Source: Arthrobacter sp. TMP15
GTDB taxonomy: Bacteria; Actinomycetota; Actinomycetes; Actinomycetales; Micrococcaceae
NCBI RefSeq assembly: GCF_039529835.1
Contig: NZ_CP154262.1
Location: 2,170,001-2,234,000 of the forward strand
DNA: 64,000 bases
Direction: 5' to 3'
Each line of letters opens with the position of its first letter. Position 1 is the first letter of the stretch. Of this stretch, positions 1 to 64,000 are shown piece by piece. A program made the translations under genes and the position numbers. The notes beneath the pieces are model-generated. The model searched no databases and had not been told where the DNA came from. It saw only the letters and a program-made list of their open reading frames with translations.

Positions 1-2
1 GC

Positions 3-107
3 GAACAGATCACGAGTAAGCACTACGTTCAGAAGACTCACGAGGCGCCGGACAACACAGAGGTGCTGCAAGCGTTCGGTCAGGATGGAAGGCAGAGGGA
101 CGCATGA
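3..107 (+). CDS. Tyrosine integrase, C-terminal end only
   Basis: The window opens inside this gene. The last 34 codons read like the tail of a phage or genomic-island tyrosine recombinase: an ITSKHY segment holding the expected catalytic-tyrosine region, followed by an APD.TEVLQAFG stretch common at the end of actinobacterial integrases, then TGA. The other catalytic residues lie upstream of the window. It would cut and join attachment sites of the element whose cargo follows. The call rests on a short sequence, so the family is likely but the exact type is not certain. Confidence 0.6.
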   Translation, partial: EQITSKHYVQKTHEAPDNTEVLQAFGQDGRQRDA

Positions 108-312
108 TCCTCACCAAAAATTTGAAATCCAGAACTAGTCTGGCCCGATTCAAGCAACTGCTGCGAGCCTTAGTCTCTCGCCTCAATTATGCCTAGCCAT
201 GGTGGAACGGCCTGCCTCAATAGCCCCAAATTCTCGAGGGTGCACCACCTTCCTGTGGTGGCGCCAAGGACCGCTCGGGAGGCCCCTGATGAACCATGTA
301 GCCGTCAATGAG

Positions 313-786
313 CTAACTCTGGGATGTTGGACCGTGATTACCACTGATGGCTGGTTCCCAGTCTTGCCATTTGACCACCAATTTGCTCGCTTCGAGGAAA
401 TCATCGAAGTCAGCCTTGACGCTGGGGCAGTATGCATTTGCAGCAGCGCCAGCAAAGATAACCGCATCCTTCTGCGACGTCCCGTTTACAGGATTTGAAA
501 TACCAGTGACCCAGTCTGTGACCGTCAGGCTTCCGTTCCCTACGACTGTACAGAAGCTATCAGTCATGCGTTCGATGACCCGGGTATCAGTGGCCACGTC
601 GTATGGGTCACTGGTCACCACGTTATTCTCGGCCAGATAAAGAGAAGCCCAGCGTAGCTTCTCCGTAGCACTGCCTTGGGATGGATCATAGGGCACCGAT
701 AGCACGACGTCTTCGGACTCGGATCCACATGATGCCAAGGAAAGTGAAAAGACAGCGATAGCTACAGCGGAGACAAACTTATTCAT
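313..786 (-). CDS. Putative secreted lipoprotein, DUF732-like
   Basis: A 157-residue protein starting at the ATG at 786, chosen because it places a lipoprotein signal directly at the N-terminus: MNKF, a hydrophobic stretch, then the lipobox LASC with Cys about residue 20. Acylation and anchoring on the outer face of the membrane are expected. The mature part has two cysteines, in FCTVVGNG and AYCPS, about 55 residues apart with an alanine-rich helix before the second. That pattern resembles DUF732 proteins of actinobacteria and their phages, where a disulfide is likely. Function is unknown. It is the first cargo gene after the integrase and stands alone. Confidence 0.55.
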   Translation of the reverse strand: MNKFVSAVAIAVFSLSLASCGSESEDVVLSVPYDPSQGSATEKLRWASLYLAENNVVTSDPYDVATDTRVIERMTDSFCTVVGNGSLTVTDWVTGISNPVNGTSQKDAVIFAGAAANAYCPSVKADFDDFLEASKLVVKWQDWEPAISGNHGPTSQS

Positions 787-1104
787 TGGGAACCCATTTT
801 CTTCAGCGTCAAGCATGGAGATTGTTACAGGGAAAAGCCACCTGGCATCTCACCCGGCCCGAATCGCTTGTAGACTCAGAAATCATAAACCCTGCTGTGT
901 TGTAACGATATATCCTTGTCGATTTGACCGACCGATGTGCGGTGATGTGATAAATGTCGTCGTTCGCGATATTCACGATGAATTCCGCTCTATGACATGG
1001 CGGACCCTGTTATTGGCCGTTTTCGACAGATATATAGTGAATCTGTATCAACATCAGTATTTCGCCTCGCAGTATCAGAGCCTTCATTCGTTGGACTGCA
1101 TTGA

Positions 1105-1213
1105 ATGCGCAGGTCGTCTGCAAAGTTGTTTAGCTAGTTTTGATGCCACCGAGGTTGAGTGCGCGGTCCGAATAGTTGCGGACTGTGAGGGTGGCTTTGG
1201 CAATGAGTTCTTA
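1105..1213 (-). mobile_element. Remnant of ISAs1-type transposase C-terminus (copy 1)
   Basis: Minus-strand translation gives ELIAKATLTVRNYSDRALNL and then NNFADDL, which parallels the second copy at 2293-2477 on the plus strand (NLAKAT..ARNYPDRALTL and NDFAEALP). Both match the usual C-terminal layout of ISAs1-family transposases. Only about 35 codons are left and the frame is broken, so this is a scar. Apart from it, 787-1307 holds no gene I can support. Confidence 0.5.
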
Positions 1214-1307
1214 ATCGGCTGACCGTAAACTCGTCCCGTAAGACGATCCTTCGTCCAAGACTCTGAATGTGGTCGCCGCGTGGTGAACCATGTCCAGAGT
1301 CCCGATC

Positions 1308-2255
1308 CTACGGATGCCTCTGACACGATTGCGATGGGCAAGGCTCGTTTTCCAGATATACCCGCCAAAGCAACATGGAAAAAAGCAGCTTAACAGACTT
1401 GTTTCTATTTAGAATCTGTTGTTCTTTTTGGGAATTTCCAATATTAGTCACAATGCAATCAACTATTCCCCTGAATAATGCACTAGCCATTACCAGCACT
1501 CCAATGAGTGACCACACAAATGATCCACTAATAATTTTCACTATTTGGCTTAATATCGGAATGGACTCATATAGATCCTTAAATCGCCATTGATCCGGTA
1601 CAATAAAGGCGGAAGCTACCACTGCTGCGACCACGAGTGAAATAGATATTATTAGACTTCGACTTTGCTTCCACACAGTCCCACTAACTGGCGTAATTCT
1701 TCGTGCCCACGGCAGAGACCTTGCAAAAACCCAGCCCGCATATCCAAACGCAATTGGAGACAATAGGCCCATAAACCAATTTGTTATAGGTATATAATCG
1801 AATGCCGGATCTAAATTAATACGATGAAATATCAGAGCAAGCAGAGCTAGCACTACCGACAAAAACACGGGAAGGGCCACATCCCTCCACATACGCAAAT
1901 CACTTCTCGGCACTTCTACGTAGGCCAGAATCTTCCGCAACTTGCCACCGCATTCGACGGATGCATCAATTCTACTTTCAAGTTCTCTCCCTTTTTTATC
2001 AGAGCATTCAGGCTTTCCATATGCGAGCCACCTATGAACCCCTTGCTCATCTTTAGAAACGAGAATATAACCGCGACGCCCGATTTTGCGTGATAGTAAT
2101 TGTTTTATTCGTACCCTGAACATAGGATCATCATAGTCTCCTCTTTGGGCAACCATTGCCAACTTGTCATTTCTTTGAAATTTCGCTATTAGGGGAACCT
2201 CCAATTGGTTCCATTGGCCTCGTCGGACCGAAGATCCGTCCTCTCGCCAAGTCAC
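1308..2255 (-). CDS. Hypothetical multi-pass membrane protein, possibly 5'-truncated
   Basis: A 315-residue ORF, clearly lower in GC than the gene at 4879. The first 125 residues are soluble and charged, with a compact segment (IGRRGYILVSKD..VHRWLAYGKPEC) that could be a small sensor or binding domain. At least four hydrophobic segments follow (about 128-147, 160-180, 202-221, 240-265), then a basic tail. I recognise no family. The start codon sits inside an inverted repeat (2242-2279) and the ORF is bracketed by transposase remnants, so its original 5' end may be lost. Position beside a P-loop ATPase suggests island cargo, but no function can be assigned. Confidence 0.45.
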   Translation of the reverse strand: MTWREDGSSVRRGQWNQLEVPLIAKFQRNDKLAMVAQRGDYDDPMFRVRIKQLLSRKIGRRGYILVSKDEQGVHRWLAYGKPECSDKKGRELESRIDASVECGGKLRKILAYVEVPRSDLRMWRDVALPVFLSVVLALLALIFHRINLDPAFDYIPITNWFMGLLSPIAFGYAGWVFARSLPWARRITPVSGTVWKQSRSLIISISLVVAAVVASAFIVPDQWRFKDLYESIPILSQIVKIISGSFVWSLIGVLVMASALFRGIVDCIVTNIGNSQKEQQILNRNKSVKLLFSMLLWRVYLENEPCPSQSCQRHP

Positions 2256-2279
2256 ATCCCGCGACGTGACTTGGCGAGA
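2242..2279. repeat. 14-bp inverted repeat at the edge of the transposase scar
   Basis: TCTCGCCAAGTCAC at 2242-2255 is repeated in inverse orientation at 2266-2279 with a 10-nt gap. It covers the first codons of the membrane protein and lies just before the plus-strand transposase remnant. It could be a leftover element end or a hairpin terminator. There is no T-run. Confidence 0.6.
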
Positions 2280-2292
2280 AGACTCCAGCTAG

Positions 2293-2477
2293 GTCCGGCG
2301 GGGCAACGCGCCCCGTGTCATGGCGTCCCTGAGGAACATCGCCATCACGATCCTGCGGCTCGAGGGTGAAACAAACCTTGCCAAAGCCACCCGTGGTGCC
2401 CGCAACTATCCGGACCGTGCCCTCACGCTCGCCGGCCTATCTACCAGCCGAACGACTTTGCAGAAGCCCTGCCCTAA
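2293..2477 (+). mobile_element. Remnant of ISAs1-type transposase C-terminus (copy 2)
   Basis: Directly after an in-frame TAG, the plus strand reads VRRGNAPRVMASLRNIAI and then LEGETNLAKAT and NYPDRALTLAG. This is the typical end of ISAs1-family DDE transposases (GNAPRVMASLRN followed by a TN.A..R block). A frameshift near 2435 is needed to reach the expected last residues NDFAEALP and stop at 2475-2477. It is inverted relative to the copy at 1105-1213, with the membrane-protein gene between them. Confidence 0.65.
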
Positions 2478-2534
2478 TATACGACACGAAGTTATTTCGC
2501 ATTACCTATACCGAGAATATTCGTCCCAACACCT

Positions 2535-3997
2535 CTACATCAAGTTGAGGGCCTTCCAGGCACCGCGATGTAGGACGAAGTCCTGCTTGTAATTAATCAT
2601 AGAATTCCGGTTTCGATGCCTGAATGTATAGACAATATTCTGAACGCCTTGAGCATTTGTTTGCTTTACAATATTTCCTATTGCGCTACAGTCAAATAGA
2701 ACGCGCAGCGTCTCCAAAACGTTTATATCTGCGGAAAGACGTGCGGCTTTGCTGTGCGCCTCCAAGTCCTCAAGGGAAAACTCTCTTTCGCGCAACCCTC
2801 CTATAAGGCGAATACACTCTTCCACCTGATTTGGAGAAAAATAGCCGGTCAGTTCGTCTTTTATTTCCGGTAAGAAATAGTTTATCGAATACTCACGGAG
2901 GCCATCAAATATATCCGTAAAAGAGACTCTTTGAAATGAATTTGCATTTTGAATAAAATGCATTACTTGCAGGAAATCTCTGGGAGTATGGCGAGTGTGA
3001 TCGAGTAGAAATTTGTAGGTATCCAGATTATCGCCACTGCGACGTTCAAGTTTTCGGGGAAGGAAATCATAGAGGACATTCGCACCAACGTATCCAGAAT
3101 GAGCCGCTCGCTTGGTGGCCAGAGCGAATAGTTCGGATTTGAAATGTTGATACGGGCTATGATACCAATCAAGAGTACAAGAGTAATTGTAAAGTCTCGC
3201 AATTTATTGATGTTCGGACTCGGCAGACGCTCAAAAACGTCCGTCCTGCACAGTAATACAACCTTTATTGGAACTCCTGCATTGCTGAAATCACTGTTGA
3301 GAGCGTCCACCTCATGCACCAGGGACGCTAGCGAGAAATACGAATCCTCAAATTTATAAAAAATCTCATCCAAACCATCTAAGAACAATATATGTTGATT
3401 AGTAGTTCGCGTAACAATTACCATTTCCATTATTACGTCACGAACCTGCGACAACACTAATACTGGTTCTTTGTATGTATCCTTCATGGATGCAGTAAGC
3501 GCTTTAGGAAGGGCCAGTGATAGGTCGATTTCTCGCGAAACTAAGACTAGGTCCCGCAACTTTCGCTTAGGGAGTAAGCCCAGTTTTCGAAGTTTCGATG
3601 CTAGAGAGTCTATCTCAGGGTTTTCCCTCCTTGCTTCGTTGTCTTCCGATATAGATTCAAAGATTTTTAACACTAGTAATATTGACCAGCCGAGGTTAGT
3701 TCTAACTGTTTTATCTCCTGTAGCACTAATTACCTCAGGAACCTGCTCGAAAGGAAAATCTCGGAGTGCGCAGAGGTTGACAAAGAGCGTCGGGTCGGTC
3801 GTGGATAGAAGGCTTAAATGTTCTGCTATTGATGACTTTCCGCTACCTTTATATCCAAGGATAAAATAGGGGACTCCATTGCAAATTTCATTAATAATAT
3901 CGCCCTTATGGAAAAATCCATCCAATAACAAATCAGGATCAATTTTACGTTCGGCTTCAGCGCTCTTGAACCCAAATTCTATGTCTTTGAATTTCAT
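2535..3997 (-). pseudogene. P-loop ATPase (Sll1717-like), frameshifted by an 8-bp duplication
   Basis: Two minus-strand ORFs (3997-2963, 344 codons; 2963-2535, 142 codons) are halves of one gene. The first has Walker A GYKGSGKSS (residues 48-56), Walker B ILFLDGLDEI (203-212) and LLCRTDVFERLP, then reaches NKLRDFTIT and drifts into unrelated sequence. In another frame from the same spot the protein continues LDWYH.P, ELFALA, RHTPRDFLQVM and runs unbroken into the second ORF. The break falls on a near-perfect tandem 8-mer (3169-3184). Removing one copy gives a 484-residue protein, a normal size for P-loop ATPases of the Sll1717 group. AT-rich compared with the chromosome. Likely inactive unless the slip reverts, or the duplication is an assembly error. 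Confidence 0.7.
3169..3184. repeat. 8-bp tandem duplication causing the frameshift
   Basis: On the plus strand TCAAGAGT is followed directly by ACAAGAGT. On the coding strand this is ACTCTTGT then ACTCTTGA. The duplicated 8 bases account exactly for the frame change within the P-loop ATPase gene. Confidence 0.75.
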
Positions 3998-4878
3998 CGT
4001 TATTTTCCCATTTTGAAACTGGAATTGAGATTGTTAGGTTTCAATGAATAGACAATTAATATGTTGTAAGGAGTAGACTGTGTTAAGACAGCGGAACGGA
4101 GATGAGCAGACTATTGTGCCGCTTCTTCATATGAATAAAAACGACGTTTCATTTAGGAAGTGTCATCATTTATTTGTTTTGCTGAGCATACATGTCTGCC
4201 ACGTTTAGCGCTAGGCTACGCGCTGACTCGCCGACGTTCCCTTGACCTGATTGTTCTCCCCCATCCCTCGGTAGAACGTGTAGGCCGATCCCAAGCAGAT
4301 GCCGGCATCGAGCATCTTCTCATTGACCTGCAAGGGTGCCAGATCCACGAACGCCGTCGAGTTCAAAGCAGCGAGGTTCTCGGCCCACTCCACGGTACTG
4401 AGCTTGTTCAAAGGTGTCACCGGTTCGCAGTATTCCGGCATGGCTAGTTTACGGAAGTTCTTGGTGCGGAAAACCGAGCAAGCCCGCTGCCTGGCGGGTT
4501 GGAACATCCAGCCCGACGAGCTGCTCGTAGGCGCCCATCAGCGCTCCTCGGACGTCGGATCGTCGTTGTTGTCCTCGGAGAGAGTCTCCTAGAGGGCGTG
4601 TAGTCTTCCTGTGACACCAAGGGCTGCTTTGGATCGTTTCAACGGTCCCTCGGTTAGCGAAGAACTCCCCTTAAGACTATCGGCAGCCCAGCCCGGAAGA
4701 CTCAATCTTCCTGCTCTCGGCAGTCGGCAGCACTGCCGTGAACCACCAACCCAACCATGGACTACGGCAGGTCCATTCCAGCGCCTTTACCTTGCGGCCG
4801 ACAAGACTCTCAGCTTGCCCTGCACAAGGATCCTTAGCGCGCGGGCCACGACAGGGGCGTTACTGGCAGACTTAGCCT
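3998..4878. other. Gene-poor stretch between the ATPase and the STAND gene
   Basis: The first 150 bases are AT-rich and probably hold the promoter of the minus-strand ATPase. From about 4190 the GC content rises. Short overlapping ORFs on both strands (for example minus 4211-4507) show no recognisable domain. One minus-strand frame near 4450-4535 reads AYEQLVGLDVPTRQAAGL, which is reminiscent of a transposase or helper-protein start but too short to assign. I see no supported gene. Confidence 0.4.
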
Positions 4879-7800
4879 ATGAATCTGAACGAACGCATCA
4901 CAGTCAAGCTCGACGCAGGTACTGACGCTGACGTGTTTGAGCGGTGTGCCGTGGCCCTGATGGCGAACCACTACGATGACGTGGTTGGAATTGAAGGCGG
5001 CAGTGATGGAGGCCGCGACGGCGACATCATCGCTCCCATTGCTGACGATCCCGACTCTCGCGGGCGGATTTTGGTAACGACAGGCGACGCCCTCGACAAT
5101 CTCAAGAGCAGCCATAGAACGTGGAAAAAATTCTGGGATGCGGGTGAGACGTTCCGGCTGGACCTGCTTGTGATGATTACGTCTAGGAGTCTTTCTGACA
5201 CCAAACGCCGCAACATCGAGGCCTACTGTAGAACCAATAGCCTCCCGGTGCCGCGCATATATGCAAGGCAGTGGCTAGTTGAGTCTCTGCGCCGCGACCC
5301 GGATCTCCGCTTTGAACTGACTGGAGTCGAGGGTCGTCTTGAAGCACTGACAACGAAAGCCCCTGAGCCTTCGTCATCGTTCACCGCCCTGTTCGGGCGC
5401 GACGAGGAGCTGGATCACCTGCGCGCCGCGGTAACGCTGACGACCGATGTCTCGTTAGTAGGCGTTCCCGGAGTTGGCAAGAGCCGTCTGCTAGCGGAGC
5501 TCGAAGGTGGTGTCCACTTCATCGACCGCCTTGCCCGCGACCACCTTGCCGACGACCTGTTCGCCACAGATCCCACGACTGTAGTGCTAGACGATGCCCA
5601 CCTTGACCAGGAGCTCCTTGAGCAGCTGGTACGCATTCGTAGCAAGGAACGGTTCAGCTTCACCATAGTCGCCGCAACGTGGCCAGGAACCGAGGCTCCT
5701 GTAGAGGCTCTACTTAACAAGCCGACGCGGGTCGAGGTGGACCGCCTAGCGCGAGCCGCACTAGATCAAATGATCCAAGCGCTCGGAGTCCTCGGCGTCC
5801 ACGCCCGGTCACTGGTACTCGAACAGTCCGACGGCCGACCGGGATGGGCGGCCATCCTCTCTCGTTTGGTCATCAACGGTGCAGGCGACGACCTCGCAAC
5901 TGGTCAATCACTTCTTGACCAAGTGGCCGGCCTCGCTACCGCTATTGCAGGCAGCCCCGTACTCAATGACGCGTTGGCCTGCATCGCCGCACTCGGCGCA
6001 GCCTCACTTGAGGACATCGAGATTATTGCAAGCCATGCTGGTGTCCCGTACGCCGACTTGATCGCCTGGCTTGAGGTCACCGCTCAGGGCGGTCTCGTGG
6101 AGCGGACGAGCGACAAGTGGTCTGTGCTGGCTCCACTCCGCTCACTGATCGTCGCGTCTACCTTCTTCGGGGTGAGAAGGCGAAGGAGTTGGGCCTCGTT
6201 CGCTGCTAAGTTCCCCGATGACGAACGATTGGACCGCACAGTTCTCAATATCGCTAACGATGTGCCAGATACAGGCGTTCGGGCGCTGACGAATTTGTGG
6301 TTCGACAAGATATCGACAATGGAGATCCACGAGATCCCACTTGCCTTGGTCGAGGGTTACAGTGGCATCGACGAGACTTCGGCTGACCGCGCTGCCGTCC
6401 TCGCCCGCGCCGTCCTTGACTCGCCTCGTGAGCCTCAGGCCTTATTCGGCGATGTCACCTATGACCCCTACGGTACCGCCGCAGAGAAAATCCTCCGCAC
6501 CGCTTTCCGTCGTTCATGTTCTCGCGAGGCCACTCACGGGCTGCTCGACCTCGCAGTCAGCGACGAGCGGCCTCGTCACCAGCACCCCGACCACCCGATG
6601 CGGGTTATCCAGGACATGGCACATTACTTAGACCCTGATCTAGGGCCCGTTGATACCTTGCGCGACCGAATCTTGAAATATGCTCTCGAGTGGTTCGATG
6701 AAGATCCCAACGCAGCCCGGTGGGAAATGCTGGCAGAGGTCACGCATTATGTCTTCGACCCCCGTGTTGCGGGTAACTGGAGTGATCCAGGTAGCCACCT
6801 CACCGTCACCATGTCTCAGGGCGTGATGACGCCGGAGGCCATGGGATCATTGCTCGCACACTGGAACACGATCGATTCCAGAGTCCGGGGACATGCAGCT
6901 TCAAGCATCACCCATCGCGCAGTGGCAGAATTCTGCGAGATCTTTGATTCGTGGTCCGCGATTGCCGTAGGCAACACCAACCATGAGGGCGAGGCCTCGA
7001 CCGAGCACAGAGTTGTCGGCGCGAGAGGAGCTGAGCTGGTGCTGAGCACCCTGGCGGTGCTGGCAAAACGCTTCACAGGGGTGCCTATTCGGGTCAACAA
7101 ACGACTAGCCCTCGTTTCGATGTGGAACGGCGGGCCTACAACGCTGGCCGAGCTCCCGGTCGAAGACGATCATCTGGCCCTCTTCGTGGGAGCGCAAGAA
7201 CCCGACGACGACATCGACGGTTGGATGGCCGACCGTCGAGAGCAGTTGACGTCCCTGGCCCGAGACCTGGATAAGCTAACTGCTGCCGAAGGTGTCACTG
7301 AACACCAAAGGCTTGTGGTCGAGGCATCAGTTCTCGATGGCAACAATGAGGGAACTGCGTTCGCGAGCACGCTCGCCGAGCATGTGGCCAACGCTGGCGC
7401 ATGGCTGGAAGCCGCCATTAAGGCAATCGCCCGCCCCCTCGTTGCCCCGTTGATCACCAAGGCCCGCGCAGATGGTGCTGATATCGATGATTTGGTTATG
7501 TCGGCGATCGAGGTCCCCGAGCTACGGCACGAGGCTCTGCGCGCAATCACGCACGAAGACTGCGAACTGGATGATCTAGCGCACACTGTAATCGACGGTC
7601 TAACCGACGATGACGTCCCGCTTATCGGCGACTTGTGGATCCATGAGTCGGTGACCCCAATCCTGCGTGAACTACTCATACACACACGCGCATCAGTACG
7701 TGCCCTAGCTGCCGTCGCCTTCGGAGAGGGAACACGGGGTCGTGGACCGGAGGTGCCCGAGGATCTCAGGCCCGTCTGGCGGACGGCGCTGGTCGGGGCA

Positions 7801-8406
7801 GCTCCCGACCAGCTGCCACAGCACTCAAGATGGCGCCTCGGCGAGATACTTAAGCACGTCTTGACCACTGATCCCGAGCTCTGCGCGGACTGGTTCATCG
7901 CAAACGCGGAAACGACTGGGTTTTCTTCGCGTGCGCGCCGACTGGTGAAGTCATTTCCTGATGTGTTGAGGAACCTCCCGCAGGATCAAAAGCGGCGGAT
8001 CGTCACGACGCTTGGTGCCGAGACGCTGATCCACAGTGGTTACGCAGGAGACGTACTTGGTACTGACACGAAGCTTGCCAGTGATTTGCTGGCGGAGGAC
8101 GTTGTGGATGGAGAGGACCTTCTCAGAATGATGTCAGGCTATCGCGATCACAGCGTCATAGCTCTCGCGCCGGCTCTCATGGCTGCACAAGTTTCTCCAC
8201 AACGCATCGTCGCTGCCGCCCTTGGAAATAGCAGCTGGACCGGGGACGAGTCGGATGCGATTCTCAGTGATCTCGAGTTCTTCGCAAAGCTGCGCGAGCA
8301 ACAGCCCGAGCTTGACGAAGTCTGTGCCTTGGCATCTGAAGTACTAGGCAGACAACTCGAGGCCGCACATGCAAGGGAGAAGCAGGAGCGGCGTCTCGGC
8401 TGGTAG
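4879..8406 (+). CDS. Nuclease-like/STAND NTPase, candidate antiphage sensor
   Basis: A 1175-residue soluble protein with three parts. Residues about 15-150 resemble a restriction-endonuclease-type fold: FERCAVALM, then GGSDGGRDGDI (Asp43, Asp47), then a beta-strand ILVTT where the usual E/QxK is not clear, so catalysis may be altered or lost. Residues about 165-330 are a STAND-like ATPase with FGRDEELD, Walker A GVPGVGKSR (195-203) and Walker B VVLDDAH (235-241). The remaining 800 residues are helical and repeat-like, as in ligand-sensing solenoids. The order effector, STAND ATPase, solenoid is that of Avs and related defence proteins, and its place beside an attachment site supports this. 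Family membership is an inference; other STAND regulators are possible. The ATG has no clear ribosome site. GC is higher than in the preceding island genes. Confidence 0.6.
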   Translation: MNLNERITVKLDAGTDADVFERCAVALMANHYDDVVGIEGGSDGGRDGDIIAPIADDPDSRGRILVTTGDALDNLKSSHRTWKKFWDAGETFRLDLLVMITSRSLSDTKRRNIEAYCRTNSLPVPRIYARQWLVESLRRDPDLRFELTGVEGRLEALTTKAPEPSSSFTALFGRDEELDHLRAAVTLTTDVSLVGVPGVGKSRLLAELEGGVHFIDRLARDHLADDLFATDPTTVVLDDAHLDQELLEQLVRIRSKERFSFTIVAATWPGTEAPVEALLNKPTRVEVDRLARAALDQMIQALGVLGVHARSLVLEQSDGRPGWAAILSRLVINGAGDDLATGQSLLDQVAGLATAIAGSPVLNDALACIAALGAASLEDIEIIASHAGVPYADLIAWLEVTAQGGLVERTSDKWSVLAPLRSLIVASTFFGVRRRRSWASFAAKFPDDERLDRTVLNIANDVPDTGVRALTNLWFDKISTMEIHEIPLALVEGYSGIDETSADRAAVLARAVLDSPREPQALFGDVTYDPYGTAAEKILRTAFRRSCSREATHGLLDLAVSDERPRHQHPDHPMRVIQDMAHYLDPDLGPVDTLRDRILKYALEWFDEDPNAARWEMLAEVTHYVFDPRVAGNWSDPGSHLTVTMSQGVMTPEAMGSLLAHWNTIDSRVRGHAASSITHRAVAEFCEIFDSWSAIAVGNTNHEGEASTEHRVVGARGAELVLSTLAVLAKRFTGVPIRVNKRLALVSMWNGGPTTLAELPVEDDHLALFVGAQEPDDDIDGWMADRREQLTSLARDLDKLTAAEGVTEHQRLVVEASVLDGNNEGTAFASTLAEHVANAGAWLEAAIKAIARPLVAPLITKARADGADIDDLVMSAIEVPELRHEALRAITHEDCELDDLAHTVIDGLTDDDVPLIGDLWIHESVTPILRELLIHTRASVRALAAVAFGEGTRGRGPEVPEDLRPVWRTALVGAAPDQLPQHSRWRLGEILKHVLTTDPELCADWFIANAETTGFSSRARRLVKSFPDVLRNLPQDQKRRIVTTLGAETLIHSGYAGDVLGTDTKLASDLLAEDVVDGEDLLRMMSGYRDHSVIALAPALMAAQVSPQRIVAAALGNSSWTGDESDAILSDLEFFAKLREQQPELDEVCALASEVLGRQLEAAHAREKQERRLGW

Positions 8407-8853
8407 AAAACCTGCAGGCACGTGAGCGGTCGCAGCCTATTCTGTGCATCAACCTTTTTAACCGTTCGCAGTTTGGTTCACGAAATCGATCCAATTTCGA
8501 GCCCGTCAGAATAGCAAATCAGGGGCCGCACGGAAGCTGTTACGCATTCGGATCACTGGCATTTATGGGTGTTGTCGCCTTGGAAACGTAACGATGAAGC
8601 AGTTCTCGGGCCACATCGGGAAGATTGAACACCCAAGGCGAATCGATCCCTTGAGCCGCGAAGTATATTGGCATGCTACGCCCAGCTCTCGACAACCCGT
8701 GACATGCCGTCGATCATGTCGATGAACCTGCAAACCGCCGTCAGTCAGCACTTTCAGCGCTACGCTGCAAGGCCTCGTCACGTTTTACTCACGTTTTTGA
8801 TTGAAAACCACCCACAAGTCATGACATACCAAGAGACCCCATTATCCTGCACT
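8407..8853. other. Non-coding end of the island
   Basis: About 450 bases after the STAND gene without a convincing gene. Short ORFs on the minus strand lack any recognisable motif. The stretch leads up to the tRNA-like attachment site. Confidence 0.4.
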
Positions 8854-8900
8854 GCCCCGGGAACTAGCAGTTTTTAACCGTTAACAGAGACTGTTGGCAT

Positions 8901-8949
8901 GAGACTCCTGAGATTCTCTTGGTCGTGGGTTCAATTCCCGCCCGGGGCA
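8901..8949 (+). other. tRNA 3'-end remnant, likely attachment site (attR)
   Basis: The stretch ends like a tRNA: T-arm GTGGG-TTCAATT-CCCGC (8925-8941), acceptor strand CCGGGGC (8942-8948) and discriminator A (8949), preceded by TGGTC as a variable loop. No D-arm or proper 7-nt anticodon loop can be folded upstream. A perfect complement of the acceptor strand, GCCCCGG, lies at 8854-8860, but the 96-nt span does not fold as a tRNA. Integrases of islands usually target tRNA 3' ends and leave such a copy at the far boundary, so this is probably attR, with the intact tRNA outside the window. Confidence 0.55.
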
Positions 8950-8957
8950 CAACGGGA

Positions 8958-8990
8958 CTCTGACCTGCGGTTATAACTCGCAGGTCAGAG
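8958..8990 (+). terminator. Hairpin after the tRNA remnant
   Basis: CTCTGACCTGCG (8958-8969) pairs perfectly with CGCAGGTCAGAG (8979-8990) over a 9-nt loop. It sits 8 bases after the tRNA end, where tRNA terminators lie, and marks the return to the original chromosome. There is no strong T-run. Confidence 0.6.
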
Positions 8991-9350
8991 CCATTTGTGG
9001 CCAACTCCCCTTTTACTCCCCCAATTCGTCAAAATTTTCTCCAAATTCCACTCCCCCTTTTCAAGATGACTAGCTCCCCTTTTTCGCTCCAAGACAGGCA
9101 TTTGCGGCGTCATCCCAGACGATTGCTGGGCCGCTCAGGCGGTCGAAGTACGTATTCAGCTCCGCTGCCGCTGGCCGATCGACGAGACGTGTCGTTGCCC
9201 TGAACCTCTGAGACTCTAGGGTGTTGCAGTTAGGGCACGTTCACCGAGCATTAAGTCGGGCGGGGTAAACGCGAATCTGACGCCCCTGGAAACACGTAGT
9301 TTGGAGAGACTTCCGAAGTTGCCTGCAGATGCTCCGGTGGTGGACCCTTG
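8991..9350. other. Intergenic stretch with a fragment of an open frame
   Basis: No complete gene. A plus-strand frame is open from 9219 to 9384 (reading for example LERLPKLPADAPVVDPWVL) and runs through the left end of the IS30 element to a stop overlapping the transposase start. It lacks a start codon and may be part of a gene cut by the insertion. Confidence 0.3.
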
Positions 9351-10562
9351 GGTTCTTGCGGTGATTGCAACACTTAGTGAATGAGTGTTGCTATGGCGAA
9401 CTATTCAATCCTTTTCCGGCCGGATCTATTGCAGGTCTTTTGGGCAGGGATGCAGGCAGGTGATTTCATCACTGATGCCGTTATTCCGATCAATACCAGT
9501 AGGCGTACCGGGCGCACTGTTCTGGCTAACGCTGGTGGTGTGCGGCCCCGCCGCGGCAGGAATTTAAAGGGCCGTTGCCTGACCTTCACTCAGCGTGAAG
9601 AGATCGCGATTCTCCGTGCCCAGGGACGGTCCTTGAGAGCGATTGGGGAGGTTATTGGCCGGTCTGCCTCGACGGTATCCAGGGAGTTGAGACGCAACAC
9701 GAAACCCGGCACCGCCTACCGGGCAACCTCGGCCCACATGCTCGCCTACGAGCGTGCCAGCCGGCCGAAACCGGCCAAACTCCACACGAACATAGCCCTG
9801 CGTACAGTGGTGGAAGCGGACCTTGCCAAGAAGTATTCACCGGAACAAATCGCAGGACGATTACGCGTCCAGTTCCCCAACGAAGAGGAGATGCGGGTGT
9901 CACCGGAGACTATTTACCAGTCCCTGTACGTCCAGTCCAGGGGCGCCTTGAATCGGGATCTGGTCGCGTGTTTACGCACTGGGCGGGCCGTGCGGCGCCC
10001 CTCCCGCAAGACCGGGCAGCGTAAGAATCGGATCCCGGGAATGATCAATATTTCCCATCGCCCACCCGAAGTGGAAGACCGTGCCGTGCCAGGACATTGG
10101 GAAGGGGATTTGATCATTGGCAAGGGTAACCAGACCGCTATTGGGACCCTGGTGGAACGCAACACCAACTACACGATGCTCGTTCACTTACCCCAGGGGT
10201 ACAAAGCTGAGCAGATGCGGGAGGCATTGACCGCAAAGATCAAAACACTCCCGCAAGCACTGCGACATTCCCTGACCTGGGATCAAGGCATTGAAATGCA
10301 GGACTGGAAAACCGTGAAGATTGATACGGGCATCGAGATCTACTTTTGCGACCCGCATTCGCCCTGGCAGCGTGGTATCAACGAGAACACAAATGGACTG
10401 CTGCGCCAGTATTTCCCCAAAGGCACTGATTTGAGCATCCACAGTGCCCAGGATCTTGACTGGGTCGCCGCTGAACTCAACGACAGACCACGCAAACGAC
10501 TAGAGTTCAAGAAACCGATCGAACTGATCGAACCCCTCCTGTTGCAATGACCGCCAGAATCC
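9351..10562 (+). mobile_element. IS30-family insertion sequence
   Basis: A 1.2-kb element with one transposase gene. The ends are imperfect inverted repeats of about 22 bp: left GGTTCTTGCGGTGATTGCAA (from 9351), right TGTTGCAATGACCGCCAGAA (10540-10559), each extending a little further. In inverse orientation they match at about 20 of 23 positions. I could not define a target-site duplication. The insertion lies 360 bp outside the tRNA boundary. The coding region is intact, so the element may still be mobile. Confidence 0.75.
9381..10550 (+). CDS. IS30-family transposase
   Basis: A full-length 389-residue DDE transposase. Residues 64-105 form the helix-turn-helix region (LTFTQREEIAILRAQG, then IGRSASTVSRELRRN), typical of IS30. 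The catalytic core follows with Asp243 in GHWEGDLI, Asp301 in LTWDQGIEM and Glu335 in RGINENTNGLLRQY. It would bind the terminal repeats and move the element by copy-out or circle intermediates, as known for the family. The annotated ATG is at 9381; a second ATG at 9393 would also serve. The start region forms a short GCAACACT/AGTGTTGC hairpin, which may limit translation. Confidence 0.93.
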   Translation: MSVAMANYSILFRPDLLQVFWAGMQAGDFITDAVIPINTSRRTGRTVLANAGGVRPRRGRNLKGRCLTFTQREEIAILRAQGRSLRAIGEVIGRSASTVSRELRRNTKPGTAYRATSAHMLAYERASRPKPAKLHTNIALRTVVEADLAKKYSPEQIAGRLRVQFPNEEEMRVSPETIYQSLYVQSRGALNRDLVACLRTGRAVRRPSRKTGQRKNRIPGMINISHRPPEVEDRAVPGHWEGDLIIGKGNQTAIGTLVERNTNYTMLVHLPQGYKAEQMREALTAKIKTLPQALRHSLTWDQGIEMQDWKTVKIDTGIEIYFCDPHSPWQRGINENTNGLLRQYFPKGTDLSIHSAQDLDWVAAELNDRPRKRLEFKKPIELIEPLLLQ

Positions 10563-10597
10563 GCCGACCGTCTTACGGGACATCTAAAGGGTAAAGG

Positions 10598-11089
10598 TCA
10601 CTTCGAACGGATGGGACGCTGCAGAATGCGTTCGACGATTTGCTCGGGAGTTTCATCAGCAACAATCCGCATCTCTGATATAAACGAAAGAGGTTGCCAT
10701 CCGTGGTACCAATCGCGCATATCTTTGTCGCTGAATACAGTAGATTGTGACCGCGTCGAATGTCGTTTGACAGTCTCTTCGAAAGCCAGATCAAATGAAT
10801 AAAATCTGGCATCAGAAGTATGCGCTGCCACTCGCGCCAGCATGCCCCCGTATCTGGAGGCGTTAAAGATTCCTTCCAGGATTACGTTGTGTCCACGGTT
10901 CAGACAATGTATGGCAGCAATTTCGAGTAGGTCTGCGTGAGCTAAGCTTTCCTGCTCCCGCTCATGGTAAATAACTCTGCGAAAGTGGTCCTGCTGAAGC
11001 ACCGCTGTAAGTTTCCCAAGTTTGGTTTGCAACATGCGCGCGATCGTGCTTTTTCCTGAGCCTGAATTTCCACGGATTACTACCAACAT
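10598..11089 (-). CDS. Small P-loop kinase-like NTPase
   Basis: A 163-residue cytoplasmic protein with Walker A GNSGSGKST at residues 7-15 and the fold signature of nucleoside or phosphotransferase kinases: QQDHFRR after the first strand, HNVILEGIF as the second acidic strand, and a lid-like basic region (ETVKRHSTRSQS). Such proteins phosphorylate small molecules, for example chloramphenicol-phosphotransferase or zeta-like enzymes, but nothing fixes the substrate. It ends 35 bp from the IS30 element and stands alone. Confidence 0.7.
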   Translation of the reverse strand: MLVVIRGNSGSGKSTIARMLQTKLGKLTAVLQQDHFRRVIYHEREQESLAHADLLEIAAIHCLNRGHNVILEGIFNASRYGGMLARVAAHTSDARFYSFDLAFEETVKRHSTRSQSTVFSDKDMRDWYHGWQPLSFISEMRIVADETPEQIVERILQRPIRSK

Positions 11090-11557
11090 TCACATCACCC
11101 GTATTCCTTAATATCTAAGTATGAAACCGTTACGCATCGCTGCACGCAGATGGCCTCATTCTAGTTCTGGAGCAGTTGACGGTGTCCCACAGATCTTTCG
11201 GTTTAAGACCCCCTGCCCTTGCGGATAATGGCCCGTCGTACGATTTCGATATGTCCAATTCACTTCCTAGTTCTGCTCTAACGTTGACAGTGACCGAGCG
11301 ATTCCTAATCGAATTGGCATGACAGACAATTGCGGCTAACACCGATGCCGAACCCGGTGAAGATGGCGTGCACACAATGGGTACTGCCGTTAGAGCACAG
11401 GACGGACGAATGTTCGCAGGTGTGAACCTCTACCACTTCACTGGTGGCCCCTGCGCTGAACTAGTCGCACTTGGGGCCAACTGATGGGACAGTTCTGGAC
11501 TCCTATTCGGACAGACCCATTGCGTGTAAATCACAGCTGTAAAGGGCGACCTCGACC
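11090..11557. other. Intergenic stretch, nothing supported
   Basis: About 470 bases between the kinase promoter and the end of the LysE gene. Short ORFs on both strands have no recognisable motif or ribosome site. Confidence 0.4.
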
Positions 11558-12205
11558 CTACGGGGCCACAGCGGGGGTGGGGGCATCAATCGCGAACTTT
11601 ACGCCGATTCCACCGAGAAGCGTGCCGGTAACCCACTTCTGCCAGCGCATCCAGGTGGGCTTACGTTGCAGGAATGTGGCAACCGATCCTGCAGCGATAA
11701 TAATCGCAGCATTGACCGCGACTCCGATGAGGATCTGGATCGCGCCGAGCTGAAAGCCCTGCGCGACGATGCTGCCGGCGGCGGGGTCGATGAACTGAGG
11801 GATGAGCGCGAGATAGAGAATCGCGACCTTTGGGTTGAGAAGATTCGTCAGAAGTCCCATGCGAAAGAGCTTACCGAACGAGTCGCGCGGGAGCTCGCTG
11901 GTCTCGAACAGCGCCTTGCCTCCCGGGAGAAGCGTCTTGTAGGCAAGCAAGAGGAGATAGACCGCACCCGCGATCTTCAGTGCGATGAACAGCCACGGGA
12001 CAACGAGGAACACCGCTGCTAACCCGAGGTTAGCCATCACCATGTACACGACGAAACCAATTGCCGTGCCTGAGAGCGACATCATCCCGGCACGCCATCC
12101 CTGGCTAATGCTGCGAGAGACAAGATACATCATGTTCGGCCCGGGGGTCAGGGCAAGACCAAGCTCAATGAGAGCAATGCCGGCCACGGCGGACAACGAG
12201 ATCAT
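11558..12205 (-). CDS. LysE/RhtB family amino-acid exporter
   Basis: A 215-residue inner-membrane protein with six predicted helices and the family signature near the N-terminus (LALTPGPNMMYLVSRSISQG). The LLNPKVAILYLALIPQF segment in the middle is also typical. Members export lysine, arginine, threonine, homoserine or related molecules by proton exchange; the substrate here cannot be read from sequence. The start at 12205 is chosen over 12220 because AAAGGAG lies 6 bases before it. It follows the TetR gene on the same strand, 144 bp downstream, so it may be part of that regulator's target set. Confidence 0.85.
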   Translation of the reverse strand: MISLSAVAGIALIELGLALTPGPNMMYLVSRSISQGWRAGMMSLSGTAIGFVVYMVMANLGLAAVFLVVPWLFIALKIAGAVYLLLLAYKTLLPGGKALFETSELPRDSFGKLFRMGLLTNLLNPKVAILYLALIPQFIDPAAGSIVAQGFQLGAIQILIGVAVNAAIIIAAGSVATFLQRKPTWMRWQKWVTGTLLGGIGVKFAIDAPTPAVAP

Positions 12206-12349
12206 GCACACTCCTTTCATGAGGTGGGTTGGGGGCGAGCATCCTCGTCTTCACTTCGCTTCGCGTTTGCTCGGCGGGACTCCTTACTAGCGGAACATGA
12301 CCTTCATAGAATGTCCGTTTGCGGCACAGACCTGTCCCGCCATGGCCCG

Positions 12350-12931
12350 TCATGGGGTGGAAGCCACAACCTGATCAATGAGGAAAAGCATCGCTGCCCG
12401 AACCATATCCTTATCATCTCCACCGTGAATATCCAGTGCAGCCCGATCAAATGACGCCGACAACAAGTTCGTTAAGGCAGTGACTTGGCGGCCAGGCATT
12501 GCGTCTTCGAGGCCTTCGCGTAGTGATGCAGCGGCACAGCCCTCATCAATTGCGGCCATCCTGACCGCACCGAGCGCTGCCGGGCCTTCGATAAGCAGGA
12601 GGCGAGTCCGTCCCGGATGGGCCATTGCATCGAGGTAGGCGACGCTACCGACTCGTAGAGTATCGATAGGGCTAGCGTTGGCCGGTGCAGCTTTCTCTAT
12701 CTCCTCTGCAACCTGGCGGGCTTCCTCCTCGAGCACTGCATGCAGAACCTCACCCTTGTCCCTGAAATGGTGATACAGCGCGCCTCGGGTCAGTCCCGCA
12801 CGCTTAACCAGCTCTGGCGTGGATGTGGCGGCGAACCCTTTCTCAACGAAAAGCGATCGTGCTGCGACAAGGAGTGTCTGGCGGGTCTGAGCACTGCGCT
12901 GTGCGTTTGTATGAGATTGAACCTTTTGCAT
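12350..12931 (-). CDS. TetR family transcriptional regulator
   Basis: A 193-residue repressor. The N-terminal helix-turn-helix (residues about 14-60: [20 protein letters not shown], then [17 protein letters not shown]) is a textbook TetR domain; the C-terminal half is a ligand-binding helical domain. The ATG abuts a 17-bp palindrome (12932-12948) that also lies 12 bp before the divergent VOC gene, so the protein probably represses both itself and that gene, and perhaps the LysE exporter downstream. The lack of a leader suggests a leaderless transcript. The inducer is unknown. Confidence 0.9.
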
Positions 12932-12948
12932 ACATACAGTCTGTATGT
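12932..12948. promoter_or_regulatory. Palindromic TetR operator
   Basis: ACATACAG-T-CTGTATGT, two perfect 8-bp arms around a central base, located between the divergent starts of the TetR (12931) and VOC (12961) genes. Only 29 bp separate the start codons, so operator and both promoters overlap. Confidence 0.7.
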
Positions 12949-12960
12949 TACTTTTCTTGC

Positions 12961-13371
12961 ATGCAAATCATTTCGAGCTCCTATCCCGTAATCATGACCG
13001 ATGATGTGGCTAACACCGCTGCTTTCTATGAGCAGAATTTCGGCTTTGAACAGCTATTTTCGAGCGACTGGTATATCCATCTGCAGCGTGAGGAGCACGC
13101 TTTGGCCGTCTTGGACGGCCAGCATGAGACCGTGCCCGAGGCTTATCGGGGAACAGCTTCCGGTATTCTGCTCAACTTTGAGGTTGACGACGTCGACGCT
13201 ACATATGCAAAGTTCCTTGCCGCAGGCTTGCCGATCATTTCATCACTCCGCGATGAGGACTTTGGGCAGCGGCATTTCATCACCGCAGACCCCAACGGCG
13301 TATTGGTTGATGTAATCACACCGATCCCACCGAGCGCAGAGTTCGAAGCACAGTTCACACAACCGGTCTAA
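12961..13371 (+). CDS. VOC (glyoxalase/bleomycin-resistance) family protein
   Basis: A 136-residue protein with the paired beta-alpha-beta-beta-beta modules of the vicinal oxygen chelate fold: [20 protein letters not shown] at the start, [12 protein letters not shown] in the middle and [14 protein letters not shown] near the end, the last with the usual DPNG turn. Such proteins are small dioxygenases, lyases or drug-binding proteins. The start at 12961 is preferred because upstream codons cross the operator and belong to no family region. Control by the divergent TetR regulator fits a detoxification role; the substrate is unknown. Confidence 0.8.
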
Positions 13372-13748
13372 CGGTCCAGCTCACGTAGGACACTTGTGCA
13401 CACCAACGTGGAGACAGTTGCGTTAGCGGGGCGACAGGCGGTGTGCTTCGTGGGCCACGCGGTGGGAGACCACACCGCGCTGCTCGTCGTGCCTGCGCAC
13501 CCTGAGCTACTGCGCCGCCTCGTAGTCATTGAAGATGAGTTGGCGTCATATGCTCCGTGGCGCACACGCCGTCATCCACGGAAAGTCGCGACGGCACCGC
13601 TACCTATTGCTCCGGCTCAAAGCATCCCGGCAGCGGTATCCCTTACCCGTGCGCACAACAATCCAAATGGCAGCGCTACCGCTCGGAGCGAAACTCGAAC
13701 TCGACACCTTTCTCGCCGTCTTGGATGTGACCGGTAAAGATAGAATTA
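13372..13748 (+). pseudogene. Possible degraded gene with a RidA-like tail
   Basis: No intact gene covers this stretch. Near the end one plus-strand frame (13640-13768) reads VRTTIQMAALPLGAKLELD, reminiscent of the C-terminus of RidA/YjgF proteins (a TTIQVAALP..A.VE pattern). The part before it is in a different frame and not recognisable. A frameshifted relic is possible; the match is short. Confidence 0.25.
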
Positions 13749-14174
13749 CTACGGCAGGCGCGCAATGACCTTAAATCTCTGGAGCACCAGCACAGTGTCG
13801 TCATTGACCGTGAAATGTGGGTCGTTCATTTCATCTCGGAGGTCCCGTGAATGCCAGAACTCCTCGTGACCCGCGCGCCATTGGGCCACGGTAGTGAATC
13901 CCTCACCCTCGTCGATGGCGTGCTGCACATCCACCTCGGCCAGCCGGGCCTGGCGTACTTCCGTCAACTCAATTACGGCCACTGGCGTTCCGACGGAGTC
14001 AATGACCACTTCCCGCAAACCGGCCACGGGCAGCTCTTCCTGATCAATCTCGTACCCGATGAGCAACGCCGTCGTGGAGGTCTTGGAACCGTCCAGAACG
14101 GCTGCCACCAGCTGATCCCGAAGAGGACCAGGGAAAGCAAATTCACACACGGGCAGGGCACTGTAATCGGTCAT
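13749..14174 (-). CDS. ASCH domain protein
   Basis: A 141-residue soluble protein starting at the ATG at 14174 (MTDYSALPV); the longer frame adds 18 residues without family character. Features of the ASCH fold are the N-terminal CEFAFPGPLRDQLVAAVLDG followed by KTSTTAL, the central VIDSVGTPVAVIELTEV strand pair, and the GEGFTTVAQWRAGHEEFW helix. ASCH proteins bind RNA or nucleosides and some hydrolyse modified nucleosides; no specific role can be given. Single gene. Confidence 0.8.
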   Translation of the reverse strand: MTDYSALPVCEFAFPGPLRDQLVAAVLDGSKTSTTALLIGYEIDQEELPVAGLREVVIDSVGTPVAVIELTEVRQARLAEVDVQHAIDEGEGFTTVAQWRAGHEEFWHSRDLRDEMNDPHFTVNDDTVLVLQRFKVIARLP

Positions 14175-14491
14175 AGTGCCAGCGTATCGCCCCGCCAGGC
14201 CCTTGATGGTCCCCCTGAGCCAATTCATCGGCAGGTGCTCGGCGCCTTAGTCCGGCCACAATTCACGGCCCTTAGAGTGTCAACGAGTCATTGTGGCGAA
14301 GCCAGCGGGCACAATACGGCAGCGCGACGGCAAATGGAGTCCTGTCTTACGATTGGCGCTTACAGGCTGCGCCGGTCAGGGGTAGGTCTCCGGAACCGTA
14401 AATCGGTGCGATAACTACGCTCGAAAGTAGTACCTTTCGCGGAGACGAGCCTGCGAAGCGAAAGTCGGGGGTTCCCTCTAGGGTGGGTGAC

Positions 14492-15139
14492 ATGAAGATG
14501 CTGCTGTTATCTCGCTTCATTGGTGCTGTTCCAAAGTTCTTGGGAGGGATGGACGCTGCGACTAGGGCTGCCACACGTATCGCCTATGTTGAAGATGCGG
14601 CCCAACCATTAGGGAACGCTCCTTTTGTGGAGCGGGAACGTGCCCAACTCCGAGATCTCGGCTACACACTCGTTCCGGTGACTATTGGCGAGGGTTCCGG
14701 TGATGATTTTTCCAGCGTTCTTGACGGTGTGGATGCTATATACGTCGCAGGCGGCATGGCCGACCATCTTATGGCTGTTCTGCGTCGCACAGCTACCGAC
14801 ACGATCCTTGCTGAACGGGTTCGGGCGGGATTGCCCTACATCGGGGTCAGTGCCGGGGCGATCATCATGGGAACAAGCATTGACTCGGCGATTGCACTCG
14901 ATGGCCGAACCGAAGGGGTTAGCCTGCACGATTACAGCGGACTCGGACTCGTGGACGCGGTGATTTTGCCCCATGCCGATGGTCTGCTTCCGCCCTATCC
15001 ACCGGTAAGGATCGCTGAGGTAGCCCATGGTCTCAAGGGAACGTCAGGGTTGACGCTGCTAGCCGACGTCGAAGGGCTACTCGTCACGGACAAACAGGCG
15101 AGGCGGGTTGCTTCCCCTGCCACCCACGAAGGACATTAA
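14492..15139 (+). CDS. Peptidase S51-like protein (PepE/cyanophycinase family)
   Basis: A 215-residue class I glutamine-amidotransferase-like protein. The nucleophile elbow GVSAGAIIMG and the preceding YVAGGMADHL turn match S51 peptidases (Asp-dipeptidase PepE, cyanophycinase), where the serine attacks Asp-X bonds. The charge-relay His is probably the one in ILPHADGLLPPY. The ATG at 14492 has AGGG about 9 bases upstream and is preferred to the GTG at 14483. Likely cytoplasmic and monocistronic; the peptide substrate is unknown. Confidence 0.78.
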   Translation: MKMLLLSRFIGAVPKFLGGMDAATRAATRIAYVEDAAQPLGNAPFVERERAQLRDLGYTLVPVTIGEGSGDDFSSVLDGVDAIYVAGGMADHLMAVLRRTATDTILAERVRAGLPYIGVSAGAIIMGTSIDSAIALDGRTEGVSLHDYSGLGLVDAVILPHADGLLPPYPPVRIAEVAHGLKGTSGLTLLADVEGLLVTDKQARRVASPATHEGH

Positions 15140-15262
15140 TCCAGCCACTGCACTCCACGGCAAGTCACCAAAGTGTGCGGCTAGGGTTGTCCGCGAGACA
15201 CGTCAGCGGGAATATCTGCATCGGTTTTCGCTGCTCCTGCGCCCCACTGGCAAACTGATCAA

Positions 15263-15730
15263 ATGACTGTCCAACTAATCCCACTCAGCGCCCAACGATT
15301 CCCTGCCTGGATCGAACGAAGCCGCCATGAATATGAATCCGATCTCATTGCGAGCGGCGAATCCCCGCACGATGCACATAGGCACGCAAAGAAGAGCCTC
15401 GATGCTGCGTTTTCTGAGAACGTTCCAACGATAGATAATGCCGTTTTCGAAGTTCTTGACACTACCGACTCCACCATCGGCTACCTCTGGGTTGGAACGG
15501 ACAGTTCTTTAGATAGCAACTCTTGGTGGGTCTGGGACATCGTCATTGATAATGAGCATCGCGGCAAGGGTCTGGGGAGAGCGACTATGAAACTAGCGGA
15601 GGACTACGCGCGTTCCCACGGCGCCCACACACTTGGACTCAGCGTCTTCGGATTTAACCACGGCGCCCGTGGACTCTACGAATCAATGGGTTACACGACA
15701 GTGAGCACGAAGATGAGTAAACAGCTTTAA
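15263..15730 (+). CDS. GNAT family N-acetyltransferase
   Basis: A 155-residue acetyltransferase. The acetyl-CoA site is clear: WVWDIVIDNEHRGKGLGRATMKLAEDYARSHG, where RGKGLG is the pyrophosphate-binding loop, followed by LGLSVFGFNHGARGLYESMGY, the usual last strand and helix. The N-terminal region is rich in charged residues. It acetylates an amine using acetyl-CoA; the acceptor cannot be told. Stands alone. Confidence 0.87.
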   Translation: MTVQLIPLSAQRFPAWIERSRHEYESDLIASGESPHDAHRHAKKSLDAAFSENVPTIDNAVFEVLDTTDSTIGYLWVGTDSSLDSNSWWVWDIVIDNEHRGKGLGRATMKLAEDYARSHGAHTLGLSVFGFNHGARGLYESMGYTTVSTKMSKQL

Positions 15731-16583
15731 TCCATGGTTCTAATCCACTGAGGCTCCAAAACGACGAATGGGCCGGGCATGTTGTCTTTGAGATTTACAG
15801 GTCAGACTCAGGCGCCCGATACAACAGCGTGGATTAGGTTCAGACCCATCAACGGCTTCTTCGCCTCGTCACACAGTCGCGCCTTCCGAACCACAGAGGG
15901 TTAGGTGACGACCCTGTCGAAGTCCGCCGCACTGTGGATGCCCAGGTCTGCGCCCTTGGGGAAGGACTGGCGTAGTAGTGGCGTGCGGGAAGCTAACCAG
16001 ACCAGTGTCACCTGACGCTGTTTGTTCTCCCAGACTGCCAATTTTTCAGGACGAGGTCGGGGTTGCGTCCCTGTGCAGGGAAGGCCAATGAGCTGGCAAG
16101 TTGGATGAGCTGGTCAACTCGCCAGCTCGTAGTCGAAGGGCATAATCATAGCGTTCAAAAGAGCCTCGTCAGGCGAACTCTATGGGCACGCTTCGCCTTT
16201 GACCTGTAGTTGTTCCGTCCGGCTCTATGATTGCCGCGAGTGACCCTGTCACCAAGCTTCTGGGACCAATGGCTAGACGCGGGCCAAGATGGAAACCAAC
16301 AGTGGCCACAGCCTCATGACACCATCCACCCCCAACGCTGGATTTCCCGGAGCCTGAAACATTCTCACAGCTCCCAACGATCCAACCCAACGATCCAACC
16401 CAACGATCAAACCCAGCACCAAACCCAGCACCATTGGCAAATTTTGGGCAACATGGCCATTTCAAGACCACCTTGATTCCAATCTGGTAACGCAATATTT
16501 TCAGCACCAGCTTCGAACACTTTTCGTGCGAAGCTTGTCTTCCGTACATCACGTACGCATCTACAGTCCTGGAGGAGCTACCG
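15731..16583. other. 850-bp gene-free stretch with hairpin and tandem repeats
   Basis: No supported gene. Contents: a stem-loop of 12 matches out of 13 (16091-16103 with 16114-16126, AGCTGGCAAGTTG versus CAACTCGCCAGCT), a short tandem repeat array (16373-16431) and, before the ECF sigma gene, a ribosome site GGAGGA at about 16571. A minus-strand ORF (16169-16552) is low in complexity because it crosses the repeats. Confidence 0.45.
16373..16431. repeat. Two nested tandem repeats
   Basis: A 13-bp unit CCAACCCAACGAT occurs twice (16382-16394, 16395-16407) after a partial copy, followed directly by a 12-bp unit CAAACCCAGCAC twice (16408-16419, 16420-16431). Both units share a CAA-CCCA core. The array is prone to slippage. 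There are no spacers, so this is not a CRISPR array. Confidence 0.8.
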
Positions 16584-17132
16584 GTGACTCACACCAAGCG
16601 CTACCCCCAAGATCTTCGCCAACTACTGGAACTTGCCAGCGACGGGGATACCCTGGCTTTTGAACATCTTTATGCGCAGACCGCCGGGCACATATACCCG
16701 CTCGTGAGAAGAATACTTAAGAACTCCGCTGACTGTATGCAAACTGTCCAAGACATATACGTGAGAATCTGGGTACACCTCACGGAGTACGACCCAGCCC
16801 AGTCAACCCCGCAAACCTGGATCATGGCCATCGCACACCGCATGGCTGTTGATCGGCTCCGAACAAGCCAAGCAATGCCCATCAACGGAACCGCAGAACG
16901 AGCCCATCCAGTTGTCAGCCACTTATCGGAACGTACCGTTTATCCAGCAATCCCGGCCCTGGCCGACCTGACCACCATCCAAAGCGAAGCAATCTATCTG
17001 GCCTACTTTGAAGGCCGCACCACCGCCGAAATTGCCGCAGCACTCGGCGTGGATCAGGAGCTTGCAAATTTGAACCTCCGCGAAGGACTCCTCAGGGTAA
17101 CGGCCAGATTCAAACGTTCCGGCCTCTCCTAA
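16584..17132 (+). CDS. ECF-type RNA polymerase sigma factor
   Basis: A 182-residue sigma-70 relative with region 2 (residues about 22-90: FEHLYAQTAGHIYPLVRRIL, then VRIWVHLTEYDP..STPQTWIMAIAHRMAVDRLR) and region 4 (about 125-175: TTIQSEAIYLAYFEGRTTAEIAAALGV). The layout is close to SigK-like ECF factors. The GTG start has GGAGGA 7 bases before it. The usual adjacent membrane anti-sigma gene is absent: downstream are a hairpin and then an opposite-strand regulator, so control of its activity is not evident. Region 4 ends in a partly diverged helix (DQELANLNLREGLLRV). Confidence 0.88.
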   Translation: MTHTKRYPQDLRQLLELASDGDTLAFEHLYAQTAGHIYPLVRRILKNSADCMQTVQDIYVRIWVHLTEYDPAQSTPQTWIMAIAHRMAVDRLRTSQAMPINGTAERAHPVVSHLSERTVYPAIPALADLTTIQSEAIYLAYFEGRTTAEIAAALGVDQELANLNLREGLLRVTARFKRSGLS

Positions 17133-17141
17133 AACCGAAAG

Positions 17142-17187
17142 CAACACCTCTGAGAGAGCGTCCCAGTCCCAACCCTCAGAGGTGTTG
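17142..17187 (+). terminator. Hairpin after the ECF sigma gene
   Basis: CAACACCTCTGAG (17142-17154) and CTCAGAGGTGTTG (17175-17187) form a perfect 13-bp stem with a 20-nt loop, starting 10 bases after the sigma-factor stop codon. No T-run follows. Confidence 0.6.
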
Positions 17188-17465
17188 TCCTGGGCAAGGA
17201 CATTGTTCTCACAGTGTCTCTGCGAGCAGCAGGAAAACGGCGCTGGGTAGAGCAAGGGGTCTAGGTAGTGGCGGAAGAGGTAATACACCTAGCCATGCTC
17301 GTCACGATATGCGGCGTTGGAGAGCCAATCGGTGGACGGATGCATGATTTATGATGTTAACGCACTTTTCTTGTCCTATGCTTCTGACGCGGAAGCTCAG
17401 TCAACGCACGCTCCCAATGTCTACTGGCGGATTGCATCAATACCGATTCGAGGCTGCCAGAGGGC

Positions 17466-17723
17466 TTATCGGATATGCACGAGTAACTCGCCCACTTCAC
17501 AATCCAAGGCCGCGCAGATCGCCTGAAGTGTGGAATATCGGATAGCCTTCGCCCTATTGTTCTTAAGTATCGAGAGATTGACAACGCTCACTCCGACGAG
17601 TTCACCAAGCCTGGTCAGCGTCAGCCCGCGGTCGGCGAGCAATTCATCCAGCCGGCAATGGATTCCCGTATTCTCTGCGAGCGCATGCGCCTGCGCTCCA
17701 TACTTTCCAGCAGGGCCGCCCAT
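17466..17723 (-). CDS. Small Xre/Cro-type regulator (YozG-like)
   Basis: An 85-residue DNA-binding protein. Residues 24-83 are a helix-turn-helix of the Cro/CI type (RLDELLADRGLTLTRLGELV, then LSILKNNRAKAIRYSTLQAI and LDCEVGELL). Its start overlaps the stop codon of the DUF2975 gene (TGATG), so the two are translationally coupled. DUF2975 plus this regulator is a widespread pair in Gram-positive bacteria; the regulator probably controls the pair through the repeat upstream. Physiological role unknown. Confidence 0.85.
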   Translation of the reverse strand: MGGPAGKYGAQAHALAENTGIHCRLDELLADRGLTLTRLGELVGVSVVNLSILKNNRAKAIRYSTLQAICAALDCEVGELLVHIR

Positions 17724-18364
17724 CAGATTAGACCATCCGTTTCATTTTGAAGGCGTGAACCATAGTCAAAAGCAAGCCCCACAAGCATGAGCACTAAGCC
17801 CATACCAACGTACGTAAGATCAATCTCCCCGGCTATCGGCCAAAACCCGCTAGGGTCAGACCCGTTCAGTAGAGCCGCAGCAGAACCGGAGGCCAACGAT
17901 GACGCTCCCTGAGTCAACAGCCCCGCTATTGCCACAATTCCGCCGGCAATAGTGACAATCACGGAAAAGGAATGCTTGAACATTAGAGGGTGCAGCAACC
18001 TCCACGCCAAGATGGCGCCAAATCCACAAAATGCCAACTGAGTCAGGATGCCTGCAACCAACGCTATGACCCACAGAACAAGTGTTGGTCCAGAGACTCC
18101 CGATAGCGTTAACGTGGCTGTGTCGTAACCACCCTCAAGAATTGTAACTGAGCCTTGAGCTGCGCTGCTGGGCATCCTGTGGCCAGCCACCAACGTGAGT
18201 GTGACATGACCGGAAGAGAGACTCTGCACAAGGCGGATCGTGCCGAAGAGGACGAAAAGCGCACCCGCAATCACTGCCGTAATAAAGAACAGCCACATGA
18301 AGCCCCGGGTCAGCCTGCGAACTAGAGGAGGGTCGGCGATCTGCACTGATTGAGACATGCTCAC
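17723..18364 (-). CDS. DUF2975 membrane protein
   Basis: A 213-residue membrane protein with four hydrophobic segments (about 22-48, 98-122, 133-155, 185-203) and an external loop between the first two, as in DUF2975 proteins. The family has no known activity but nearly always sits directly before a small Xre regulator, as here. The promoter region contains an inverted repeat (18367-18397) that could bind that regulator. It starts with ATG at 18364. Confidence 0.8.
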   Translation of the reverse strand: MSMSQSVQIADPPLVRRLTRGFMWLFFITAVIAGALFVLFGTIRLVQSLSSGHVTLTLVAGHRMPSSAAQGSVTILEGGYDTATLTLSGVSGPTLVLWVIALVAGILTQLAFCGFGAILAWRLLHPLMFKHSFSVIVTIAGGIVAIAGLLTQGASSLASGSAAALLNGSDPSGFWPIAGEIDLTYVGMGLVLMLVGLAFDYGSRLQNETDGLI

Positions 18365-18366
18365 CC

Positions 18367-18397
18367 TAACGATAATCGATACTAATGAATATCGTTA
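18367..18397. promoter_or_regulatory. Inverted repeat upstream of DUF2975-Xre
   Basis: TAACGATA (18367-18374) and TATCGTTA (18390-18397) are perfect inverted 8-mers with a 15-bp gap, immediately before the DUF2975 start. Candidate operator for the Xre protein. Confidence 0.5.
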
Positions 18398-18552
18398 ATA
18401 TAAGCCGTTATACCGGGCCAGTCAAGCCTCGAATCATCGAGCCATCAACGCTCGCTCACGCGAACCTGGAGCCAACAGTTATCTTTGAGGCTCACTTTTT
18501 GAAGTACGACGGCGCATCCCGGGTAGTGTGCGATGGCGCCACTTTCACTCTC

Positions 18553-18580
18553 TTGACGCTCGTCAGTATATTGATACAGT
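18553..18580 (+). promoter_or_regulatory. Predicted kynA promoter
   Basis: TTGACG (18553-18558) and TACAGT (18575-18580) with 16-bp spacing. Transcription would start at about 18587, which is the ATG of the dioxygenase gene, so the message is probably leaderless. This is inferred from sequence only. Confidence 0.45.
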
Positions 18581-18586
18581 TATTTG

Positions 18587-19456
18587 ATGAGCTGCCCCCA
18601 CGCAAACACCCCCGAAAGTGTCCGCGAAATCGAAGACACGATGCATACGGACTTCCACAGCACCATGTCCTACGGAAGCTATCTCGATCTGGATCGCCTC
18701 CTTTCCTCGCAGCACCCCGTGAGCTTGCCCCAGCACCACGATGAGATGCTCTTCATCATCCAGCATCAAACGAGCGAACTCTGGCTCAAACTGATCCTCC
18801 ACGAATTGATCGAATCCCGTCGCCTCATGGACAACGATGAAATTGGTAAAGCCCTGAAGTGCCTTGCACGGGTCAAGCACATTCAGAAGACGCTCACCGA
18901 ACAGTGGTCGGTGTTGGCCACCCTCACTCCCCGTGAGTACGCTGAATTCCGCGGCTTCCTCGGCTCATCCTCAGGATTCCAGTCTTTTCAGTACCGGGCT
19001 GTTGAGTTCATTTTAGGCAACAAGCACCGCGGCATGCTCAAGGTCTTTGAGTCTGATCCGCAGGCTCATCAACTTCTTTCTACCCTCATCGAGGAACCCA
19101 CCATCTATGACGCCTTCCTGCGTGCACTGGCCCGAGCCGGCTTCGCCATCCCGGACAGCGTTCTTCAGCGAAACGTTAGTGCTGCCTGGGTCTTCCAGGA
19201 ATCACTGGTTCCAGTGTTCAAACAAATATACGAATCTGATACAACCCAATGGAGCTTTTACCAAGCCTGCGAGGACTTGGTGGACCTTGAGGATAACTTC
19301 CAGGCGTGGCGGTTCCGGCACATGAGCGTGGTCAAGCGGACCATCGGATTCAAGGCCGGTACAGGCGGGTCCTCCGGCGTGGAATTTCTAAAGCGCGCGC
19401 TGGACCTAACGTTTTTTCCCGAACTCTTCGCGGTCCGTACCGAAATCGGCAAGTAG
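18587..19456 (+). CDS. kynA: Tryptophan 2,3-dioxygenase
   Basis: A 289-residue heme enzyme that opens the indole ring of L-tryptophan to N-formylkynurenine. Family signatures are YGSYLDLDRLLSSQHP near residue 30, HHDEMLFIIQHQTSELWLKL (with the substrate-site His and Phe region), FRGFLGSSSGFQSFQYR, and the C-terminal WRFRHMSVVKRTIGFK..TGGSSG, where RH carries the proximal heme histidine. Length is normal. The ATG at 18587 is preferred to the TTG just before it; an ATG at 18641 would also keep the whole domain. First gene of a kynA-kynU-regulator operon (39-bp gap to kynU). Confidence 0.95.
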   Translation: MSCPHANTPESVREIEDTMHTDFHSTMSYGSYLDLDRLLSSQHPVSLPQHHDEMLFIIQHQTSELWLKLILHELIESRRLMDNDEIGKALKCLARVKHIQKTLTEQWSVLATLTPREYAEFRGFLGSSSGFQSFQYRAVEFILGNKHRGMLKVFESDPQAHQLLSTLIEEPTIYDAFLRALARAGFAIPDSVLQRNVSAAWVFQESLVPVFKQIYESDTTQWSFYQACEDLVDLEDNFQAWRFRHMSVVKRTIGFKAGTGGSSGVEFLKRALDLTFFPELFAVRTEIGK

Positions 19457-19494
19457 CCTTTCCAACCCATCCCCTCTGACGAAGGACACCCCCG

Positions 19495-20733
19495 ATGACC
19501 AAGAGCACGGAGCATAATGCTCCTACCAGCGCACAGCTTGATGCCGACGATGTACTGGCCGCATACCGCGATCACTTTACTGAACCCAACGATGACTCCG
19601 TCGTCGCCTATCTGGACGGCAACTCCCTGGGCCGGCCTTTACGTGTCACAGCTACAAACCTTGCTGCTTTTGTCCAAGGAGACTGGGGTACCGGTCTGAT
19701 CAGATCGTGGGATAAAAAGTGGATGCAGGAACCCACCCGTGTTGGCGACCGGCTCGGTGAAGTTGTACTGGGCGCCGCTCCAGGGCAAACCTTGATCGGG
19801 GATTCAACTTCCGTACTGCTTTACAAGTTATTGCGTGCCGGCTTGGACGCTCAGCAGGGTCGTAACCAGATCGTCATCGACAGAGATAACTTTCCTACCG
19901 ACCGGTTCATAGTGGAGGGCATCGCCGCTGAACGCGACGCGGAGATCGTATGGATAGATCCTGACCCCGCCACCGGTGTCACACCTGAAGATGTCAGTGC
20001 CGTAGTTGGGTCGGGAACCGCCGTGGTGCTACTGAGCCATGTTGCCTACCGTTCCGGTTTTCTAGCAGACGCTCAAGCCATCACTGGAATTGTCAAGGAC
20101 GCCGGCGGGCTGATGATGTGGGATCTTAGCCATTCCGTGGGCTCCGTCCCACTAGAACTTGATGCTTGGGGTGTGGACCTTGCTGTGGGTTGCACCTACA
20201 AATACCTCAACGGCGGCCCCGGGGCACCCGCGCTGGCTTACATCAATAGCTCCATAATCTCCCAGCTACAACAGCCGATCTGGGGATGGATGGGTGCAGC
20301 CGATCCTTTCGGCATGACTGCCACCTTTGAGCCCGCAGCCAACGTGCGGCGATTCATTACGGGCACTCCCCCGATCCTCGCCATGCAACCTCTCAAGGAT
20401 ATGACCGAGCTGATCGCCGAAGTCGGAATGGTCGCCATCAGAGAAAAATCGATCGCTCTCACCGAGTATGCCATTGCAGTGGCGGATGAACTACTTGCAC
20501 CGCTCGGCGTTGAACTAGCCAGCCCTCGAGACGCGTCGCAACGTGGATCCCATGTGAGCGTGAACCACCCACGTTTTGCAGATCTCACAGCTCGGCTTTG
20601 GGAGCAGGGAGTAATTCCAGACTTCCGTCCACCTCAGGGACTGCGCATTGGTCTCTCGCCGCTAAGTACTAGCTTTGCCGAAGTGCAGCTGGGCATCGAG
20701 GCAATCCGCGATGCGTTGGTATCTCTGGCGTGA
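19495..20733 (+). CDS. kynU: Kynureninase
   Basis: A 412-residue PLP enzyme of aminotransferase fold type I, cleaving L-kynurenine to anthranilate and alanine. YLDGNSLGRPL at the N-terminus, ISHVAYRSG-like LSHVAYRSGFLADAQ, the WDLSHSVGSVP aspartate region and the PLP-lysine motif VGCTYKYLNGGPGAPA are all present; GSHVSVNHP near the end is also typical. GAAGGA lies about 10 bases before the ATG. It overlaps the next gene by 4 bases (GTGA), so expression is coupled with the regulator. No kynurenine monooxygenase is seen, so the route is the anthranilate branch. Confidence 0.95.
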   Translation: MTKSTEHNAPTSAQLDADDVLAAYRDHFTEPNDDSVVAYLDGNSLGRPLRVTATNLAAFVQGDWGTGLIRSWDKKWMQEPTRVGDRLGEVVLGAAPGQTLIGDSTSVLLYKLLRAGLDAQQGRNQIVIDRDNFPTDRFIVEGIAAERDAEIVWIDPDPATGVTPEDVSAVVGSGTAVVLLSHVAYRSGFLADAQAITGIVKDAGGLMMWDLSHSVGSVPLELDAWGVDLAVGCTYKYLNGGPGAPALAYINSSIISQLQQPIWGWMGAADPFGMTATFEPAANVRRFITGTPPILAMQPLKDMTELIAEVGMVAIREKSIALTEYAIAVADELLAPLGVELASPRDASQRGSHVSVNHPRFADLTARLWEQGVIPDFRPPQGLRIGLSPLSTSFAEVQLGIEAIRDALVSLA

Positions 20734-21578
20734 CGGCGGTTCTGGATGACATGGTTTCAAGACCCGGAAGCACCACTTCCCTCTTGCGAACCATTATAGG
20801 TTTGTATTTAAGGGATGAGGGCGGATGGATGTCATCCGCTTCTCTAGTGGAACTAATGCAGGCTATGGCGATCCCGGCCTCCCTAACACGTACTGCCCTA
20901 ACGCGACTACGTAGAAAAGACGTGGTGGTTGCGGCGGTCCGTGATGGGGTGGCTGGGTATGAGGTGGATTCACGTGCGGCACGCATGCTGGAGCGTGGAG
21001 ACCGGCGCATCCAAACTCCTAGGTCCATGGAAGCTGCGGATCCGTGGTGTCTGGTCTCTTTTTCGCTACCCGAGACCGAACGCGAGCGCCGTCATCAGTT
21101 ACGCCGGCAATTGCATTGGATCGGGTGTGGAATGGTCTCCCCTGGCCTATGGGTAGCTCCGGATTATCTCCGTGAAGAAGTACAGGAAATTCTTGACTCT
21201 TTGGGGCTAGGCGACCGGAGCGTGCTGTTCACTACCTCGCGGCCACACGTTACGGGGGACCTGCGCGAGGTTGTTTCTAGCTGGTGGGACTTTGACGCGA
21301 TTGGAACCTTGTACGTGGACTTCATAAAGTTCCATGAAGAAGTCCCCACAGAACCAGTCGGTGTAAGCCCGCAGACATTTGCCACCTATGTTAACTTGAT
21401 TGACCGATGGCGCATGATCCCTTATCTCGACCCAGGGTTGCCGGTAGACTGTCTTCCTGCCGATTGGCCTGGCAAACAGGGCGTTGCCATATTCCGCAAG
21501 ATCAGCACTTCCCATGCCTTGGCCAGCAAATCATTCGTTGGATCAGTAGTCAGTTCACACTCGAGCCGAACGCTCTAG
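20730..21578 (+). CDS. PaaX family transcriptional regulator
   Basis: A 282-residue regulator. The N-terminal winged helix (SSASLVELMQAMAIPASLTRTALTRLRRKDVV) and the central PaaX domain (WCLVSFSLPETERERRHQLRRQLHWIGCGMVSPGLWVAP) match phenylacetyl-CoA-responsive repressors. Here it overlaps kynU by 4 bases and is not near phenylacetate genes, so it probably regulates tryptophan degradation with a kynurenine-pathway or aryl-CoA ligand; this is an inference. The last 25 residues are less conserved. Confidence 0.85.
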   Translation: MTAVLDDMVSRPGSTTSLLRTIIGLYLRDEGGWMSSASLVELMQAMAIPASLTRTALTRLRRKDVVVAAVRDGVAGYEVDSRAARMLERGDRRIQTPRSMEAADPWCLVSFSLPETERERRHQLRRQLHWIGCGMVSPGLWVAPDYLREEVQEILDSLGLGDRSVLFTTSRPHVTGDLREVVSSWWDFDAIGTLYVDFIKFHEEVPTEPVGVSPQTFATYVNLIDRWRMIPYLDPGLPVDCLPADWPGKQGVAIFRKISTSHALASKSFVGSVVSSHSSRTL

Positions 21579-21606
21579 AACCAGCAAGATGGCGGCCAAG
21601 GCAGGG

Positions 21607-22344
21607 TCATCGCTGCTGCATCCACTGCACGGTGTGCTGCCAATGTGCAGCCGCCGGATCTATTGCAGCCATATGGTCTAGCCCCGGAATCTTCTGGAAA
21701 TCAACAAGGTCTCCGGCGGCTACTGCAGCTTTAACAAAGTCCTCCGAGTGTTCTACCGGGACCCACACATCAACATCACCATGGACTACAAGAATAGGGC
21801 GCTCAAGTGGCATCTGGCGGATCGGTGAAGCTAGATCGTAGGCATCAGACAGGTCAGCATAGTGTCCACCCATGAAGCCGGAGGCAGCGTTATCATCGAG
21901 CTCCTCGGCGTCGACGCGCCGCACATCAGTCACCGGGGCTAGACCCACCACGGCGTCGGCGAGATCGGCGACAAGTAGTGCCAGCTGACCTCCCACGGAA
22001 TGGCCCACATTGACCACGGGACAGTTAGCACACCACTGCGGGCGAGCGTCCTTGGCACATTGGATTGCACTGCGAACGTCGTCGAGGGTGAGCGGCCATC
22101 CTCCCCCGTTACCTACACTTCGGTATTCGATATTTGCTACTGCCCAGCCGCGGGCCAGCAGATCGCGTACAAGGGGATGCATGAGCGTGGCATCCCACAT
22201 TGCTCGCCAGTACCCACCATGGATCAGGATGGCGTAACCTTTCGGGGTTTCGATTTCTGGCGCCCACAGCTCAATATACTGCGGATCCATTTTCCCGTAC
22301 CGCACTATCTCCGGCTCGAGGACTGCTGCGAAGTGATTCGCCAT
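21607..22344 (-). CDS. Alpha/beta hydrolase, kynurenine formamidase-like
   Basis: A 245-residue serine hydrolase. HGGYWR near residue 40 is the oxyanion-hole motif of arylformamidases, and the nucleophile elbow is GHSVGGQLALL; Asp in VVHGDVDVWVP and His in PGLDHMAAIDP complete the triad. Ending convergently 28 bp from the PaaX-type gene, it supplies the missing step between KynA and KynU, N-formylkynurenine to kynurenine. It belongs to the alpha/beta-hydrolase type, not the metal-dependent KynB type. ATG at 22344 or TTG at 22350 (better spaced from GGAAAG) could be used. The specific substrate is inferred from motif plus context. Confidence 0.75.
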   Translation of the reverse strand: MANHFAAVLEPEIVRYGKMDPQYIELWAPEIETPKGYAILIHGGYWRAMWDATLMHPLVRDLLARGWAVANIEYRSVGNGGGWPLTLDDVRSAIQCAKDARPQWCANCPVVNVGHSVGGQLALLVADLADAVVGLAPVTDVRRVDAEELDDNAASGFMGGHYADLSDAYDLASPIRQMPLERPILVVHGDVDVWVPVEHSEDFVKAAVAAGDLVDFQKIPGLDHMAAIDPAAAHWQHTVQWMQQR

Positions 22345-22541
22345 GGTCAATTCGTCTTTCCATTAATTGGCTGCGGCACGGAGCGTTCATGCAAGTCGTT
22401 CATTCAAGTGCAGGTCTGCTCTTTGCCTGATAGTGTGAGCCCTAGAGTACTGAGCATACTGGGTGGGCCTCACAGCTACCAACGAAAAAATGGCTCCGGT
22501 ATATAGCCTTGAAAGTCCACCATTGAACTAAGATTGCCTTA

Positions 22542-22607
22542 ACGGCGATGGATCCCGCCGGGACCGTGTTCGGTCCGAACTGCCGTTGTGGCTGATGGTT
22601 TCCTGCC
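22542..22607 (+). promoter_or_regulatory. Fluoride riboswitch (crcB motif) for the MFS gene
   Basis: The sequence has the conserved order of the fluoride aptamer: GGCGATGGATCCCGCCGG (22544-22561), a perfect hairpin GGACCG-TGTT-CGGTCC (22561-22576), the CGAACTGCCG segment (22576-22585), and GGCTGATGGTTTCCTGCC (22590-22607). It is nearly identical in layout to the second copy at 27673-27737. After it, CCCG-ATTCA-CGGG and GTTTC/GAAAC pairing can cover the ribosome site GGTGGGAG, so fluoride probably controls translation start of the ATG at 22631. Confidence 0.9.
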
Positions 22608-22630
22608 CCGATTCACGGGTGGGAGAAACC

Positions 22631-23962
22631 ATGTGCCAAACACCTGCAGATCACAACGGTGCAGAGGATTCGCCCGTCACGGGCGCCGAACACTCTCCGG
22701 ATCCCGTCAAGGACGCTCCAGCGCCAGCTGACCCATTCGAACAAGTAGCGGCACCGTCTACACAATGGCTGAATACAGGCATTCTTGGGATTGGTGCAGC
22801 ATCCTTTTTTAGCGATTCGGGTCACGAGCTCGTCACATCCTTGTTACCGTCCTTCCTAAGTTCAACCCTGCACAGCGGACCGGCGGCGCTGGGAGCTATA
22901 GAAGGTGTCTCCGATGCCTTAGTAGGCCTGAGCAAATTGGCTGGCGGTCCGCTGTCCAACGATCCAGCCCAACGCAGCAAAGTAGCAGCGAGTGGATATT
23001 TACTGACAGCCGTTGCGACGGCGCTTATCGGAGTGTGCACGGCCGTATGGCAAGTTGCCGGTTTCCGAACGTTGGCGTGGGCGGCACGCGGGCTGCGCTC
23101 GCCATCCCGGGACACTTTGTTGGTTTCAATTACACCCCGCAAGGCCTATGGACGAGCAGCCGGGATTGAACGTGCAGGGGATAACGCTGGAGCAGTTGTG
23201 GGCCCGCTGCTTGCGGCTGCTTTGGTGGGCGCGCTTGGCATTAGAACTGCGATTCTCTTCTCATTTATCCCCAGCATGTTTGCCGCCGGAGCAATAGTCG
23301 TGGCTGCGCGGCAGGCACGCCTATTTGTGGCCAGACCAGAAGTGAAGCGATCACTGAGTTTTAACTTGGCTGGATTGCGACTCTCAGGGTTGTTTACGGT
23401 ACTCGTTCCGGTGTCATTTTTTGAATTGGGCAATCTTGCAGCGACGCTGCTAATTCTTCGCGCCACGACGGTTTTAGAAGCCGGTGGTGTGGCAGCCGGA
23501 GCGGCTGTGACGAGTGCTATTCTCATGTATTCAGGCCACAACGCATCGGCCTCTGTTGCGGCTCTTGTTGGTGGCCGACTGATAGATCGGCTGAGTCCTC
23601 GCCTTGTTTTCACGCTCGGCACGGCCATGTATGTGGCCGCCTATCTACTCTTTGCCATTGACAGTGGGGGTCCAGTGATCTTGGTAGCGGGTTTTTTCTT
23701 GGCAGGTTTCGGTATCGGTTTCGCGGAGACCTCCGAGCAAACAGCCGTGGCATTATTACTTCCGGACCGGCTGCGAGGCAACGGATACGGTCTCTTGGGG
23801 CTGGTGCAGTCTTTTGGTGACTTAGGCGCCACCGTGGTGGCCGGAATCCTGTGGGCAGTGTTCTCACCAACCGTGGCTTTTCTCTATGCAGCTTTCTGGA
23901 TGGTTGGCGCTCTTGTCTCATCCCCGTCATTATCGCTGCAAAGGGTAGCCAAGAAACGTTGA
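22631..23962 (+). CDS. MFS transporter under fluoride control
   Basis: A 443-residue major-facilitator protein with an about 50-residue Pro/Glu-rich cytoplasmic N-terminus and roughly 11-12 helices from residue 52 on. Landmarks are FFSDSGHELVTSLLPSFL in the first helix, the RGLRSPSRDTLLVSITP loop and GFGIGFAETSEQTAVALLL late in the protein, the last also seen in MFS groups of unknown substrate. The ATG at 22631 follows GGGAG; the longer frame would begin with a TTG inside the riboswitch. Control by a fluoride aptamer implies a role in fluoride tolerance, either export or a consequence of fluoride stress. The substrate is not known. Confidence 0.85.
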   Translation: MCQTPADHNGAEDSPVTGAEHSPDPVKDAPAPADPFEQVAAPSTQWLNTGILGIGAASFFSDSGHELVTSLLPSFLSSTLHSGPAALGAIEGVSDALVGLSKLAGGPLSNDPAQRSKVAASGYLLTAVATALIGVCTAVWQVAGFRTLAWAARGLRSPSRDTLLVSITPRKAYGRAAGIERAGDNAGAVVGPLLAAALVGALGIRTAILFSFIPSMFAAGAIVVAARQARLFVARPEVKRSLSFNLAGLRLSGLFTVLVPVSFFELGNLAATLLILRATTVLEAGGVAAGAAVTSAILMYSGHNASASVAALVGGRLIDRLSPRLVFTLGTAMYVAAYLLFAIDSGGPVILVAGFFLAGFGIGFAETSEQTAVALLLPDRLRGNGYGLLGLVQSFGDLGATVVAGILWAVFSPTVAFLYAAFWMVGALVSSPSLSLQRVAKKR

Positions 23963-24108
23963 TTTTCCAGCCTCGGTGGGGTTTGAGCCGTGTGCATGGT
24001 GGCCAGTGACAAAGAACCTTACGAATCATGGCGAGTGGACCTTTTCCATACCCGCAGCACGTCTAGGTCCGCTGCTGCAAGACGGATTCGAGGCCTGTCC
24101 AGCCGTGG

Positions 24109-24477
24109 TCAGAGGCTGCCTCCCAAGATCAAACCGGAAATTGCCGCCCCAACACTCAAAACGAGTGTGCCAAGACCACTGATTAGGGCGAAGCCGACCC
24201 TGCCAGTCTGGAAAAGTCTGACCGTTTCGAAACTGGCTGTGCTGAACGTGGTGTAACCACCCAAAAACCCGACGCCCAAAACTTTTACTAGTTCCGGGCT
24301 AGCCTGGTGAGCCATAACCAGCCCCGTCAAAAGCCCTAAAACGAGTGAGCCGGTGATATTGATGAGCATTGTCCCTATGGGTAAAGCTGTCCGGAGGCGG
24401 GAGCGCAGCAATCCGTCCAGTATGAATCTGGTGCCGGCACCCAGTCCGCCGGCAACCGCAAGTAGCACAATGGTCAT
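24109..24477 (-). CDS. crcB: Fluoride channel CrcB/Fluc (second copy)
   Basis: A 122-residue membrane protein with four helices. Fluc motifs are GGLGAGTRFILDG (the conserved GTxxR), NITGSLVLGLLTG (channel Asn) and GFLGGYTTFSTASFE (the Phe-box and central Na+ site region). Fluc works as an antiparallel dual-topology dimer; adjacent paired genes often form heterodimers. The ATG overlaps the stop of the first copy (ATGA). Last gene of the riboswitch-controlled operon; it ends about 150 bp from the convergent MFS gene. Confidence 0.95.
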   Translation of the reverse strand: MTIVLLAVAGGLGAGTRFILDGLLRSRLRTALPIGTMLINITGSLVLGLLTGLVMAHQASPELVKVLGVGFLGGYTTFSTASFETVRLFQTGRVGFALISGLGTLVLSVGAAISGLILGGSL

Positions 24478-25025
24478 GGTAGATCCCCCTCCATCTGCGG
24501 CCCTAACCGCGTGTTCTTGGCTCGAGTCGCTGCAATGCGGTGGTGACGGCCGGCGGCCCAGATGCCAAGCGCTGTGGCGAGTACCCCACCGATGATGGTG
24601 AGGGACAAATACAACAGCATGGTGGGGATCCTGTTGGTTTCGATAAACAGTCCGGCCTCCAAAGCGAGGGTGCTGTAAGTGGTGAAAGCACCCATAAAAC
24701 CAGTGCCGGCCACCAAACGGATAATCCGCCGTCGTCCAGCGTCTTGGCCACGCCGCCCTAAACCCTCTAACAGTGCCCCCAACGCAAAGGCTCCCACAAG
24801 ATTCACGCACAACGTTGGTAGTGGCCAGCCACTCACTGAAGGCACTGCTTCTTCAATTCCATAGCGGGCGAGTGTACCCAGCATCCCGCCCACAACCACT
24901 AGAGCCACATATCCGGGATGCAGGTGGATAGATCGGTGAGCCGAAGAGGGCCCCAAAGTATCCACGTCACTGTCTACCGGTAATGTCCCTGCCTTACGGA
25001 AAATTTTCGCAGTCATCCCGTTCAT
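24474..25025 (-). CDS. crcB: Fluoride channel CrcB/Fluc (first copy)
   Basis: A 183-residue version with an about 45-residue hydrophilic N-terminal extension before the four-helix Fluc core (GGMLGTLARYGIEEA, CVNLVGAFALGALL, GTGFMGAFTTYSTLALE). The extension is unusual for the family, whose members are about 110-130 residues. The ATG at 25025 overlaps the UspA stop (ATGA). Together with the next gene it probably forms a heterodimeric fluoride-specific channel that lets fluoride leave the cytoplasm. Confidence 0.93.
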   Translation of the reverse strand: MNGMTAKIFRKAGTLPVDSDVDTLGPSSAHRSIHLHPGYVALVVVGGMLGTLARYGIEEAVPSVSGWPLPTLCVNLVGAFALGALLEGLGRRGQDAGRRRIIRLVAGTGFMGAFTTYSTLALEAGLFIETNRIPTMLLYLSLTIIGGVLATALGIWAAGRHHRIAATRAKNTRLGPQMEGDLP

Positions 25026-25543
25026 TCCGCGCCTGCCAACGGACGCGGGTTCAAGGGCACCACCAGTACCGGCTTGTGCTGCCGGTGGGCCAAGTGGACA
25101 GCAACTGAACCGCTCAATAATTCTTCCAGCCTGTGAGATATTCCGCGTTCGCGAGTACCAACAACAATCATGGACGCATCCACTGTCTTGGCTAGACGTC
25201 CCAGCGCCCGCGCAGGATCCCCCGCTAGGCATCGGTAGCTCCAGCTGATCCCGTACGGGGTAAGGACCGATGCCAGCCGCTCTTTTATTGCGGCCGAAAT
25301 ACGCTCAATGTCATCATCGAACCTGTCAGGATCAATGGGCTGGGTTGCAACATGGCCGTTGGGGTCTTCCTCCACCACGTACGTGGTGATGTCCACATAG
25401 GCGCAGAGGAGCTCGACCCCCAAACTGTAAGCCAGTTCCGCGGCTTGTTTCGCGACGCTCAGCGGCTGCCCTGGGATAACCCCCATCACCACGGGGCGGG
25501 TAATCCGGTAGTTCATCTGGAGGGACTCTTTTGGCTCACTCAT
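25022..25543 (-). CDS. Universal stress protein (UspA family)
   Basis: A 173-residue single-domain Usp. The N-terminal strand VVMGVIPGQPLS and the ATP-type site IVVGTRERGISHRLEELLSGSVAVHLAHRQHKPVLVVP (G-2x-G-9x-G(S/T) pattern) are visible. The start overlaps the enolase stop (ATGA) and the stop overlaps crcB. UspA genes are among those known to be linked to fluoride riboswitches. Its exact action is unknown; it may bind ATP and protect during fluoride-induced energy stress. Confidence 0.9.
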   Translation of the reverse strand: MSEPKESLQMNYRITRPVVMGVIPGQPLSVAKQAAELAYSLGVELLCAYVDITTYVVEEDPNGHVATQPIDPDRFDDDIERISAAIKERLASVLTPYGISWSYRCLAGDPARALGRLAKTVDASMIVVGTRERGISHRLEELLSGSVAVHLAHRQHKPVLVVPLNPRPLAGAE

Positions 25544-26835
25544 GATGTGCCCCTATCTTTTGAGAACTTCTCCACCAGGCCGTAGGGCAAAGCGGGAAAT
25601 GCATCCGCGATTTCAAGCAGTCGATTATATTTGGCCACCCTCTCACCACGGGCTGGTGCACCGGACTTGAGCTGTCCGCAGCCGGAGCCAACTGCCAGAT
25701 CCGCTACAAAAGTATCTTCTGTCTCCCCAGAACGATGTGAGACCATGGCGGTAAACCCACCCTGCTCGGCGATAGTCAGGGTGTCTAAGGTTTCTGTGAC
25801 CGTACCTATCTGGTTGGGTTTGATCAGCACAGAATTAGCAGCCGCCTCCTGGATACCTTTCCGGACCCGGTCAGGGTTGGTGACGAACAGGTCATCTCCA
25901 ACGACCTGAACGCGGCTGCCCAACAACGCCGTAAGTTCAGGCCAGCCGTAGGGGTCATCCTCGGCCAGAGGGTCTTCAAGGCTGCGGATCGGATAATCCG
26001 AAATGAGCCCCTCATAGTACTTAGTCAGCTGTGAGGGGTTATACGAGCGCCCGTTCAGGTCGTAGCTGCCCTCATGATAGAAGTAGTTCGCGGCCGGATC
26101 CAAGGCGATAGTCACTCCGCTGGGGCCCGTGACGTACCCTGCATCTGTGATGGCGGCAGTGATCAATTCCAGTGCCTCCTCCGGCCGGGAGATTTCCGGG
26201 GCGTAGCCTCCCTCATCCCCGAGCCCGGTGGAGAGGCCCTTCTGCCGCAGTGTCAGGCCCAGTGCATGGTAAATTTCTGAACCCCACCGGATGGCCTCGG
26301 GCAGGGTAGGGGCGCCGGTGGGGGCGATCATGAATTCTTGGAAAGCTAGTGGGTTCGCAGCATGGGCGCCACCATTGAGAACGTTAAAGTGCGGGACTGG
26401 TAACCTTTCCGGCTGACCAAGAGAGTTTCCGATCCAAGCATGCAGTTCTTGACCTGAGAAGGTAGCGAAGGCACGCGCAGAGGCCATGGATACAGCCACG
26501 ACGGCGTTGGCGCCCAGCCGGGACTTATCCGCCGTCCCATCCAACTCACACAATGCCGTGTCCACACTTCGTTGGCTGGGCCAGGTCCGAGAAAGCAAAA
26601 GTTCCCGTATAGATGTGTTAATTCCAGCAACAGCGGTTTCCACGCCTCGACCTGAATACAGGCTGCCGCTGTCACGCAATTCAACTGCTTCGTGAGCTCC
26701 GGTGGATGCTCCCGATGGTGCAGACGCCGTTTCCCATGTTCCATTACTAGAGGTCAGCCTCACGCGCAGGGTTGGGTATCCGCGCGAATCTAGGATCTGA
26801 AAAGCATGGACGTCGGTGAAGGTCAATTCATTCAC
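25540..26835 (-). CDS. eno: Enolase, fluoride-operon copy
   Basis: A 431-residue enolase (2-phosphoglycerate to phosphoenolpyruvate and water). All key elements are present: mobile loop SGASTGAHEAVELRD, HFNVLNGGAHAANPLAFQEF (catalytic Glu), GDEGG (catalytic Glu), metal ligands in ALDPAA, LEDPLAEDD and VGDDLFV, LIKPNQIGT (catalytic Lys), SHRSGETED and QLKSGAPARGERVAKYN. Sequence is more divergent than housekeeping actinobacterial enolases usually are. Enolase is the classical fluoride target, and the gene lies in the riboswitch operon with phosphoglycerate mutase and CrcB, so it is probably an inducible backup. GTG start, GGAG upstream. Confidence 0.95.
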   Translation of the reverse strand: MNELTFTDVHAFQILDSRGYPTLRVRLTSSNGTWETASAPSGASTGAHEAVELRDSGSLYSGRGVETAVAGINTSIRELLLSRTWPSQRSVDTALCELDGTADKSRLGANAVVAVSMASARAFATFSGQELHAWIGNSLGQPERLPVPHFNVLNGGAHAANPLAFQEFMIAPTGAPTLPEAIRWGSEIYHALGLTLRQKGLSTGLGDEGGYAPEISRPEEALELITAAITDAGYVTGPSGVTIALDPAANYFYHEGSYDLNGRSYNPSQLTKYYEGLISDYPIRSLEDPLAEDDPYGWPELTALLGSRVQVVGDDLFVTNPDRVRKGIQEAAANSVLIKPNQIGTVTETLDTLTIAEQGGFTAMVSHRSGETEDTFVADLAVGSGCGQLKSGAPARGERVAKYNRLLEIADAFPALPYGLVEKFSKDRGTS

Positions 26836-26891
26836 GGTGGTAGCTCCAGTCAGTGGTGATGGGTAAGAAAAAGTGGAAAAATTCGTGACGT

Positions 26892-27647
26892 TTATGTACC
26901 TCCATTGGCGGTGAGCGCCGCTACGGCTTGAGCGGCTGCACCAGGGTCGAGGTAAGTCCCGGCCCGGGGAAACGGAATAACTCCAGGGCGGAAACGGTAT
27001 GCCAGCGGATGGGCCGTGGGCAGGTTTAGGTCCTCGACCTCAGCTTCACTAAGAGAGTCAATGATCAGGCACAAAGCACGCAAGGAATTGCCATGACCCA
27101 CTATCAGGACGTCGGTTCCCACATGCAGTAGGGGCCGGACGGTCTCATGCCAGAAGCTCTGCAGCCGTGTCACCACGGCGTGGAGTGACTCGGTGGGGCG
27201 AGTTGTCCCTTGCGGCATGGCAGTAACTGCCCTGTTGCTGCCAATCGCGGCCAGCTGGCGAGGTGTCATCGGAGGCGGGGCACCGTAGAGGGACCGGCGC
27301 CACGAATGAAGCACCTGAGGCCCGTCGTGGGCCAAGAGCTCGCTTTTGCACAGCCCGGTCAATGCTCCGTAACTGCGTTCGTTGAGTTCCCAGACTTCCT
27401 GGATGGGAACGGTCCCTGCCGTCAAAATCTCGTTGACCAGCTGCGCTGTCTCCAGGGCACGTGACATTGCGGATGAAAATATGCACTCTGGAATGAAAGC
27501 GGCATCAGCGAGGGACTCGGCAGCACGCCGGCTTTCCCTGCGACCTTGAGAAGTCAGAGGCGGGTCGAGCAGTCCGGTGAACCGTCCCTGTGCGTTGAGG
27601 GTACTTTGGCCATGACGCAAAAGGATCAGGGTACCTAGCTCGGACAT
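26892..27647 (-). CDS. gpmA: 2,3-bisphosphoglycerate-dependent phosphoglycerate mutase, fluoride-operon copy
   Basis: A 251-residue histidine-phosphatase-fold enzyme interconverting 3- and 2-phosphoglycerate. Seen are LLRHGQSTLNAQGRFTGLLDPPLT (phosphohistidine), ELNERSYGALTG (Glu acid/base), TRPTESL and IVGHGNSLRALC (second His). It is the first gene of the operon, 9 bases after a ribosome site held in the riboswitch hairpin, and precedes enolase by 56 bp. Pairing this step with enolase in one fluoride-induced unit keeps lower glycolysis flowing when fluoride blocks it. The C-terminus carries about 25 extra residues (PGAAAQAVAALTANGG). Confidence 0.93.
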   Translation of the reverse strand: MSELGTLILLRHGQSTLNAQGRFTGLLDPPLTSQGRRESRRAAESLADAAFIPECIFSSAMSRALETAQLVNEILTAGTVPIQEVWELNERSYGALTGLCKSELLAHDGPQVLHSWRRSLYGAPPPMTPRQLAAIGSNRAVTAMPQGTTRPTESLHAVVTRLQSFWHETVRPLLHVGTDVLIVGHGNSLRALCLIIDSLSEAEVEDLNLPTAHPLAYRFRPGVIPFPRAGTYLDPGAAAQAVAALTANGGT

Positions 27648-27653
27648 AACTCA

Positions 27654-27678
27654 CCTACCTTTGAAGAGCAAAGGTAGG
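27654..27678 (-). promoter_or_regulatory. Expression-platform hairpin covering the ribosome site
   Basis: On the minus strand CCTACCTTT pairs perfectly with AAAGGTAGG over a GCTCTTC loop. The first arm overlaps the end of the aptamer; the second contains the ribosome-binding site (AAGGTAGG) 6 bases before the gpmA ATG. Fluoride binding would hold the first arm in the aptamer and free the ribosome site. The mechanism is inferred from the exclusive pairing. Confidence 0.7.
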
Positions 27679-27737
27679 AACCATCAGCCAAACGGCGGTT
27701 CGAACTGCTAAGCAATTCCGGCGGGATCCATCGCCAT
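27673..27737 (-). promoter_or_regulatory. Fluoride riboswitch (crcB motif) for the gpmA-eno-usp-crcB-crcB operon
   Basis: On the minus strand the aptamer reads GGCGATGGATCCCGCCGG, a small AATTGC-TTA-GCAGTT hairpin, CGAACCGCCG and GGCTGATGGTTCCTACC. Conserved positions match the copy at 22542-22607 almost base for base while the variable stem differs, which is good evidence for both. Confidence 0.93.
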
Positions 27738-27828
27738 AACTAACCATAGCGCGACTCGTGCAACTAGCACCAGCTATGCTCACTTACCGGCTCCAGAAGG
27801 AGCCATCAAATTCGGTGTCCAGTGGACA

Positions 27829-27972
27829 TTAGAGTCTCATAAAATGCCTCAAGAGAAGAAAGGCGCCGATCCCCACAGCAGCGCCAACTACCAGAATGGA
27901 ACTTGTCAGTGGCTGCCCGGCTGCGGCCAGCATCGGCGCCAGCACGGTCAGTATCACGCCAAAAATGCCCAT
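27829..27972 (-). CDS. Small two-helix membrane protein
   Basis: A 47-residue ORF (start at 27972, with GGAAG 9 bases upstream; an ATG at 27981 is an alternative). It reads GIFGVILTVLAPMLAAAG, a short turn, then a second hydrophobic segment SILVVGAAVGIGAFLLL and a basic end RHFMRL: two membrane helices with positive-inside charge. It lies on the same strand just upstream of the fluoride riboswitch, so it is transcribed separately. Unknown family; the hydrophobic pattern supports a real gene. Confidence 0.45.
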   Translation of the reverse strand: MGIFGVILTVLAPMLAAAGQPLTSSILVVGAAVGIGAFLLLRHFMRL

Positions 27973-27981
27973 CACTAACAT

Positions 27982-28415
27982 CTTCCGTCTGTATATTTCG
28001 TTTAATATCTCGTGAAAGTAACTTTATTTTTCATGCTAAATTGGGCACTCATAAGAGATTTCCCCACCAGAAAAGTACATAGTTTGCGCCGCAAAAATAA
28101 CAGAATAAACTTACAGCCGCAACATGCTATTTAAGGACAAAATCGAGTTCCAGAGGGTGGATATTTCATACCTAACCCCACTGAACATGCACGCTTTGGG
28201 GATCAGAGCCGAAACCTACTGTTTCTTATTACAGGTATTGACCAAGTCTCCGCATGCAGAATGCTTGTTGAATATGGCCAAAAGATAGTATCAGAAATCC
28301 ATTTTTTGGCCGAAAGGTCAACTAAAATTTGGGCCGATCAGCGGGTCACGGTACTACGCTGAGGCACCTGATCAAATTCTCTGATAGCCCTGCCATGACA
28401 AGATGGAGAAAACAC
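27982..28415. other. AT-rich intergenic stretch
   Basis: About 430 bases, notably AT-rich between 28000 and 28320 compared with the flanks. I see no gene or clear repeat. It must hold promoters for the outward-facing small membrane protein and for the gene at 28416. Confidence 0.4.
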
Positions 28416-28823
28416 GTGAGTACTCGTAAAAATTTTTCTGCACCACGGATTATTCCGGCAACTTTTGCGGTTTTAGCAATAGTCAGCGGCCTGGTATTTC
28501 CTCGCATTGACGTTCTCTACCTACTGGGGCATGTGTTAGCACTTATCTGTGCGGTGGCTGTGCCACTTAGCTATGCGTGGCTCTCACGAAACTTTCAACC
28601 TAAAGGGAACATGGTCCGCCGGTTCTTCCTGATCTGTCTCGGTAGTTTGGCCGTAGTCTCAGCATCTGCCAGCCTGGTTTTAATTTCCATGGGAAGCAGT
28701 ACCGGCGCTTCAGGCGATATTGGTGGCATATTCCTGTGGATACTTGCCACGGCCACACTGTTGATTCTTTCCGTGGCAACAGCGGTTGTTGGGCCACAGA
28801 AGTCTGCTCTCCCAGAGCAGTAA
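28416..28823 (+). CDS. Hypothetical four-helix membrane protein
   Basis: A 135-residue protein with four hydrophobic segments (about 11-28, 33-55, 68-90, 101-125) and basic ends. The GTG at 28416 is chosen because GGAG lies 7 bases before it; the open frame extends further upstream without membrane character or ribosome site. No recognised family. It is 93 bp upstream of the helicase gene but has its own ribosome site; co-transcription is possible. Confidence 0.6.
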   Translation: MSTRKNFSAPRIIPATFAVLAIVSGLVFPRIDVLYLLGHVLALICAVAVPLSYAWLSRNFQPKGNMVRRFFLICLGSLAVVSASASLVLISMGSSTGASGDIGGIFLWILATATLLILSVATAVVGPQKSALPEQ

Positions 28824-28916
28824 ATAGTTTAGAAGGTTGAAAGGTTCCGCTAGGAGGAATATTTTTCCAGAACGTGGCGTTAACTCGGAGCGACGACAGT
28901 ACTACGTATCGAAAGA

Positions 28917-31052
28917 GTGCCAGTGCCCCTGAATAACGTGACCACATATGTTATCGAAGACGCCGCTGCAGAGGTCAGCGGATCAGCAGAGGAGCAGCTC
29001 ATCCTCAACGAAGCATTCAAGCGGCGCGACGGAATACTTCAGTACCTCCATACCGAACTTCAATTCCCGGCCCAGGACACAGTGGCCCAGGCACGGTTGC
29101 GCATGCTCGCACGTCGCCGCGCTGAACTACAACACGCAGGGCAAGGACTGATCTTTGGTCGACTCGACTCGTTGGATCACACAGTCCGTCATCTGGGACG
29201 CGTGGGTATACCGAGCTCCGACGATGACGATGATCCTCTAGTCATTGACTGGCGCGCACCGGCCGCACGCGCCTTCTACACTGCTACACCCGTGGACCCA
29301 CAAGGCCAGGCGCGCCGTCGGCATATAAGAACCAACGGGCGTGAGGTGATCGGCGTAGACGACGAGCCACTTGATGGCTCGAGAGCCAGTGAACTAGTTG
29401 GTGAGGGCGCGCTGCTGGCCGCGCTCGATGAGCGGCGGACAGGCCAGATGAGTACTGCCGCAGCAACCTTGCAGCGCGAACAGGACGATGTGATTCGTGC
29501 TGACGCGCGTGGTCCGTTGGTTGTCCAAGGCGGCCCCGGGACAGGGAAAACAGTAGTGGCACTTCACCGAGTTGCCTATCTACTTTTCACTTATCCCAAA
29601 CTTGCCGCACAGGGCGTGTTAGTCATTGGACCATCACGCCGCTTCTTGGACTATATTGCCCAGGTTTTGCCGGCACTGGGGGAAACCGCAATGGCCTCAG
29701 CCACCTGCGACACCCTGGTACCTGGCATTGAGGTGGAGCGCGTTGAGCAGCGCGAAGTAGCAGAGATCAAGGGCCGGGCACTCTGGCAACAGGCACTCAC
29801 GCGGTATTGTGGATCGTTTGTGCCAGAGCCTGCCGACCTGGAGCTACTGTGGGAAGGTGAGCGCTACACAATAGATGAGGGACGAATCGCACGAGCGATC
29901 CGCTCAGCAACCTCGGGGCGTTCCTACCATGCGGCACGGGCAGTCTTCATAGCGCAGGTTCACGATTTACTCACCGACGCAATAATCGAACGCAACGAAG
30001 AAACGCTGAGACAAGTGGAAGCTGGCCTTGAAGACCTGCTCAGCGAATTCGATGCCGCATTCACTCACACCGATAATCGCGCCGCCACTAGCGGCGCAAC
30101 CGGGGCCGAAGTTGACGGGGTACTGACAGAAGCAGACATCGAACTACTGCGGGATAGGATCGCTGACGATGCCAGTCTGCGTGCTGTGCTGTACCGATGG
30201 TGGCCGAGCCGCGATACTGCCGTGGAGCTACACCGGTTCCTAGGAGAAACAACATTGCTCTCTCAGTGGGTGCCTGAGCTGACTGCTCGCCAACGAACGG
30301 CAATCGTCGGCGAACCGCAAACCTGGGCAAGTAGCGACATACCCCTCTTCGATGCTTTGGCTGATTTACTGGGCGAGACACACCCAAAGAGCGAACAAGG
30401 CGAATTCTTATCCGATCGAGCACCCGCACAACGAGACTGGGTTTACGGACACGTGGTCATCGACGAAGCGCAAGAACTTTCACAAATGCAGTGGTTCATG
30501 GTCATGCGCCGCTGCCCATCTCGTTCTATTACAGCTGTTGGCGACATCGACCAAGCGGAGGCCCCTCATCTGCACACAACATGGGCAGAAGCTGTCAGCG
30601 GAGCCTTCGGTGAACGATGGACCGAAGCGCAACTCACTATTTGTTACCGCACCCCGATGGAAGTCATGGCGCTCACAGCATCAGTGCTGCGCAATGCCGG
30701 CAGCCATAACGACCCCCCTCGCGCGGTTCGAACTTCTGGCATTGAACCGTGGGAACGCACCGTGACCGAGGAGAGTCTAAACGCCGAAGCTGCACTCGCC
30801 GTGGAGCAACTATCCACCCGGTGGAAAGGCGGGATGGTCGGTGTCATCGCTCCCCTCGAACGCCTCTACACTTTGCGAACAGCTTTGCCGGGAACACCAG
30901 TTCTTTCCGCAACGGATGCCAAAGGTCTGGAATGGGATGCCACGTTACTTGTGGACGCCCCAAGCATTGCAGCCCAGCCTCGAGGATGGAACGGACTCTA
31001 TGTAGCTCTCACCCGTTGCACCCAAGAGTTGGGGCAGCTCCTGGTGAAATAG
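28917..31052 (+). CDS. HelD-type UvrD/Rep-like helicase (class II)
   Basis: A 711-residue SF1 ATPase. An N-terminal coiled-coil-like arm (residues about 20-80: EEQLILNEAFKRRDGILQYL) and the DWRAPAARAFYTATP block precede Walker A GGPGTGKT (205-212); Walker B is VVIDEAQELS, and GLEWDATLLVDAP and LYVALTRCTQELGQLLV are late motifs. HelD proteins bind RNA polymerase and free stalled complexes; actinobacterial class II members (HelR) can displace rifampicin. The GTG start has no strong ribosome site. I found no palindromic rifamycin-associated element upstream. It ends 9 bp from a convergent SDR gene. Confidence 0.88.
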   Translation: MPVPLNNVTTYVIEDAAAEVSGSAEEQLILNEAFKRRDGILQYLHTELQFPAQDTVAQARLRMLARRRAELQHAGQGLIFGRLDSLDHTVRHLGRVGIPSSDDDDDPLVIDWRAPAARAFYTATPVDPQGQARRRHIRTNGREVIGVDDEPLDGSRASELVGEGALLAALDERRTGQMSTAAATLQREQDDVIRADARGPLVVQGGPGTGKTVVALHRVAYLLFTYPKLAAQGVLVIGPSRRFLDYIAQVLPALGETAMASATCDTLVPGIEVERVEQREVAEIKGRALWQQALTRYCGSFVPEPADLELLWEGERYTIDEGRIARAIRSATSGRSYHAARAVFIAQVHDLLTDAIIERNEETLRQVEAGLEDLLSEFDAAFTHTDNRAATSGATGAEVDGVLTEADIELLRDRIADDASLRAVLYRWWPSRDTAVELHRFLGETTLLSQWVPELTARQRTAIVGEPQTWASSDIPLFDALADLLGETHPKSEQGEFLSDRAPAQRDWVYGHVVIDEAQELSQMQWFMVMRRCPSRSITAVGDIDQAEAPHLHTTWAEAVSGAFGERWTEAQLTICYRTPMEVMALTASVLRNAGSHNDPPRAVRTSGIEPWERTVTEESLNAEAALAVEQLSTRWKGGMVGVIAPLERLYTLRTALPGTPVLSATDAKGLEWDATLLVDAPSIAAQPRGWNGLYVALTRCTQELGQLLVK

Positions 31053-31061
31053 GACACCAAG

Positions 31062-31685
31062 CTAAGACCACACCTTGATAGTTTGACCCGACTCCGCACC
31101 ATAGACGCTTCGAACATAGGCACTAGCGGCATGTGCTCCGGGGATAGGCGCGAATCCGGGAAAGATTGTGGCGTAGGAGCTGGCAGATTCCTGCAACACT
31201 GTTGCGCTGACCGTGTTTAATCTGATTCTCCGTAATTCTTGGGCTGCATTGCTGACAAAGGCATCAAGGCCTTTGTTCGCAATGGAGCTAGGAGAACCGC
31301 CGTGGAAGGCGAAGCTGCCCACAATGCCACTTGTTAACGTGATCGATCCGCCGTCGATGACGTAGTCACGAGCAGTAAGGGCAATCCTTATCTGGCATAG
31401 GAGTTTCCCATCAAGCGTAGTCTTAAAATGCTCAAGGGTAGCTACCTCAGCCGATGCCCACTGGGCACCCCCAATGGTGCTCACCACGGCGTCCACACGA
31501 CCAATCTTCTTGAAAAGCCGCAACACGCTGGCATCATCATGACAATCAACAGGGAATTTCGCAGAAGATCTGGACGCCTCCAAAATTTCAACTTCACCCT
31601 CGCCAAACTCCTTATGATGAGCGTAAAGAGCATGCACCACGTGTCCTCCCATAACGCCAGAGGCACCAATAACGAGGATCCGCAT
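31062..31685 (-). CDS. Short-chain dehydrogenase/reductase family protein
   Basis: A 207-residue Rossmann protein with MRILVIGASGVMGGHVVHAL (nucleotide site), VVSTIGGAQW and the ITLTSGIVGSFAFHGGSPSSIANKGLDAFV segment. The usual SDR catalytic Tyr-x-x-x-Lys is replaced: IANKG keeps the Lys but the Tyr position is Ser. It is thus an atypical SDR, perhaps with altered chemistry. It is the last gene of a minus-strand operon with an amino-acid ABC importer, so it may act on the imported compound. Confidence 0.8.
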   Translation of the reverse strand: MRILVIGASGVMGGHVVHALYAHHKEFGEGEVEILEASRSSAKFPVDCHDDASVLRLFKKIGRVDAVVSTIGGAQWASAEVATLEHFKTTLDGKLLCQIRIALTARDYVIDGGSITLTSGIVGSFAFHGGSPSSIANKGLDAFVSNAAQELRRIRLNTVSATVLQESASSYATIFPGFAPIPGAHAASAYVRSVYGAESGQTIKVWS

Positions 31686-31718
31686 CAGTTTAGTCCCTTC
31701 TCCATTTCACCGAAACTA

Positions 31719-32375
31719 TTAGAGGTGTTTACTAAGGATCCGTTCGGCCCAAACCGACAACCACGTTGCCGGCACTGAGATAGCCGCATAAAGCAGTCCA
31801 GCAACAATAAAGATCGGCAGGTATTGGAAAGTTGATGAGCCAATGGAATAGGCCTGGCTCATTAGTTCGGGAACGGCCACCGAGTAGGCCAGCGAGGTCG
31901 CCTGAAACAAAAGGACAGCAAAACCCATCAGAGACGGGAGCGCTATCCTCAGTCCCTGCGGAATGATAATGAACCGCAAGCTGTCTCGACGGCTCATCCC
32001 CAGCGCGTTCGATCCTTCGATTTCCCCGGCAGGAACCCCTTGCATGCCGCCGCGGATAAGTTCGGCACTGTAGGCGGCAGTTGTCCAAGTCAGAGCCAGG
32101 CAGGCAGACGCCATGGCGCTCAAGGTGATGCTGGCATTGGGCAGTCCGTAATACATCAGCTGCAACAGCACCAATGCCGGCGCCCCGCGCCCAACTTCAA
32201 CAAAGAATACGGAAATATACCTAAATACTTTGTTCCGTGCCACCACGCCGAAGGAAAAGACAAGGCCTATAGGTAGGCCAATAACTAGACTCAGAAGCGT
32301 GAGCGTGAGGCTGACTTTAAGACCACCAAGCAGGGTTGGTCCGTATTCGATCGCAATCTCAAACAGGTTATTCAT
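31719..32375 (-). CDS. Amino-acid ABC transporter permease (second)
   Basis: A 218-residue inner-membrane permease of the His/Glu/Gln family with about five helices. The EAA loop (SNALGMSRRDSLRFIIIPQGLRIALPSL) contacts the ATPase. It overlaps the other permease by 4 bases (ATGA), so the two form a coupled heterodimer. With the ATP-binding and solute-binding genes upstream it makes a complete polar amino-acid importer. Confidence 0.92.
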   Translation of the reverse strand: MNNLFEIAIEYGPTLLGGLKVSLTLTLLSLVIGLPIGLVFSFGVVARNKVFRYISVFFVEVGRGAPALVLLQLMYYGLPNASITLSAMASACLALTWTTAAYSAELIRGGMQGVPAGEIEGSNALGMSRRDSLRFIIIPQGLRIALPSLMGFAVLLFQATSLAYSVAVPELMSQAYSIGSSTFQYLPIFIVAGLLYAAISVPATWLSVWAERILSKHL

Positions 32376-33010
32376 CGCGCCACCGCCTTTCGCATCTTAA
32401 TGTCCAGACGCCTAGAGAGCAGTCCCAACGGAACGCTGAGCACTATATAAACTGCGGCGGCAACAAAGAAGACCATAATGCCCTCACCTGACTGCCGAGC
32501 ATACTGGTTGGACATAAAAACAATTTCCGAGACACCAATGGTTGAAGCAATTGAGGAGTCCTTCAGAAGCCCAATAGCGAAGGTGGTGTACGCCGGAATA
32601 ACTGAGCGTGCGGTCTGCGGTCCCACGATGCGAGTCCAGACGGTTGCTTGCCGAAAGCCGAGGGCTGAGCTGGCCTCCCACTGTCCTTTGGGTATGGATG
32701 AAATTGCGCCTCGAAAGATCTCTGCTAAGTAGGCAGCTGCAACCACTCCGAGCCCAATAATGCCGGCTTGCAATGCGCTTAGCTTTACGGCTCCGATGGT
32801 TATTCCGTAGTAGAGAATAAATAACCACACAACAGGGGGCACTCCGCGCAGAATATCCACGAGACCACGCGAAAGCAACCAAATAAGCTTATTCTTGCTT
32901 CGAAGACCGGCCACGATGGGTAGTGCAATCACACTGCCTATCATCAGAGCGAGCACCGTGACAACAATCGTCATTGGCAGGCCCATCATGACTACTTTTA
33001 GCATGTCCAT
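32372..33010 (-). CDS. Amino-acid ABC transporter permease (first)
   Basis: A 212-residue permease, partner of the next gene. EAA loop: SSALGFRQATVWTRIVGPQTARSVIPAYT. About five membrane helices starting MDMLKVVMMGLPMTIVVTVLAL. It starts 3 bases after the ATPase stop. Role as for its partner, import of a polar or cyclic amino acid. Confidence 0.92.
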   Translation of the reverse strand: MDMLKVVMMGLPMTIVVTVLALMIGSVIALPIVAGLRSKNKLIWLLSRGLVDILRGVPPVVWLFILYYGITIGAVKLSALQAGIIGLGVVAAAYLAEIFRGAISSIPKGQWEASSALGFRQATVWTRIVGPQTARSVIPAYTTFAIGLLKDSSIASTIGVSEIVFMSNQYARQSGEGIMVFFVAAAVYIVLSVPLGLLSRRLDIKMRKAVAR

Positions 33011-33013
33011 GAT

Positions 33014-33787
33014 CTAACGCTCCAGTACTGCACGCAGAAAACGGCGGGTACGATCCTGCTGCGGGTCTTGAAGTATCTGCAGCGGGTTGCCTCGCTCGAT
33101 GATGCCACCGTCCGCCATGACCACCAGCTCATCGGAGACACTCTTGGCAAACGCCATTTCGTGGGTGACCACCACCATGGTCATACCACTTGCGGCCAGC
33201 TCTTTCATGACCTCAAGTACTTCAACTCCCACTTCCGGATCAAGTGCGGAAGTTGGTTCGTCAAAGAGCATGACCCGAGGACCAAGAGCCAGAGCCCTGG
33301 CGATGGCGATTCGTTGCTGCTGACCACCGGAGCAACGAGACGGGTACTGGTCCGCCTTATCCCCCAGTCCCATGCGCTCAAGTAGTTCCATTGACTTCTC
33401 ATTGGCCTCATCGCGGGTACGGCCCAGGATCCGCTCCTGAGGCAGGCTAATGTTTCTGAGTACTGTCATGTGCGGAAAAAGATTAAAGTGCTGAAAGACC
33501 ATTCCTGCACTTCGCCGGAGAGCGGCCAAGTTTTTGGGGTTAATTTTTTCTCCCGCAACGATGCGGTGCCCATCAATCTCGATTTCTCCGCTGTCCGGCT
33601 GCTCCAAGAGATTCATGCAGCGAAGTACGGTGCTTTTGCCAGCACCGCTGGGTCCAATCATGGCTGTCACCGACCCCTCTGCAACGCTCAATGAGACGTC
33701 ACGAAGAACGACGTTCGTACCGTAGGCCTTGGCAAGGTTCCTGACCTGCACCACGGGCGTAGCGGATACGGAATTAAGCTGTGTCAT
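33014..33787 (-). CDS. Amino-acid ABC transporter ATP-binding protein
   Basis: A 257-residue ATPase with Walker [10 protein letters not shown] (residues about 42-50), Q-loop [17 protein letters not shown], signature CSGGQQQR (Cys in place of the usual Leu), Walker [16 protein letters not shown] and H-loop THEM. Closest in pattern to GlnQ/HisP-type ATPases. It powers the two permeases encoded directly downstream. An about 95-bp gap separates it from the ketimine-reductase-like gene upstream. Confidence 0.95.
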
Positions 33788-33882
33788 CAGTTGTCCTAAT
33801 TTCTTTTAGTCGTGCTTCCTCAATCAGGGCGTTTCCTTCGCGACCACGAACGAAACGCCCACAACCACACCGAAAGGAGGGC

Positions 33883-34854
33883 TTATCCGCCGTCGCACAT
33901 GTGAGTCTCGTAGGCGGCAATAGCTACGGCCAAGTCCTGCCATGGCATACCCGTTGTTTTAAAAACCACCGGTTTACCTGTTACAGGAGTGGCCCGTTCA
34001 AGAACCAGCTGACCCACCGTGATGAGATCTGAGCGCGTGGCGATAGCGCCAGATTCCAATGCTTGGATCACATCTCCGGCTTCCCGAAGCGCTGAATCCA
34101 ACGATTCAACACAGACGGTAGCCCGAGCCATGAGGGCATCATCAAGCTCACGATGATCCCTATCGTGAGAGCCCATCGCCACCACAACAGCGTTTGGTTT
34201 CACTAGTGAACCGTCAAAGAGCGGCTGCTCTGATGCTGTACAACAAACAACAATGTCAGCGCTGGAAATGGAGTCATCATCACCGATAGAAACGTTCGGT
34301 ACCAGTTCAGCTGCCCGTGCAACAAGCTCCTTTGCTGCGCTTGGATTCCTGCCAAGGATCTCCACGGAAAGTAGATCGAAGATCTCGCTAAATATCTTGA
34401 TATGCTCCCAAGCCTGAACCCCCGTGCCGTAGATGAGCAGCCGCTTGGGACCGGGGGTGGCCACCAAGCTAACACATAGGGCTGATACACAAGACGTGCG
34501 CCAGTTCGTCAGTGCAATACCGTCGAGTATGGCCAAGGGGCGCTGATCGGCCCCACCGAAGAGTGCATACAAACCTTGAATAACAGGAGAGTCAGAAGCC
34601 GCATTCTTCGGAGTGATTGACAGCAGCTTTGTCCCGACGTAGTGATCATTCGAAGCAGGCATCTGCATGAATGTTCCGGCCGAGGTTTCAATCCTGGTTC
34701 TAGGAACCCCTGCCTCGGGGTCGAATCCAGCGAGCAGAAAAGCTGTCATGGAATCAATTGCCGCCTGTGCCGTCAAGGCGCTCCCAACAGCCGCCTCGTC
34801 CATGAACTCAGGGACCTTCATGGGCATTTGAGTACGATTCGTCTCTGAGTTCAT
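33883..34854 (-). CDS. Ornithine cyclodeaminase/mu-crystallin family protein, candidate ketimine reductase
   Basis: A 323-residue Rossmann protein. Family marks are GTFMQMPASNDHYVGTKLLSITP, LAILDGIALTNWRTSCVSAL and the nucleotide loop IYGTGVQAWEHI followed by SVEILGRN. Members include ornithine cyclodeaminase, alanine dehydrogenase and mu-crystallin-type reductases of cyclic ketimines such as delta1-piperideine-2-carboxylate. The last is the best fit here because the divergent operon encodes a likely pipecolate catabolic route. It sits between the solute-binding and ATPase genes. The substrate is an inference; nothing in the sequence alone decides it. Confidence 0.8.
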   Translation of the reverse strand: MNSETNRTQMPMKVPEFMDEAAVGSALTAQAAIDSMTAFLLAGFDPEAGVPRTRIETSAGTFMQMPASNDHYVGTKLLSITPKNAASDSPVIQGLYALFGGADQRPLAILDGIALTNWRTSCVSALCVSLVATPGPKRLLIYGTGVQAWEHIKIFSEIFDLLSVEILGRNPSAAKELVARAAELVPNVSIGDDDSISSADIVVCCTASEQPLFDGSLVKPNAVVVAMGSHDRDHRELDDALMARATVCVESLDSALREAGDVIQALESGAIATRSDLITVGQLVLERATPVTGKPVVFKTTGMPWQDLAVAIAAYETHMCDGG

Positions 34855-34915
34855 TACTCCGGAATCCTCCCTATCGGTGGGTACTTTCCTTACAGACGAG
34901 CATCATTCATTGCCC

Positions 34916-35761
34916 TTATTCCACCAAACGAGGTTCGCCAGTGTCTGCCGCGGTTGCCGGCAAACCATAGGACTCCAAAACTTGCACGATCTTTCCATCA
35001 GTTTTCATGGACGTGATTGAGGCGTTGATGGCCTTCGTCAGATCAGCCTTGTCCTTGGAAACCGGGAACCCAATTTGGGCTGGCTCTTTAGAGGCAATGA
35101 CGCGAGGGTCCGGAGCCGCACCAACCACCTTGTACGTGGAATCTCCCTTGTACATTTCAACAGCTGATCCGTACCCGTCAATGCCAACCTCAATGCGGCC
35201 GGTCTTAAGATCTGCTTGCATCTCCACAGCGCTTGGATAGATGGTCAAATTTGATCCCATCACCTTTTTCATGTCAGCAACCCACAGATATCCATCTACA
35301 GTGCCAACTTTCATACTTTCCAGCTTTGGAATCTCGTTCACACCGGCCTCAGAAATGAATCCCATCTCATCGGTATAGATCGGGTCCGTAAGATCAACGA
35401 TCTTGGCTCGAATTGCTGTGCGGTAGTAGCAACCGATGGCCACATCGGCCCGGCCGCTTTGTACTGCAGGAATTGTGCCCGCGTACGAGGTGGATTCTAC
35501 TTTGACTTCCAAACAGTTTTTGGCTGCAAATTCCTTGATGACATCAGCGTCGACTCCGGTGAGCTTGCCATCCTTGTTCGAAGAGAATGGCGGGAACTCA
35601 GGCGCCGCTACGGTCAGGAACCCTTCAGACATGGTCTTGAAACTCGACTCTGGTGTGCAGTCCTTCGCAACGCTGCTGACCTCGCTGCCGCCACACGCAG
35701 AAAGGGACAAAGCAAGCAACCCTAGCGATGCGGTACCTACCAAAAATTTACGAATGTTCAT
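34916..35761 (-). CDS. Amino-acid ABC transporter substrate-binding lipoprotein
   Basis: A 281-residue protein with a lipoprotein signal (LLALSLSACGG, lipobox LSAC, Cys about 23) and the family 3 binding fold: LTVAAPEFPPFSSNKDGKLTGVDADVIKEFA, then VQSGRADVAIGCYYRTAIRAKIVDLTDPIY and VGTVDGYLW. It captures an amino acid or similar small molecule outside the cell for the two permeases. First gene of the minus-strand operon, with AGAGGA before the ATG; about 250 bp separate it from the divergent GntR gene, so both may be under that regulator. Confidence 0.93.
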   Translation of the reverse strand: MNIRKFLVGTASLGLLALSLSACGGSEVSSVAKDCTPESSFKTMSEGFLTVAAPEFPPFSSNKDGKLTGVDADVIKEFAAKNCLEVKVESTSYAGTIPAVQSGRADVAIGCYYRTAIRAKIVDLTDPIYTDEMGFISEAGVNEIPKLESMKVGTVDGYLWVADMKKVMGSNLTIYPSAVEMQADLKTGRIEVGIDGYGSAVEMYKGDSTYKVVGAAPDPRVIASKEPAQIGFPVSKDKADLTKAINASITSMKTDGKIVQVLESYGLPATAADTGEPRLVE

Positions 35762-36013
35762 GGTGATCCTCTTTGATCAGAACTGACCTAAGTCAGAATT
35801 TGCGGTAAACGAACAAAGCAATAATAGTGATGTATGACACACAATCGATTGTCGATAACCAATCTGCAGGGAAATTAGTGATATGTCAAGCGTTCGTAAG
35901 CAAGAGTCGCATTGATCCAGACGGCTCGACCGCAAAGACCGTCGCAGATCGGCACTGACGTGACCTAGTGTTATGGAAGTGTTATCGAGTGTGACCATCA
36001 CCTGAGGAGCAAA

Positions 36014-36679
36014 ATGCAGGAGCAGCCAATCGCAGTAACCGGATTACGCGCACTGGGTGAGGGCCGGGCGACTCTACGAGATGAGGCTCTCTCCATTGTC
36101 CGCCGCGCGATGATGTCAGGTGCCATGCAACCGGGGCGCATTTATTCGGCCAATGCTTTAGCGATTCAGCTTGGCGTTTCCAATAGTCCGGTGCGAGAAG
36201 CCATGATGGCACTCAGCGAGAAGGGACTTCTGGAAGTTGTCAGAAATAGAGGATTCCGTGTTGTTGAAATGAGCGCGGCAGATCAGCAAGAAGTTTACGA
36301 TCTAAGAATGCTGGTGGAAGTAACGGCCATTGGACGAGTAGCTGAACGCGGGGTGAACACTACTGACGCAGCACGGCTCACCAAGCTTGCCGAAGACACC
36401 GTCGCCACCTCGAAGGACGATAATATGGTCGACTATCTCGAGGCTGACCAGAACTTCCATCTAGGCATAGTTGAGTTGCTTGGTAATTCCCGGATGACCA
36501 AAATTGTAGAAAACCTTCGCGACCAGAGCCGAATTAGCGGTTCGTACTATCTGGCGGAACGAGGGCTACTGGCAATCAGTGCTGCCGAACACCTGCCCAT
36601 TCTGGAAGCACTCCTGGCCGGCAACCGCGTTCGAGTCGAAGAACTGATGGCTGCGCACTTAAGCTACTCGCTGCCCTAG
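36014..36679 (+). CDS. GntR family regulator, FadR/FCD type
   Basis: A 221-residue regulator with an N-terminal winged helix (residues about 20-80: RDEALSIVRRAMMSGAMQPG, then ALAIQLGVSNSPVREAMMALSEKGLLEVVRNRGF) and a C-terminal FCD effector domain (DLRMLVEVTAIGRVAERG, DYLEADQNFHLGIVELLGN). GAGGAG lies before the ATG. It is placed between the minus-strand importer operon and the plus-strand catabolic operon and probably represses one or both; a palindrome at 36895-36908 is a candidate site. The effector is likely a pathway substrate or product. Confidence 0.9.
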   Translation: MQEQPIAVTGLRALGEGRATLRDEALSIVRRAMMSGAMQPGRIYSANALAIQLGVSNSPVREAMMALSEKGLLEVVRNRGFRVVEMSAADQQEVYDLRMLVEVTAIGRVAERGVNTTDAARLTKLAEDTVATSKDDNMVDYLEADQNFHLGIVELLGNSRMTKIVENLRDQSRISGSYYLAERGLLAISAAEHLPILEALLAGNRVRVEELMAAHLSYSLP

Positions 36680-36865
36680 TCACTGCCCGGGTCACTCCTG
36701 TGTGAAGTTGTTTTTGAGCCGTGAGCCGGTTAAGAAACAAAGCACCCACCCCAGAAGCCGTCAGCGCAGCGCTCTACGCCCGCACAGCTGCACCCAGCAG
36801 CGCAAAAAAACTGTGGGGCACTACGTGCAATAACGACTGAAGCGAAAATCCGTTTCACCAAACAC

Positions 36866-36908
36866 TTGACGTAGATCACATCCGCACTCACTATGGTTAT
36901 ATATAACC
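36866..36908 (+). promoter_or_regulatory. Promoter and palindromic operator of the catabolic operon
   Basis: TTGACG (36866-36871) and CACTAT (36889-36894) with a 17-bp spacer form a plausible promoter. The perfect palindrome GGTTATATATAACC (36895-36908) covers the expected transcription start, about 60 bases before the first gene. This is a good position for repression by the GntR protein encoded just upstream. Confidence 0.55.
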
Positions 36909-36970
36909 CGTTACCGATAGTTGATACCTACAGCGTTGTGGGCGTCGGCACTTCTGAGTCAGGAGGATCA

Positions 36971-38161
36971 ATGTCAAAGTTGGTCTCGCTCAATCTCCCA
37001 GTTGGTACCAGCCAGCCCACCCACGCTGATGTGGTCATTGTTGGGGGCGGCGTCATGGGAACCAGCATTGCTTTCCATCTCGCTGAAGCTGGAGTACGCA
37101 ATATAGTCCTGATCGAAAGGGCTGAGTTGGGCCGCGGTTCCTCGGCCAAACCTCTTGGAGGCGTGCGGGCCACGTTCTCCGACCCAGCAAATATTATTTT
37201 GGGCCAACGAAGCCTTCGCTCGTTTGAGAACTTCAATGATCGCTTCAAGACTGATATTGGATTACGCAAAGTAGGCTACCTTTTCCTATGCAGAAGCGAG
37301 GCTGAACTGCTCGCCTGCGAACAAAGCACTCACATTCAGAATCGGTTAGGAAGCAACAGCCGGATGGTTTCGCCAACCCAGGCGGTAGAAATCAATCCAT
37401 TCCTGAGGCAAGAAGCGCTTGTCGGGGCTTCCTTTTCTCCAGAAGACGGATTTGCTGAACCCGAAAAAGTGGTGCATGCCTATGCACAGGCGGCACGTAG
37501 TTTGGGCGTGCACATCCTTGAACACACAGAGGTCATGGACGTTTCCACCGCCGGCGGTAGTATCAGCGCTGTCACCACCAACCGTGGAACGATCCAAACC
37601 AGCGCTGTCATTTGCTGCGCGGGCGCGTGGTCCCAGCGCGTAGGAGAAATGGTTGAGGTCAACCTTCCAGTGACACCCGTTCGACGACAAATCGGTATGA
37701 CACCGCAGCTAAGTACACCCATGCCGACAGTCCCCTTCACCTTGGACCTTTCCACCACCATGTACTTCCACAACTACGCCAACGGTATGCTGCTTGGAAT
37801 TTCCAACTCAGACCAGAAGCCAGGGTTCAACCGGGATTTCACTCACGAATGGCTCTCCGAGTTCAATGCAGCAGCACGAATCTGTGCCCCAGCGCTGGCA
37901 GAGCCAGAGCTTGCCCAAGGCTGGGCGGGCCTTTACGAAAATACACCTGATCACAACGCATTGATCGGCGTTTCGAAAACAGTCCAGGGCTTTTACTACG
38001 CCACCGGATTCTCCGGCCATGGATTCCTTCAGGGACCAGCCGTGGGCGAGCTCATCAGAGACCTGTTCTTGGGCCGGGAATCGTTCATTGATCACAGCTC
38101 GTTTTCCGCTGACCGTTTCACGGAGGCAGCCAAACTTTTCCAAGAAGTACACATTATCTAA
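36971..38161 (+). CDS. FAD-dependent amine oxidase (DAO family), candidate pipecolate oxidase
   Basis: A 396-residue flavoprotein. DVVIVGGGVMGTSIAFHLAE with the downstream IVLIERAELGRGSSAKPLGG is the FAD-binding site; the DAO fold continues with VICCAGAWSQRVG and GLYENTPDHNALIG, and ends with YYATGFSGHGFLQGPAVGELI. Related enzymes are sarcosine oxidase, D-amino-acid dehydrogenases and L-pipecolate oxidase. Start at 36971 follows CAGGAGGA; the longer frame begins in the operator. With HglS, ALDH7-like and D-2-hydroxyglutarate enzymes downstream, oxidation of pipecolate to piperideine-6-carboxylate/2-aminoadipate semialdehyde is the most economical role. Confidence 0.85.
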   Translation: MSKLVSLNLPVGTSQPTHADVVIVGGGVMGTSIAFHLAEAGVRNIVLIERAELGRGSSAKPLGGVRATFSDPANIILGQRSLRSFENFNDRFKTDIGLRKVGYLFLCRSEAELLACEQSTHIQNRLGSNSRMVSPTQAVEINPFLRQEALVGASFSPEDGFAEPEKVVHAYAQAARSLGVHILEHTEVMDVSTAGGSISAVTTNRGTIQTSAVICCAGAWSQRVGEMVEVNLPVTPVRRQIGMTPQLSTPMPTVPFTLDLSTTMYFHNYANGMLLGISNSDQKPGFNRDFTHEWLSEFNAAARICAPALAEPELAQGWAGLYENTPDHNALIGVSKTVQGFYYATGFSGHGFLQGPAVGELIRDLFLGRESFIDHSSFSADRFTEAAKLFQEVHII

Positions 38162-38182
38162 TCCTTCGAAAGGAGCAATATT

Positions 38183-39583
38183 ATGAGATCACTGAAAACT
38201 TGGGAACTTCGTGCCGAGTTCGCTAAACGGCTTTCCACCATGTACGGCAATGAAGTTCCTGCCTACAACGACCTCGTAGAGGTATCCACGTCAGTCAACG
38301 AAGACTATGTCGCTAAGAATGGTGCAGAAGCAGAACGCCTCGGAAGCATCGCACGTGTCACGGCAGAGCGGCACGGAGCAATCCGTGTTGGGTCAGCCGA
38401 AGAAATGTCTCAGGTAGCTCGAGTTTTTGCTGCGTTTGGGATGTTTCCTGTGGGTTTCTATGACCTTCGGGACGCATCTTCAAGTTCCGTGCCGGTGGTT
38501 GCTACAGCCTTTCGACCCATTGATGAGCAGGAGCTTGCAAAAAATCCTTTCCGCGTTTTCACCTCGATGTTGGCGGCCGAAGATCCGCGGTTCTTTGACG
38601 CGGAACTACAAGCTGAACTTGCTGCGTTCATTGGTGCCCGGGAACTCTTCTGTCCGGAGCTTCTGGAACTGGCAGACTATGCGGTCAGCGTTGATGAGCT
38701 CCCTCAGGAGAGAGCGGATCGTCTTTTAGAACTAGCGACGGCGTCGCTGGAACTCTCCAGCGACCCTGTTGATTACCAGTGGTACAAAAAACTTGAGGCA
38801 ATTTCCGCAGTTGCTGCCGACATTGGTGGAGTGAGCAGTACACATATTAACCACCTCACACCCAGGGTTCTTGACATTGACGATCTCTACGAGCGGATGC
38901 AGTCACGTGGAATTTCCATGATCGATGAAATACAGGGGCCACCGAGGTGGGATGGTCCAGATGTCCTGCTGCGGCAGACCTCCTTCCGGGCGTTGGGTGA
39001 AAATAGAGTCTTTCGCTATGCGGATGGGACAACCAATGAAGGCCAACTCCGTGTGCGTTTCGGGGAGGTCGAGGCCCGTGGAATCGCTTTGACCCCAGCA
39101 GGGCGTGACTTGTATGACCGAATGGTTGCGGAGGCCGAGCGACGGTTGGCCAACTCGGCTAACAGTGCAACACGCGCTGGTGTAGCTGCTGAGGTCTGGG
39201 CGGAAGAGCTCCCCCAGACGGAGCAGGAGCTGGCCGCGCGTGGTTTGGCATTCTTCACTTTCGGTTTGGATGAAACTGCACACGCCAGCGCATCTGTTCC
39301 CGAAACCATCTCTCTACGCGAGTTAATCACGGCTGGGATCGCTGTGCCCCAACCCATCGTCTACGAAGACTTTCTCCCACGCTCAGCAGCTGGCATTTTT
39401 CAATCGAACTTGACCGAGGAAGGCTCAAAAGATGAGAGCCAGACCGGCACAAGTTACGACATCAACCGCATGTCCTCGATCATCGGCGCAGAAGTTCATG
39501 ATCCCAATACTCTCTACCAAAAACAGCAGGATCATTCTGTTGCAGCCTTAGCCGAACTCCTCAAAATCAGCATCACCCACTAG
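38183..39583 (+). CDS. hglS: 2-oxoadipate dioxygenase/decarboxylase (HglS, DUF1338)
   Basis: A 466-residue protein of the former DUF1338 (YdcJ) family, now known as Fe(II)-dependent 2-oxoadipate dioxygenase/decarboxylase, giving D-2-hydroxyglutarate and CO2. Visible marks are RVTAERHGAIRVG (His64 and Arg68), STHINHLTPR (His221/224), LRQTSFRAL, and FGEVEARGIALTPAGRDLYD (Glu295/297); these fit the metal triad and substrate arginine. It begins 21 bp after the oxidase stop with GAAAGGAG upstream. It gives the best functional handle on the operon, since the enzyme is known from D-lysine and pipecolate degradation. Confidence 0.88.
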   Translation: MRSLKTWELRAEFAKRLSTMYGNEVPAYNDLVEVSTSVNEDYVAKNGAEAERLGSIARVTAERHGAIRVGSAEEMSQVARVFAAFGMFPVGFYDLRDASSSSVPVVATAFRPIDEQELAKNPFRVFTSMLAAEDPRFFDAELQAELAAFIGARELFCPELLELADYAVSVDELPQERADRLLELATASLELSSDPVDYQWYKKLEAISAVAADIGGVSSTHINHLTPRVLDIDDLYERMQSRGISMIDEIQGPPRWDGPDVLLRQTSFRALGENRVFRYADGTTNEGQLRVRFGEVEARGIALTPAGRDLYDRMVAEAERRLANSANSATRAGVAAEVWAEELPQTEQELAARGLAFFTFGLDETAHASASVPETISLRELITAGIAVPQPIVYEDFLPRSAAGIFQSNLTEEGSKDESQTGTSYDINRMSSIIGAEVHDPNTLYQKQQDHSVAALAELLKISITH

Positions 39584-39628
39584 ACCACACGCATTCCTTT
39601 AGAAAAAGAAAATCACAAGGAGAATCCC

Positions 39629-41158
39629 ATGACTGAAACACTTACTCAAAACACCGAACTAACATCCAAAGTTCGGTCCTCGCTGGAGGCTTGTGGAGTC
39701 GATATTGACGCTTTGAGCGGCGCCCACGAAGCCCTCTCTCCGTTGACTGGCGAAATCCTCATGAACCTGCCGGTTAACACTGAAACCGAAATAGATACTA
39801 TGATCGCTCAGGCCGCAGAAGCCTTCAAGACCTGGCGTGACGTCCCGGCCCCTGTCCGCGGCAACCTGGTTAAACGGTGGGGTGAACTCCTAACACAGCA
39901 CAAGGGCGATCTAGCAGTCATAGTCACCGCGGAGGCCGGAAAAATCACTTCAGAGGCACTGGGTGAAGTGCAGGAAATGATCGACATCTGTGACTTCGCC
40001 GTAGGCCAGTCCCGCCAGCTGTACGGGAAAACCATGCCATCGGAGCGTCCAGGCCACCGATTGATGGAGACCTGGCATCCACTTGGCGTGGTCGGGATCA
40101 TCTCTGCGTTTAACTTCCCAGTCGCGGTCTATGCGTGGAACACAGCGCTTGCTTTGGTCTGCGGAGACACTGTTGTGTGGAAGCCCTCAGGCATGACGAT
40201 GCTCAGTGCCATAGCAGCTGATGCGCTGCTGGCTCGCGCAGCCCAAGAAGTCGGAGCGCCCAAAAACCTGCACAAATTGGCCCTTACCGATCGGGTAGGC
40301 GGACAACTAATAGTGGATGATCCCCGTATTGCACTGGTTTCAGCCACCGGCTCAGTCCGGATGGGGCAAGAAGTTGCCCCGCGTGTAGCTCAGCGGTTCG
40401 GCCGCGCACTCTTAGAACTCGGCGGCAACAATGCTGCCATCGTCACCCCTTCAGCAGACCTGGATCTTGCGTTGCGGGGTATTGTCTTTGCTGCCGTGGG
40501 AACAGCAGGTCAACGGTGCACCTCCATGCGGCGCCTAATTGTGCACGAGTCCATTGTTGATGATCTGACACAGAAACTTGTTAGCGCCTACGGGACCTTG
40601 CGCATTGGCACCCCGTTAGATGAGGAGAATTTGATCGGTCCCCTAATCAATAAGTCCAGCTTCGAGGGGATGCAGAATGCCCTTACCGCGGCGAAGGAAC
40701 AAGGCGGCACCGTACTGTGCGGTGGCGCAAGGGTTAAAGCAGACGAGCAGCCTGGCGCCTACTACGTGGAACCGGCAATTGTGCGCATGCCATCTCAAAC
40801 ACCCGTGGTCAAAGATGAGACGTTCGCGCCGCTGCTGTACGTGATGAGCTACACAGACTTTGATGACGCCGTCGCTTTGCAAAACGATGTTCCGCAGGGC
40901 CTCTCCTCAGCCGTTTTTACCAACAATCATGCCGAAGCTGAGCAGTTCCTGTCCGCGGCCGGCTCCGATTGCGGAATTGCGAACGTGAACATCGGTACCT
41001 CTGGTGCTGAAATCGGTGGCGCTTTTGGGGGCGAGAAAGAAACTGGTGGTGGTCGCGAATCAGGCGCCGATTCCTGGAAGGTATACATGCGCCAAGCCAC
41101 GAACACTGTTAATTACTCGGGCGAACTGCCTTTGGCACAGGGCGTGAAGTTCCTCTAA
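39629..41158 (+). CDS. amaB: ALDH7-like aldehyde dehydrogenase, candidate 2-aminoadipate semialdehyde dehydrogenase
   Basis: A 509-residue NAD-dependent aldehyde dehydrogenase. FNFPVAVYAWN (oxyanion Asn), WKPSGMT, LELGGNNAAIV (general-base Glu) and GTAGQRCTSMRRL (catalytic Cys) are present, as are the C-terminal GTSGAEIGGAFGGEKETGGGRESG residues typical of the antiquitin/ALDH7 group, which oxidises 2-aminoadipate 6-semialdehyde to 2-aminoadipate. That fits the neighbouring pipecolate-oxidase-like and HglS genes exactly. AAGGAG before the ATG. A strong stem-loop lies between it and the next gene. The symbol is given by analogy. Confidence 0.87.
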   Translation: MTETLTQNTELTSKVRSSLEACGVDIDALSGAHEALSPLTGEILMNLPVNTETEIDTMIAQAAEAFKTWRDVPAPVRGNLVKRWGELLTQHKGDLAVIVTAEAGKITSEALGEVQEMIDICDFAVGQSRQLYGKTMPSERPGHRLMETWHPLGVVGIISAFNFPVAVYAWNTALALVCGDTVVWKPSGMTMLSAIAADALLARAAQEVGAPKNLHKLALTDRVGGQLIVDDPRIALVSATGSVRMGQEVAPRVAQRFGRALLELGGNNAAIVTPSADLDLALRGIVFAAVGTAGQRCTSMRRLIVHESIVDDLTQKLVSAYGTLRIGTPLDEENLIGPLINKSSFEGMQNALTAAKEQGGTVLCGGARVKADEQPGAYYVEPAIVRMPSQTPVVKDETFAPLLYVMSYTDFDDAVALQNDVPQGLSSAVFTNNHAEAEQFLSAAGSDCGIANVNIGTSGAEIGGAFGGEKETGGGRESGADSWKVYMRQATNTVNYSGELPLAQGVKFL

Positions 41159-41166
41159 GAATCTCT

Positions 41167-41203
41167 GTTGGTGGCGTCGCTCTACCAGGACGACGCCACC
41201 AAC
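41167..41203 (+). terminator. Stem-loop inside the catabolic operon
   Basis: GTTGGTGGCGTCG (41167-41179) and CGACGCCACCAAC (41191-41203) form a perfect 13-bp GC-rich stem with an 11-nt loop, 8 bases after the aldehyde dehydrogenase stop. Without a T-run it may act as a partial terminator or an RNA-stability element that sets different levels for the last two genes. Confidence 0.55.
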
Positions 41204-41269
41204 ACGCTGTGCGTGGATTTCCTTGACAAGCACCACCGTTGACATCAATTTATTAGGGAGTAACTGGCA

Positions 41270-42409
41270 ATGACGAGTCTGTTCGACATGATGGATGAGT
41301 GGGGCCCTGAAAAGATCGTCACGGTCAGTGATAACAAAACAGGCATGAAGGGAGTCCTTGTTATTGACAACACCGCACGCGGCATGGGCAAGGGTGGCAC
41401 CCGGATGCAACCCAACGTCAGTGTTGATGAGATTGCACGTCTAGCCCGTGTCATGACCTGGAAATGGGCTGGCGTTGATTTGTTTTTTGGTGGCGCCAAG
41501 GCAGGCATCCGAGCAGACCCCCACTCCCCCCACAAAGAAGCAATTTTGAGGTCTTTTGTCCGGGCGCTGAGCAACGAGGTCCCCTCAGAGTATGTTTTTG
41601 GTCTAGACATGGGACTAACCGAAGACGACGCCGCCATCATTGTCGATGAACTCGGAGATCGCGGTGCCGCGGTAGGAACGCCTTACGATCTAGGCGGGGT
41701 GCCGTATGACCAGCTCGGCATCACAGGCTACGGAGTTGCGGAAGTGACAGATGAGGCTGCCCTGGCTGTTGGTTTACAGGGTCAGCGTGTAGCCATCCAA
41801 GGATTCGGTGCAGTGGGTCATGCTACTGCCGCGCGTTTGCACGAGCTCAATTACAGCATTGTATCCATCTCCACCGCGGAAGGAGCCTTGTACAATCCAG
41901 CAGGATTGGACGTTCCTGAAATGCTGGCTATGCGCGCACGTTCCGGGGATGGTTTTGTCAAGGAATTACCGCAATTCGCCATTCCCATGGGCAGTGAACT
42001 CTTCGTGGACGCCGACATAGCGATTCCTGCCGCGTTACAGGACGTCATCAACGAAAATAACGTAGGAAAGATTTCGGCGAAAATGGTGGTGGAAGGTGCC
42101 AACCTTCCCACGAACGCCGCCGCTCAACAGGCCCTTCACTCCTCCGGCATCACAGTAGTCCCGGATTTCGTTGCCAATGCCGGCGGCGTTGTGAGCGCAG
42201 CGTTCGCCATGGAAGCGCGCTATTCCCCGTTCCGCCCCGAAACCGAGCAAATCTACAGTGCCGTTTCAACCAAGCTCCGGGCAAATACCAACACAGTGCT
42301 AGCAGAGGCAGAGAAACTGGACTCCACGACTCATCATGCAGCCCGCGCACTTTCTCAAGATCGGGTACTCCGCGCCATGAAGTACCGCGGTAAGCCGCTT
42401 CAGTACTGA
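41270..42409 (+). CDS. Glu/Leu/Phe/Val-type amino-acid dehydrogenase
   Basis: A 379-residue NAD(P)-dependent oxidative deaminase. VLVIDNTARGMGKGGTRM, the lysine-containing MTWKWAGVDLFFGGAKAGI and the Rossmann loop VAIQGFGAVGHATA are family marks, with NAGGVVSAAF and the GANLPTNAAA motif further on. Members act on glutamate, leucine, phenylalanine or valine. In this operon, between the 2-aminoadipate-forming and 2-oxoadipate-consuming enzymes, it could deaminate 2-aminoadipate to 2-oxoadipate in place of the aminotransferase usual in Pseudomonas. That role is inference. GGGAG lies 9 bases before the ATG. Confidence 0.88.
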   Translation: MTSLFDMMDEWGPEKIVTVSDNKTGMKGVLVIDNTARGMGKGGTRMQPNVSVDEIARLARVMTWKWAGVDLFFGGAKAGIRADPHSPHKEAILRSFVRALSNEVPSEYVFGLDMGLTEDDAAIIVDELGDRGAAVGTPYDLGGVPYDQLGITGYGVAEVTDEAALAVGLQGQRVAIQGFGAVGHATAARLHELNYSIVSISTAEGALYNPAGLDVPEMLAMRARSGDGFVKELPQFAIPMGSELFVDADIAIPAALQDVINENNVGKISAKMVVEGANLPTNAAAQQALHSSGITVVPDFVANAGGVVSAAFAMEARYSPFRPETEQIYSAVSTKLRANTNTVLAEAEKLDSTTHHAARALSQDRVLRAMKYRGKPLQY

Positions 42410-42452
42410 CTGATCACATCTGCCACACTCTGGAGAGGGATTCCCACAGCAC

Positions 42453-45290
42453 ATGAACATTGACAAACTCGTCCAAGAATTGAGCTCCTCCGTTGCCGGG
42501 ATTGTCGACGCCAGTTCACGTCGTCGCGCCGAGTATTCAACCGACGCCTCCAACTACCGGGTGGTCCCCCAGATAGTTCTCATGCCAAAAGATGAGAACG
42601 ACGTCGTTGCTGCAGTAGCACTTGCAAGGCAGCATGGGATGCCGGTCACCGGTAGAGGCGCCGGTACCTCGTGTGCCGGTAATGCGGTTGGGGCCGGACT
42701 TGTGCTGGACTTTAGCCGCTTCATGAACAAGATCATCTCTATTGACCCCGTCAAACAAACCGCACTAGTTCAGCCAGGGGTTGTCCTCAGCGACCTGCAA
42801 CGAGCCGCGGCCGTTTATGGTTTACGCTTCGGTCCGGACCCTTCAACGTCAACACGATGCACTATGGGCGGAATGATCGGCAACAACGCCTGTGGACCGC
42901 ATGGGCTGTCCTATGGCCGCACAGCTGATAACGTAAGCAGCCTTCGCTGGCTGACGGGTTCCGGGCGCATCTTGGAACTGGGAGCCGGGAAGGAATCGGT
43001 GGCCCAGGTCCCTGGCCTGGAAGAATTTGTCATGGCCAACTTGGAGGTCATCCGTCTGGAGTTCGGGAGATTCGGACGTCAGATTTCCGGTTACAGTTTG
43101 GAGCACCTGCTGCCCGAGAACGGCAGGAACGTAGCTGCGGCTCTGACCGGCACGGAAGGTACTTGCGGAATCATTTTGCAGGCGGAAGTGAAGCTGGTCA
43201 AATCCGCACCGGCTCCGGCGTTGGCAGTTCTCGGTTATGCCGATATGCCCTCCGCAGCCGACGCTGTCCCGGGACTCCTCCCGCATCATCCGTTGGCGCT
43301 TGAAGGGCTCGATGCCCAACTTGTGAACGTCATTCGAAATGCCAAGGGCGATCATGCGGTCCCGGTGATGCCGCGTGGTAACGGTTGGTTGATGGTTGAG
43401 ATGGGCGGTGCCACCTCCGCTGAAGCTGTTGCAGCCGCCGAACGCATGGTGCAGGACGCTGGTGCGATCGATTCTGTTGTTATGCCTGCCGGCCCCGAAG
43501 CCCAACGCCTGTGGAAGATCCGAGCCGATGGCGCAGGGCTGGCTGGCCGAACGGCCAACGGGGCCCAAGCCTGGCCTGGCTGGGAAGACTCAGCTGTACC
43601 CCCGGAACATTTGGGAGCTTACCTGCGTGACCTGGAAAAGCTCATGGAAGATGAAAATGTTTCAGGCATGGCCTACGGACATTTTGGGGATGGCTGTGTG
43701 CACGTAAGAATAGATTTCCCTTTGGCTGAACACGCACATGTCATGCGGCGTTTTTTGAGCGCTGCCGCAAATCTGGTCGCCAAGTACGGGGGGTCCCTTT
43801 CCGGAGAGCATGGCGATGGCAGGGCACGCAGTGAACTTTTACCCGCCATGTATTCGACCAAAGCCATCGCGGCCATGGCCGCCTTCAAAGCACTCTTTGA
43901 CTTGCAGGACACGTTTAATCCGGGTGTCATTGTCAGCCCCGAACCCTTCGACGCTCACCTTCGACGTCCACAAGCAAAGAGCCTTCTAGCCACTGACGGG
44001 TTTGCGTTCGCCCATGATGATGGCAACATCACCAACGCTATGCACCGCTGTGTTGGTGTGGGCAAATGCCGTGCTGACCTTCGTGATGACGGAGGATTCA
44101 TGTGCCCGTCCTACCTTGCAACAAAGGATGAGAAGGATTCCACCCGAGGCCGGGCCCGGGTCTTGCAAGAAATGTTGAACGGCGGTGTGGTTTCCATGGA
44201 TTGGAGTTCCCCCGAAGTTCATGACGCCCTAGATCTATGTCTTAGCTGCAAGGCTTGCGCCAATGATTGCCCAACGGGCATTGACATGGCCATGTACAAA
44301 TCAGAAGCCCTCCATCAAAGCTACAAGGGCAGGATCCGCCCCATCACTCACTACAGTTTGGGTAGGCTCCCCACCTGGCTAGCCCTTGTAGGTCCCTTCG
44401 GGCCGCTGCTAAATCAGCTCGCATCCATCAGCTTTATCCGGAAGTCACTGCTGAGAATGGCTGGGGCCGATCCCCGACGGTCATTGCCGATTTTTCCCAA
44501 AAAGCCATTCCATTCCATGAAGCACCCCTCTGTCCCTATGTCCGAACGGGCCGCGCCTGTGCAGGTCGGCGGGACGAGTGATCGTCAGGTGGTGCTCTGG
44601 GTAGATTCTTTTTCCGACACGCTTAGTCCGGAGGTACCCCAGGCTGCTCTAAAGGTCCTTGCGGCTGCAGGATGCACTGTTGATATCACTGGTCCAGGGG
44701 CGTGTTGTGGACTCACTCTCATCTCCACCGGCCAGCTCACTGCCGCTAAAGTGAAACTGCGTAAAACCCTCGATGTACTCCACCCCTACGCTGTCAAAGG
44801 TCAAACGATCATAGGCCTAGAACCGTCCTGCACCGCTGTGCTTCGTTCGGACCTGCTCGAATTACTGCCAGATGACCCGCGCGCCCAAGAGGTCTCGGCC
44901 AAGGTCAAAACGGTCTCCGAATACTTGGCCTCGATCAACTGGCAGCCGCCTCTCAGCGCAGAACGCATTCTGGCACAGCCACACTGCCACCAATACGCCA
45001 TCATGGGATACACAGCAGATCTGGCTCTCTTGGACTCGATGGGCTGTGATGTGGAAGTTTCCAGCGGATGCTGTGGCTTGGCAGGCAACTTCGGCATGGA
45101 GAAGGGCCACTACGACGTTTCCGTGACGATTGCCGAACAAGGCATTTTGACTAAAATCGACGATGATCCGCAACGAAGCATCCTCGCTGACGGCTTCTCC
45201 TGCCGGACACAAGTATCCGACCTGGCACAGCGAGACTCCCGCCACCTGGTCCAGATCATTGCGACAGCACTGGACGCTCCCAAACAATAG
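42453..45290 (+). CDS. D-2-hydroxyglutarate dehydrogenase-like FAD/Fe-S fusion (YdiJ type)
   Basis: A 945-residue fusion. Residues about 35-220 are the FAD_binding_4 domain (GRGAGTSCAGNAVG, GGMIGNNACGPHGLSYG), about 240-510 the FAD-oxidase C domain (YGHFGDGCVHVRIDFP, SLSGEHGDGRARSE), about 530-620 an Fe-S domain (CVGVGKCRAD..GGFMCPS and CLSCKACANDCPTGID), and about 690-940 paired CCG domains (GACCGLTLI, SSGCCGLAGNFGME). This layout is that of YdiJ-like enzymes that oxidise D-2-hydroxyglutarate to 2-oxoglutarate. It is the natural last step after HglS and closes the route into the TCA cycle. Electrons probably pass to the respiratory chain. Confidence 0.88.
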   Translation: MNIDKLVQELSSSVAGIVDASSRRRAEYSTDASNYRVVPQIVLMPKDENDVVAAVALARQHGMPVTGRGAGTSCAGNAVGAGLVLDFSRFMNKIISIDPVKQTALVQPGVVLSDLQRAAAVYGLRFGPDPSTSTRCTMGGMIGNNACGPHGLSYGRTADNVSSLRWLTGSGRILELGAGKESVAQVPGLEEFVMANLEVIRLEFGRFGRQISGYSLEHLLPENGRNVAAALTGTEGTCGIILQAEVKLVKSAPAPALAVLGYADMPSAADAVPGLLPHHPLALEGLDAQLVNVIRNAKGDHAVPVMPRGNGWLMVEMGGATSAEAVAAAERMVQDAGAIDSVVMPAGPEAQRLWKIRADGAGLAGRTANGAQAWPGWEDSAVPPEHLGAYLRDLEKLMEDENVSGMAYGHFGDGCVHVRIDFPLAEHAHVMRRFLSAAANLVAKYGGSLSGEHGDGRARSELLPAMYSTKAIAAMAAFKALFDLQDTFNPGVIVSPEPFDAHLRRPQAKSLLATDGFAFAHDDGNITNAMHRCVGVGKCRADLRDDGGFMCPSYLATKDEKDSTRGRARVLQEMLNGGVVSMDWSSPEVHDALDLCLSCKACANDCPTGIDMAMYKSEALHQSYKGRIRPITHYSLGRLPTWLALVGPFGPLLNQLASISFIRKSLLRMAGADPRRSLPIFPKKPFHSMKHPSVPMSERAAPVQVGGTSDRQVVLWVDSFSDTLSPEVPQAALKVLAAAGCTVDITGPGACCGLTLISTGQLTAAKVKLRKTLDVLHPYAVKGQTIIGLEPSCTAVLRSDLLELLPDDPRAQEVSAKVKTVSEYLASINWQPPLSAERILAQPHCHQYAIMGYTADLALLDSMGCDVEVSSGCCGLAGNFGMEKGHYDVSVTIAEQGILTKIDDDPQRSILADGFSCRTQVSDLAQRDSRHLVQIIATALDAPKQ

Positions 45291-45360
45291 ATCCCACAGG
45301 CTAGATCCCAGGGGCAACCCGGACTGATGCTTTTAGTGCAAAGGAAATTTAGCGCTCAGG

Positions 45361-45864
45361 TCAGTCCGTGGCCTTGCCGGTGGAAGTGGCGGGCTCGGTC
45401 AGAGGATTTTGGTCCAGGTTACGTTGACGGCGGCGTTGGTGCCGAAGCTGCAAGATGCGGACCGCTCCGGCTACAGCCACCACTATTCCGCCGGCAACAG
45501 CGGCTATGAAAAGTGCCATGCCCAAAGACAGCTCGCCCACAATACCGAAGTATTTCACGCTCACACGGTCCTGGTTTTGCAGGATAAAGATGATCAGCAA
45601 CACCAGTACAACGAGTCCAGAACTAACGGCAACCCAGATCATCCCGGCCCTGGTGACATCCGTGTTTCCATCCTGGGAAACAATGCGCTTATTTGAGGAC
45701 CGCCCCCGGGTGGATACCGGGGCAGGCCTTAGGGTTGCTTCCCCAGAAGGAAAATCTCCCTGTGTTGGATCCTTCAGGGCTGGATCCTTCAGGGCTGGAT
45801 CCTTCAGGGTTGGATCCTTTAGGGTTGGATCCTCCTGCGGGTGCGGTGCTGGATCGGTTGCCAT
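45361..45864 (-). CDS. LapA (DUF1049)-domain membrane protein with N-terminal repeats
   Basis: A 167-residue protein starting at 45864 (GGGGA upstream). The N-terminus holds five copies of a DP[T/A]LK-like pentapeptide encoded by 15-bp DNA repeats (45766-45834). The C-terminal half has two membrane helices (about 75-98 and 112-135) separated by NQDRVSVKYFGIVGELSLG, the LapA/DUF1049 signature; a basic RHQRRRQRN tail follows. LapA-like proteins are envelope proteins of unclear role in Gram-positives. The cytoplasmic repeat region is probably disordered. Convergent with the D-2-hydroxyglutarate dehydrogenase gene. Confidence 0.72.
   Translation of the reverse strand: MATDPAPHPQEDPTLKDPTLKDPALKDPALKDPTQGDFPSGEATLRPAPVSTRGRSSNKRIVSQDGNTDVTRAGMIWVAVSSGLVVLVLLIIFILQNQDRVSVKYFGIVGELSLGMALFIAAVAGGIVVAVAGAVRILQLRHQRRRQRNLDQNPLTEPATSTGKATD
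45766..45834. repeat. 15-bp tandem repeat, 4.6 copies
   Basis: Units TGGATCCTTCAGGGC at 45766, 45781, 45796 (last base T), 45811 (TTTAGGGT variant) and a partial unit at 45826. In frame with the coding sequence, so length changes add or remove five residues without frameshift. Confidence 0.9.
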
Positions 45865-46015
45865 GGTTCCCCATTTCGTGGTTTTACTGTGGCTACTCGC
45901 CTCTGTCCTTGGCCTCATGTTACCCCGTAGCATCTGCGCAGTCTTGAACTGAGATTTTCCGAGGTGCCGCGGCGGTTACCCCACGGCTCCAGCAATCCTC
46001 AGATATCCTTAGCTC

Positions 46016-47425
46016 ATGCCCAGCTCGAAGACCTCATCAACTACACCGGCGCAACGACGCCGTCCAAAAACTTCACCTGGCGGCTCCTCTGTGTTTGGGA
46101 GTGGACGCCTCGCCAGCCTTGTCGATTCGGTTCGTACGCAGCTATGGCCGGTACCTGTGGCCGCAATTATCGTAGCCGTTATTGCCGGCCAATTTTTGCC
46201 TTACCTGGATAAGGAAGTGCAAAATAACCTCCAACCGATGATCTCGGCTTGGATCTTTGGTGGCGGTCCGGCCGCGGCAAGCAACCTCCTTCAGACAATC
46301 GCCGGTGCCATGGTCACGGTCACCGCCCTCACCTTTTCCCTCACCGTTGTGACATTGCAGCTAGCCAGCAGCCAGTTCTCCCCGCGCCTGCTGCGAACAT
46401 TTACGCGTGACAGAGTTGTGCACTCTACCCTTGCTCTTTTTCTTGCCACCTTCGCATTCTCGCTGACCCTGCTGCGCAGTATCCGAACGTCTACGGATCT
46501 CAGCGAGGGGTTTGTCCCGAAAATCTCTGTCACGGTGGCTTTCCTGCTGGCCGTGGCAAGTGTCTTGGCGCTGGTTGGTTTCTTGTCACACCTTGCCCGG
46601 CAGATCCGGGTGGAGAGCATGCTGAAAACTGTTTACGATGAAACCGTCACCTCTCTTGGGCGGGTCTTTCCAGAGGACGAGGAACCTGACACTTTGGCGT
46701 CCAAGACGGCCCTTGAAAGTGGTGCGGGCTTCAGGCCCATCGAGAGCGGAGCTTCGGGCTTCCTCTTGACTGTCGATGATGCCGCCGTCTGTGCCGGCGC
46801 CGCAGAGGCAGGGGCCGTCGTCGTCTTTCAGAGCACCCCCGGTGACTCCTTGATTCAGGGCGTTCCATGCGCTCGAGCACGCTCCGCTGGCGGTGGCAGA
46901 TTGGATGAGGAAGCATTCGTTGCGCTTTCCGACGCTGTACAGGCAAGTATGGGGATCGGGTTTGAACGCACGTCGGTCCAAGACGCCACTCTTGGACTGC
47001 AACAACTCTTGGATATTGCATCCCGAGCACTCTCCCCCGGTATCAATGACGCCACCACCGCCGTTCACGCCATTGGGCATGTCTCCGCGCTACTGTGCGG
47101 ACTGGCGGATTGCAGCACAGGTCCGTACCTGGTGAGGGACGACGACGAGAACCCTCGCGTGCTCATGAAGCGGCCAACACTTTCTCACATGCTTGATATC
47201 GCCATGCGCCAGCTGTTGCAGTACGCAATGGATGACCCCCGTTCCGCTGAGCGCACAATCATCATGCTCCGTGAGCTGGAATGGGTGGACACAGCGGAAG
47301 AGCTTGATGAGACGCTGAAAATACAAAGCAGGCTGGCGGCGCAAGCTCTTAGAAACAGCGATCTTAGCGAGGCTGAAACTGAACGCATTTTAGCTATCAT
47401 GAACGCTGACTACCCGGGCGTATAG
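46016..47425 (+). CDS. DUF2254 membrane protein
   Basis: A 469-residue protein with a basic Ser/Pro-rich N-terminus and four membrane segments (about 45-65, 95-120, 135-155, 165-190), including VTVTALTFSLTVVTLQLASSQFSPRLLRTFTRDR, the hallmark of DUF2254. The C-terminal half is soluble, with LDIASRALSPGINDATTAVH, also conserved. Function unknown; some resemblance to channel-like membrane proteins has been suggested for such folds, but I make no claim. The start is not strongly marked. Monocistronic, divergent from the LapA-like gene (151 bp between starts). Confidence 0.82.
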   Translation: MPSSKTSSTTPAQRRRPKTSPGGSSVFGSGRLASLVDSVRTQLWPVPVAAIIVAVIAGQFLPYLDKEVQNNLQPMISAWIFGGGPAAASNLLQTIAGAMVTVTALTFSLTVVTLQLASSQFSPRLLRTFTRDRVVHSTLALFLATFAFSLTLLRSIRTSTDLSEGFVPKISVTVAFLLAVASVLALVGFLSHLARQIRVESMLKTVYDETVTSLGRVFPEDEEPDTLASKTALESGAGFRPIESGASGFLLTVDDAAVCAGAAEAGAVVVFQSTPGDSLIQGVPCARARSAGGGRLDEEAFVALSDAVQASMGIGFERTSVQDATLGLQQLLDIASRALSPGINDATTAVHAIGHVSALLCGLADCSTGPYLVRDDDENPRVLMKRPTLSHMLDIAMRQLLQYAMDDPRSAERTIIMLRELEWVDTAEELDETLKIQSRLAAQALRNSDLSEAETERILAIMNADYPGV

Positions 47426-47468
47426 ACAGTACACGCGGGCGGCTTCCGTTTCTACTTCGGCCCAGTGC

Positions 47469-47681
47469 TCAAATCTTCTTTAGTGCCCCGCCTTTATGCA
47501 TGGCAACGTGTTCTGTTTTATCACTCTTAATCTCATACTGGGGGTCATCCTCGCTGCACCGGCGCATATGACCTTTGTACTGAACATCTTGGTTATGCAC
47601 CTTGACGATTTTTCCTTCCACATATCCTGCCTCGGAGTTCCACCGCACGTGGTCTCCTACTGAGAATTCTTGTGACATCAA
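47469..47681 (-). CDS. DUF2945 (hypervirulence-associated TUDOR-like) protein
   Basis: A 70-residue protein: FSVGDHVRWNSEAGYVEGKIVKVH, then DDPQYEIKSDKTEHVAMHKGGALKKI. The SH3/TUDOR-like beta pattern and the GDHVRWNSEAG start are characteristic of DUF2945, small stress-associated proteins of unknown mode of action. Its start overlaps the stop of the preceding gene (ATGA-type), so the two are cotranscribed. Confidence 0.85.
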   Translation of the reverse strand: MMSQEFSVGDHVRWNSEAGYVEGKIVKVHNQDVQYKGHMRRCSEDDPQYEIKSDKTEHVAMHKGGALKKI

Positions 47682-48172
47682 CTTGCTCCTTTTTGCTCAT
47701 CTGGTCCCGGCGGTAGCGAATAATGCTCCAACGGCACAGCCTCATGGTTGACGCGCCCATGCGTACGGCGTTGCTCTTTCATCTCCGCCTCAAACAGGTG
47801 GCGTTTTCCCTCAACGAGGTGGTGACGAGCATGTTTCTCCGCGGCCTTGAAATCCTTGTAATAGCCAGCGTCATACTCCTCAACTATTTGAAAAGTCCAA
47901 CGCCCACCGAGGACGTTGCGGCCAACGATGTCCCGCTCGATGCTATTTGCCATGTCCACGTGGCCGGCGTCCCGAAGCAGTGAAAGCGCCTCTCCCAAAG
48001 CAAGATCGGCTTTTCCCGTTAACCTGTGGAAGCCGTACAACAGTCCTCGGGCATGTTCCACCACTTCGAGGGCTTCGGAGAGCTTCCCTAGAGCCTGCAC
48101 TGTCTCATCGCTGATGCCCGCTCCCCGTCGGTGGCGGGCATCCGGTCCGTCCTGCGCTGGCGAAGGTTTCAT
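47678..48172 (-). CDS. Conserved hypothetical soluble protein
   Basis: A 164-residue protein. The ATG at 48172 (MKPSPAQDG) is preferred to that at 48214, which lacks homologous-looking sequence. It is mainly helical: EALEVVEHARGLLYGFHRLTGKADLALGEALSLL, then ERDIVGRNVLGGRWTFQIVEEYDAGYY and a His-rich KAAEKHARHHLVEGKRH. I do not recognise a domain; similar proteins seem common in actinobacteria next to DUF2945 genes. Translationally coupled to the DUF2945 gene. Confidence 0.65.
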   Translation of the reverse strand: MKPSPAQDGPDARHRRGAGISDETVQALGKLSEALEVVEHARGLLYGFHRLTGKADLALGEALSLLRDAGHVDMANSIERDIVGRNVLGGRWTFQIVEEYDAGYYKDFKAAEKHARHHLVEGKRHLFEAEMKEQRRTHGRVNHEAVPLEHYSLPPGPDEQKGAS

Positions 48173-48230
48173 AACCCACAGCATAGATCCATCCACAGCG
48201 TAGATCCAGAACAACAGAATGAGGCTTGTT

Positions 48231-49640
48231 TTACAGCTCTATTTGCTCAATATCATCGGCCAACCATTTTTCCCCATCCCACATAACATTGGCTGCCAGA
48301 GGTAGTTGATGGGAGGCGCTCTCTACAATATGCATAAGGTATCCGGCCGTATTGGGGAAGGCGACCAGGTCTCCCGGTGCAACACCTGCAGGGAATTCCA
48401 GGCGCCGGCGCAGGAGCAGCTCCTCCTCTATGCAGTACGCACCCACTAAGAACGCACTACCTACTTTTCTCGTCCTGCCCGGATGTTCGGCATGGATCAG
48501 GATCGGATCAACAAGGAAGTCAGCGGAGGTAGATCTGCATTGTGTTCGGTTCATATGCAAGCCCACGAGCGGTACACCATCGCTGCGGGTCTTGGTGAAT
48601 GCGACCTCGGCCAGGGTGAGCCCGCAGCCGTCTAGCAATGACCGTCCCGGTTCACAGCGCAGCTGAATCTGTGCACTGGACAATGCTGAGCCGATCGAAG
48701 AAGACTCGGATTCGGGCACATACCTCAGGACCTGTTCCAGCCACGGACCTCGAATAAGTTCTTGATGATACGGATATACGGCGGAACCGGGAGTGCTTGC
48801 CGAGGCACCCAGTCTGTCTGATTTCCATGTCAGCGTTTCGTCACCGGTAGGCAAGTGCGCCAACGTGGACCAAAAATCTCTCCACTGCTCCGCGCTGTCC
48901 ACGTAGGACATTGGTATCCCACCACCCATGTCCACAAAAGTTGGTTCGTGGCCTATTGCTTGGAGCTCTTTGATGACAGCCAGCGCCTGGTTGATTCCAA
49001 GCGATCGTGCGTGCGCGCTGTAACCGTTGAGGTGGAAGTGGATGCCGGTCACCTTGACACTGTTTCCTAGTTCGACCTCGGTCAGTAGTTCCAGCCACTG
49101 TCCGGCCAGGAGCCCGAAACGGGTGGGCGGGACTGAGGGGTGGTCAATAACAAGCCGTAGCGCCACGGTGACGGCCTCGCTACCGCGGCTCGCGAGGTCA
49201 AGCACATCGCGGAACTCATCTTCGTTGTCCAGGCTGATGGTCACTGCGGACTTGATGGCCAGCTCAAGCAAATCCTTGGACTTCACCGCGGCGCTCACAA
49301 TGATCCTATCGGCGCGAACCCCACGCTGAAGGCACTGACGTAGCTCGTTCAGACTTGCGACATCGACTCCGCATTCCTCACGGACGGCTTGGTCAATAGC
49401 CCCCAGCGTCTTGTTCGCCTTACGCGCGTAAAAGATTTGGAAGTCGATTTCGTGGGTGGCTGCGGCTGCTCGCAACTCTTTGACGTTGCGCCCCATAGCG
49501 CTGAATTCGTGAATGTTTACTGGGGAACCGTGAGTCTCCACTAGTTTCTTGCAGAGCACAGGGTTGGCCAGCAGTTCCTCCATCCAAGGCTCGAGCCGGG
49601 CTGTTAAGGGTGCTGTACCGTACATTTTTGTTTGCATCAT
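48231..49640 (-). CDS. Y4yA family PLP-dependent decarboxylase-like enzyme
   Basis: A 469-residue fold-type III PLP enzyme related to diaminopimelate and ornithine decarboxylases. PLP lysine is in IFYARKANKTLG (about residue 75), the barrel carries FVDMGGGIPMSY and CEPGRSLLDGCG, and the second-domain motif is GAYCIEEELLLRRRLEFP, a variant of the decarboxylase specificity loop. Y4yA-type proteins occur with CysK-like and siderophore-type genes in rhizobia and actinobacteria. Third gene of a minus-strand cluster with a CysK-like and a FAD protein; likely decarboxylates a diamino acid built by the other two. Confidence 0.82.
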   Translation of the reverse strand: MMQTKMYGTAPLTARLEPWMEELLANPVLCKKLVETHGSPVNIHEFSAMGRNVKELRAAAATHEIDFQIFYARKANKTLGAIDQAVREECGVDVASLNELRQCLQRGVRADRIIVSAAVKSKDLLELAIKSAVTISLDNEDEFRDVLDLASRGSEAVTVALRLVIDHPSVPPTRFGLLAGQWLELLTEVELGNSVKVTGIHFHLNGYSAHARSLGINQALAVIKELQAIGHEPTFVDMGGGIPMSYVDSAEQWRDFWSTLAHLPTGDETLTWKSDRLGASASTPGSAVYPYHQELIRGPWLEQVLRYVPESESSSIGSALSSAQIQLRCEPGRSLLDGCGLTLAEVAFTKTRSDGVPLVGLHMNRTQCRSTSADFLVDPILIHAEHPGRTRKVGSAFLVGAYCIEEELLLRRRLEFPAGVAPGDLVAFPNTAGYLMHIVESASHQLPLAANVMWDGEKWLADDIEQIEL

Positions 49641-49646
49641 TACGTC

Positions 49647-51293
49647 CTAAGCGTCGAGTTGATGTGTCACGAGGGCGGTGAGGCGGTGAGCCCACCCACC
49701 GTATTCTCGATGGAGAGAGCGGTTCAGGGTGTCATGGCCCAGCGTTGGATCTTCGGTAGGACGGCCCAGTGCCGCCAATGATTCACTTCTGGAGCCGTCC
49801 TGTGCCAAGCAGGTGCCATCCAGATCTGTGCGCAGACCACGGTCACCAGCTCGAACTGATACTGCCCCGTTTTGCAGCAGCGTCTCCACCAATTCGTTGT
49901 GAGGGCGGCCCTCCGGTGCCGGTGATTGGAGCGCACCGGGTCCTGGCGTTACGGCGTCAATGAGCACCGTACCTTGCGGCAGCGGCTCTTGCGGCAGGGA
50001 TTCATGCGGTGCAGCAACGTGAAGGATCCCGGCGTCGAACAATGCCACCATTTTGCGTGCGGTGAGCTCCGGAGGACCGAACGTGAACTTTTCGAGGTTG
50101 TGGGCAACCCGTCTGAAACGTTTCCACTCTCTGGTGCTCCGTGGCACCCTGTCTAACGCCGCAACCAGCTCTGCATAAAGTCCAGACCACACTCTTGCCC
50201 AAAGCCACCCGGTAGTGACTGGTGCTTCGAGGTGGTTTACAGCCAGAGAATTTCGCAAGGATTCAGCAGCAGTGAAAGTCTTCGCCGGAATCGGAGGATC
50301 TAAGGTGGCCTCCACCGACAAACCCATGAAAGCCGTTCGCCACAGCGTCAGCGCGCTCACCGATGAGTCCATGAGTTGGGCACATTCTTGGGCACAGTGG
50401 AGTAAAAGCACCCACATTTTATTTAAGGGCACCACTTCACATCCCGGATCGTGAGCATCGCGGCCCCATTGTCGCAGCAGTCCTTGGTACTGCTGTATGC
50501 AGGCAAGAACTCCGGCTGGCACAATCTCAGTCTTCGGGTCCATGAGCCTGCCACTTGGCGAGTAGAATATAATTTTCCGTGGCTCTCCCCCACTGGCCAC
50601 GTACTGTATTTGCTTAGGGTCCCCGGCATTTTCCTCGGAGCGTTGCCACGTGCCGCCTCGGCCTTCTGTCAGGAGCAGAGCGACGTCGTAGGCCGTCAAT
50701 GCAGCCCCGCGAACCCAGACCGTACTTTCGGCGTCAATGGCTACTTCCGACACTGATGAATAGTCCCCGATCAGAGGACTGGAGTTCAATGCAGCCGCGA
50801 GAGGTTTCGGGACGGTTGTGTGAGCTAAACCGTGTCCCGTGGCGAGGAGCACCTCGTCATAGTGACGGACTCCAAATGATCCGTTTATACGCCATTTCTG
50901 ACCTTCACGTTCAATTGTGGTGACCACGAAGGGCAGGTGTGCCAAGGACATGTTCCCGAACTGACACATAAGCTGGAATTGTTCTTGCAAGTAACGACCC
51001 ACAAGCGCACGAGGCGGATATTTTTCTCCGGACAGATGAGGTGACACTCTGTTCACCCACAGGTCGAAGCTCTCGGCACTCAGCGTAGACGAGGCATCCA
51101 CGATGTGCGCACTTACGTTCAGTCGCAAGACTTCAGGCTGGTTCTCCCGCCATACACTTCCAGAGCCGGGAGGCAGGGGATCATAAACATCTACCGCGAG
51201 TTCTCTGGCAGCGGTGGCTGGCAGTGCATCGTGGAGCGCAAGCAGAGCAAAAAGACTTTTAGGTCCGCCCCCTATGACGGCTAGGCGTATCAA
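49647..51293 (-). CDS. FAD/NAD(P)-binding protein (NAD_binding_9 type)
   Basis: A 548-residue flavoprotein starting RLAVIGGGPKSLFALLAL (GxGPxS dinucleotide loop), with VYDPLPPGSGSVWRENQPEVLRLNV, the conserved block of this family that binds flavin, and EVLLATGHGL. It lacks the clear second GxGxxG site of classical N-hydroxylating monooxygenases, but VWVRGAALTAYDVALLLTEGRGG may substitute. Reaction unknown. It overlaps the CysK-like gene by 4 bases and precedes the Y4yA gene by 6 bp, so the three are one operon. Confidence 0.82.
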   Translation of the reverse strand: MIRLAVIGGGPKSLFALLALHDALPATAARELAVDVYDPLPPGSGSVWRENQPEVLRLNVSAHIVDASSTLSAESFDLWVNRVSPHLSGEKYPPRALVGRYLQEQFQLMCQFGNMSLAHLPFVVTTIEREGQKWRINGSFGVRHYDEVLLATGHGLAHTTVPKPLAAALNSSPLIGDYSSVSEVAIDAESTVWVRGAALTAYDVALLLTEGRGGTWQRSEENAGDPKQIQYVASGGEPRKIIFYSPSGRLMDPKTEIVPAGVLACIQQYQGLLRQWGRDAHDPGCEVVPLNKMWVLLLHCAQECAQLMDSSVSALTLWRTAFMGLSVEATLDPPIPAKTFTAAESLRNSLAVNHLEAPVTTGWLWARVWSGLYAELVAALDRVPRSTREWKRFRRVAHNLEKFTFGPPELTARKMVALFDAGILHVAAPHESLPQEPLPQGTVLIDAVTPGPGALQSPAPEGRPHNELVETLLQNGAVSVRAGDRGLRTDLDGTCLAQDGSRSESLAALGRPTEDPTLGHDTLNRSLHREYGGWAHRLTALVTHQLDA

Positions 51294-52285
51294 TTCTCTG
51301 AAAAATCGTCAAAGTAAGCTTCATCTGTAGTTGGTTCTGCTTGGAATGTTCTGCGCACCCATTCATCGTTGTACACAGTCTGCAGATAGGGTACCCCTGT
51401 GTCGTGAACAATGAATGCGACACGAGTACCGGTCTCGAGGCTGGGTATCAAGCTTCTCATAGCGGCCACGATGGCACCCGTGGAAGCTCCGGCCAGGATG
51501 CCTTCACGGCGTGCCAGAAACCTACAGCCGCGCACCATTGCAATTTCTTCGATCTGGCAGACAATATCCGGTTTAGCCGATGCAGATAATTCTGGCAGCA
51601 CCCCGGCGCCAAGCCCCGGGAGTCTGCGCGTACCGGCTTGCCCGCCAAAGAGCACTGAGCCAACCGAATCAACAGCCACAACTTTGGTGTCCAGACCATG
51701 CGCGCGAATGTATTGCTGGCAGCCAAGAAGGGTCCCGGTAGTACTCGTGGCAACAAAAAGATAATCCAGTTTGCCTTCACAGGCGGCCATAATCTCAGGC
51801 ATTGTGGACTCGAAATGGGCCTGTGGATTGGCTAGAGAACCATACTGGTTTGTGGTGACGGAACCCGCGTGCTTTGCTAAGAGGTCCTCAACCCGACGAC
51901 GGCGGGCGGCGAGCTTGTTCCCGTCTGCTGGTTTTAGAACACGATCCACAGTTGCCCCATACACTTCCATCAGTTGCAGGGCAAGAGGATTGGCGTTCTC
52001 ATCGACAACTGCAACGAACGTGATGCCACGCACCACGCACTGGCGTGCCAACGCTATACCTAAATTTCCAGACGTAGACTCTATGATCATGCCGCCTACC
52101 TGCAGCGCCCCCGTGCGCAGGAGCTCTTCGATCAACCCGTGAGCCGTCCGCTCCTTAGTACTGCCAGCCAGTTGGAGCAGATCAAGTTTGGCGTAAACCT
52201 CCACCCCGGAGGACTCAAAGAGGCGCCGCAGATTCACCGTCGGAGTTGCGAATGGTTTTAGCGTTCCCGAATTGTTCAAAAACAT
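51290..52285 (-). CDS. Cysteine synthase-like PLP enzyme
   Basis: A 331-residue fold-type II PLP protein. PLP lysine lies in QLAGSTKERTAHGLI (K about 44), substrate loop ESTSGNLGIALA, phosphate-binding TSTTGTLLGCQQY and GASTGAIVAAM are all present. The substrate loop and PLP pocket match the SbnA/Y4xP type more than CysK, which would make a beta-substituted alanine such as 2,3-diaminopropionate or a related amino acid. No cysteine-biosynthesis genes are nearby. First gene of the three-gene operon. Confidence 0.82.
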   Translation of the reverse strand: MFLNNSGTLKPFATPTVNLRRLFESSGVEVYAKLDLLQLAGSTKERTAHGLIEELLRTGALQVGGMIIESTSGNLGIALARQCVVRGITFVAVVDENANPLALQLMEVYGATVDRVLKPADGNKLAARRRRVEDLLAKHAGSVTTNQYGSLANPQAHFESTMPEIMAACEGKLDYLFVATSTTGTLLGCQQYIRAHGLDTKVVAVDSVGSVLFGGQAGTRRLPGLGAGVLPELSASAKPDIVCQIEEIAMVRGCRFLARREGILAGASTGAIVAAMRSLIPSLETGTRVAFIVHDTGVPYLQTVYNDEWVRRTFQAEPTTDEAYFDDFSEN

Positions 52286-52484
52286 TCCTCACATTTCACT
52301 ATGGCTCACGATCAGGTCCTGTGAAAAACAATCATAGACCAACGCTGGTGAAGCAAAGTCTGACCGCAATAGACGATACAACCGATGCCACCGATTCCGG
52401 AATAGTTCCCGCTTCGGTTATAGTTGTCATCTTCTCTTATATCCATAATGAGAAGTGACAATCAAGAGGACGGGATTAACTCAC

Positions 52485-52568
52485 ATGCGCGGAAATAGCC
52501 TTATTTGGACAATCGTCGGAGTTTTGGTGGCCATTGCGTTGGTCATCTGGATCGTTTCAGCGATCTAG
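52485..52568 (+). CDS. 27-residue single-helix membrane protein
   Basis: ATG at 52485, reading MRGNSLIWTIVGVLVAIALV then IWIVSAI and TAG. One membrane helix with a basic start; AGGACGGG lies upstream at a long spacing. A strong terminator follows. Small proteins of this pattern are common beside CsbD genes in related bacteria, from memory and not checked. Function unknown. Confidence 0.6.
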   Translation: MRGNSLIWTIVGVLVAIALVIWIVSAI

Positions 52569-52627
52569 GACTAAATCTCTTAGTAGCTACAGGGACGCCT
52601 CCGGTTCCCACTATGGAGGCTTCTTGA

Positions 52628-52670
52628 AAAAGGCTTGGGATACAAGGAATCCTTGTATCCCAAGCCTTTT
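52628..52670. terminator. Bidirectional Rho-independent terminator
   Basis: A perfect 20-bp stem (52628-52647 with 52651-52670) with a 3-nt loop, flanked by A and T runs (AAAA..TTTT), between the convergent small membrane protein and CsbD genes. The clearest terminator in the window. Confidence 0.9.
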
Positions 52671-52692
52671 CAGCTGAACTACGGCTAGCTTC

Positions 52693-52923
52693 TTAGACTC
52701 CGTGTGCGGCTGCTCCGCCTTCAGTGTCATCCGTGTTCAGATCAGCAACGTCTTGTTCAAGGTGCGCCTTGGCATCTGCCAGCTTATCCTTGGCAACACC
52801 TCTTGCCTGATCGAGTTTGCCGTCCATGATCTGGGAATGATCATCCGTAGCTCTACCCACAGTCTCTTTGATTTTGCCACCAATTTTATCTTTGGCCGCA
52901 TCAAATTTTTCACCGATTCCCAT
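52693..52923 (-). CDS. CsbD family stress protein
   Basis: A 76-residue hydrophilic helical protein: KFDAAKDKIGGKIKETVGRATDD, then GKLDQARGVAKDKLADAKAHLEQDV. The KIKETVG and GK..QA.G pattern is that of CsbD, a general-stress protein of unknown action that is induced by starvation, salt or desiccation. GGAGGAAT lies before the ATG. Its neighbours are other small stress-type genes. Confidence 0.93.
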   Translation of the reverse strand: MGIGEKFDAAKDKIGGKIKETVGRATDDHSQIMDGKLDQARGVAKDKLADAKAHLEQDVADLNTDDTEGGAAAHGV

Positions 52924-53019
52924 TGAATTCCTCCTGCTGTCGCTACCGATTATTTGACCCTCACGGGAGCTATCAGAACCACTTTAGAAACAACTTTAGA
53001 AACTTCACTGACTGCTGAA

Positions 53020-53493
53020 TTACGCCTTCGCATCCCCTGCATCTTCAACATAGCTCTTACCCTCTTCAGTGGTAAAGACTACGAAGTCAGCGGGCGGCTG
53101 GTCCTTTTTAGCTTGTTCCGACCGCGGTGTGGCAGGTTCGTCAATTGCGGACCGTTCAGCGTCGCCGAGCACGGCACCCAAACCTTTAGAGTCTTGGGTT
53201 ACCTCACCAGCAGGAATGTGCTCTCCATCACCACGGGCATTCTGCGCCTCCTGAGTTTCTGTTCGCCCCGTATCGGAAAACGTCTGAACACCATTTCGAA
53301 GCCAACCAACATGAACATCAACTGCCCCGTTGTCAAGCTGCTGCACTGATGTCTCGATCTCATTGCGCGGCGCACCCATTTCGATCAGCTTTTCCTCATA
53401 GGCGCCAACTAACTGACTTAACGATTCCTCAGTCCATTCGCCCTCCTGCATCCTGGTCGAAATTTCCACTGGTTCGTTAGTGCTTTCGTTCAT
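53020..53493 (-). CDS. Acidic hypothetical protein
   Basis: A 157-residue protein starting at the ATG at 53493, with GGAG about 9 bases before it. The first 70 residues (STRMQEGEWTEESLSQLVGA, then YEEKLIEMGAPRNEIETSV) look folded; the rest is acidic, Gly- and Pro-rich and probably disordered (EHIPAGEVTQDSKGLGAVLG). No recognised domain. It lies between CsbD and DUF892 genes on the same strand, within a stress cluster. Confidence 0.6.
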   Translation of the reverse strand: MNESTNEPVEISTRMQEGEWTEESLSQLVGAYEEKLIEMGAPRNEIETSVQQLDNGAVDVHVGWLRNGVQTFSDTGRTETQEAQNARGDGEHIPAGEVTQDSKGLGAVLGDAERSAIDEPATPRSEQAKKDQPPADFVVFTTEEGKSYVEDAGDAKA

Positions 53494-53596
53494 CTCATTC
53501 TCCATTTTTTCTTACTAGATGCTTGCTGCTCCAGACAGACCTGGGCTGGAATGCCGCTGATTGTTGGAACCGTCCTGTCTAGAAAGCTTACTGGTG

Positions 53597-54169
53597 TTAG
53601 ATGCTGGATGGCGGCAGAAACGGCGGTACTTGAACGCTCGCATCCTGCACAGCACCGGCATCACCCTGATCCGCAGCATTCGTGGCATCAGCTCTCACAA
53701 CAGCATCCGCGGCGGCTCTGATTCTCATGATGGCAGATTCTTCTTGGGCCAAATTTGAGCTCAATAGATGCACAATTTCGGATACGCCACTGGCCTTGGC
53801 ATGAGTGATGAGCGTTTCATAGACCGCGGTCTCGTAATGTTCGCTCTCCAATGCCCCTGCAAGTGCAACGGCGTCCACCAATGAATTATCCGTTTTGGCA
53901 GTGAACAACTTTGTCTCCTTGGCCAGACCTTTGGTGGTTGGCGAAGGCGACTGTTTGGCCTCCACGCCCAAAAGGGCGAAGCAGCGCAGTAGGTTTTCAA
54001 TCTGCTGGCGTGTTTCATGGGCATGCTCATGGAAGAGGCCCTTGAGATCGCTGCGCATGACGGTTTTTTCTAGCTCACCCAGCATCTCCAAGGAATCGTA
54101 TTCCATGGTCAAGGCTGAACCGAGCTTGTAATTGAAGATCTCTTCGACAGTGGTGAAATGTTCGAACAT
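53597..54169 (-). CDS. DUF892 ferritin-like protein (YciE/YciF family)
   Basis: A 190-residue four-helix-bundle protein. FNYKLGSALTMEYDSLEMLGELEKTV, HAHETRQQIENLLRCFALLG and ESEHYETAVYETLITHAKASG carry the Glu/His positions of the DUF892 ferritin-like di-iron site. The last 30 residues are a flexible Ala/Pro tail. The ATG at 54169 gives the family start; the 12 residues before it are an extension of the open frame. Linked in many bacteria to osmotic or oxidative stress. Confidence 0.87.
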   Translation of the reverse strand: MFEHFTTVEEIFNYKLGSALTMEYDSLEMLGELEKTVMRSDLKGLFHEHAHETRQQIENLLRCFALLGVEAKQSPSPTTKGLAKETKLFTAKTDNSLVDAVALAGALESEHYETAVYETLITHAKASGVSEIVHLLSSNLAQEESAIMRIRAAADAVVRADATNAADQGDAGAVQDASVQVPPFLPPSSI

Positions 54170-54493
54170 AGCTAGTCCTTCCGCATTTACGTAGGTCCAT
54201 GACATGAAAATTCTGCGCAGGCGCTGTCATGAAAAAACACCGACAACGAGGCCATGGCAACTCCACAACGATCGAAGATTTGCTCTTGTCGTGCTTAAAA
54301 CAGTGACCAATTTTTACTTTAGCCATGACCGAAGAAAATATCCATGATCCAAACGGCTTACAAACGAGACAGCCAGCGATGTCAGGGGTGGTTCTGAGCC
54401 AGTCCCCGCTAGGTAGAGCTGTAGACGCGGTGGCGGTGACTGGCTAGCATAAGCATCAATCGCACAAAGCCCACCCACGAAAGGCAAACGCAG

Positions 54494-54664
54494 ATGAATG
54501 ATCGCCAGCCCATTGAGCCCGAACCTCTGGTACCGGATCCGTTTCCTAGCAATCCGAATCCGGCCGCACCAGTTGATCCCAGCCAACCTGTCCCTCCTGT
54601 TTCCGATCCCAACTCCCCAACGCACCCAGATCCATTCCTCCCTCCAGTCCCTCCAGTAATTTAA
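54494..54664 (+). CDS. Small proline-rich protein
   Basis: A 56-residue ORF with ATG at 54494 and TAA at 54662-54664: NDRQPIEPEPLVPDPFPSNP, then proline-rich to the end PPVPPVI. Pro makes up over a third of the sequence. Preceded by GAAAGG at about 9 bases. Composition and reading frame support a real disordered protein; no family recognised. Confidence 0.5.
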   Translation: MNDRQPIEPEPLVPDPFPSNPNPAAPVDPSQPVPPVSDPNSPTHPDPFLPPVPPVI

Positions 54665-54728
54665 TTTTTCCAGATCATCAGGCACGGCATCAACACCTCA
54701 GGACAGCATCACGACGAAGGAGACCACA

Positions 54729-54968
54729 ATGAGCAATACCAAATCCGAAAACACCAGCAACGCCAGTAACAAGGAGCCTGCCGAAGGCGGATACGGATCA
54801 CCAACCCCGGAGGATGAGATGCCGGGGAACAAAACTCAACAGGACAACGAATCTGCTGTGGACCTTCCATCAACGGAGGCCCCCTTGGATGAGGGTAACG
54901 CTGGGCCAACCAGTGCCAACCGCGAGTCATTCTCCTCCGAACCTGATGGCGAAGCCTCCGGTCAGTAA
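54729..54968 (+). CDS. Small acidic disordered protein
   Basis: A 79-residue hydrophilic protein with AAGGAG 7 bases before its ATG (SNTKSENTSNASNKEPAEGG, then PEDEMPGNKTQQDNESAVD). Rich in Glu, Ser, Asn, Asp and without hydrophobic core. Typical of small stress or hydrophilin-like proteins. It follows the proline-rich ORF by 64 bp on the same strand. Confidence 0.62.
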   Translation: MSNTKSENTSNASNKEPAEGGYGSPTPEDEMPGNKTQQDNESAVDLPSTEAPLDEGNAGPTSANRESFSSEPDGEASGQ

Positions 54969-55217
54969 ACGCGGATCTGGCCCAAACCAAGGCGTCCCGA
55001 CTAAAGGCAAAATAGGTCAGTTGAGAGTGGCAACAACACGTGCCCCACGGCTGCGAAGGGCCCGCGAAGCATCCTGGGAGCAAAACTGATTATTACGCAC
55101 ATTGTCTTGGGCACACGGGGGCATCAGTCCGGCGCGCGTTGAATCAGGTACTGTGTCGTGCATAACCAGAAATGGTGAATCGCATATCTTATCGATGAAC
55201 TCTCCATAGGAGGACCC

Positions 55218-57464
55218 TTGGAAGTCTGGCCCGGAACCGCATACCCCTTGGGCGCCACCTTTGATGGAACCGGCACCAATTTCTCCTTATTTAGTGAGCA
55301 CGCAGACAAGGTGGTGCTTTGTCTGTTGGCAGAGGATCGCAGTGAGACGCGGATTGAGCTGGAGGAAGTGGACGGGCATGTATGGCATTGCTATGTCCCA
55401 GAGGTCCAGCCCGGCCAACAATACGGGTACCGTGTGCACGGACCCTATGAGCCCAAGAACGGGCTGCGGTTCGACGCCAACAAGCTGCTGTTGGATCCAT
55501 ATGCGAAGTCCATTCAAGGCCAAATCGACTGGGATCCAGCTCTGTTTTCCTACCAATTTCAGGATCAGGACGCCCGGAATGAGGACGACTCAGCAGCACA
55601 TGCAATGTACAGCGTGGTAATCAATCCGTTCTTCGAATGGAACGGCGATCGCCAGCTACGCATCCCGTACCACGAGTCAGTTATTTACGAAGCCCATGTC
55701 AAAGGCCTGACGGAACTTCACCAAGATATTCCGGAAGATCAACGCGGTACGTATTCCGGCGTGTCGCACCCGGTGATGATTGAACATTTTCACAAACTCG
55801 GCGTCACCGCCGTCGAACTAATGCCCGTTCATCAGTTCGTCAATGACGGCACGTTGGTGGAGAAGGGTCTGAGTAACTATTGGGGTTATAACAGCATTGG
55901 TTTTTTTGCCCCGCAGAATACCTACAGTTCCACAGGTGAGCAGGGAAACCAGGTTCAAGAGTTCAAGGCCATGGTTCGTGACCTGCATAGGGCAGATATC
56001 GAAGTCATCCTTGATGTGGTGTACAACCACACGGCTGAAGGCAACCACCTTGGCCCCACGCTCTCCTTTAAAGGGATCGACAACGCTGCCTATTACCGCT
56101 TGGTGGACGATGATCCGCAGTACTACATGGACTACACGGGTACCGGCAACTCATTGAATGTTCGCCACCCACACTCCCTCCAACTGCTCATGGACTCGTT
56201 GCGCTACTGGGTGACGGAGATGCATGTTGATGGTTTTCGCTTCGATCTGGCCTCCACTTTGGCGCGGGAATTTTATGCCGTTGACAAACTCTCCACGTTC
56301 TTCGAACTCATCCAACAGGACCCAATCATCTCCCAGGTCAAGCTCATTGCCGAGCCCTGGGATGTTGGTCCGGGCGGCTATCAGGTGGGCAACTTCCCGC
56401 CACAGTGGACTGAATGGAACGGTAAGTACAGGGACACCGTTCGCGATTTCTGGCGTGGTGAACCGGCAACTCTTGGCGAGTTCGCTTCTCGGCTCACAGG
56501 ATCGGCGGATCTGTACGAAAGTTCAGGACGCCGTCCAGTCGCCTCTATTAACTTTGTCACCGCCCATGACGGTTTTACACTGCGGGATCTGGTCTCATAT
56601 AACGAGAAACGAAACGAAGCCAATGGTGAAGACAACAACGACGGTGAGGCGCACAACCGCTCTTGGAACTGTGGAGCGGAGGGTCCCACGGATAACGACG
56701 ATGTGTTGACTTTGCGGGCACGGCAGCAACGCAACATGATCGTCACGCTCCTGCTTTCCCAAGGCGTACCGATGATCCTGCATGGAGATGAGCTTGGCCG
56801 TACCCAGCAAGGAAACAACAACACCTATTGCCAAGACTCCGAGCTCAGTTGGGTGCACTGGGATTCAGTGGATCAACCGCTAGTGGAGTTTACGGCGATG
56901 GTGAATAAGATTCGTCGCGACCATCCCATTTTTCGCCGGAGCCGGTTCTTCGACGGCAGACCAGTCCTGCGTGGTGAGGGTGAGGCGCTTCCTGACATCG
57001 TCTGGCTCAGACCTGACGGAGCAGACATGTTGCCGCAGGACTGGGATAGTGGATTCGGCCGCTGCGTAGGTGTCTTTTATAACGGGGACGGCATCCGCGA
57101 AAAAGACAGACGTGGTCGGCGTATTACTGACAAGAGCTTTCTGCTGCTTTTCAATGCAGCCAATGAGGCCGTGAGCTTTCAGCTCCCCTCAAAGGAGCAC
57201 TCCCCGTTCTGGGAAATTTTGGTTGACACAGCTAGCGGTGGGAAAATCGAGCCGGTTCCGGCTGGAAGCACCCTTGATTTGGCAGCAAAATCCACCGTAA
57301 TCCTGCGAGCCTACTCTGGACCCGAAGAGGTTGTGGACTACTCTGCCGCAGCATCGTTGGCCGCCATGGCCGAGGAACCCGCACCGCCTGAGGTTGAGGA
57401 ACCCGCACCGGGCACGGAGTCAGGGGAAGTGGTGGAGACCGAGCCGGAGGAAACCTCACCATGA
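55218..57464 (+). CDS. glgX: Glycogen debranching enzyme
   Basis: A 748-residue GH13 isoamylase-type enzyme that cleaves alpha-1,6 branches of glycogen. [24 protein letters not shown] is the CBM48 domain; catalytic residues are Asp in [10 protein letters not shown], Glu in LIAEPWD and Asp in [27 protein letters not shown] is the conserved first motif. The TTG start at 55218 has AGGAGG 5 bases before it. The last 45 residues are an unusual acidic Pro/Glu tail ([14 protein letters not shown]). It overlaps treY by 4 bases (ATGA), so debranching is coupled to trehalose formation. Confidence 0.95.
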
Positions 57465-59809
57465 GAACACCGGTGTCCACTTACAGGCTGCAACTCAATG
57501 CGGATTTCACTCTCTACGACGCGGCCCAAACCGTTGAATATTTGAAGTTGCTGGGAGTGGATTGGGTGTACCTTTCCCCGGTTCTAACAGCTGAGAAGGG
57601 TTCAACCCACGGTTACGATGTCACCGATCCTGGCAGTGTGGATGCCGAACGTGGAGGCCCCGAAGGTTTTCTTGCGTTCTCCACCGCGGCCCGGAAAGCA
57701 GGTCTTGGCGTGCTGGTGGACATTGTGCCCAACCATATGGGCGTGGCTACCCCGAAACAAAACGCTTGGTGGTTCTCACTTTTGCGCGATGGGGCGGATT
57801 CGCCGTGGGCCAAGGCGTTCGACGTCGATTGGGCAGCTGGGGCGGGCCGCATCAGAATCCCCGTCCTATCCAATGATCAAGACCGCCAAGCGCTGGCCAT
57901 CGAGGATGGCGAACTCTGCTATTACGAACACCGTTTTCCGCTGGCACCAGGTACTTACTCTCCCGGGGACGATCCAGAAGAAGTCCATGCTAGGCAACAC
58001 TATGAGTTAATTGATTGGCGCAGGGCAAATTATGACCTGAACTATCGCCGGTTTTTTGCGGTAAATTCTCTTGCCGGTGTGCGGGTGGAAGACGCTGAGG
58101 TTTTCACTGAAACACATACGGAGATTCAGCGCTGGTTTCTTCAGGATCTGGTTGATGGCCTGCGGATCGACCACCCTGACGGCCTGGCCGATCCGTCAGG
58201 GTACTTGCAACAGCTGGGTGCCCTCATCAATGGAAAATATGTGCTTGTGGAAAAAATTCTTGAACCAGGCGAGTCGTTGCCTACCGATTTCACGTGCGCT
58301 GGAACTACAGGTTATGACGCTCTTGCTGACATAGACCGAGTATTCATTGATGCAGCTGGCCAGCCCGGGCTCGATGCCCTGGACGCCAGTATCCGAGGCG
58401 GGCACGCACCCGACTATGAACAAATTATTTACAGGACAAAACGCGGCGTCACGGACGGGATTCTGCATTCGGAGATGCTGCGTTTGGCTCGCTTGGTGCC
58501 CGCCAATGCCGCGCTCAGCGTTGAGCTGGTCGCCGATGCAATCTCAGAAATCATTGCGGCGTTCCCTATCTACCGCACTTACCTTCCCGAAGGGGAAACT
58601 ACCCTGCGCTCGGCGTGCTTTCTTGCCACCCAGAGACGTCCAGACCTGCAAGGCGCAGTGGGTCTACTCTTGCCCCTCTTGCTCGAAGCGGGCCCGGAGG
58701 ACGGCGCTGAGCTTGGCCGGCGTTTCCAGCAAACTTCCGGCATGGTGATGGCCAAGGGGGTCGAAGACTGCGCCTTCTTCCGCCACACGCGTCTGGGCAC
58801 GCTCACTGAAGTGGGTGGCGACCCAACGGAGTTCGCTATTGCTCCGGACGAATTTCACCAGCGCATGCAACATCGGCGCCAACATCTGCCCCTGTCCATG
58901 ACCACTTTGAGCACTCATGACACCAAACGCAGCGAGGACACGCGGGCACGTATTTCAACTCTCGCCGAGGTCACCGGCGAATGGGAGAAGTTCCTCCTCC
59001 GCGCGCAGCAACTAGCTCCACTCCCGGATGGGCCACTGGCTAACCTGCTCTGGCAATCCATTGCCGGTGTCTGGCCTGCAGGGCGAGAAAGACTCCACAG
59101 TTATGCGCAGAAGGCTGCCAGGGAAGCAGGTAACTCAACTAACTGGGCCACACCTGAACTGAACTTTGAACAGCAGTTAGCCACCACAGTCGATGCCGCC
59201 TTCGACAACTCTGAGCTGCGCGGCCTGCTGGATTCTCTAGTAGCCATGATGGAACCATATGGTGCTTCTAATTCGCTCGGCGCCAAACTTGTGCAGCTGA
59301 CCTGCCCTGGTGTGCCCGACGTGTATCAGGGCACGGAATTCTGGGACCGTTCCCTGACGGATCCAGATAACCGGCGGCCCGTCGATTTTAACGCACGCAG
59401 GCACGCACTAAAGGATCTGGATAGTGGTGAGCTCCCGCCGTCGTTCCTTTTGGAAACAACAAAACTGTTGGTGACTTCGCGTGCCTTACGTCTGCGCCGG
59501 GACCAGCCGCAGCTGTTCAGCGGATACACCCCGGTGATCGCCACAGGTCCCGCTGCCGATCATTTGCTTGCCTTCAGTCGAGCCAGCGGTACCAACGGCA
59601 TTACCGATGGGGCCTTGACACTCGTCACACGGCTACCACGTGGGCTGGAACGTAGAGGCGGTTGGAATCAAACGTCAGTTCACCTCGACGTTGATATGCG
59701 TGACGCACTCACCGAACGTGACTACTGTCAAGGACAGGTGGCCATCGCCGACATTCTGCGCAACTATCCTGTTGCCCTCCTGACTCCAAGAACAGCACAA
59801 CGCTCATGA
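57461..59809 (+). CDS. treY: Maltooligosyltrehalose synthase
   Basis: A 782-residue GH13 enzyme that turns the reducing end of maltooligosaccharides into a trehalose bond. Marks are [34 protein letters not shown] (nucleophile Asp), the [12 protein letters not shown] acid Glu and [17 protein letters not shown]. The N-terminal [11 protein letters not shown] and the C-terminal [14 protein letters not shown] are also typical. Overlaps glgX and treZ by 4 bases at each side, a single operon. Confidence 0.95.
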
Positions 59810-61593
59810 CCTCACCAACACCGGGCAGCCGACGCTTTGACGTGTGGGCACCAAAAGCAACTACGCTCACCCTGCTGGCTGGGGAGAACAAGTTTCCCAT
59901 GACCAGGTGCACCGAGGAAGTCCCTGGCAGCGAGGGGTGGTGGACGTGCACCAACGCTCCCGCCCACGGGGAGTTTGAGTACGGCTACCTCTTGGATCAG
60001 GACACACACGCTCTGCCAGATCCGAGGTCCCGGCGTCAGCCCCATGGTGTGCACTCTCTCTCACACACCTTTGACCCATCCGCGCACGAGTGGAGGGATG
60101 GAGCATGGCAGGGGCGTGAACTGACGGGGGCGGTTATTTATGAGTTGCATGTGGGCACGTTCACCAGTGCTGGCACCTTAGCCGGCGCAGCGCAGAAGCT
60201 GGATTATCTTGCGGAGCTGGGTGTCGATTTTATTGAGCTATTACCTGTCAATGATTTCAATGGCACGCATAATTGGGGTTACGACGGCGTCCTTTGGTAC
60301 GCCGTGCACGAGGGCTATGGCGGTCCAGCGGAATACCAGTGCTTTGTTGACGCCGCCCACAGGGCGGGAATTGGTGTTATCCAAGACGTGGTTTACAACC
60401 ATCTTGGACCCAGCGGAAATTATCTGCCGCGTTTTGGCCCCTACCTCAACGAGGATGCGGGGAACACGTGGGGTGACAGCGTGAATCTGGATGGTGGCGG
60501 CTCAGATACCGTCCGCCGCTATATTTTGGACAATGCAGCCATGTGGCTGCGAGATTACCATGTTGATGGTCTCAGGCTAGACGCCGTCCACGCGTTTAAG
60601 GATGAAAGGGCGCTACCTCTGCTTGAAGAGTTGGCCCAACTAGCCGACTGCGTGTCGGTAGAGTCAGGGCGGCCAGTGACGATGATCGCCGAGTCCGATC
60701 TTAACGATCCCCGGTTACTTTATTCCAGGACCCGGAACGGGGATGGACTACGAGCACAATGGAGTGATGACTTTCACCACGCTTTACATGTCAATCTCAG
60801 TGGAGAAGCTGACGGCTACTATGCTGATTTTGACAGTATTGGGGCGCTAGCGAAAGTATTGGAGTATGGATTTTTCCACGACGGCAGCTATTCCAGTTTC
60901 CGCGGCCGCCACCATGGCCGGCAAATCGATCGTACAGCTGTCCACCCCTCAGCTCTGGTGGTGTGCAGCCAAAACCATGACCAGATCGGCAACCGCGCCG
61001 CTGGTGACAGGCTCTCGAAGAATCTTAGTTATGGACAGTTGGCCGTAGCCGCAGTTGCCACCTTAACTTCCCCGTTCACCCCCATGCTGTTCATGGGCGA
61101 GGAATACGGTGCCAGTACCCCATGGCAGTTTTTCACATCCCACCCTGAACCGGAACTGGCTCAAGCAACCGCAGCCGGGCGAATTAAAGAATTTGAGCAC
61201 ATGGGGTGGGACCCAAAAATGGTGCCCGACCCGCAGGAACCGGCTACGTTCCGACGCTCCGTGCTTGACTGGTCCGAGGCCGCCAGTGGCGATCACGCAC
61301 GGTTGCTGGATTTGTACAAACATCTAACCTCGTTGCGCCGAACTACCGCTGAACTTAGCCAGCCGGGCTTTGCCAACATCAGTGTTGAATTCGCTGAAGC
61401 GGACAAATGGTTGCTGCTGCGCAGAGACGGCATTGAGGTGGCGCTTAATTTTTCTCCGCGCAGGCGAAAAGTCCCTGTCCAAGGAACGCATCTGCTCCTG
61501 GCCACCGAGGACGGTGTGCATCTCATCCCTGACGGATCCCCAACACTCCTTCAAATGCCGGGCCACTGCGCCGCAATTATCGCGAAGCGGTAA
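59806..61593 (+). CDS. treZ: Malto-oligosyltrehalose trehalohydrolase
   Basis: A 595-residue GH13 enzyme that releases trehalose from maltooligosyltrehalose. N-terminal [16 protein letters not shown] is the CBM-like domain; [31 protein letters not shown] (nucleophile Asp), [13 protein letters not shown] (acid Glu), [14 protein letters not shown] and [16 protein letters not shown] follow in order. Length normal. Last gene of glgX-treY-treZ; trehalose is expected to serve as osmo- and desiccation protectant. Confidence 0.95.
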
Positions 61594-61617
61594 ATCTTAG
61601 ACTCGAATCAACAGCTC

Positions 61618-62736
61618 TCACGCACCTTTTTCACTTCGCTCCGGAGGCAGAAGTCGGCTACTCAGGGCAGCAAGTATGCGTTGCAGATCAAGTGCTACCG
61701 CTACTCCTGGAGACATGGAAAGCTGATCGTACTTTTCTTCGGCACTTACGGCGTCGGTGAGGACAGCCACGCTTTGCCGTGCACTCTCTATAGCGTGCGC
61801 GCAGTCTCTTTCCTCATCCCATGCGCGGAGCACCTCTGCTGTGGACTGTAAACAGTCACTTAAGGGTTGGCGCAATTCATCCTTCAGGGCTAGGTCCAAT
61901 GACCCCTCCCAAATGGCTGCCACCAGGACTTCGGAAAGATCCCGGATATGAAAAGTGATGACCTCTAGAACGGTCAGATCTTCGAACCCTTCACTGACTA
62001 TGTGATGGCGAGACTTCAGAAAGCCGCGGGGGTTGGCCCGGTGACTCTCCTTGGCTTCATGAACCGCTCCCCGGATCTGGGCAACCGAGTCGTCTAAAAC
62101 GTGGCGACGGGCTGCCCACGCCTCATGTTCCGGCGGCCAGGCCTCCACCAGTGCTTTCGCCACATCCTCAAGCTGTTCGATAAGTACAAAGCGTCCACGG
62201 GAAATCCGTGCCCGGGCGGCGTCCAATGACAACGGCGGGAAAAGTGTCACGTTGACAGTCAAGCCGACCGCTACGCCCATCGCCATCTGGACGGCGTACC
62301 CGATGGAGAACGCATCAACACCCTTGGGCCCGTCTATAAGCAACACAAGAAGTGTTGCCACCGGAACATAGTCGCGCCCAGCACCCAGACGTGGCACGCC
62401 CGCCAGTAACACCCCCAGCCCAACGGCAACAGAAATGGTAATGATGTTGGGATCGCCCAACAGCAGCACTATCGCCGCCAATGAGATCCCCAACACCAAA
62501 CCGGTCAGTGTTTGAAAGCCAGTGCGCACTGACCCCATGAAGGTGGGGTACATGCTTACCAAAGCTCCTAGAGGGGCGTAGTAAGGAAACTCTTGCGTGA
62601 CACCGGGCATGTGGGGCGCCAAGAACCAGGCGATGCCAACGGCAAGGGCGGTTTTGGCGGCCAGCAACACGCGCCGACCGCTCACTGTGGCTGCGGCCCA
62701 TACTTTCAGGGTTTGCAATGAGATCTTTCCACTCAT
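61618..62736 (-). CDS. FUSC/aromatic acid exporter family membrane protein
   Basis: A 372-residue protein with about six helices in the first 180 residues (VLLAAKTALAVGIAWFLAPH, APLGALVSMYPTFMGSVRTGFQTLTGLVLG and others), then a soluble helical domain. This is half of the duplicated layout of FUSC/ArAE efflux proteins and may dimerise. Substrate unknown. Convergent with treZ, 25 bp between stops. Confidence 0.82.
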   Translation of the reverse strand: MSGKISLQTLKVWAAATVSGRRVLLAAKTALAVGIAWFLAPHMPGVTQEFPYYAPLGALVSMYPTFMGSVRTGFQTLTGLVLGISLAAIVLLLGDPNIITISVAVGLGVLLAGVPRLGAGRDYVPVATLLVLLIDGPKGVDAFSIGYAVQMAMGVAVGLTVNVTLFPPLSLDAARARISRGRFVLIEQLEDVAKALVEAWPPEHEAWAARRHVLDDSVAQIRGAVHEAKESHRANPRGFLKSRHHIVSEGFEDLTVLEVITFHIRDLSEVLVAAIWEGSLDLALKDELRQPLSDCLQSTAEVLRAWDEERDCAHAIESARQSVAVLTDAVSAEEKYDQLSMSPGVAVALDLQRILAALSSRLLPPERSEKGA

Positions 62737-62794
62737 GGTGTAGTTCAGAGCAAGCTAATAACGTATTGCTCGCACTTTTTTAGTGCAGTCAGAG

Positions 62795-63052
62795 CTACAG
62801 ATCGGTGTCGCGAGTGTTCTCTGTGCGTTCCACGAGAGCTTGACCGTCGGGTTGGCCCACCACTGTGCGGCGGGTTGAGGTTGACTGACGCCGACGGAAC
62901 ATAAAGACCAAGCCCAGCACAAAAACAACCGCACCGGCGATCATCATGATGTTGCCAACCAACATCAGGTCAATCCAAGCCACCTCGATGTTCAAGGCAA
63001 ATCGTAAAATAGCACCAACAACGAACAGGAAGATTCCAGAACCAATACTCAT
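62795..63052 (-). CDS. DUF6458 small membrane protein
   Basis: An 85-residue protein. IGSGIFLFVVGAILRFALNI, VAWIDLMLVGNIMMIAGAVVFVLGL and a basic MFRRRQSTSTRR tail fit DUF6458, a two-helix family of actinobacteria. The tail is hydrophilic and probably cytoplasmic. No known function. It lies 58 bp upstream of the FUSC gene on the same strand. Confidence 0.85.
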   Translation of the reverse strand: MSIGSGIFLFVVGAILRFALNIEVAWIDLMLVGNIMMIAGAVVFVLGLVFMFRRRQSTSTRRTVVGQPDGQALVERTENTRDTDL

Positions 63053-63211
63053 GAGAATTACCTTTTCTTTCAGTAGATTGTCACAACGATCAGTGCGGGG
63101 ACATAAAAATGCGCAACCGCGGCGCTTCAGTACTCCAATAATGCTACAACCAGCTCAATGCATCTGGTGTGACTTGGGGTACTTCCAGCGTGTTTTAGAT
63201 AGTGTGAAGCT

Positions 63212-63745
63212 ATGGAGAGTATCAAAATATACACGATCGGGCATTCCACCCACCCCATCGATGAATTTATTGCCATGCTGCATGCTCACGGCGTCAAAAA
63301 GTTGGTGGATGTCAGAACAATTCCCAAATCTGGACACAATCCACAGTTCATGGCGGATGCTTTGGCCACGAGTCTGCGGGCTGAGGGCATTACCTACAGG
63401 AGAGCGAAAGCTCTCGGAGGTTTACGTCACGTTCGCAAGGACAGCCCCAACAGTGGGTGGCGTAACAAATCATTTCAGGGTTACGCCGATTACATGCAAA
63501 CTCCTGATTTCACTGAAGCGTTGGAGGACTTACTGGATCGTTCGCAGCACAGTGATGTGGTTATCATGTGTGCTGAGGCAGTGCCATGGCGGTGTCACCG
63601 ATCCATGATCGGTGATGCGCTGGTGGTCCGCGGTGTCACCGTTCTTGACATCATGACTGAGAAGAAAGCCACAGAGCACGTTCTCCATTCCTTCGCTCGC
63701 GTTGATGGCACCAGCATCACGTATCCACCTGAGACTGCCGGCTGA
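63212..63745 (+). CDS. DUF488 family protein
   Basis: A 177-residue soluble protein: IYTIGHSTHPIDEFIAML, VDVRTIPKSGHNPQF, LGGLRHVR, then VVIMCAEAVPWRCHRSMIGDALVVRGV. The CAE..PWRCHR motif with two Cys and a His is the DUF488 hallmark, possibly a metal or nucleic-acid site. Function unknown. Single gene. Confidence 0.93.
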   Translation: MESIKIYTIGHSTHPIDEFIAMLHAHGVKKLVDVRTIPKSGHNPQFMADALATSLRAEGITYRRAKALGGLRHVRKDSPNSGWRNKSFQGYADYMQTPDFTEALEDLLDRSQHSDVVIMCAEAVPWRCHRSMIGDALVVRGVTVLDIMTEKKATEHVLHSFARVDGTSITYPPETAG

Positions 63746-63815
63746 TTCTCAACGCTTTTGCTCATATGCCCGCGTACTGGCAGTTGCAAGCCCACTCGTG
63801 TGGAACAGTAGTGTC

Positions 63816-64000
63816 ATGGCTCCCAGACCTTCACAGCACCAGCTAAGCAGCGAGGATCGCATGCATCACCTTCCTGCCGCAAAACCCCCGGCCAGTGCTT
63901 TGCTTGGTCCTGTCATGCACGTTGTCGACATGGTCCATGGTGTGCGCTCGCGTCTGGCCCAGGTTAAAGGCTTCACTCCCACCATTCTGGCCTATCCAGG
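63816..64000 (+). CDS. App1/DUF2183-like protein, 5' part only
   Basis: An open frame from the ATG at 63816 runs off the window (61 complete codons). The readable end, MVHGVRSRLAQVKGFTPTILAYP, resembles the N-terminal segment of DUF2183 (App1-type phosphatase) proteins of actinobacteria, which have a VHGxRxR and an RGW.P.I..Y.GYG pattern. The catalytic DxDxT site would lie beyond the window. An ATG at 63861 could be the real start. Confidence 0.5.
   Translation, partial: MAPRPSQHQLSSEDRMHHLPAAKPPASALLGPVMHVVDMVHGVRSRLAQVKGFTPTILAYP

Follow-up and report, generated by a model that had tools for sequence, protein, structure and literature searches.

A predicted fluoride-inducible resistance island with two facing riboswitches and an MFS transporter in an Arthrobacter-group actinomycete

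We analyzed a 64,000-nt stretch of the genome of Arthrobacter sp. TMP15 (the window) and conclude from its sequence, with a probability of about 0.83, that it carries a fluoride-inducible, most likely acquired resistance island in an Arthrobacter-group actinomycete, in which channels, spare enzymes, and a major facilitator superfamily (MFS) transporter would be under translational fluoride switches. Two fluoride riboswitch aptamers face each other with ~5.06 kb between them. The left transcription unit consists of the MFS transporter alone (22631..23962, +, 443 aa), with its start set at ATG 22631 because the TTG at 22586 sits within the left aptamer. The right operon, on the minus strand, has the order pgm (26892..27647), eno (25540..26835), usp (25022..25543), and two crcB genes (24474..25025 and 24109..24477). 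An initial sequence-only reading had named these genes and the two facing riboswitches, and Pfam and NCBIfam matched its identities for both units. Its five overlapping genes are in part correct: eno-usp-crcB-crcB overlap by 4 nt at every joint given the chosen starts (usp 25543, crcB 25025 and 24477), but a 56-nt gap lies between pgm and eno. Export, a copy of the target enzyme, and a second transporter do form one module, and the facing layout is uncommon as proposed, though not unique, since our survey of MFS loci (below) also recovered it in two further lineages, another Arthrobacter and Humibacter. The locus is not complete, however, as the inorganic pyrophosphatase (PPase), MutS-like ATPase pair, histidine phosphatase, and DUF190 gene of relatives' islands are missing here. 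PPase occurs within the islands of relatives L051 and L094, but all six island genes of the window belong to other families by Pfam and NCBIfam.

Covariance-model searches gave significant matches to RF01734, the crcB motif, at both sites. Baker and others reportedly proved in 2012 that this motif is a fluoride riboswitch. The right element (27668..27744, −) reached 45.7 bits in a search of the whole window (E = 1.9e-9), above the gathering score of 34, while the left element (22535..22612, +) scored 29.9 bits, under the gathering score but with an E-value of 2.3e-5 in a search of 4227 families over 5.7 kb. Across the 3.72-Mb genome there were 13 matches to RF01734 at E ≤10, with the window's two elements far ahead and no third convincing match (next best 17.3 bits, E = 0.05). 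Both elements have the same core, P1, P2, and P3 as RF01734, and the earlier description of a common core with differing variable stems was accurate: 18 nt of core are identical, and P2 differs between the two and covaries in the family. Among 28 aligned elements, 24 columns were invariant and the P2 pairs had 10, 10, 3, and 7 two-sided changes, the final pair being disrupted or containing a gap in nine. The left element departs from RF01734 by one added base in the 3′ strand of the pseudoknot, an extra U (GGUUUCC for GGUUCC), a variant found in 4/28 family elements, three of them in front of this MFS gene, with two orthologous leaders sharing it. Counterparts of the left element scored 32.2 bits in genome G019 and 34.2 bits in genome G005.

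In each leader a hairpin joins the aptamer 3′ strand to the Shine-Dalgarno region, ahead of the MFS gene on the left (22599..22626, +, −14.4 kcal/mol, z = −2.9) and of pgm on the right (27654..27678, −, −13.7 kcal/mol, z = −4.0). We folded 29 family elements from the aptamer end to the start codon and judged pairing by eye. The CCURYC strand paired with the Shine-Dalgarno region in 25/29 (L055, L059, L061, and L068 being exceptions or doubtful), and 24/29 had a fold z ≤ −1.99. From this shared hairpin we infer that both switches are translational on-switches. Transcription attenuation was rejected for the window's two leaders, neither of which has a T-run behind its hairpin. The available sections of a 2010 paper describe many crcB-motif RNAs with overlapping terminators (PMC2864571); the platform in the window differs from that type in that it would hide the Shine-Dalgarno sequence. 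As cytoplasmic fluoride rises, each aptamer would bind fluoride, as is established for RF01734, and the 3′ strand would then be locked in the pseudoknot and unable to pair with the Shine-Dalgarno sequence, allowing translation to begin.

Enolase is the classic fluoride target, and the right switch would supply a second phosphoglycerate mutase and enolase that keep lower glycolysis running while the housekeeping enolase is inhibited. The island enolase scored 506.4 bits to TIGR01060 (cut-off 300), is 50% identical to the chromosomal enolase of the same genome, and retains E168, E209, D246, E290, D317, K342, H370, and K393, which we take to be the catalytic residues. The 2,3-BPG-dependent mutase is 38% identical to the genome's own gpm, scored 192.5 bits to TIGR01258 (cut-off 81.7) with narrower equivalog models below their cut-offs, and retains the RHG, NER, and HGNS motifs when aligned to 1rii. 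These enzymes run the same glycolytic steps with unchanged catalytic residues, and the locus therefore represents target duplication and not the glycolytic bypass first suggested. Because eno, gpm, and a crcB pair already exist elsewhere in the genome, the island would be an inducible second set. In the enolase tree, 24 island rows formed a clade with 100/100 support separate from 31 chromosomal enolases, and on this basis we rejected an origin by recent copying of eno within the host. That separate clade and its fixed substitutions at non-catalytic positions (in E. coli numbering, L349V, T379F, and V164L in 24/24 and N219P in 23/24), would fit enzymes kept for lower fluoride sensitivity and not merely as added copies. 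We consider this rather unlikely, as 24/24 island enolases retain every catalytic and metal-binding residue examined and the available part of a review on fluoride ascribes the effect to more enzyme, explaining such operon enzymes as extra target. The distinct lineage nevertheless provides a ready set with which to ask whether a fluoride-tolerant enolase exists.

The same switch would also yield a two-subunit Fluc channel letting fluoride out, plus a universal stress protein (PF00582, E = 1.7e-13). Both CrcB proteins were above the Pfam cut-off and matched Fluc structures in the PDB (PF02537, E = 4.6e-22 for subunit 1, which has an N-terminal extension, and E = 2.5e-22 for subunit 2). Against the NCBIfam equivalog TIGR00494 (cut-off 80.45), subunit 2 was barely over at 80.6 and subunit 1 was under at 63.6. 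The TTFST motif, which carries Phe residues of the Fluc pore, reads TTFSTAS in subunit 2, TTYSTLA in subunit 1, and TTFSTFS in solved channels, a difference between the subunits that would fit a heterodimer. Heterodimeric Fluc channels, among which Lactobacillus acidophilus is given in the accessible text of PMC11139923, likewise have two different CrcB subunits; here the two are encoded by adjacent genes and their pairing is predicted. A second crcB pair lies elsewhere in the genome, and all 23 genomes of the genus had either two or four crcB genes. Relative G008 has no crcB genes beyond its island pair, a point against our main reading.

The left switch would control an MFS transporter (PF07690, E = 3.2e-27; mean pLDDT of the AlphaFold2 model 90.4) whose subfamily travels with fluoride islands. 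We examined 80 MFS loci drawn from 260 relatives, with 40 random regions as a control. Island genes or riboswitches were near the MFS gene at 44/80 loci, and island genes specifically at 41/80 compared to 0/40 random regions, one of which gave a riboswitch-model match (E = 0.001, 21.8 bits). Fluoride linkage required 14 gains or losses on the MFS tree, below every one of 500 shuffles, and did not have a single origin; the 60 rows beyond one 100/100 branch included all 41 fluoride-linked rows. The remaining 36/80 relatives had neither an island gene nor a riboswitch nearby, which, with the sub-threshold score of the left element, might suggest a decayed or chance match beside an unrelated MFS gene. 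That is very improbable, given that the element is retained before the MFS gene in two other species (L052/L088 and L071/L089; MFS identity 69–70%) with its P2 and hairpin stems altered yet still paired, and that MFS relatives had a riboswitch upstream on the same strand at 11/80 loci.

Under riboswitch control and linked to islands, the transporter could be a fluoride exporter (F−/H+ antiporter), a third class next to Fluc and CLC-F, and the acidic residues invariant in its predicted helices (D62, E66, E180, D184, E265, E366) would suit proton coupling. This is unlikely: we know of no MFS protein that transports fluoride, crcB is already present throughout the genus genomes searched, and enzymes predominated among same-strand MFS neighbors within 300 nt (PPase 5, enolase 4, histidine phosphatase 3, pgm 2), crcB appearing just once. 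With low certainty, these neighbors favor phosphate or a phosphorylated metabolite over fluoride as cargo. The cargo might be an anion, organic or phosphorylated, that accumulates when enolase is blocked; candidates are 2- and 3-phosphoglycerate, phosphate, and weak acids. The top fold matches of the protein were the anion carriers OxlT and G6PT. We regard such a cargo as a tentative possibility, since those matches were at superfamily level only (16–19% identity) and the unrelated SV2A, NorC, and VMAT2 scored almost equally. The best NCBIfam match was TIGR00881, the phosphoglycerate transporter PgtP of the organophosphate:phosphate antiporter (OPA) kind, far below cut-off (41 vs 407.75 bits). 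OPA carriers hold phosphate with basic residues. We give somewhat less than even odds to the MFS protein being part of a dedicated, unnamed fluoride-response subfamily, mostly of Actinomycetota, whose members would either form a third class of fluoride exporter or serve as a valve for phosphate or phosphorylated metabolites accumulating when fluoride blocks enolase and PPase.

The sequence-only reading held that riboswitch links to eno and pgm had been reported singly, but the set was described together in 2017 from Enterobacter cloacae FRM, an experimental precedent in which, in the portion of the report available, gpmA, eno, uspA, crcB, and ppaC lie under one fluoride riboswitch on genomic island GI3, giving fluoride-induced second copies of fluoride-sensitive enzymes (PMC5533749). 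The window likewise joins a riboswitch to crcB, gpm, eno, and usp (RF01734, NCBIfam, Pfam). Compared to that description it lacks PPase, has two CrcB subunits and an actinobacterial enolase lineage, and adds a second, facing riboswitch with an MFS gene and a platform read as translational. While the gene set was thus already known, the link to the MFS subfamily and the facing layout appear new in the literature searched. We found no work joining a fluoride riboswitch with an MFS transporter or with enolase plus MFS, although the 2012 Baker supplement may have an MFS entry, and no title or abstract opening on point among papers on fluoride, riboswitch, and "major facilitator". The review above recognizes, in its available part, two kinds of fluoride exporters (Fluc and CLC-F). 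Here the riboswitch itself points to a transporter subfamily beside glycolytic and phosphate island genes in several actinobacterial families, which raises the question of what other than fluoride a cell has to move across its membrane in order to withstand fluoride. Genes for such tolerance are needed by strains that break down or produce organofluorines.

Horizontal mobility, also suggested initially, is the likely origin of the island given its patchy presence, syntenic sites without it, plasmid relatives, and an enolase clade whose branching does not track hosts. The fluoride riboswitch was found in 5/23 genus genomes, counting the source genome and its conspecific, and congeners G016 and G018 have the same conserved flanks with Hen1-Pnkp RNA-repair genes in between instead. 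Loss from congeners rather than gain by the source lineage may also explain this pattern. Recent transposition was rejected: the block matches its surroundings in G+C (0.56–0.58), and 20500–29500 contained no direct repeats of at least 16 nt. The transfer would therefore be an old one, or one made by means other than a simple transposon. Pfam found no integrase among the six island genes, and at megablast sensitivity no close DNA matched in plasmids. Fluoride islands were nonetheless present on plasmids of Rhodococcus qingshengii CX-1 (L079), Arthrobacter sp. ZXY-2 (L080), Micrococcus luteus (L081), Streptomyces sp. F8 (L082), and Clavibacter michiganensis (L085). All five resemble the window in having eno together with crcB, in most cases accompanied by usp or pgm, but differ in gene order. 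In the R. qingshengii CX-1 island, a 4-nt overlap joins eno to an MFS gene whose product is 56% identical to that of the window, and Tn7-like genes adjoin.

The Rfam fluoride riboswitch model (RF01734) matched the right element at 27744-27668 (-) with 45.7 bits and the left element at 22535-22612 (+) with 29.9 bits, the latter under the gathering score of 34 with an E-value of 2.3e-5. The third-best match in the whole 3.72 Mb genome scored 17.3 bits. This upheld the sequence-only reading of two facing fluoride riboswitches. The right switch leads pgm, eno, usp, crcB, and crcB, in that order, on the minus strand, and the left switch precedes a plus-strand MFS gene. TTG 22586 falls within the left aptamer, and we took ATG 22631 as the MFS start. 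The 3' ends of the two convergent units are 146 bases apart. Genome G019 is classed as the same species, and the MFS protein of Arthrobacter sp. H35-MC1 is 98% identical to that of the window. This kind of operon is already known from E. cloacae FRM (PMC5533749). About 12 kb from the island lies a transposase gene (9381-10550 (+); HTH_38 and rve domains), presumably IS30-like.

Judged by its sequence, the left element is a variant rather than a degraded copy. In its 3' pseudoknot strand, GGUUUCC replaces the majority GGUUCC, and an extra base at that position occurred in 4/28 aligned elements. Three of these lead MFS orthologs in three species (the window, L052, and L071), and the remaining one, L051, leads an uncharacterised gene. 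Stem sequences varied between elements with pairing kept: four P2 pairs had 10, 10, 3, and 7 two-sided changes in the 28-element alignment, and the last P2 pair was broken or gapped in nine elements.

We folded the region from aptamer end to start codon in 29 family elements, omitting G019 as the same species. By eye, the aptamer 3' strand (UCCUACC and variants) paired with the Shine-Dalgarno region (AGGUAGG) in 25/29, with no or partial pairing in L055, L059, L061, and L068. Compared with dinucleotide shuffles, 24/29 had z ≤ -1.99; L050 had the pairing, yet a z of only -0.2. The window hairpins had z values of -4.0 (right) and -2.9 (left), and no T run followed the hairpins of these two leaders. 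In the solved fluoride aptamer, the same 3' strand is part of the ligand-bound pseudoknot. The simplest reading is that both switches would act as translational on-switches.

The proposed glycolytic bypass failed, as pgm and eno constitute a second set: the genome also has a resident enolase (50% identity to the island copy), a resident phosphoglycerate mutase (38%), and a further crcB pair elsewhere. All 23 genus genomes searched contained crcB, with two genes in 20/23 and four in the window's genome, G019, and G005. In G008, the two crcB genes were those of its own island, with no others. The 24 island enolase rows of Actinomycetota formed one clade (100/100), mixing plasmids and chromosomes of different families, separate from 31 chromosomal enolases that included the host's own and that of E. 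coli. Three more island-associated enolases (two from a Burkholderia plasmid and one from L151) fell on the chromosomal side. The examined catalytic and metal-binding residues were identical in 24/24 island enolases, and the changes fixed in the clade were outside them.

We conclude, with a confidence of roughly 0.83 in this explanation as a whole, that the block is a real fluoride island, most likely acquired. Riboswitches occurred in 5/23 genus genomes, counting the window's genome and G019, and in 27/295 family genomes at E 1e-3. Twenty-two of the latter had at least 28 bits, and the matches under 28 bits look like chance. Among these 22, a crcB pair was near the riboswitch in 19, the full pgm-eno-usp-crcB-crcB order occurred in seven, and six had an MFS at least 63% identical within the stretches fetched. 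The flanking kynurenine genes (left) and HelD-like gene (right) were also neighbors in congeners G016 and G018 (74–89% identical), with a Hen1-Pnkp RNA-repair pair and no match to island genes between them, indicating that the site of the block is variable. We consider gain by the window's species more probable than loss from the congeners. The slot between kynurenine formamidase and the HelD-like gene (window 22350-28917; L201 and L202 in the congeners with the Hen1-Pnkp pair) is a possible integration hot spot. Related islands were found on plasmids of Arthrobacter, Rhodococcus, Streptomyces, Micrococcus, Clavibacter, and Burkholderia, with Tn7-like genes alongside the Rhodococcus one. The suggested horizontal mobility is supported as the likely origin of the block. 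The block had no flanking direct repeats and no shift in composition, which counts against recent movement.

We did not find a link between the MFS and fluoride riboswitches or islands in the literature searched. We scanned contigs with an MFS alignment and considered the best 80 of 260 relatives, with neighborhoods of 8 kb (shorter at contig ends). In 41/80, the neighborhood included one or more genes from a set comprising eno, pgm, PPase, crcB, the MutS-like pair, and the uncharacterised gene. A fluoride riboswitch was nearby in 25/80 by a model built for this analysis (E up to 1e-3, its E-values being rough), and five of these loci (L087, L088, L089, L095, and L096) contain elements that, themselves or as near-identical copies, belonged to its training set. 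Either an island gene or a riboswitch was nearby in 44/80. None of 40 random 17.2-kb regions from four genomes of the family, which are other than those of the 80 and form only a rough null, had such a gene (Fisher p 5e-10, ignoring kinship among the 80). One control (L244) had a riboswitch match (E 0.001, 21.8 bits), and all controls stayed under 24.4 bits, the score of the weakest element accepted for the 80 loci. In an MFS tree of 67 rows (13 of the 80 dropped), a 100/100 branch separated 60 rows, including all 41 linked ones, from seven with none. Linkage required 14 gains or losses, compared with an average of 21 in shuffles (0/500 as low). Nineteen of the 60 rows had no fluoride-island neighbor. 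For ten of the 36 unlinked loci we checked one neighbor each: nine belonged to families without a known fluoride tie and the tenth had no Pfam match.

Within the best 80 of 260, 11 loci had a same-strand riboswitch upstream of the MFS without an intervening opposite-strand query gene; in three of those it directly preceded the MFS. The facing layout, riboswitch-(PPase)-MFS against crcB-crcB-(usp)-eno-(pgm)-riboswitch, was found in L087 (the window's species), L094 (Arthrobacter sp. ISL-72), and L107 (Humibacter albus, of another family). The MFS and eno converge with no crcB between them in L090, L091, L095, and L096. The enolase facing the MFS in Arthrobacter psychrochitiniphilus GP3 is broken into several frames (L050:10280-11469 (-), the same as L095:9397-10483 (-)), showing that the island undergoes decay in some lineages. 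Fluoride islands also contain a second MFS subfamily beside crcB or usp (L065:5778-7160 (-), L079:4549-5775 (-), and L082:7778-8965 (+)), with 26% identity to the MFS of the window.

Same-strand genes ≤300 bases from the MFS match in the best 80 of 260 were PPase (5), MutS-like (5), enolase (4), histidine phosphatase (3), pgm (2), and crcB, usp, and DUF190 (one each). The AlphaFold2 model of the MFS was good (pLDDT 90.4), and its best PDB matches were the oxalate carrier OxlT and the glucose-6-phosphate carrier G6PT at 16–19% identity, with unrelated transporters scoring close to these. We tentatively prefer phosphate or a phosphorylated metabolite as cargo; fluoride itself seems the more doubtful candidate.

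A 2010 report (PMC2864571) ties mutS to the crcB motif. At least one MutS-like member occurred in 23/80 MFS loci (best 80 of 260). MutS domain V is the sole Pfam match of both proteins of the pair, which is often behind its own fluoride riboswitch (L053:5644-8675 (-) and L069:5320-8480 (-); also L094, L103, L122, and others). Five fluoride islands encode, in units led by a riboswitch, an uncharacterised ~290-aa protein family that carries CxxC-type motifs and is a candidate new fluoride-response protein. Three members tested had no Pfam match at E up to 1. Members are L051:9553-10428 (+), L066:6458-7336 (-), L069:4484-5371 (-), L080:7269-8000 (+), and L094:13177-13944 (-), with a weak sixth match in L086 (28%), and the gene is directly behind the riboswitch in four of the five islands.
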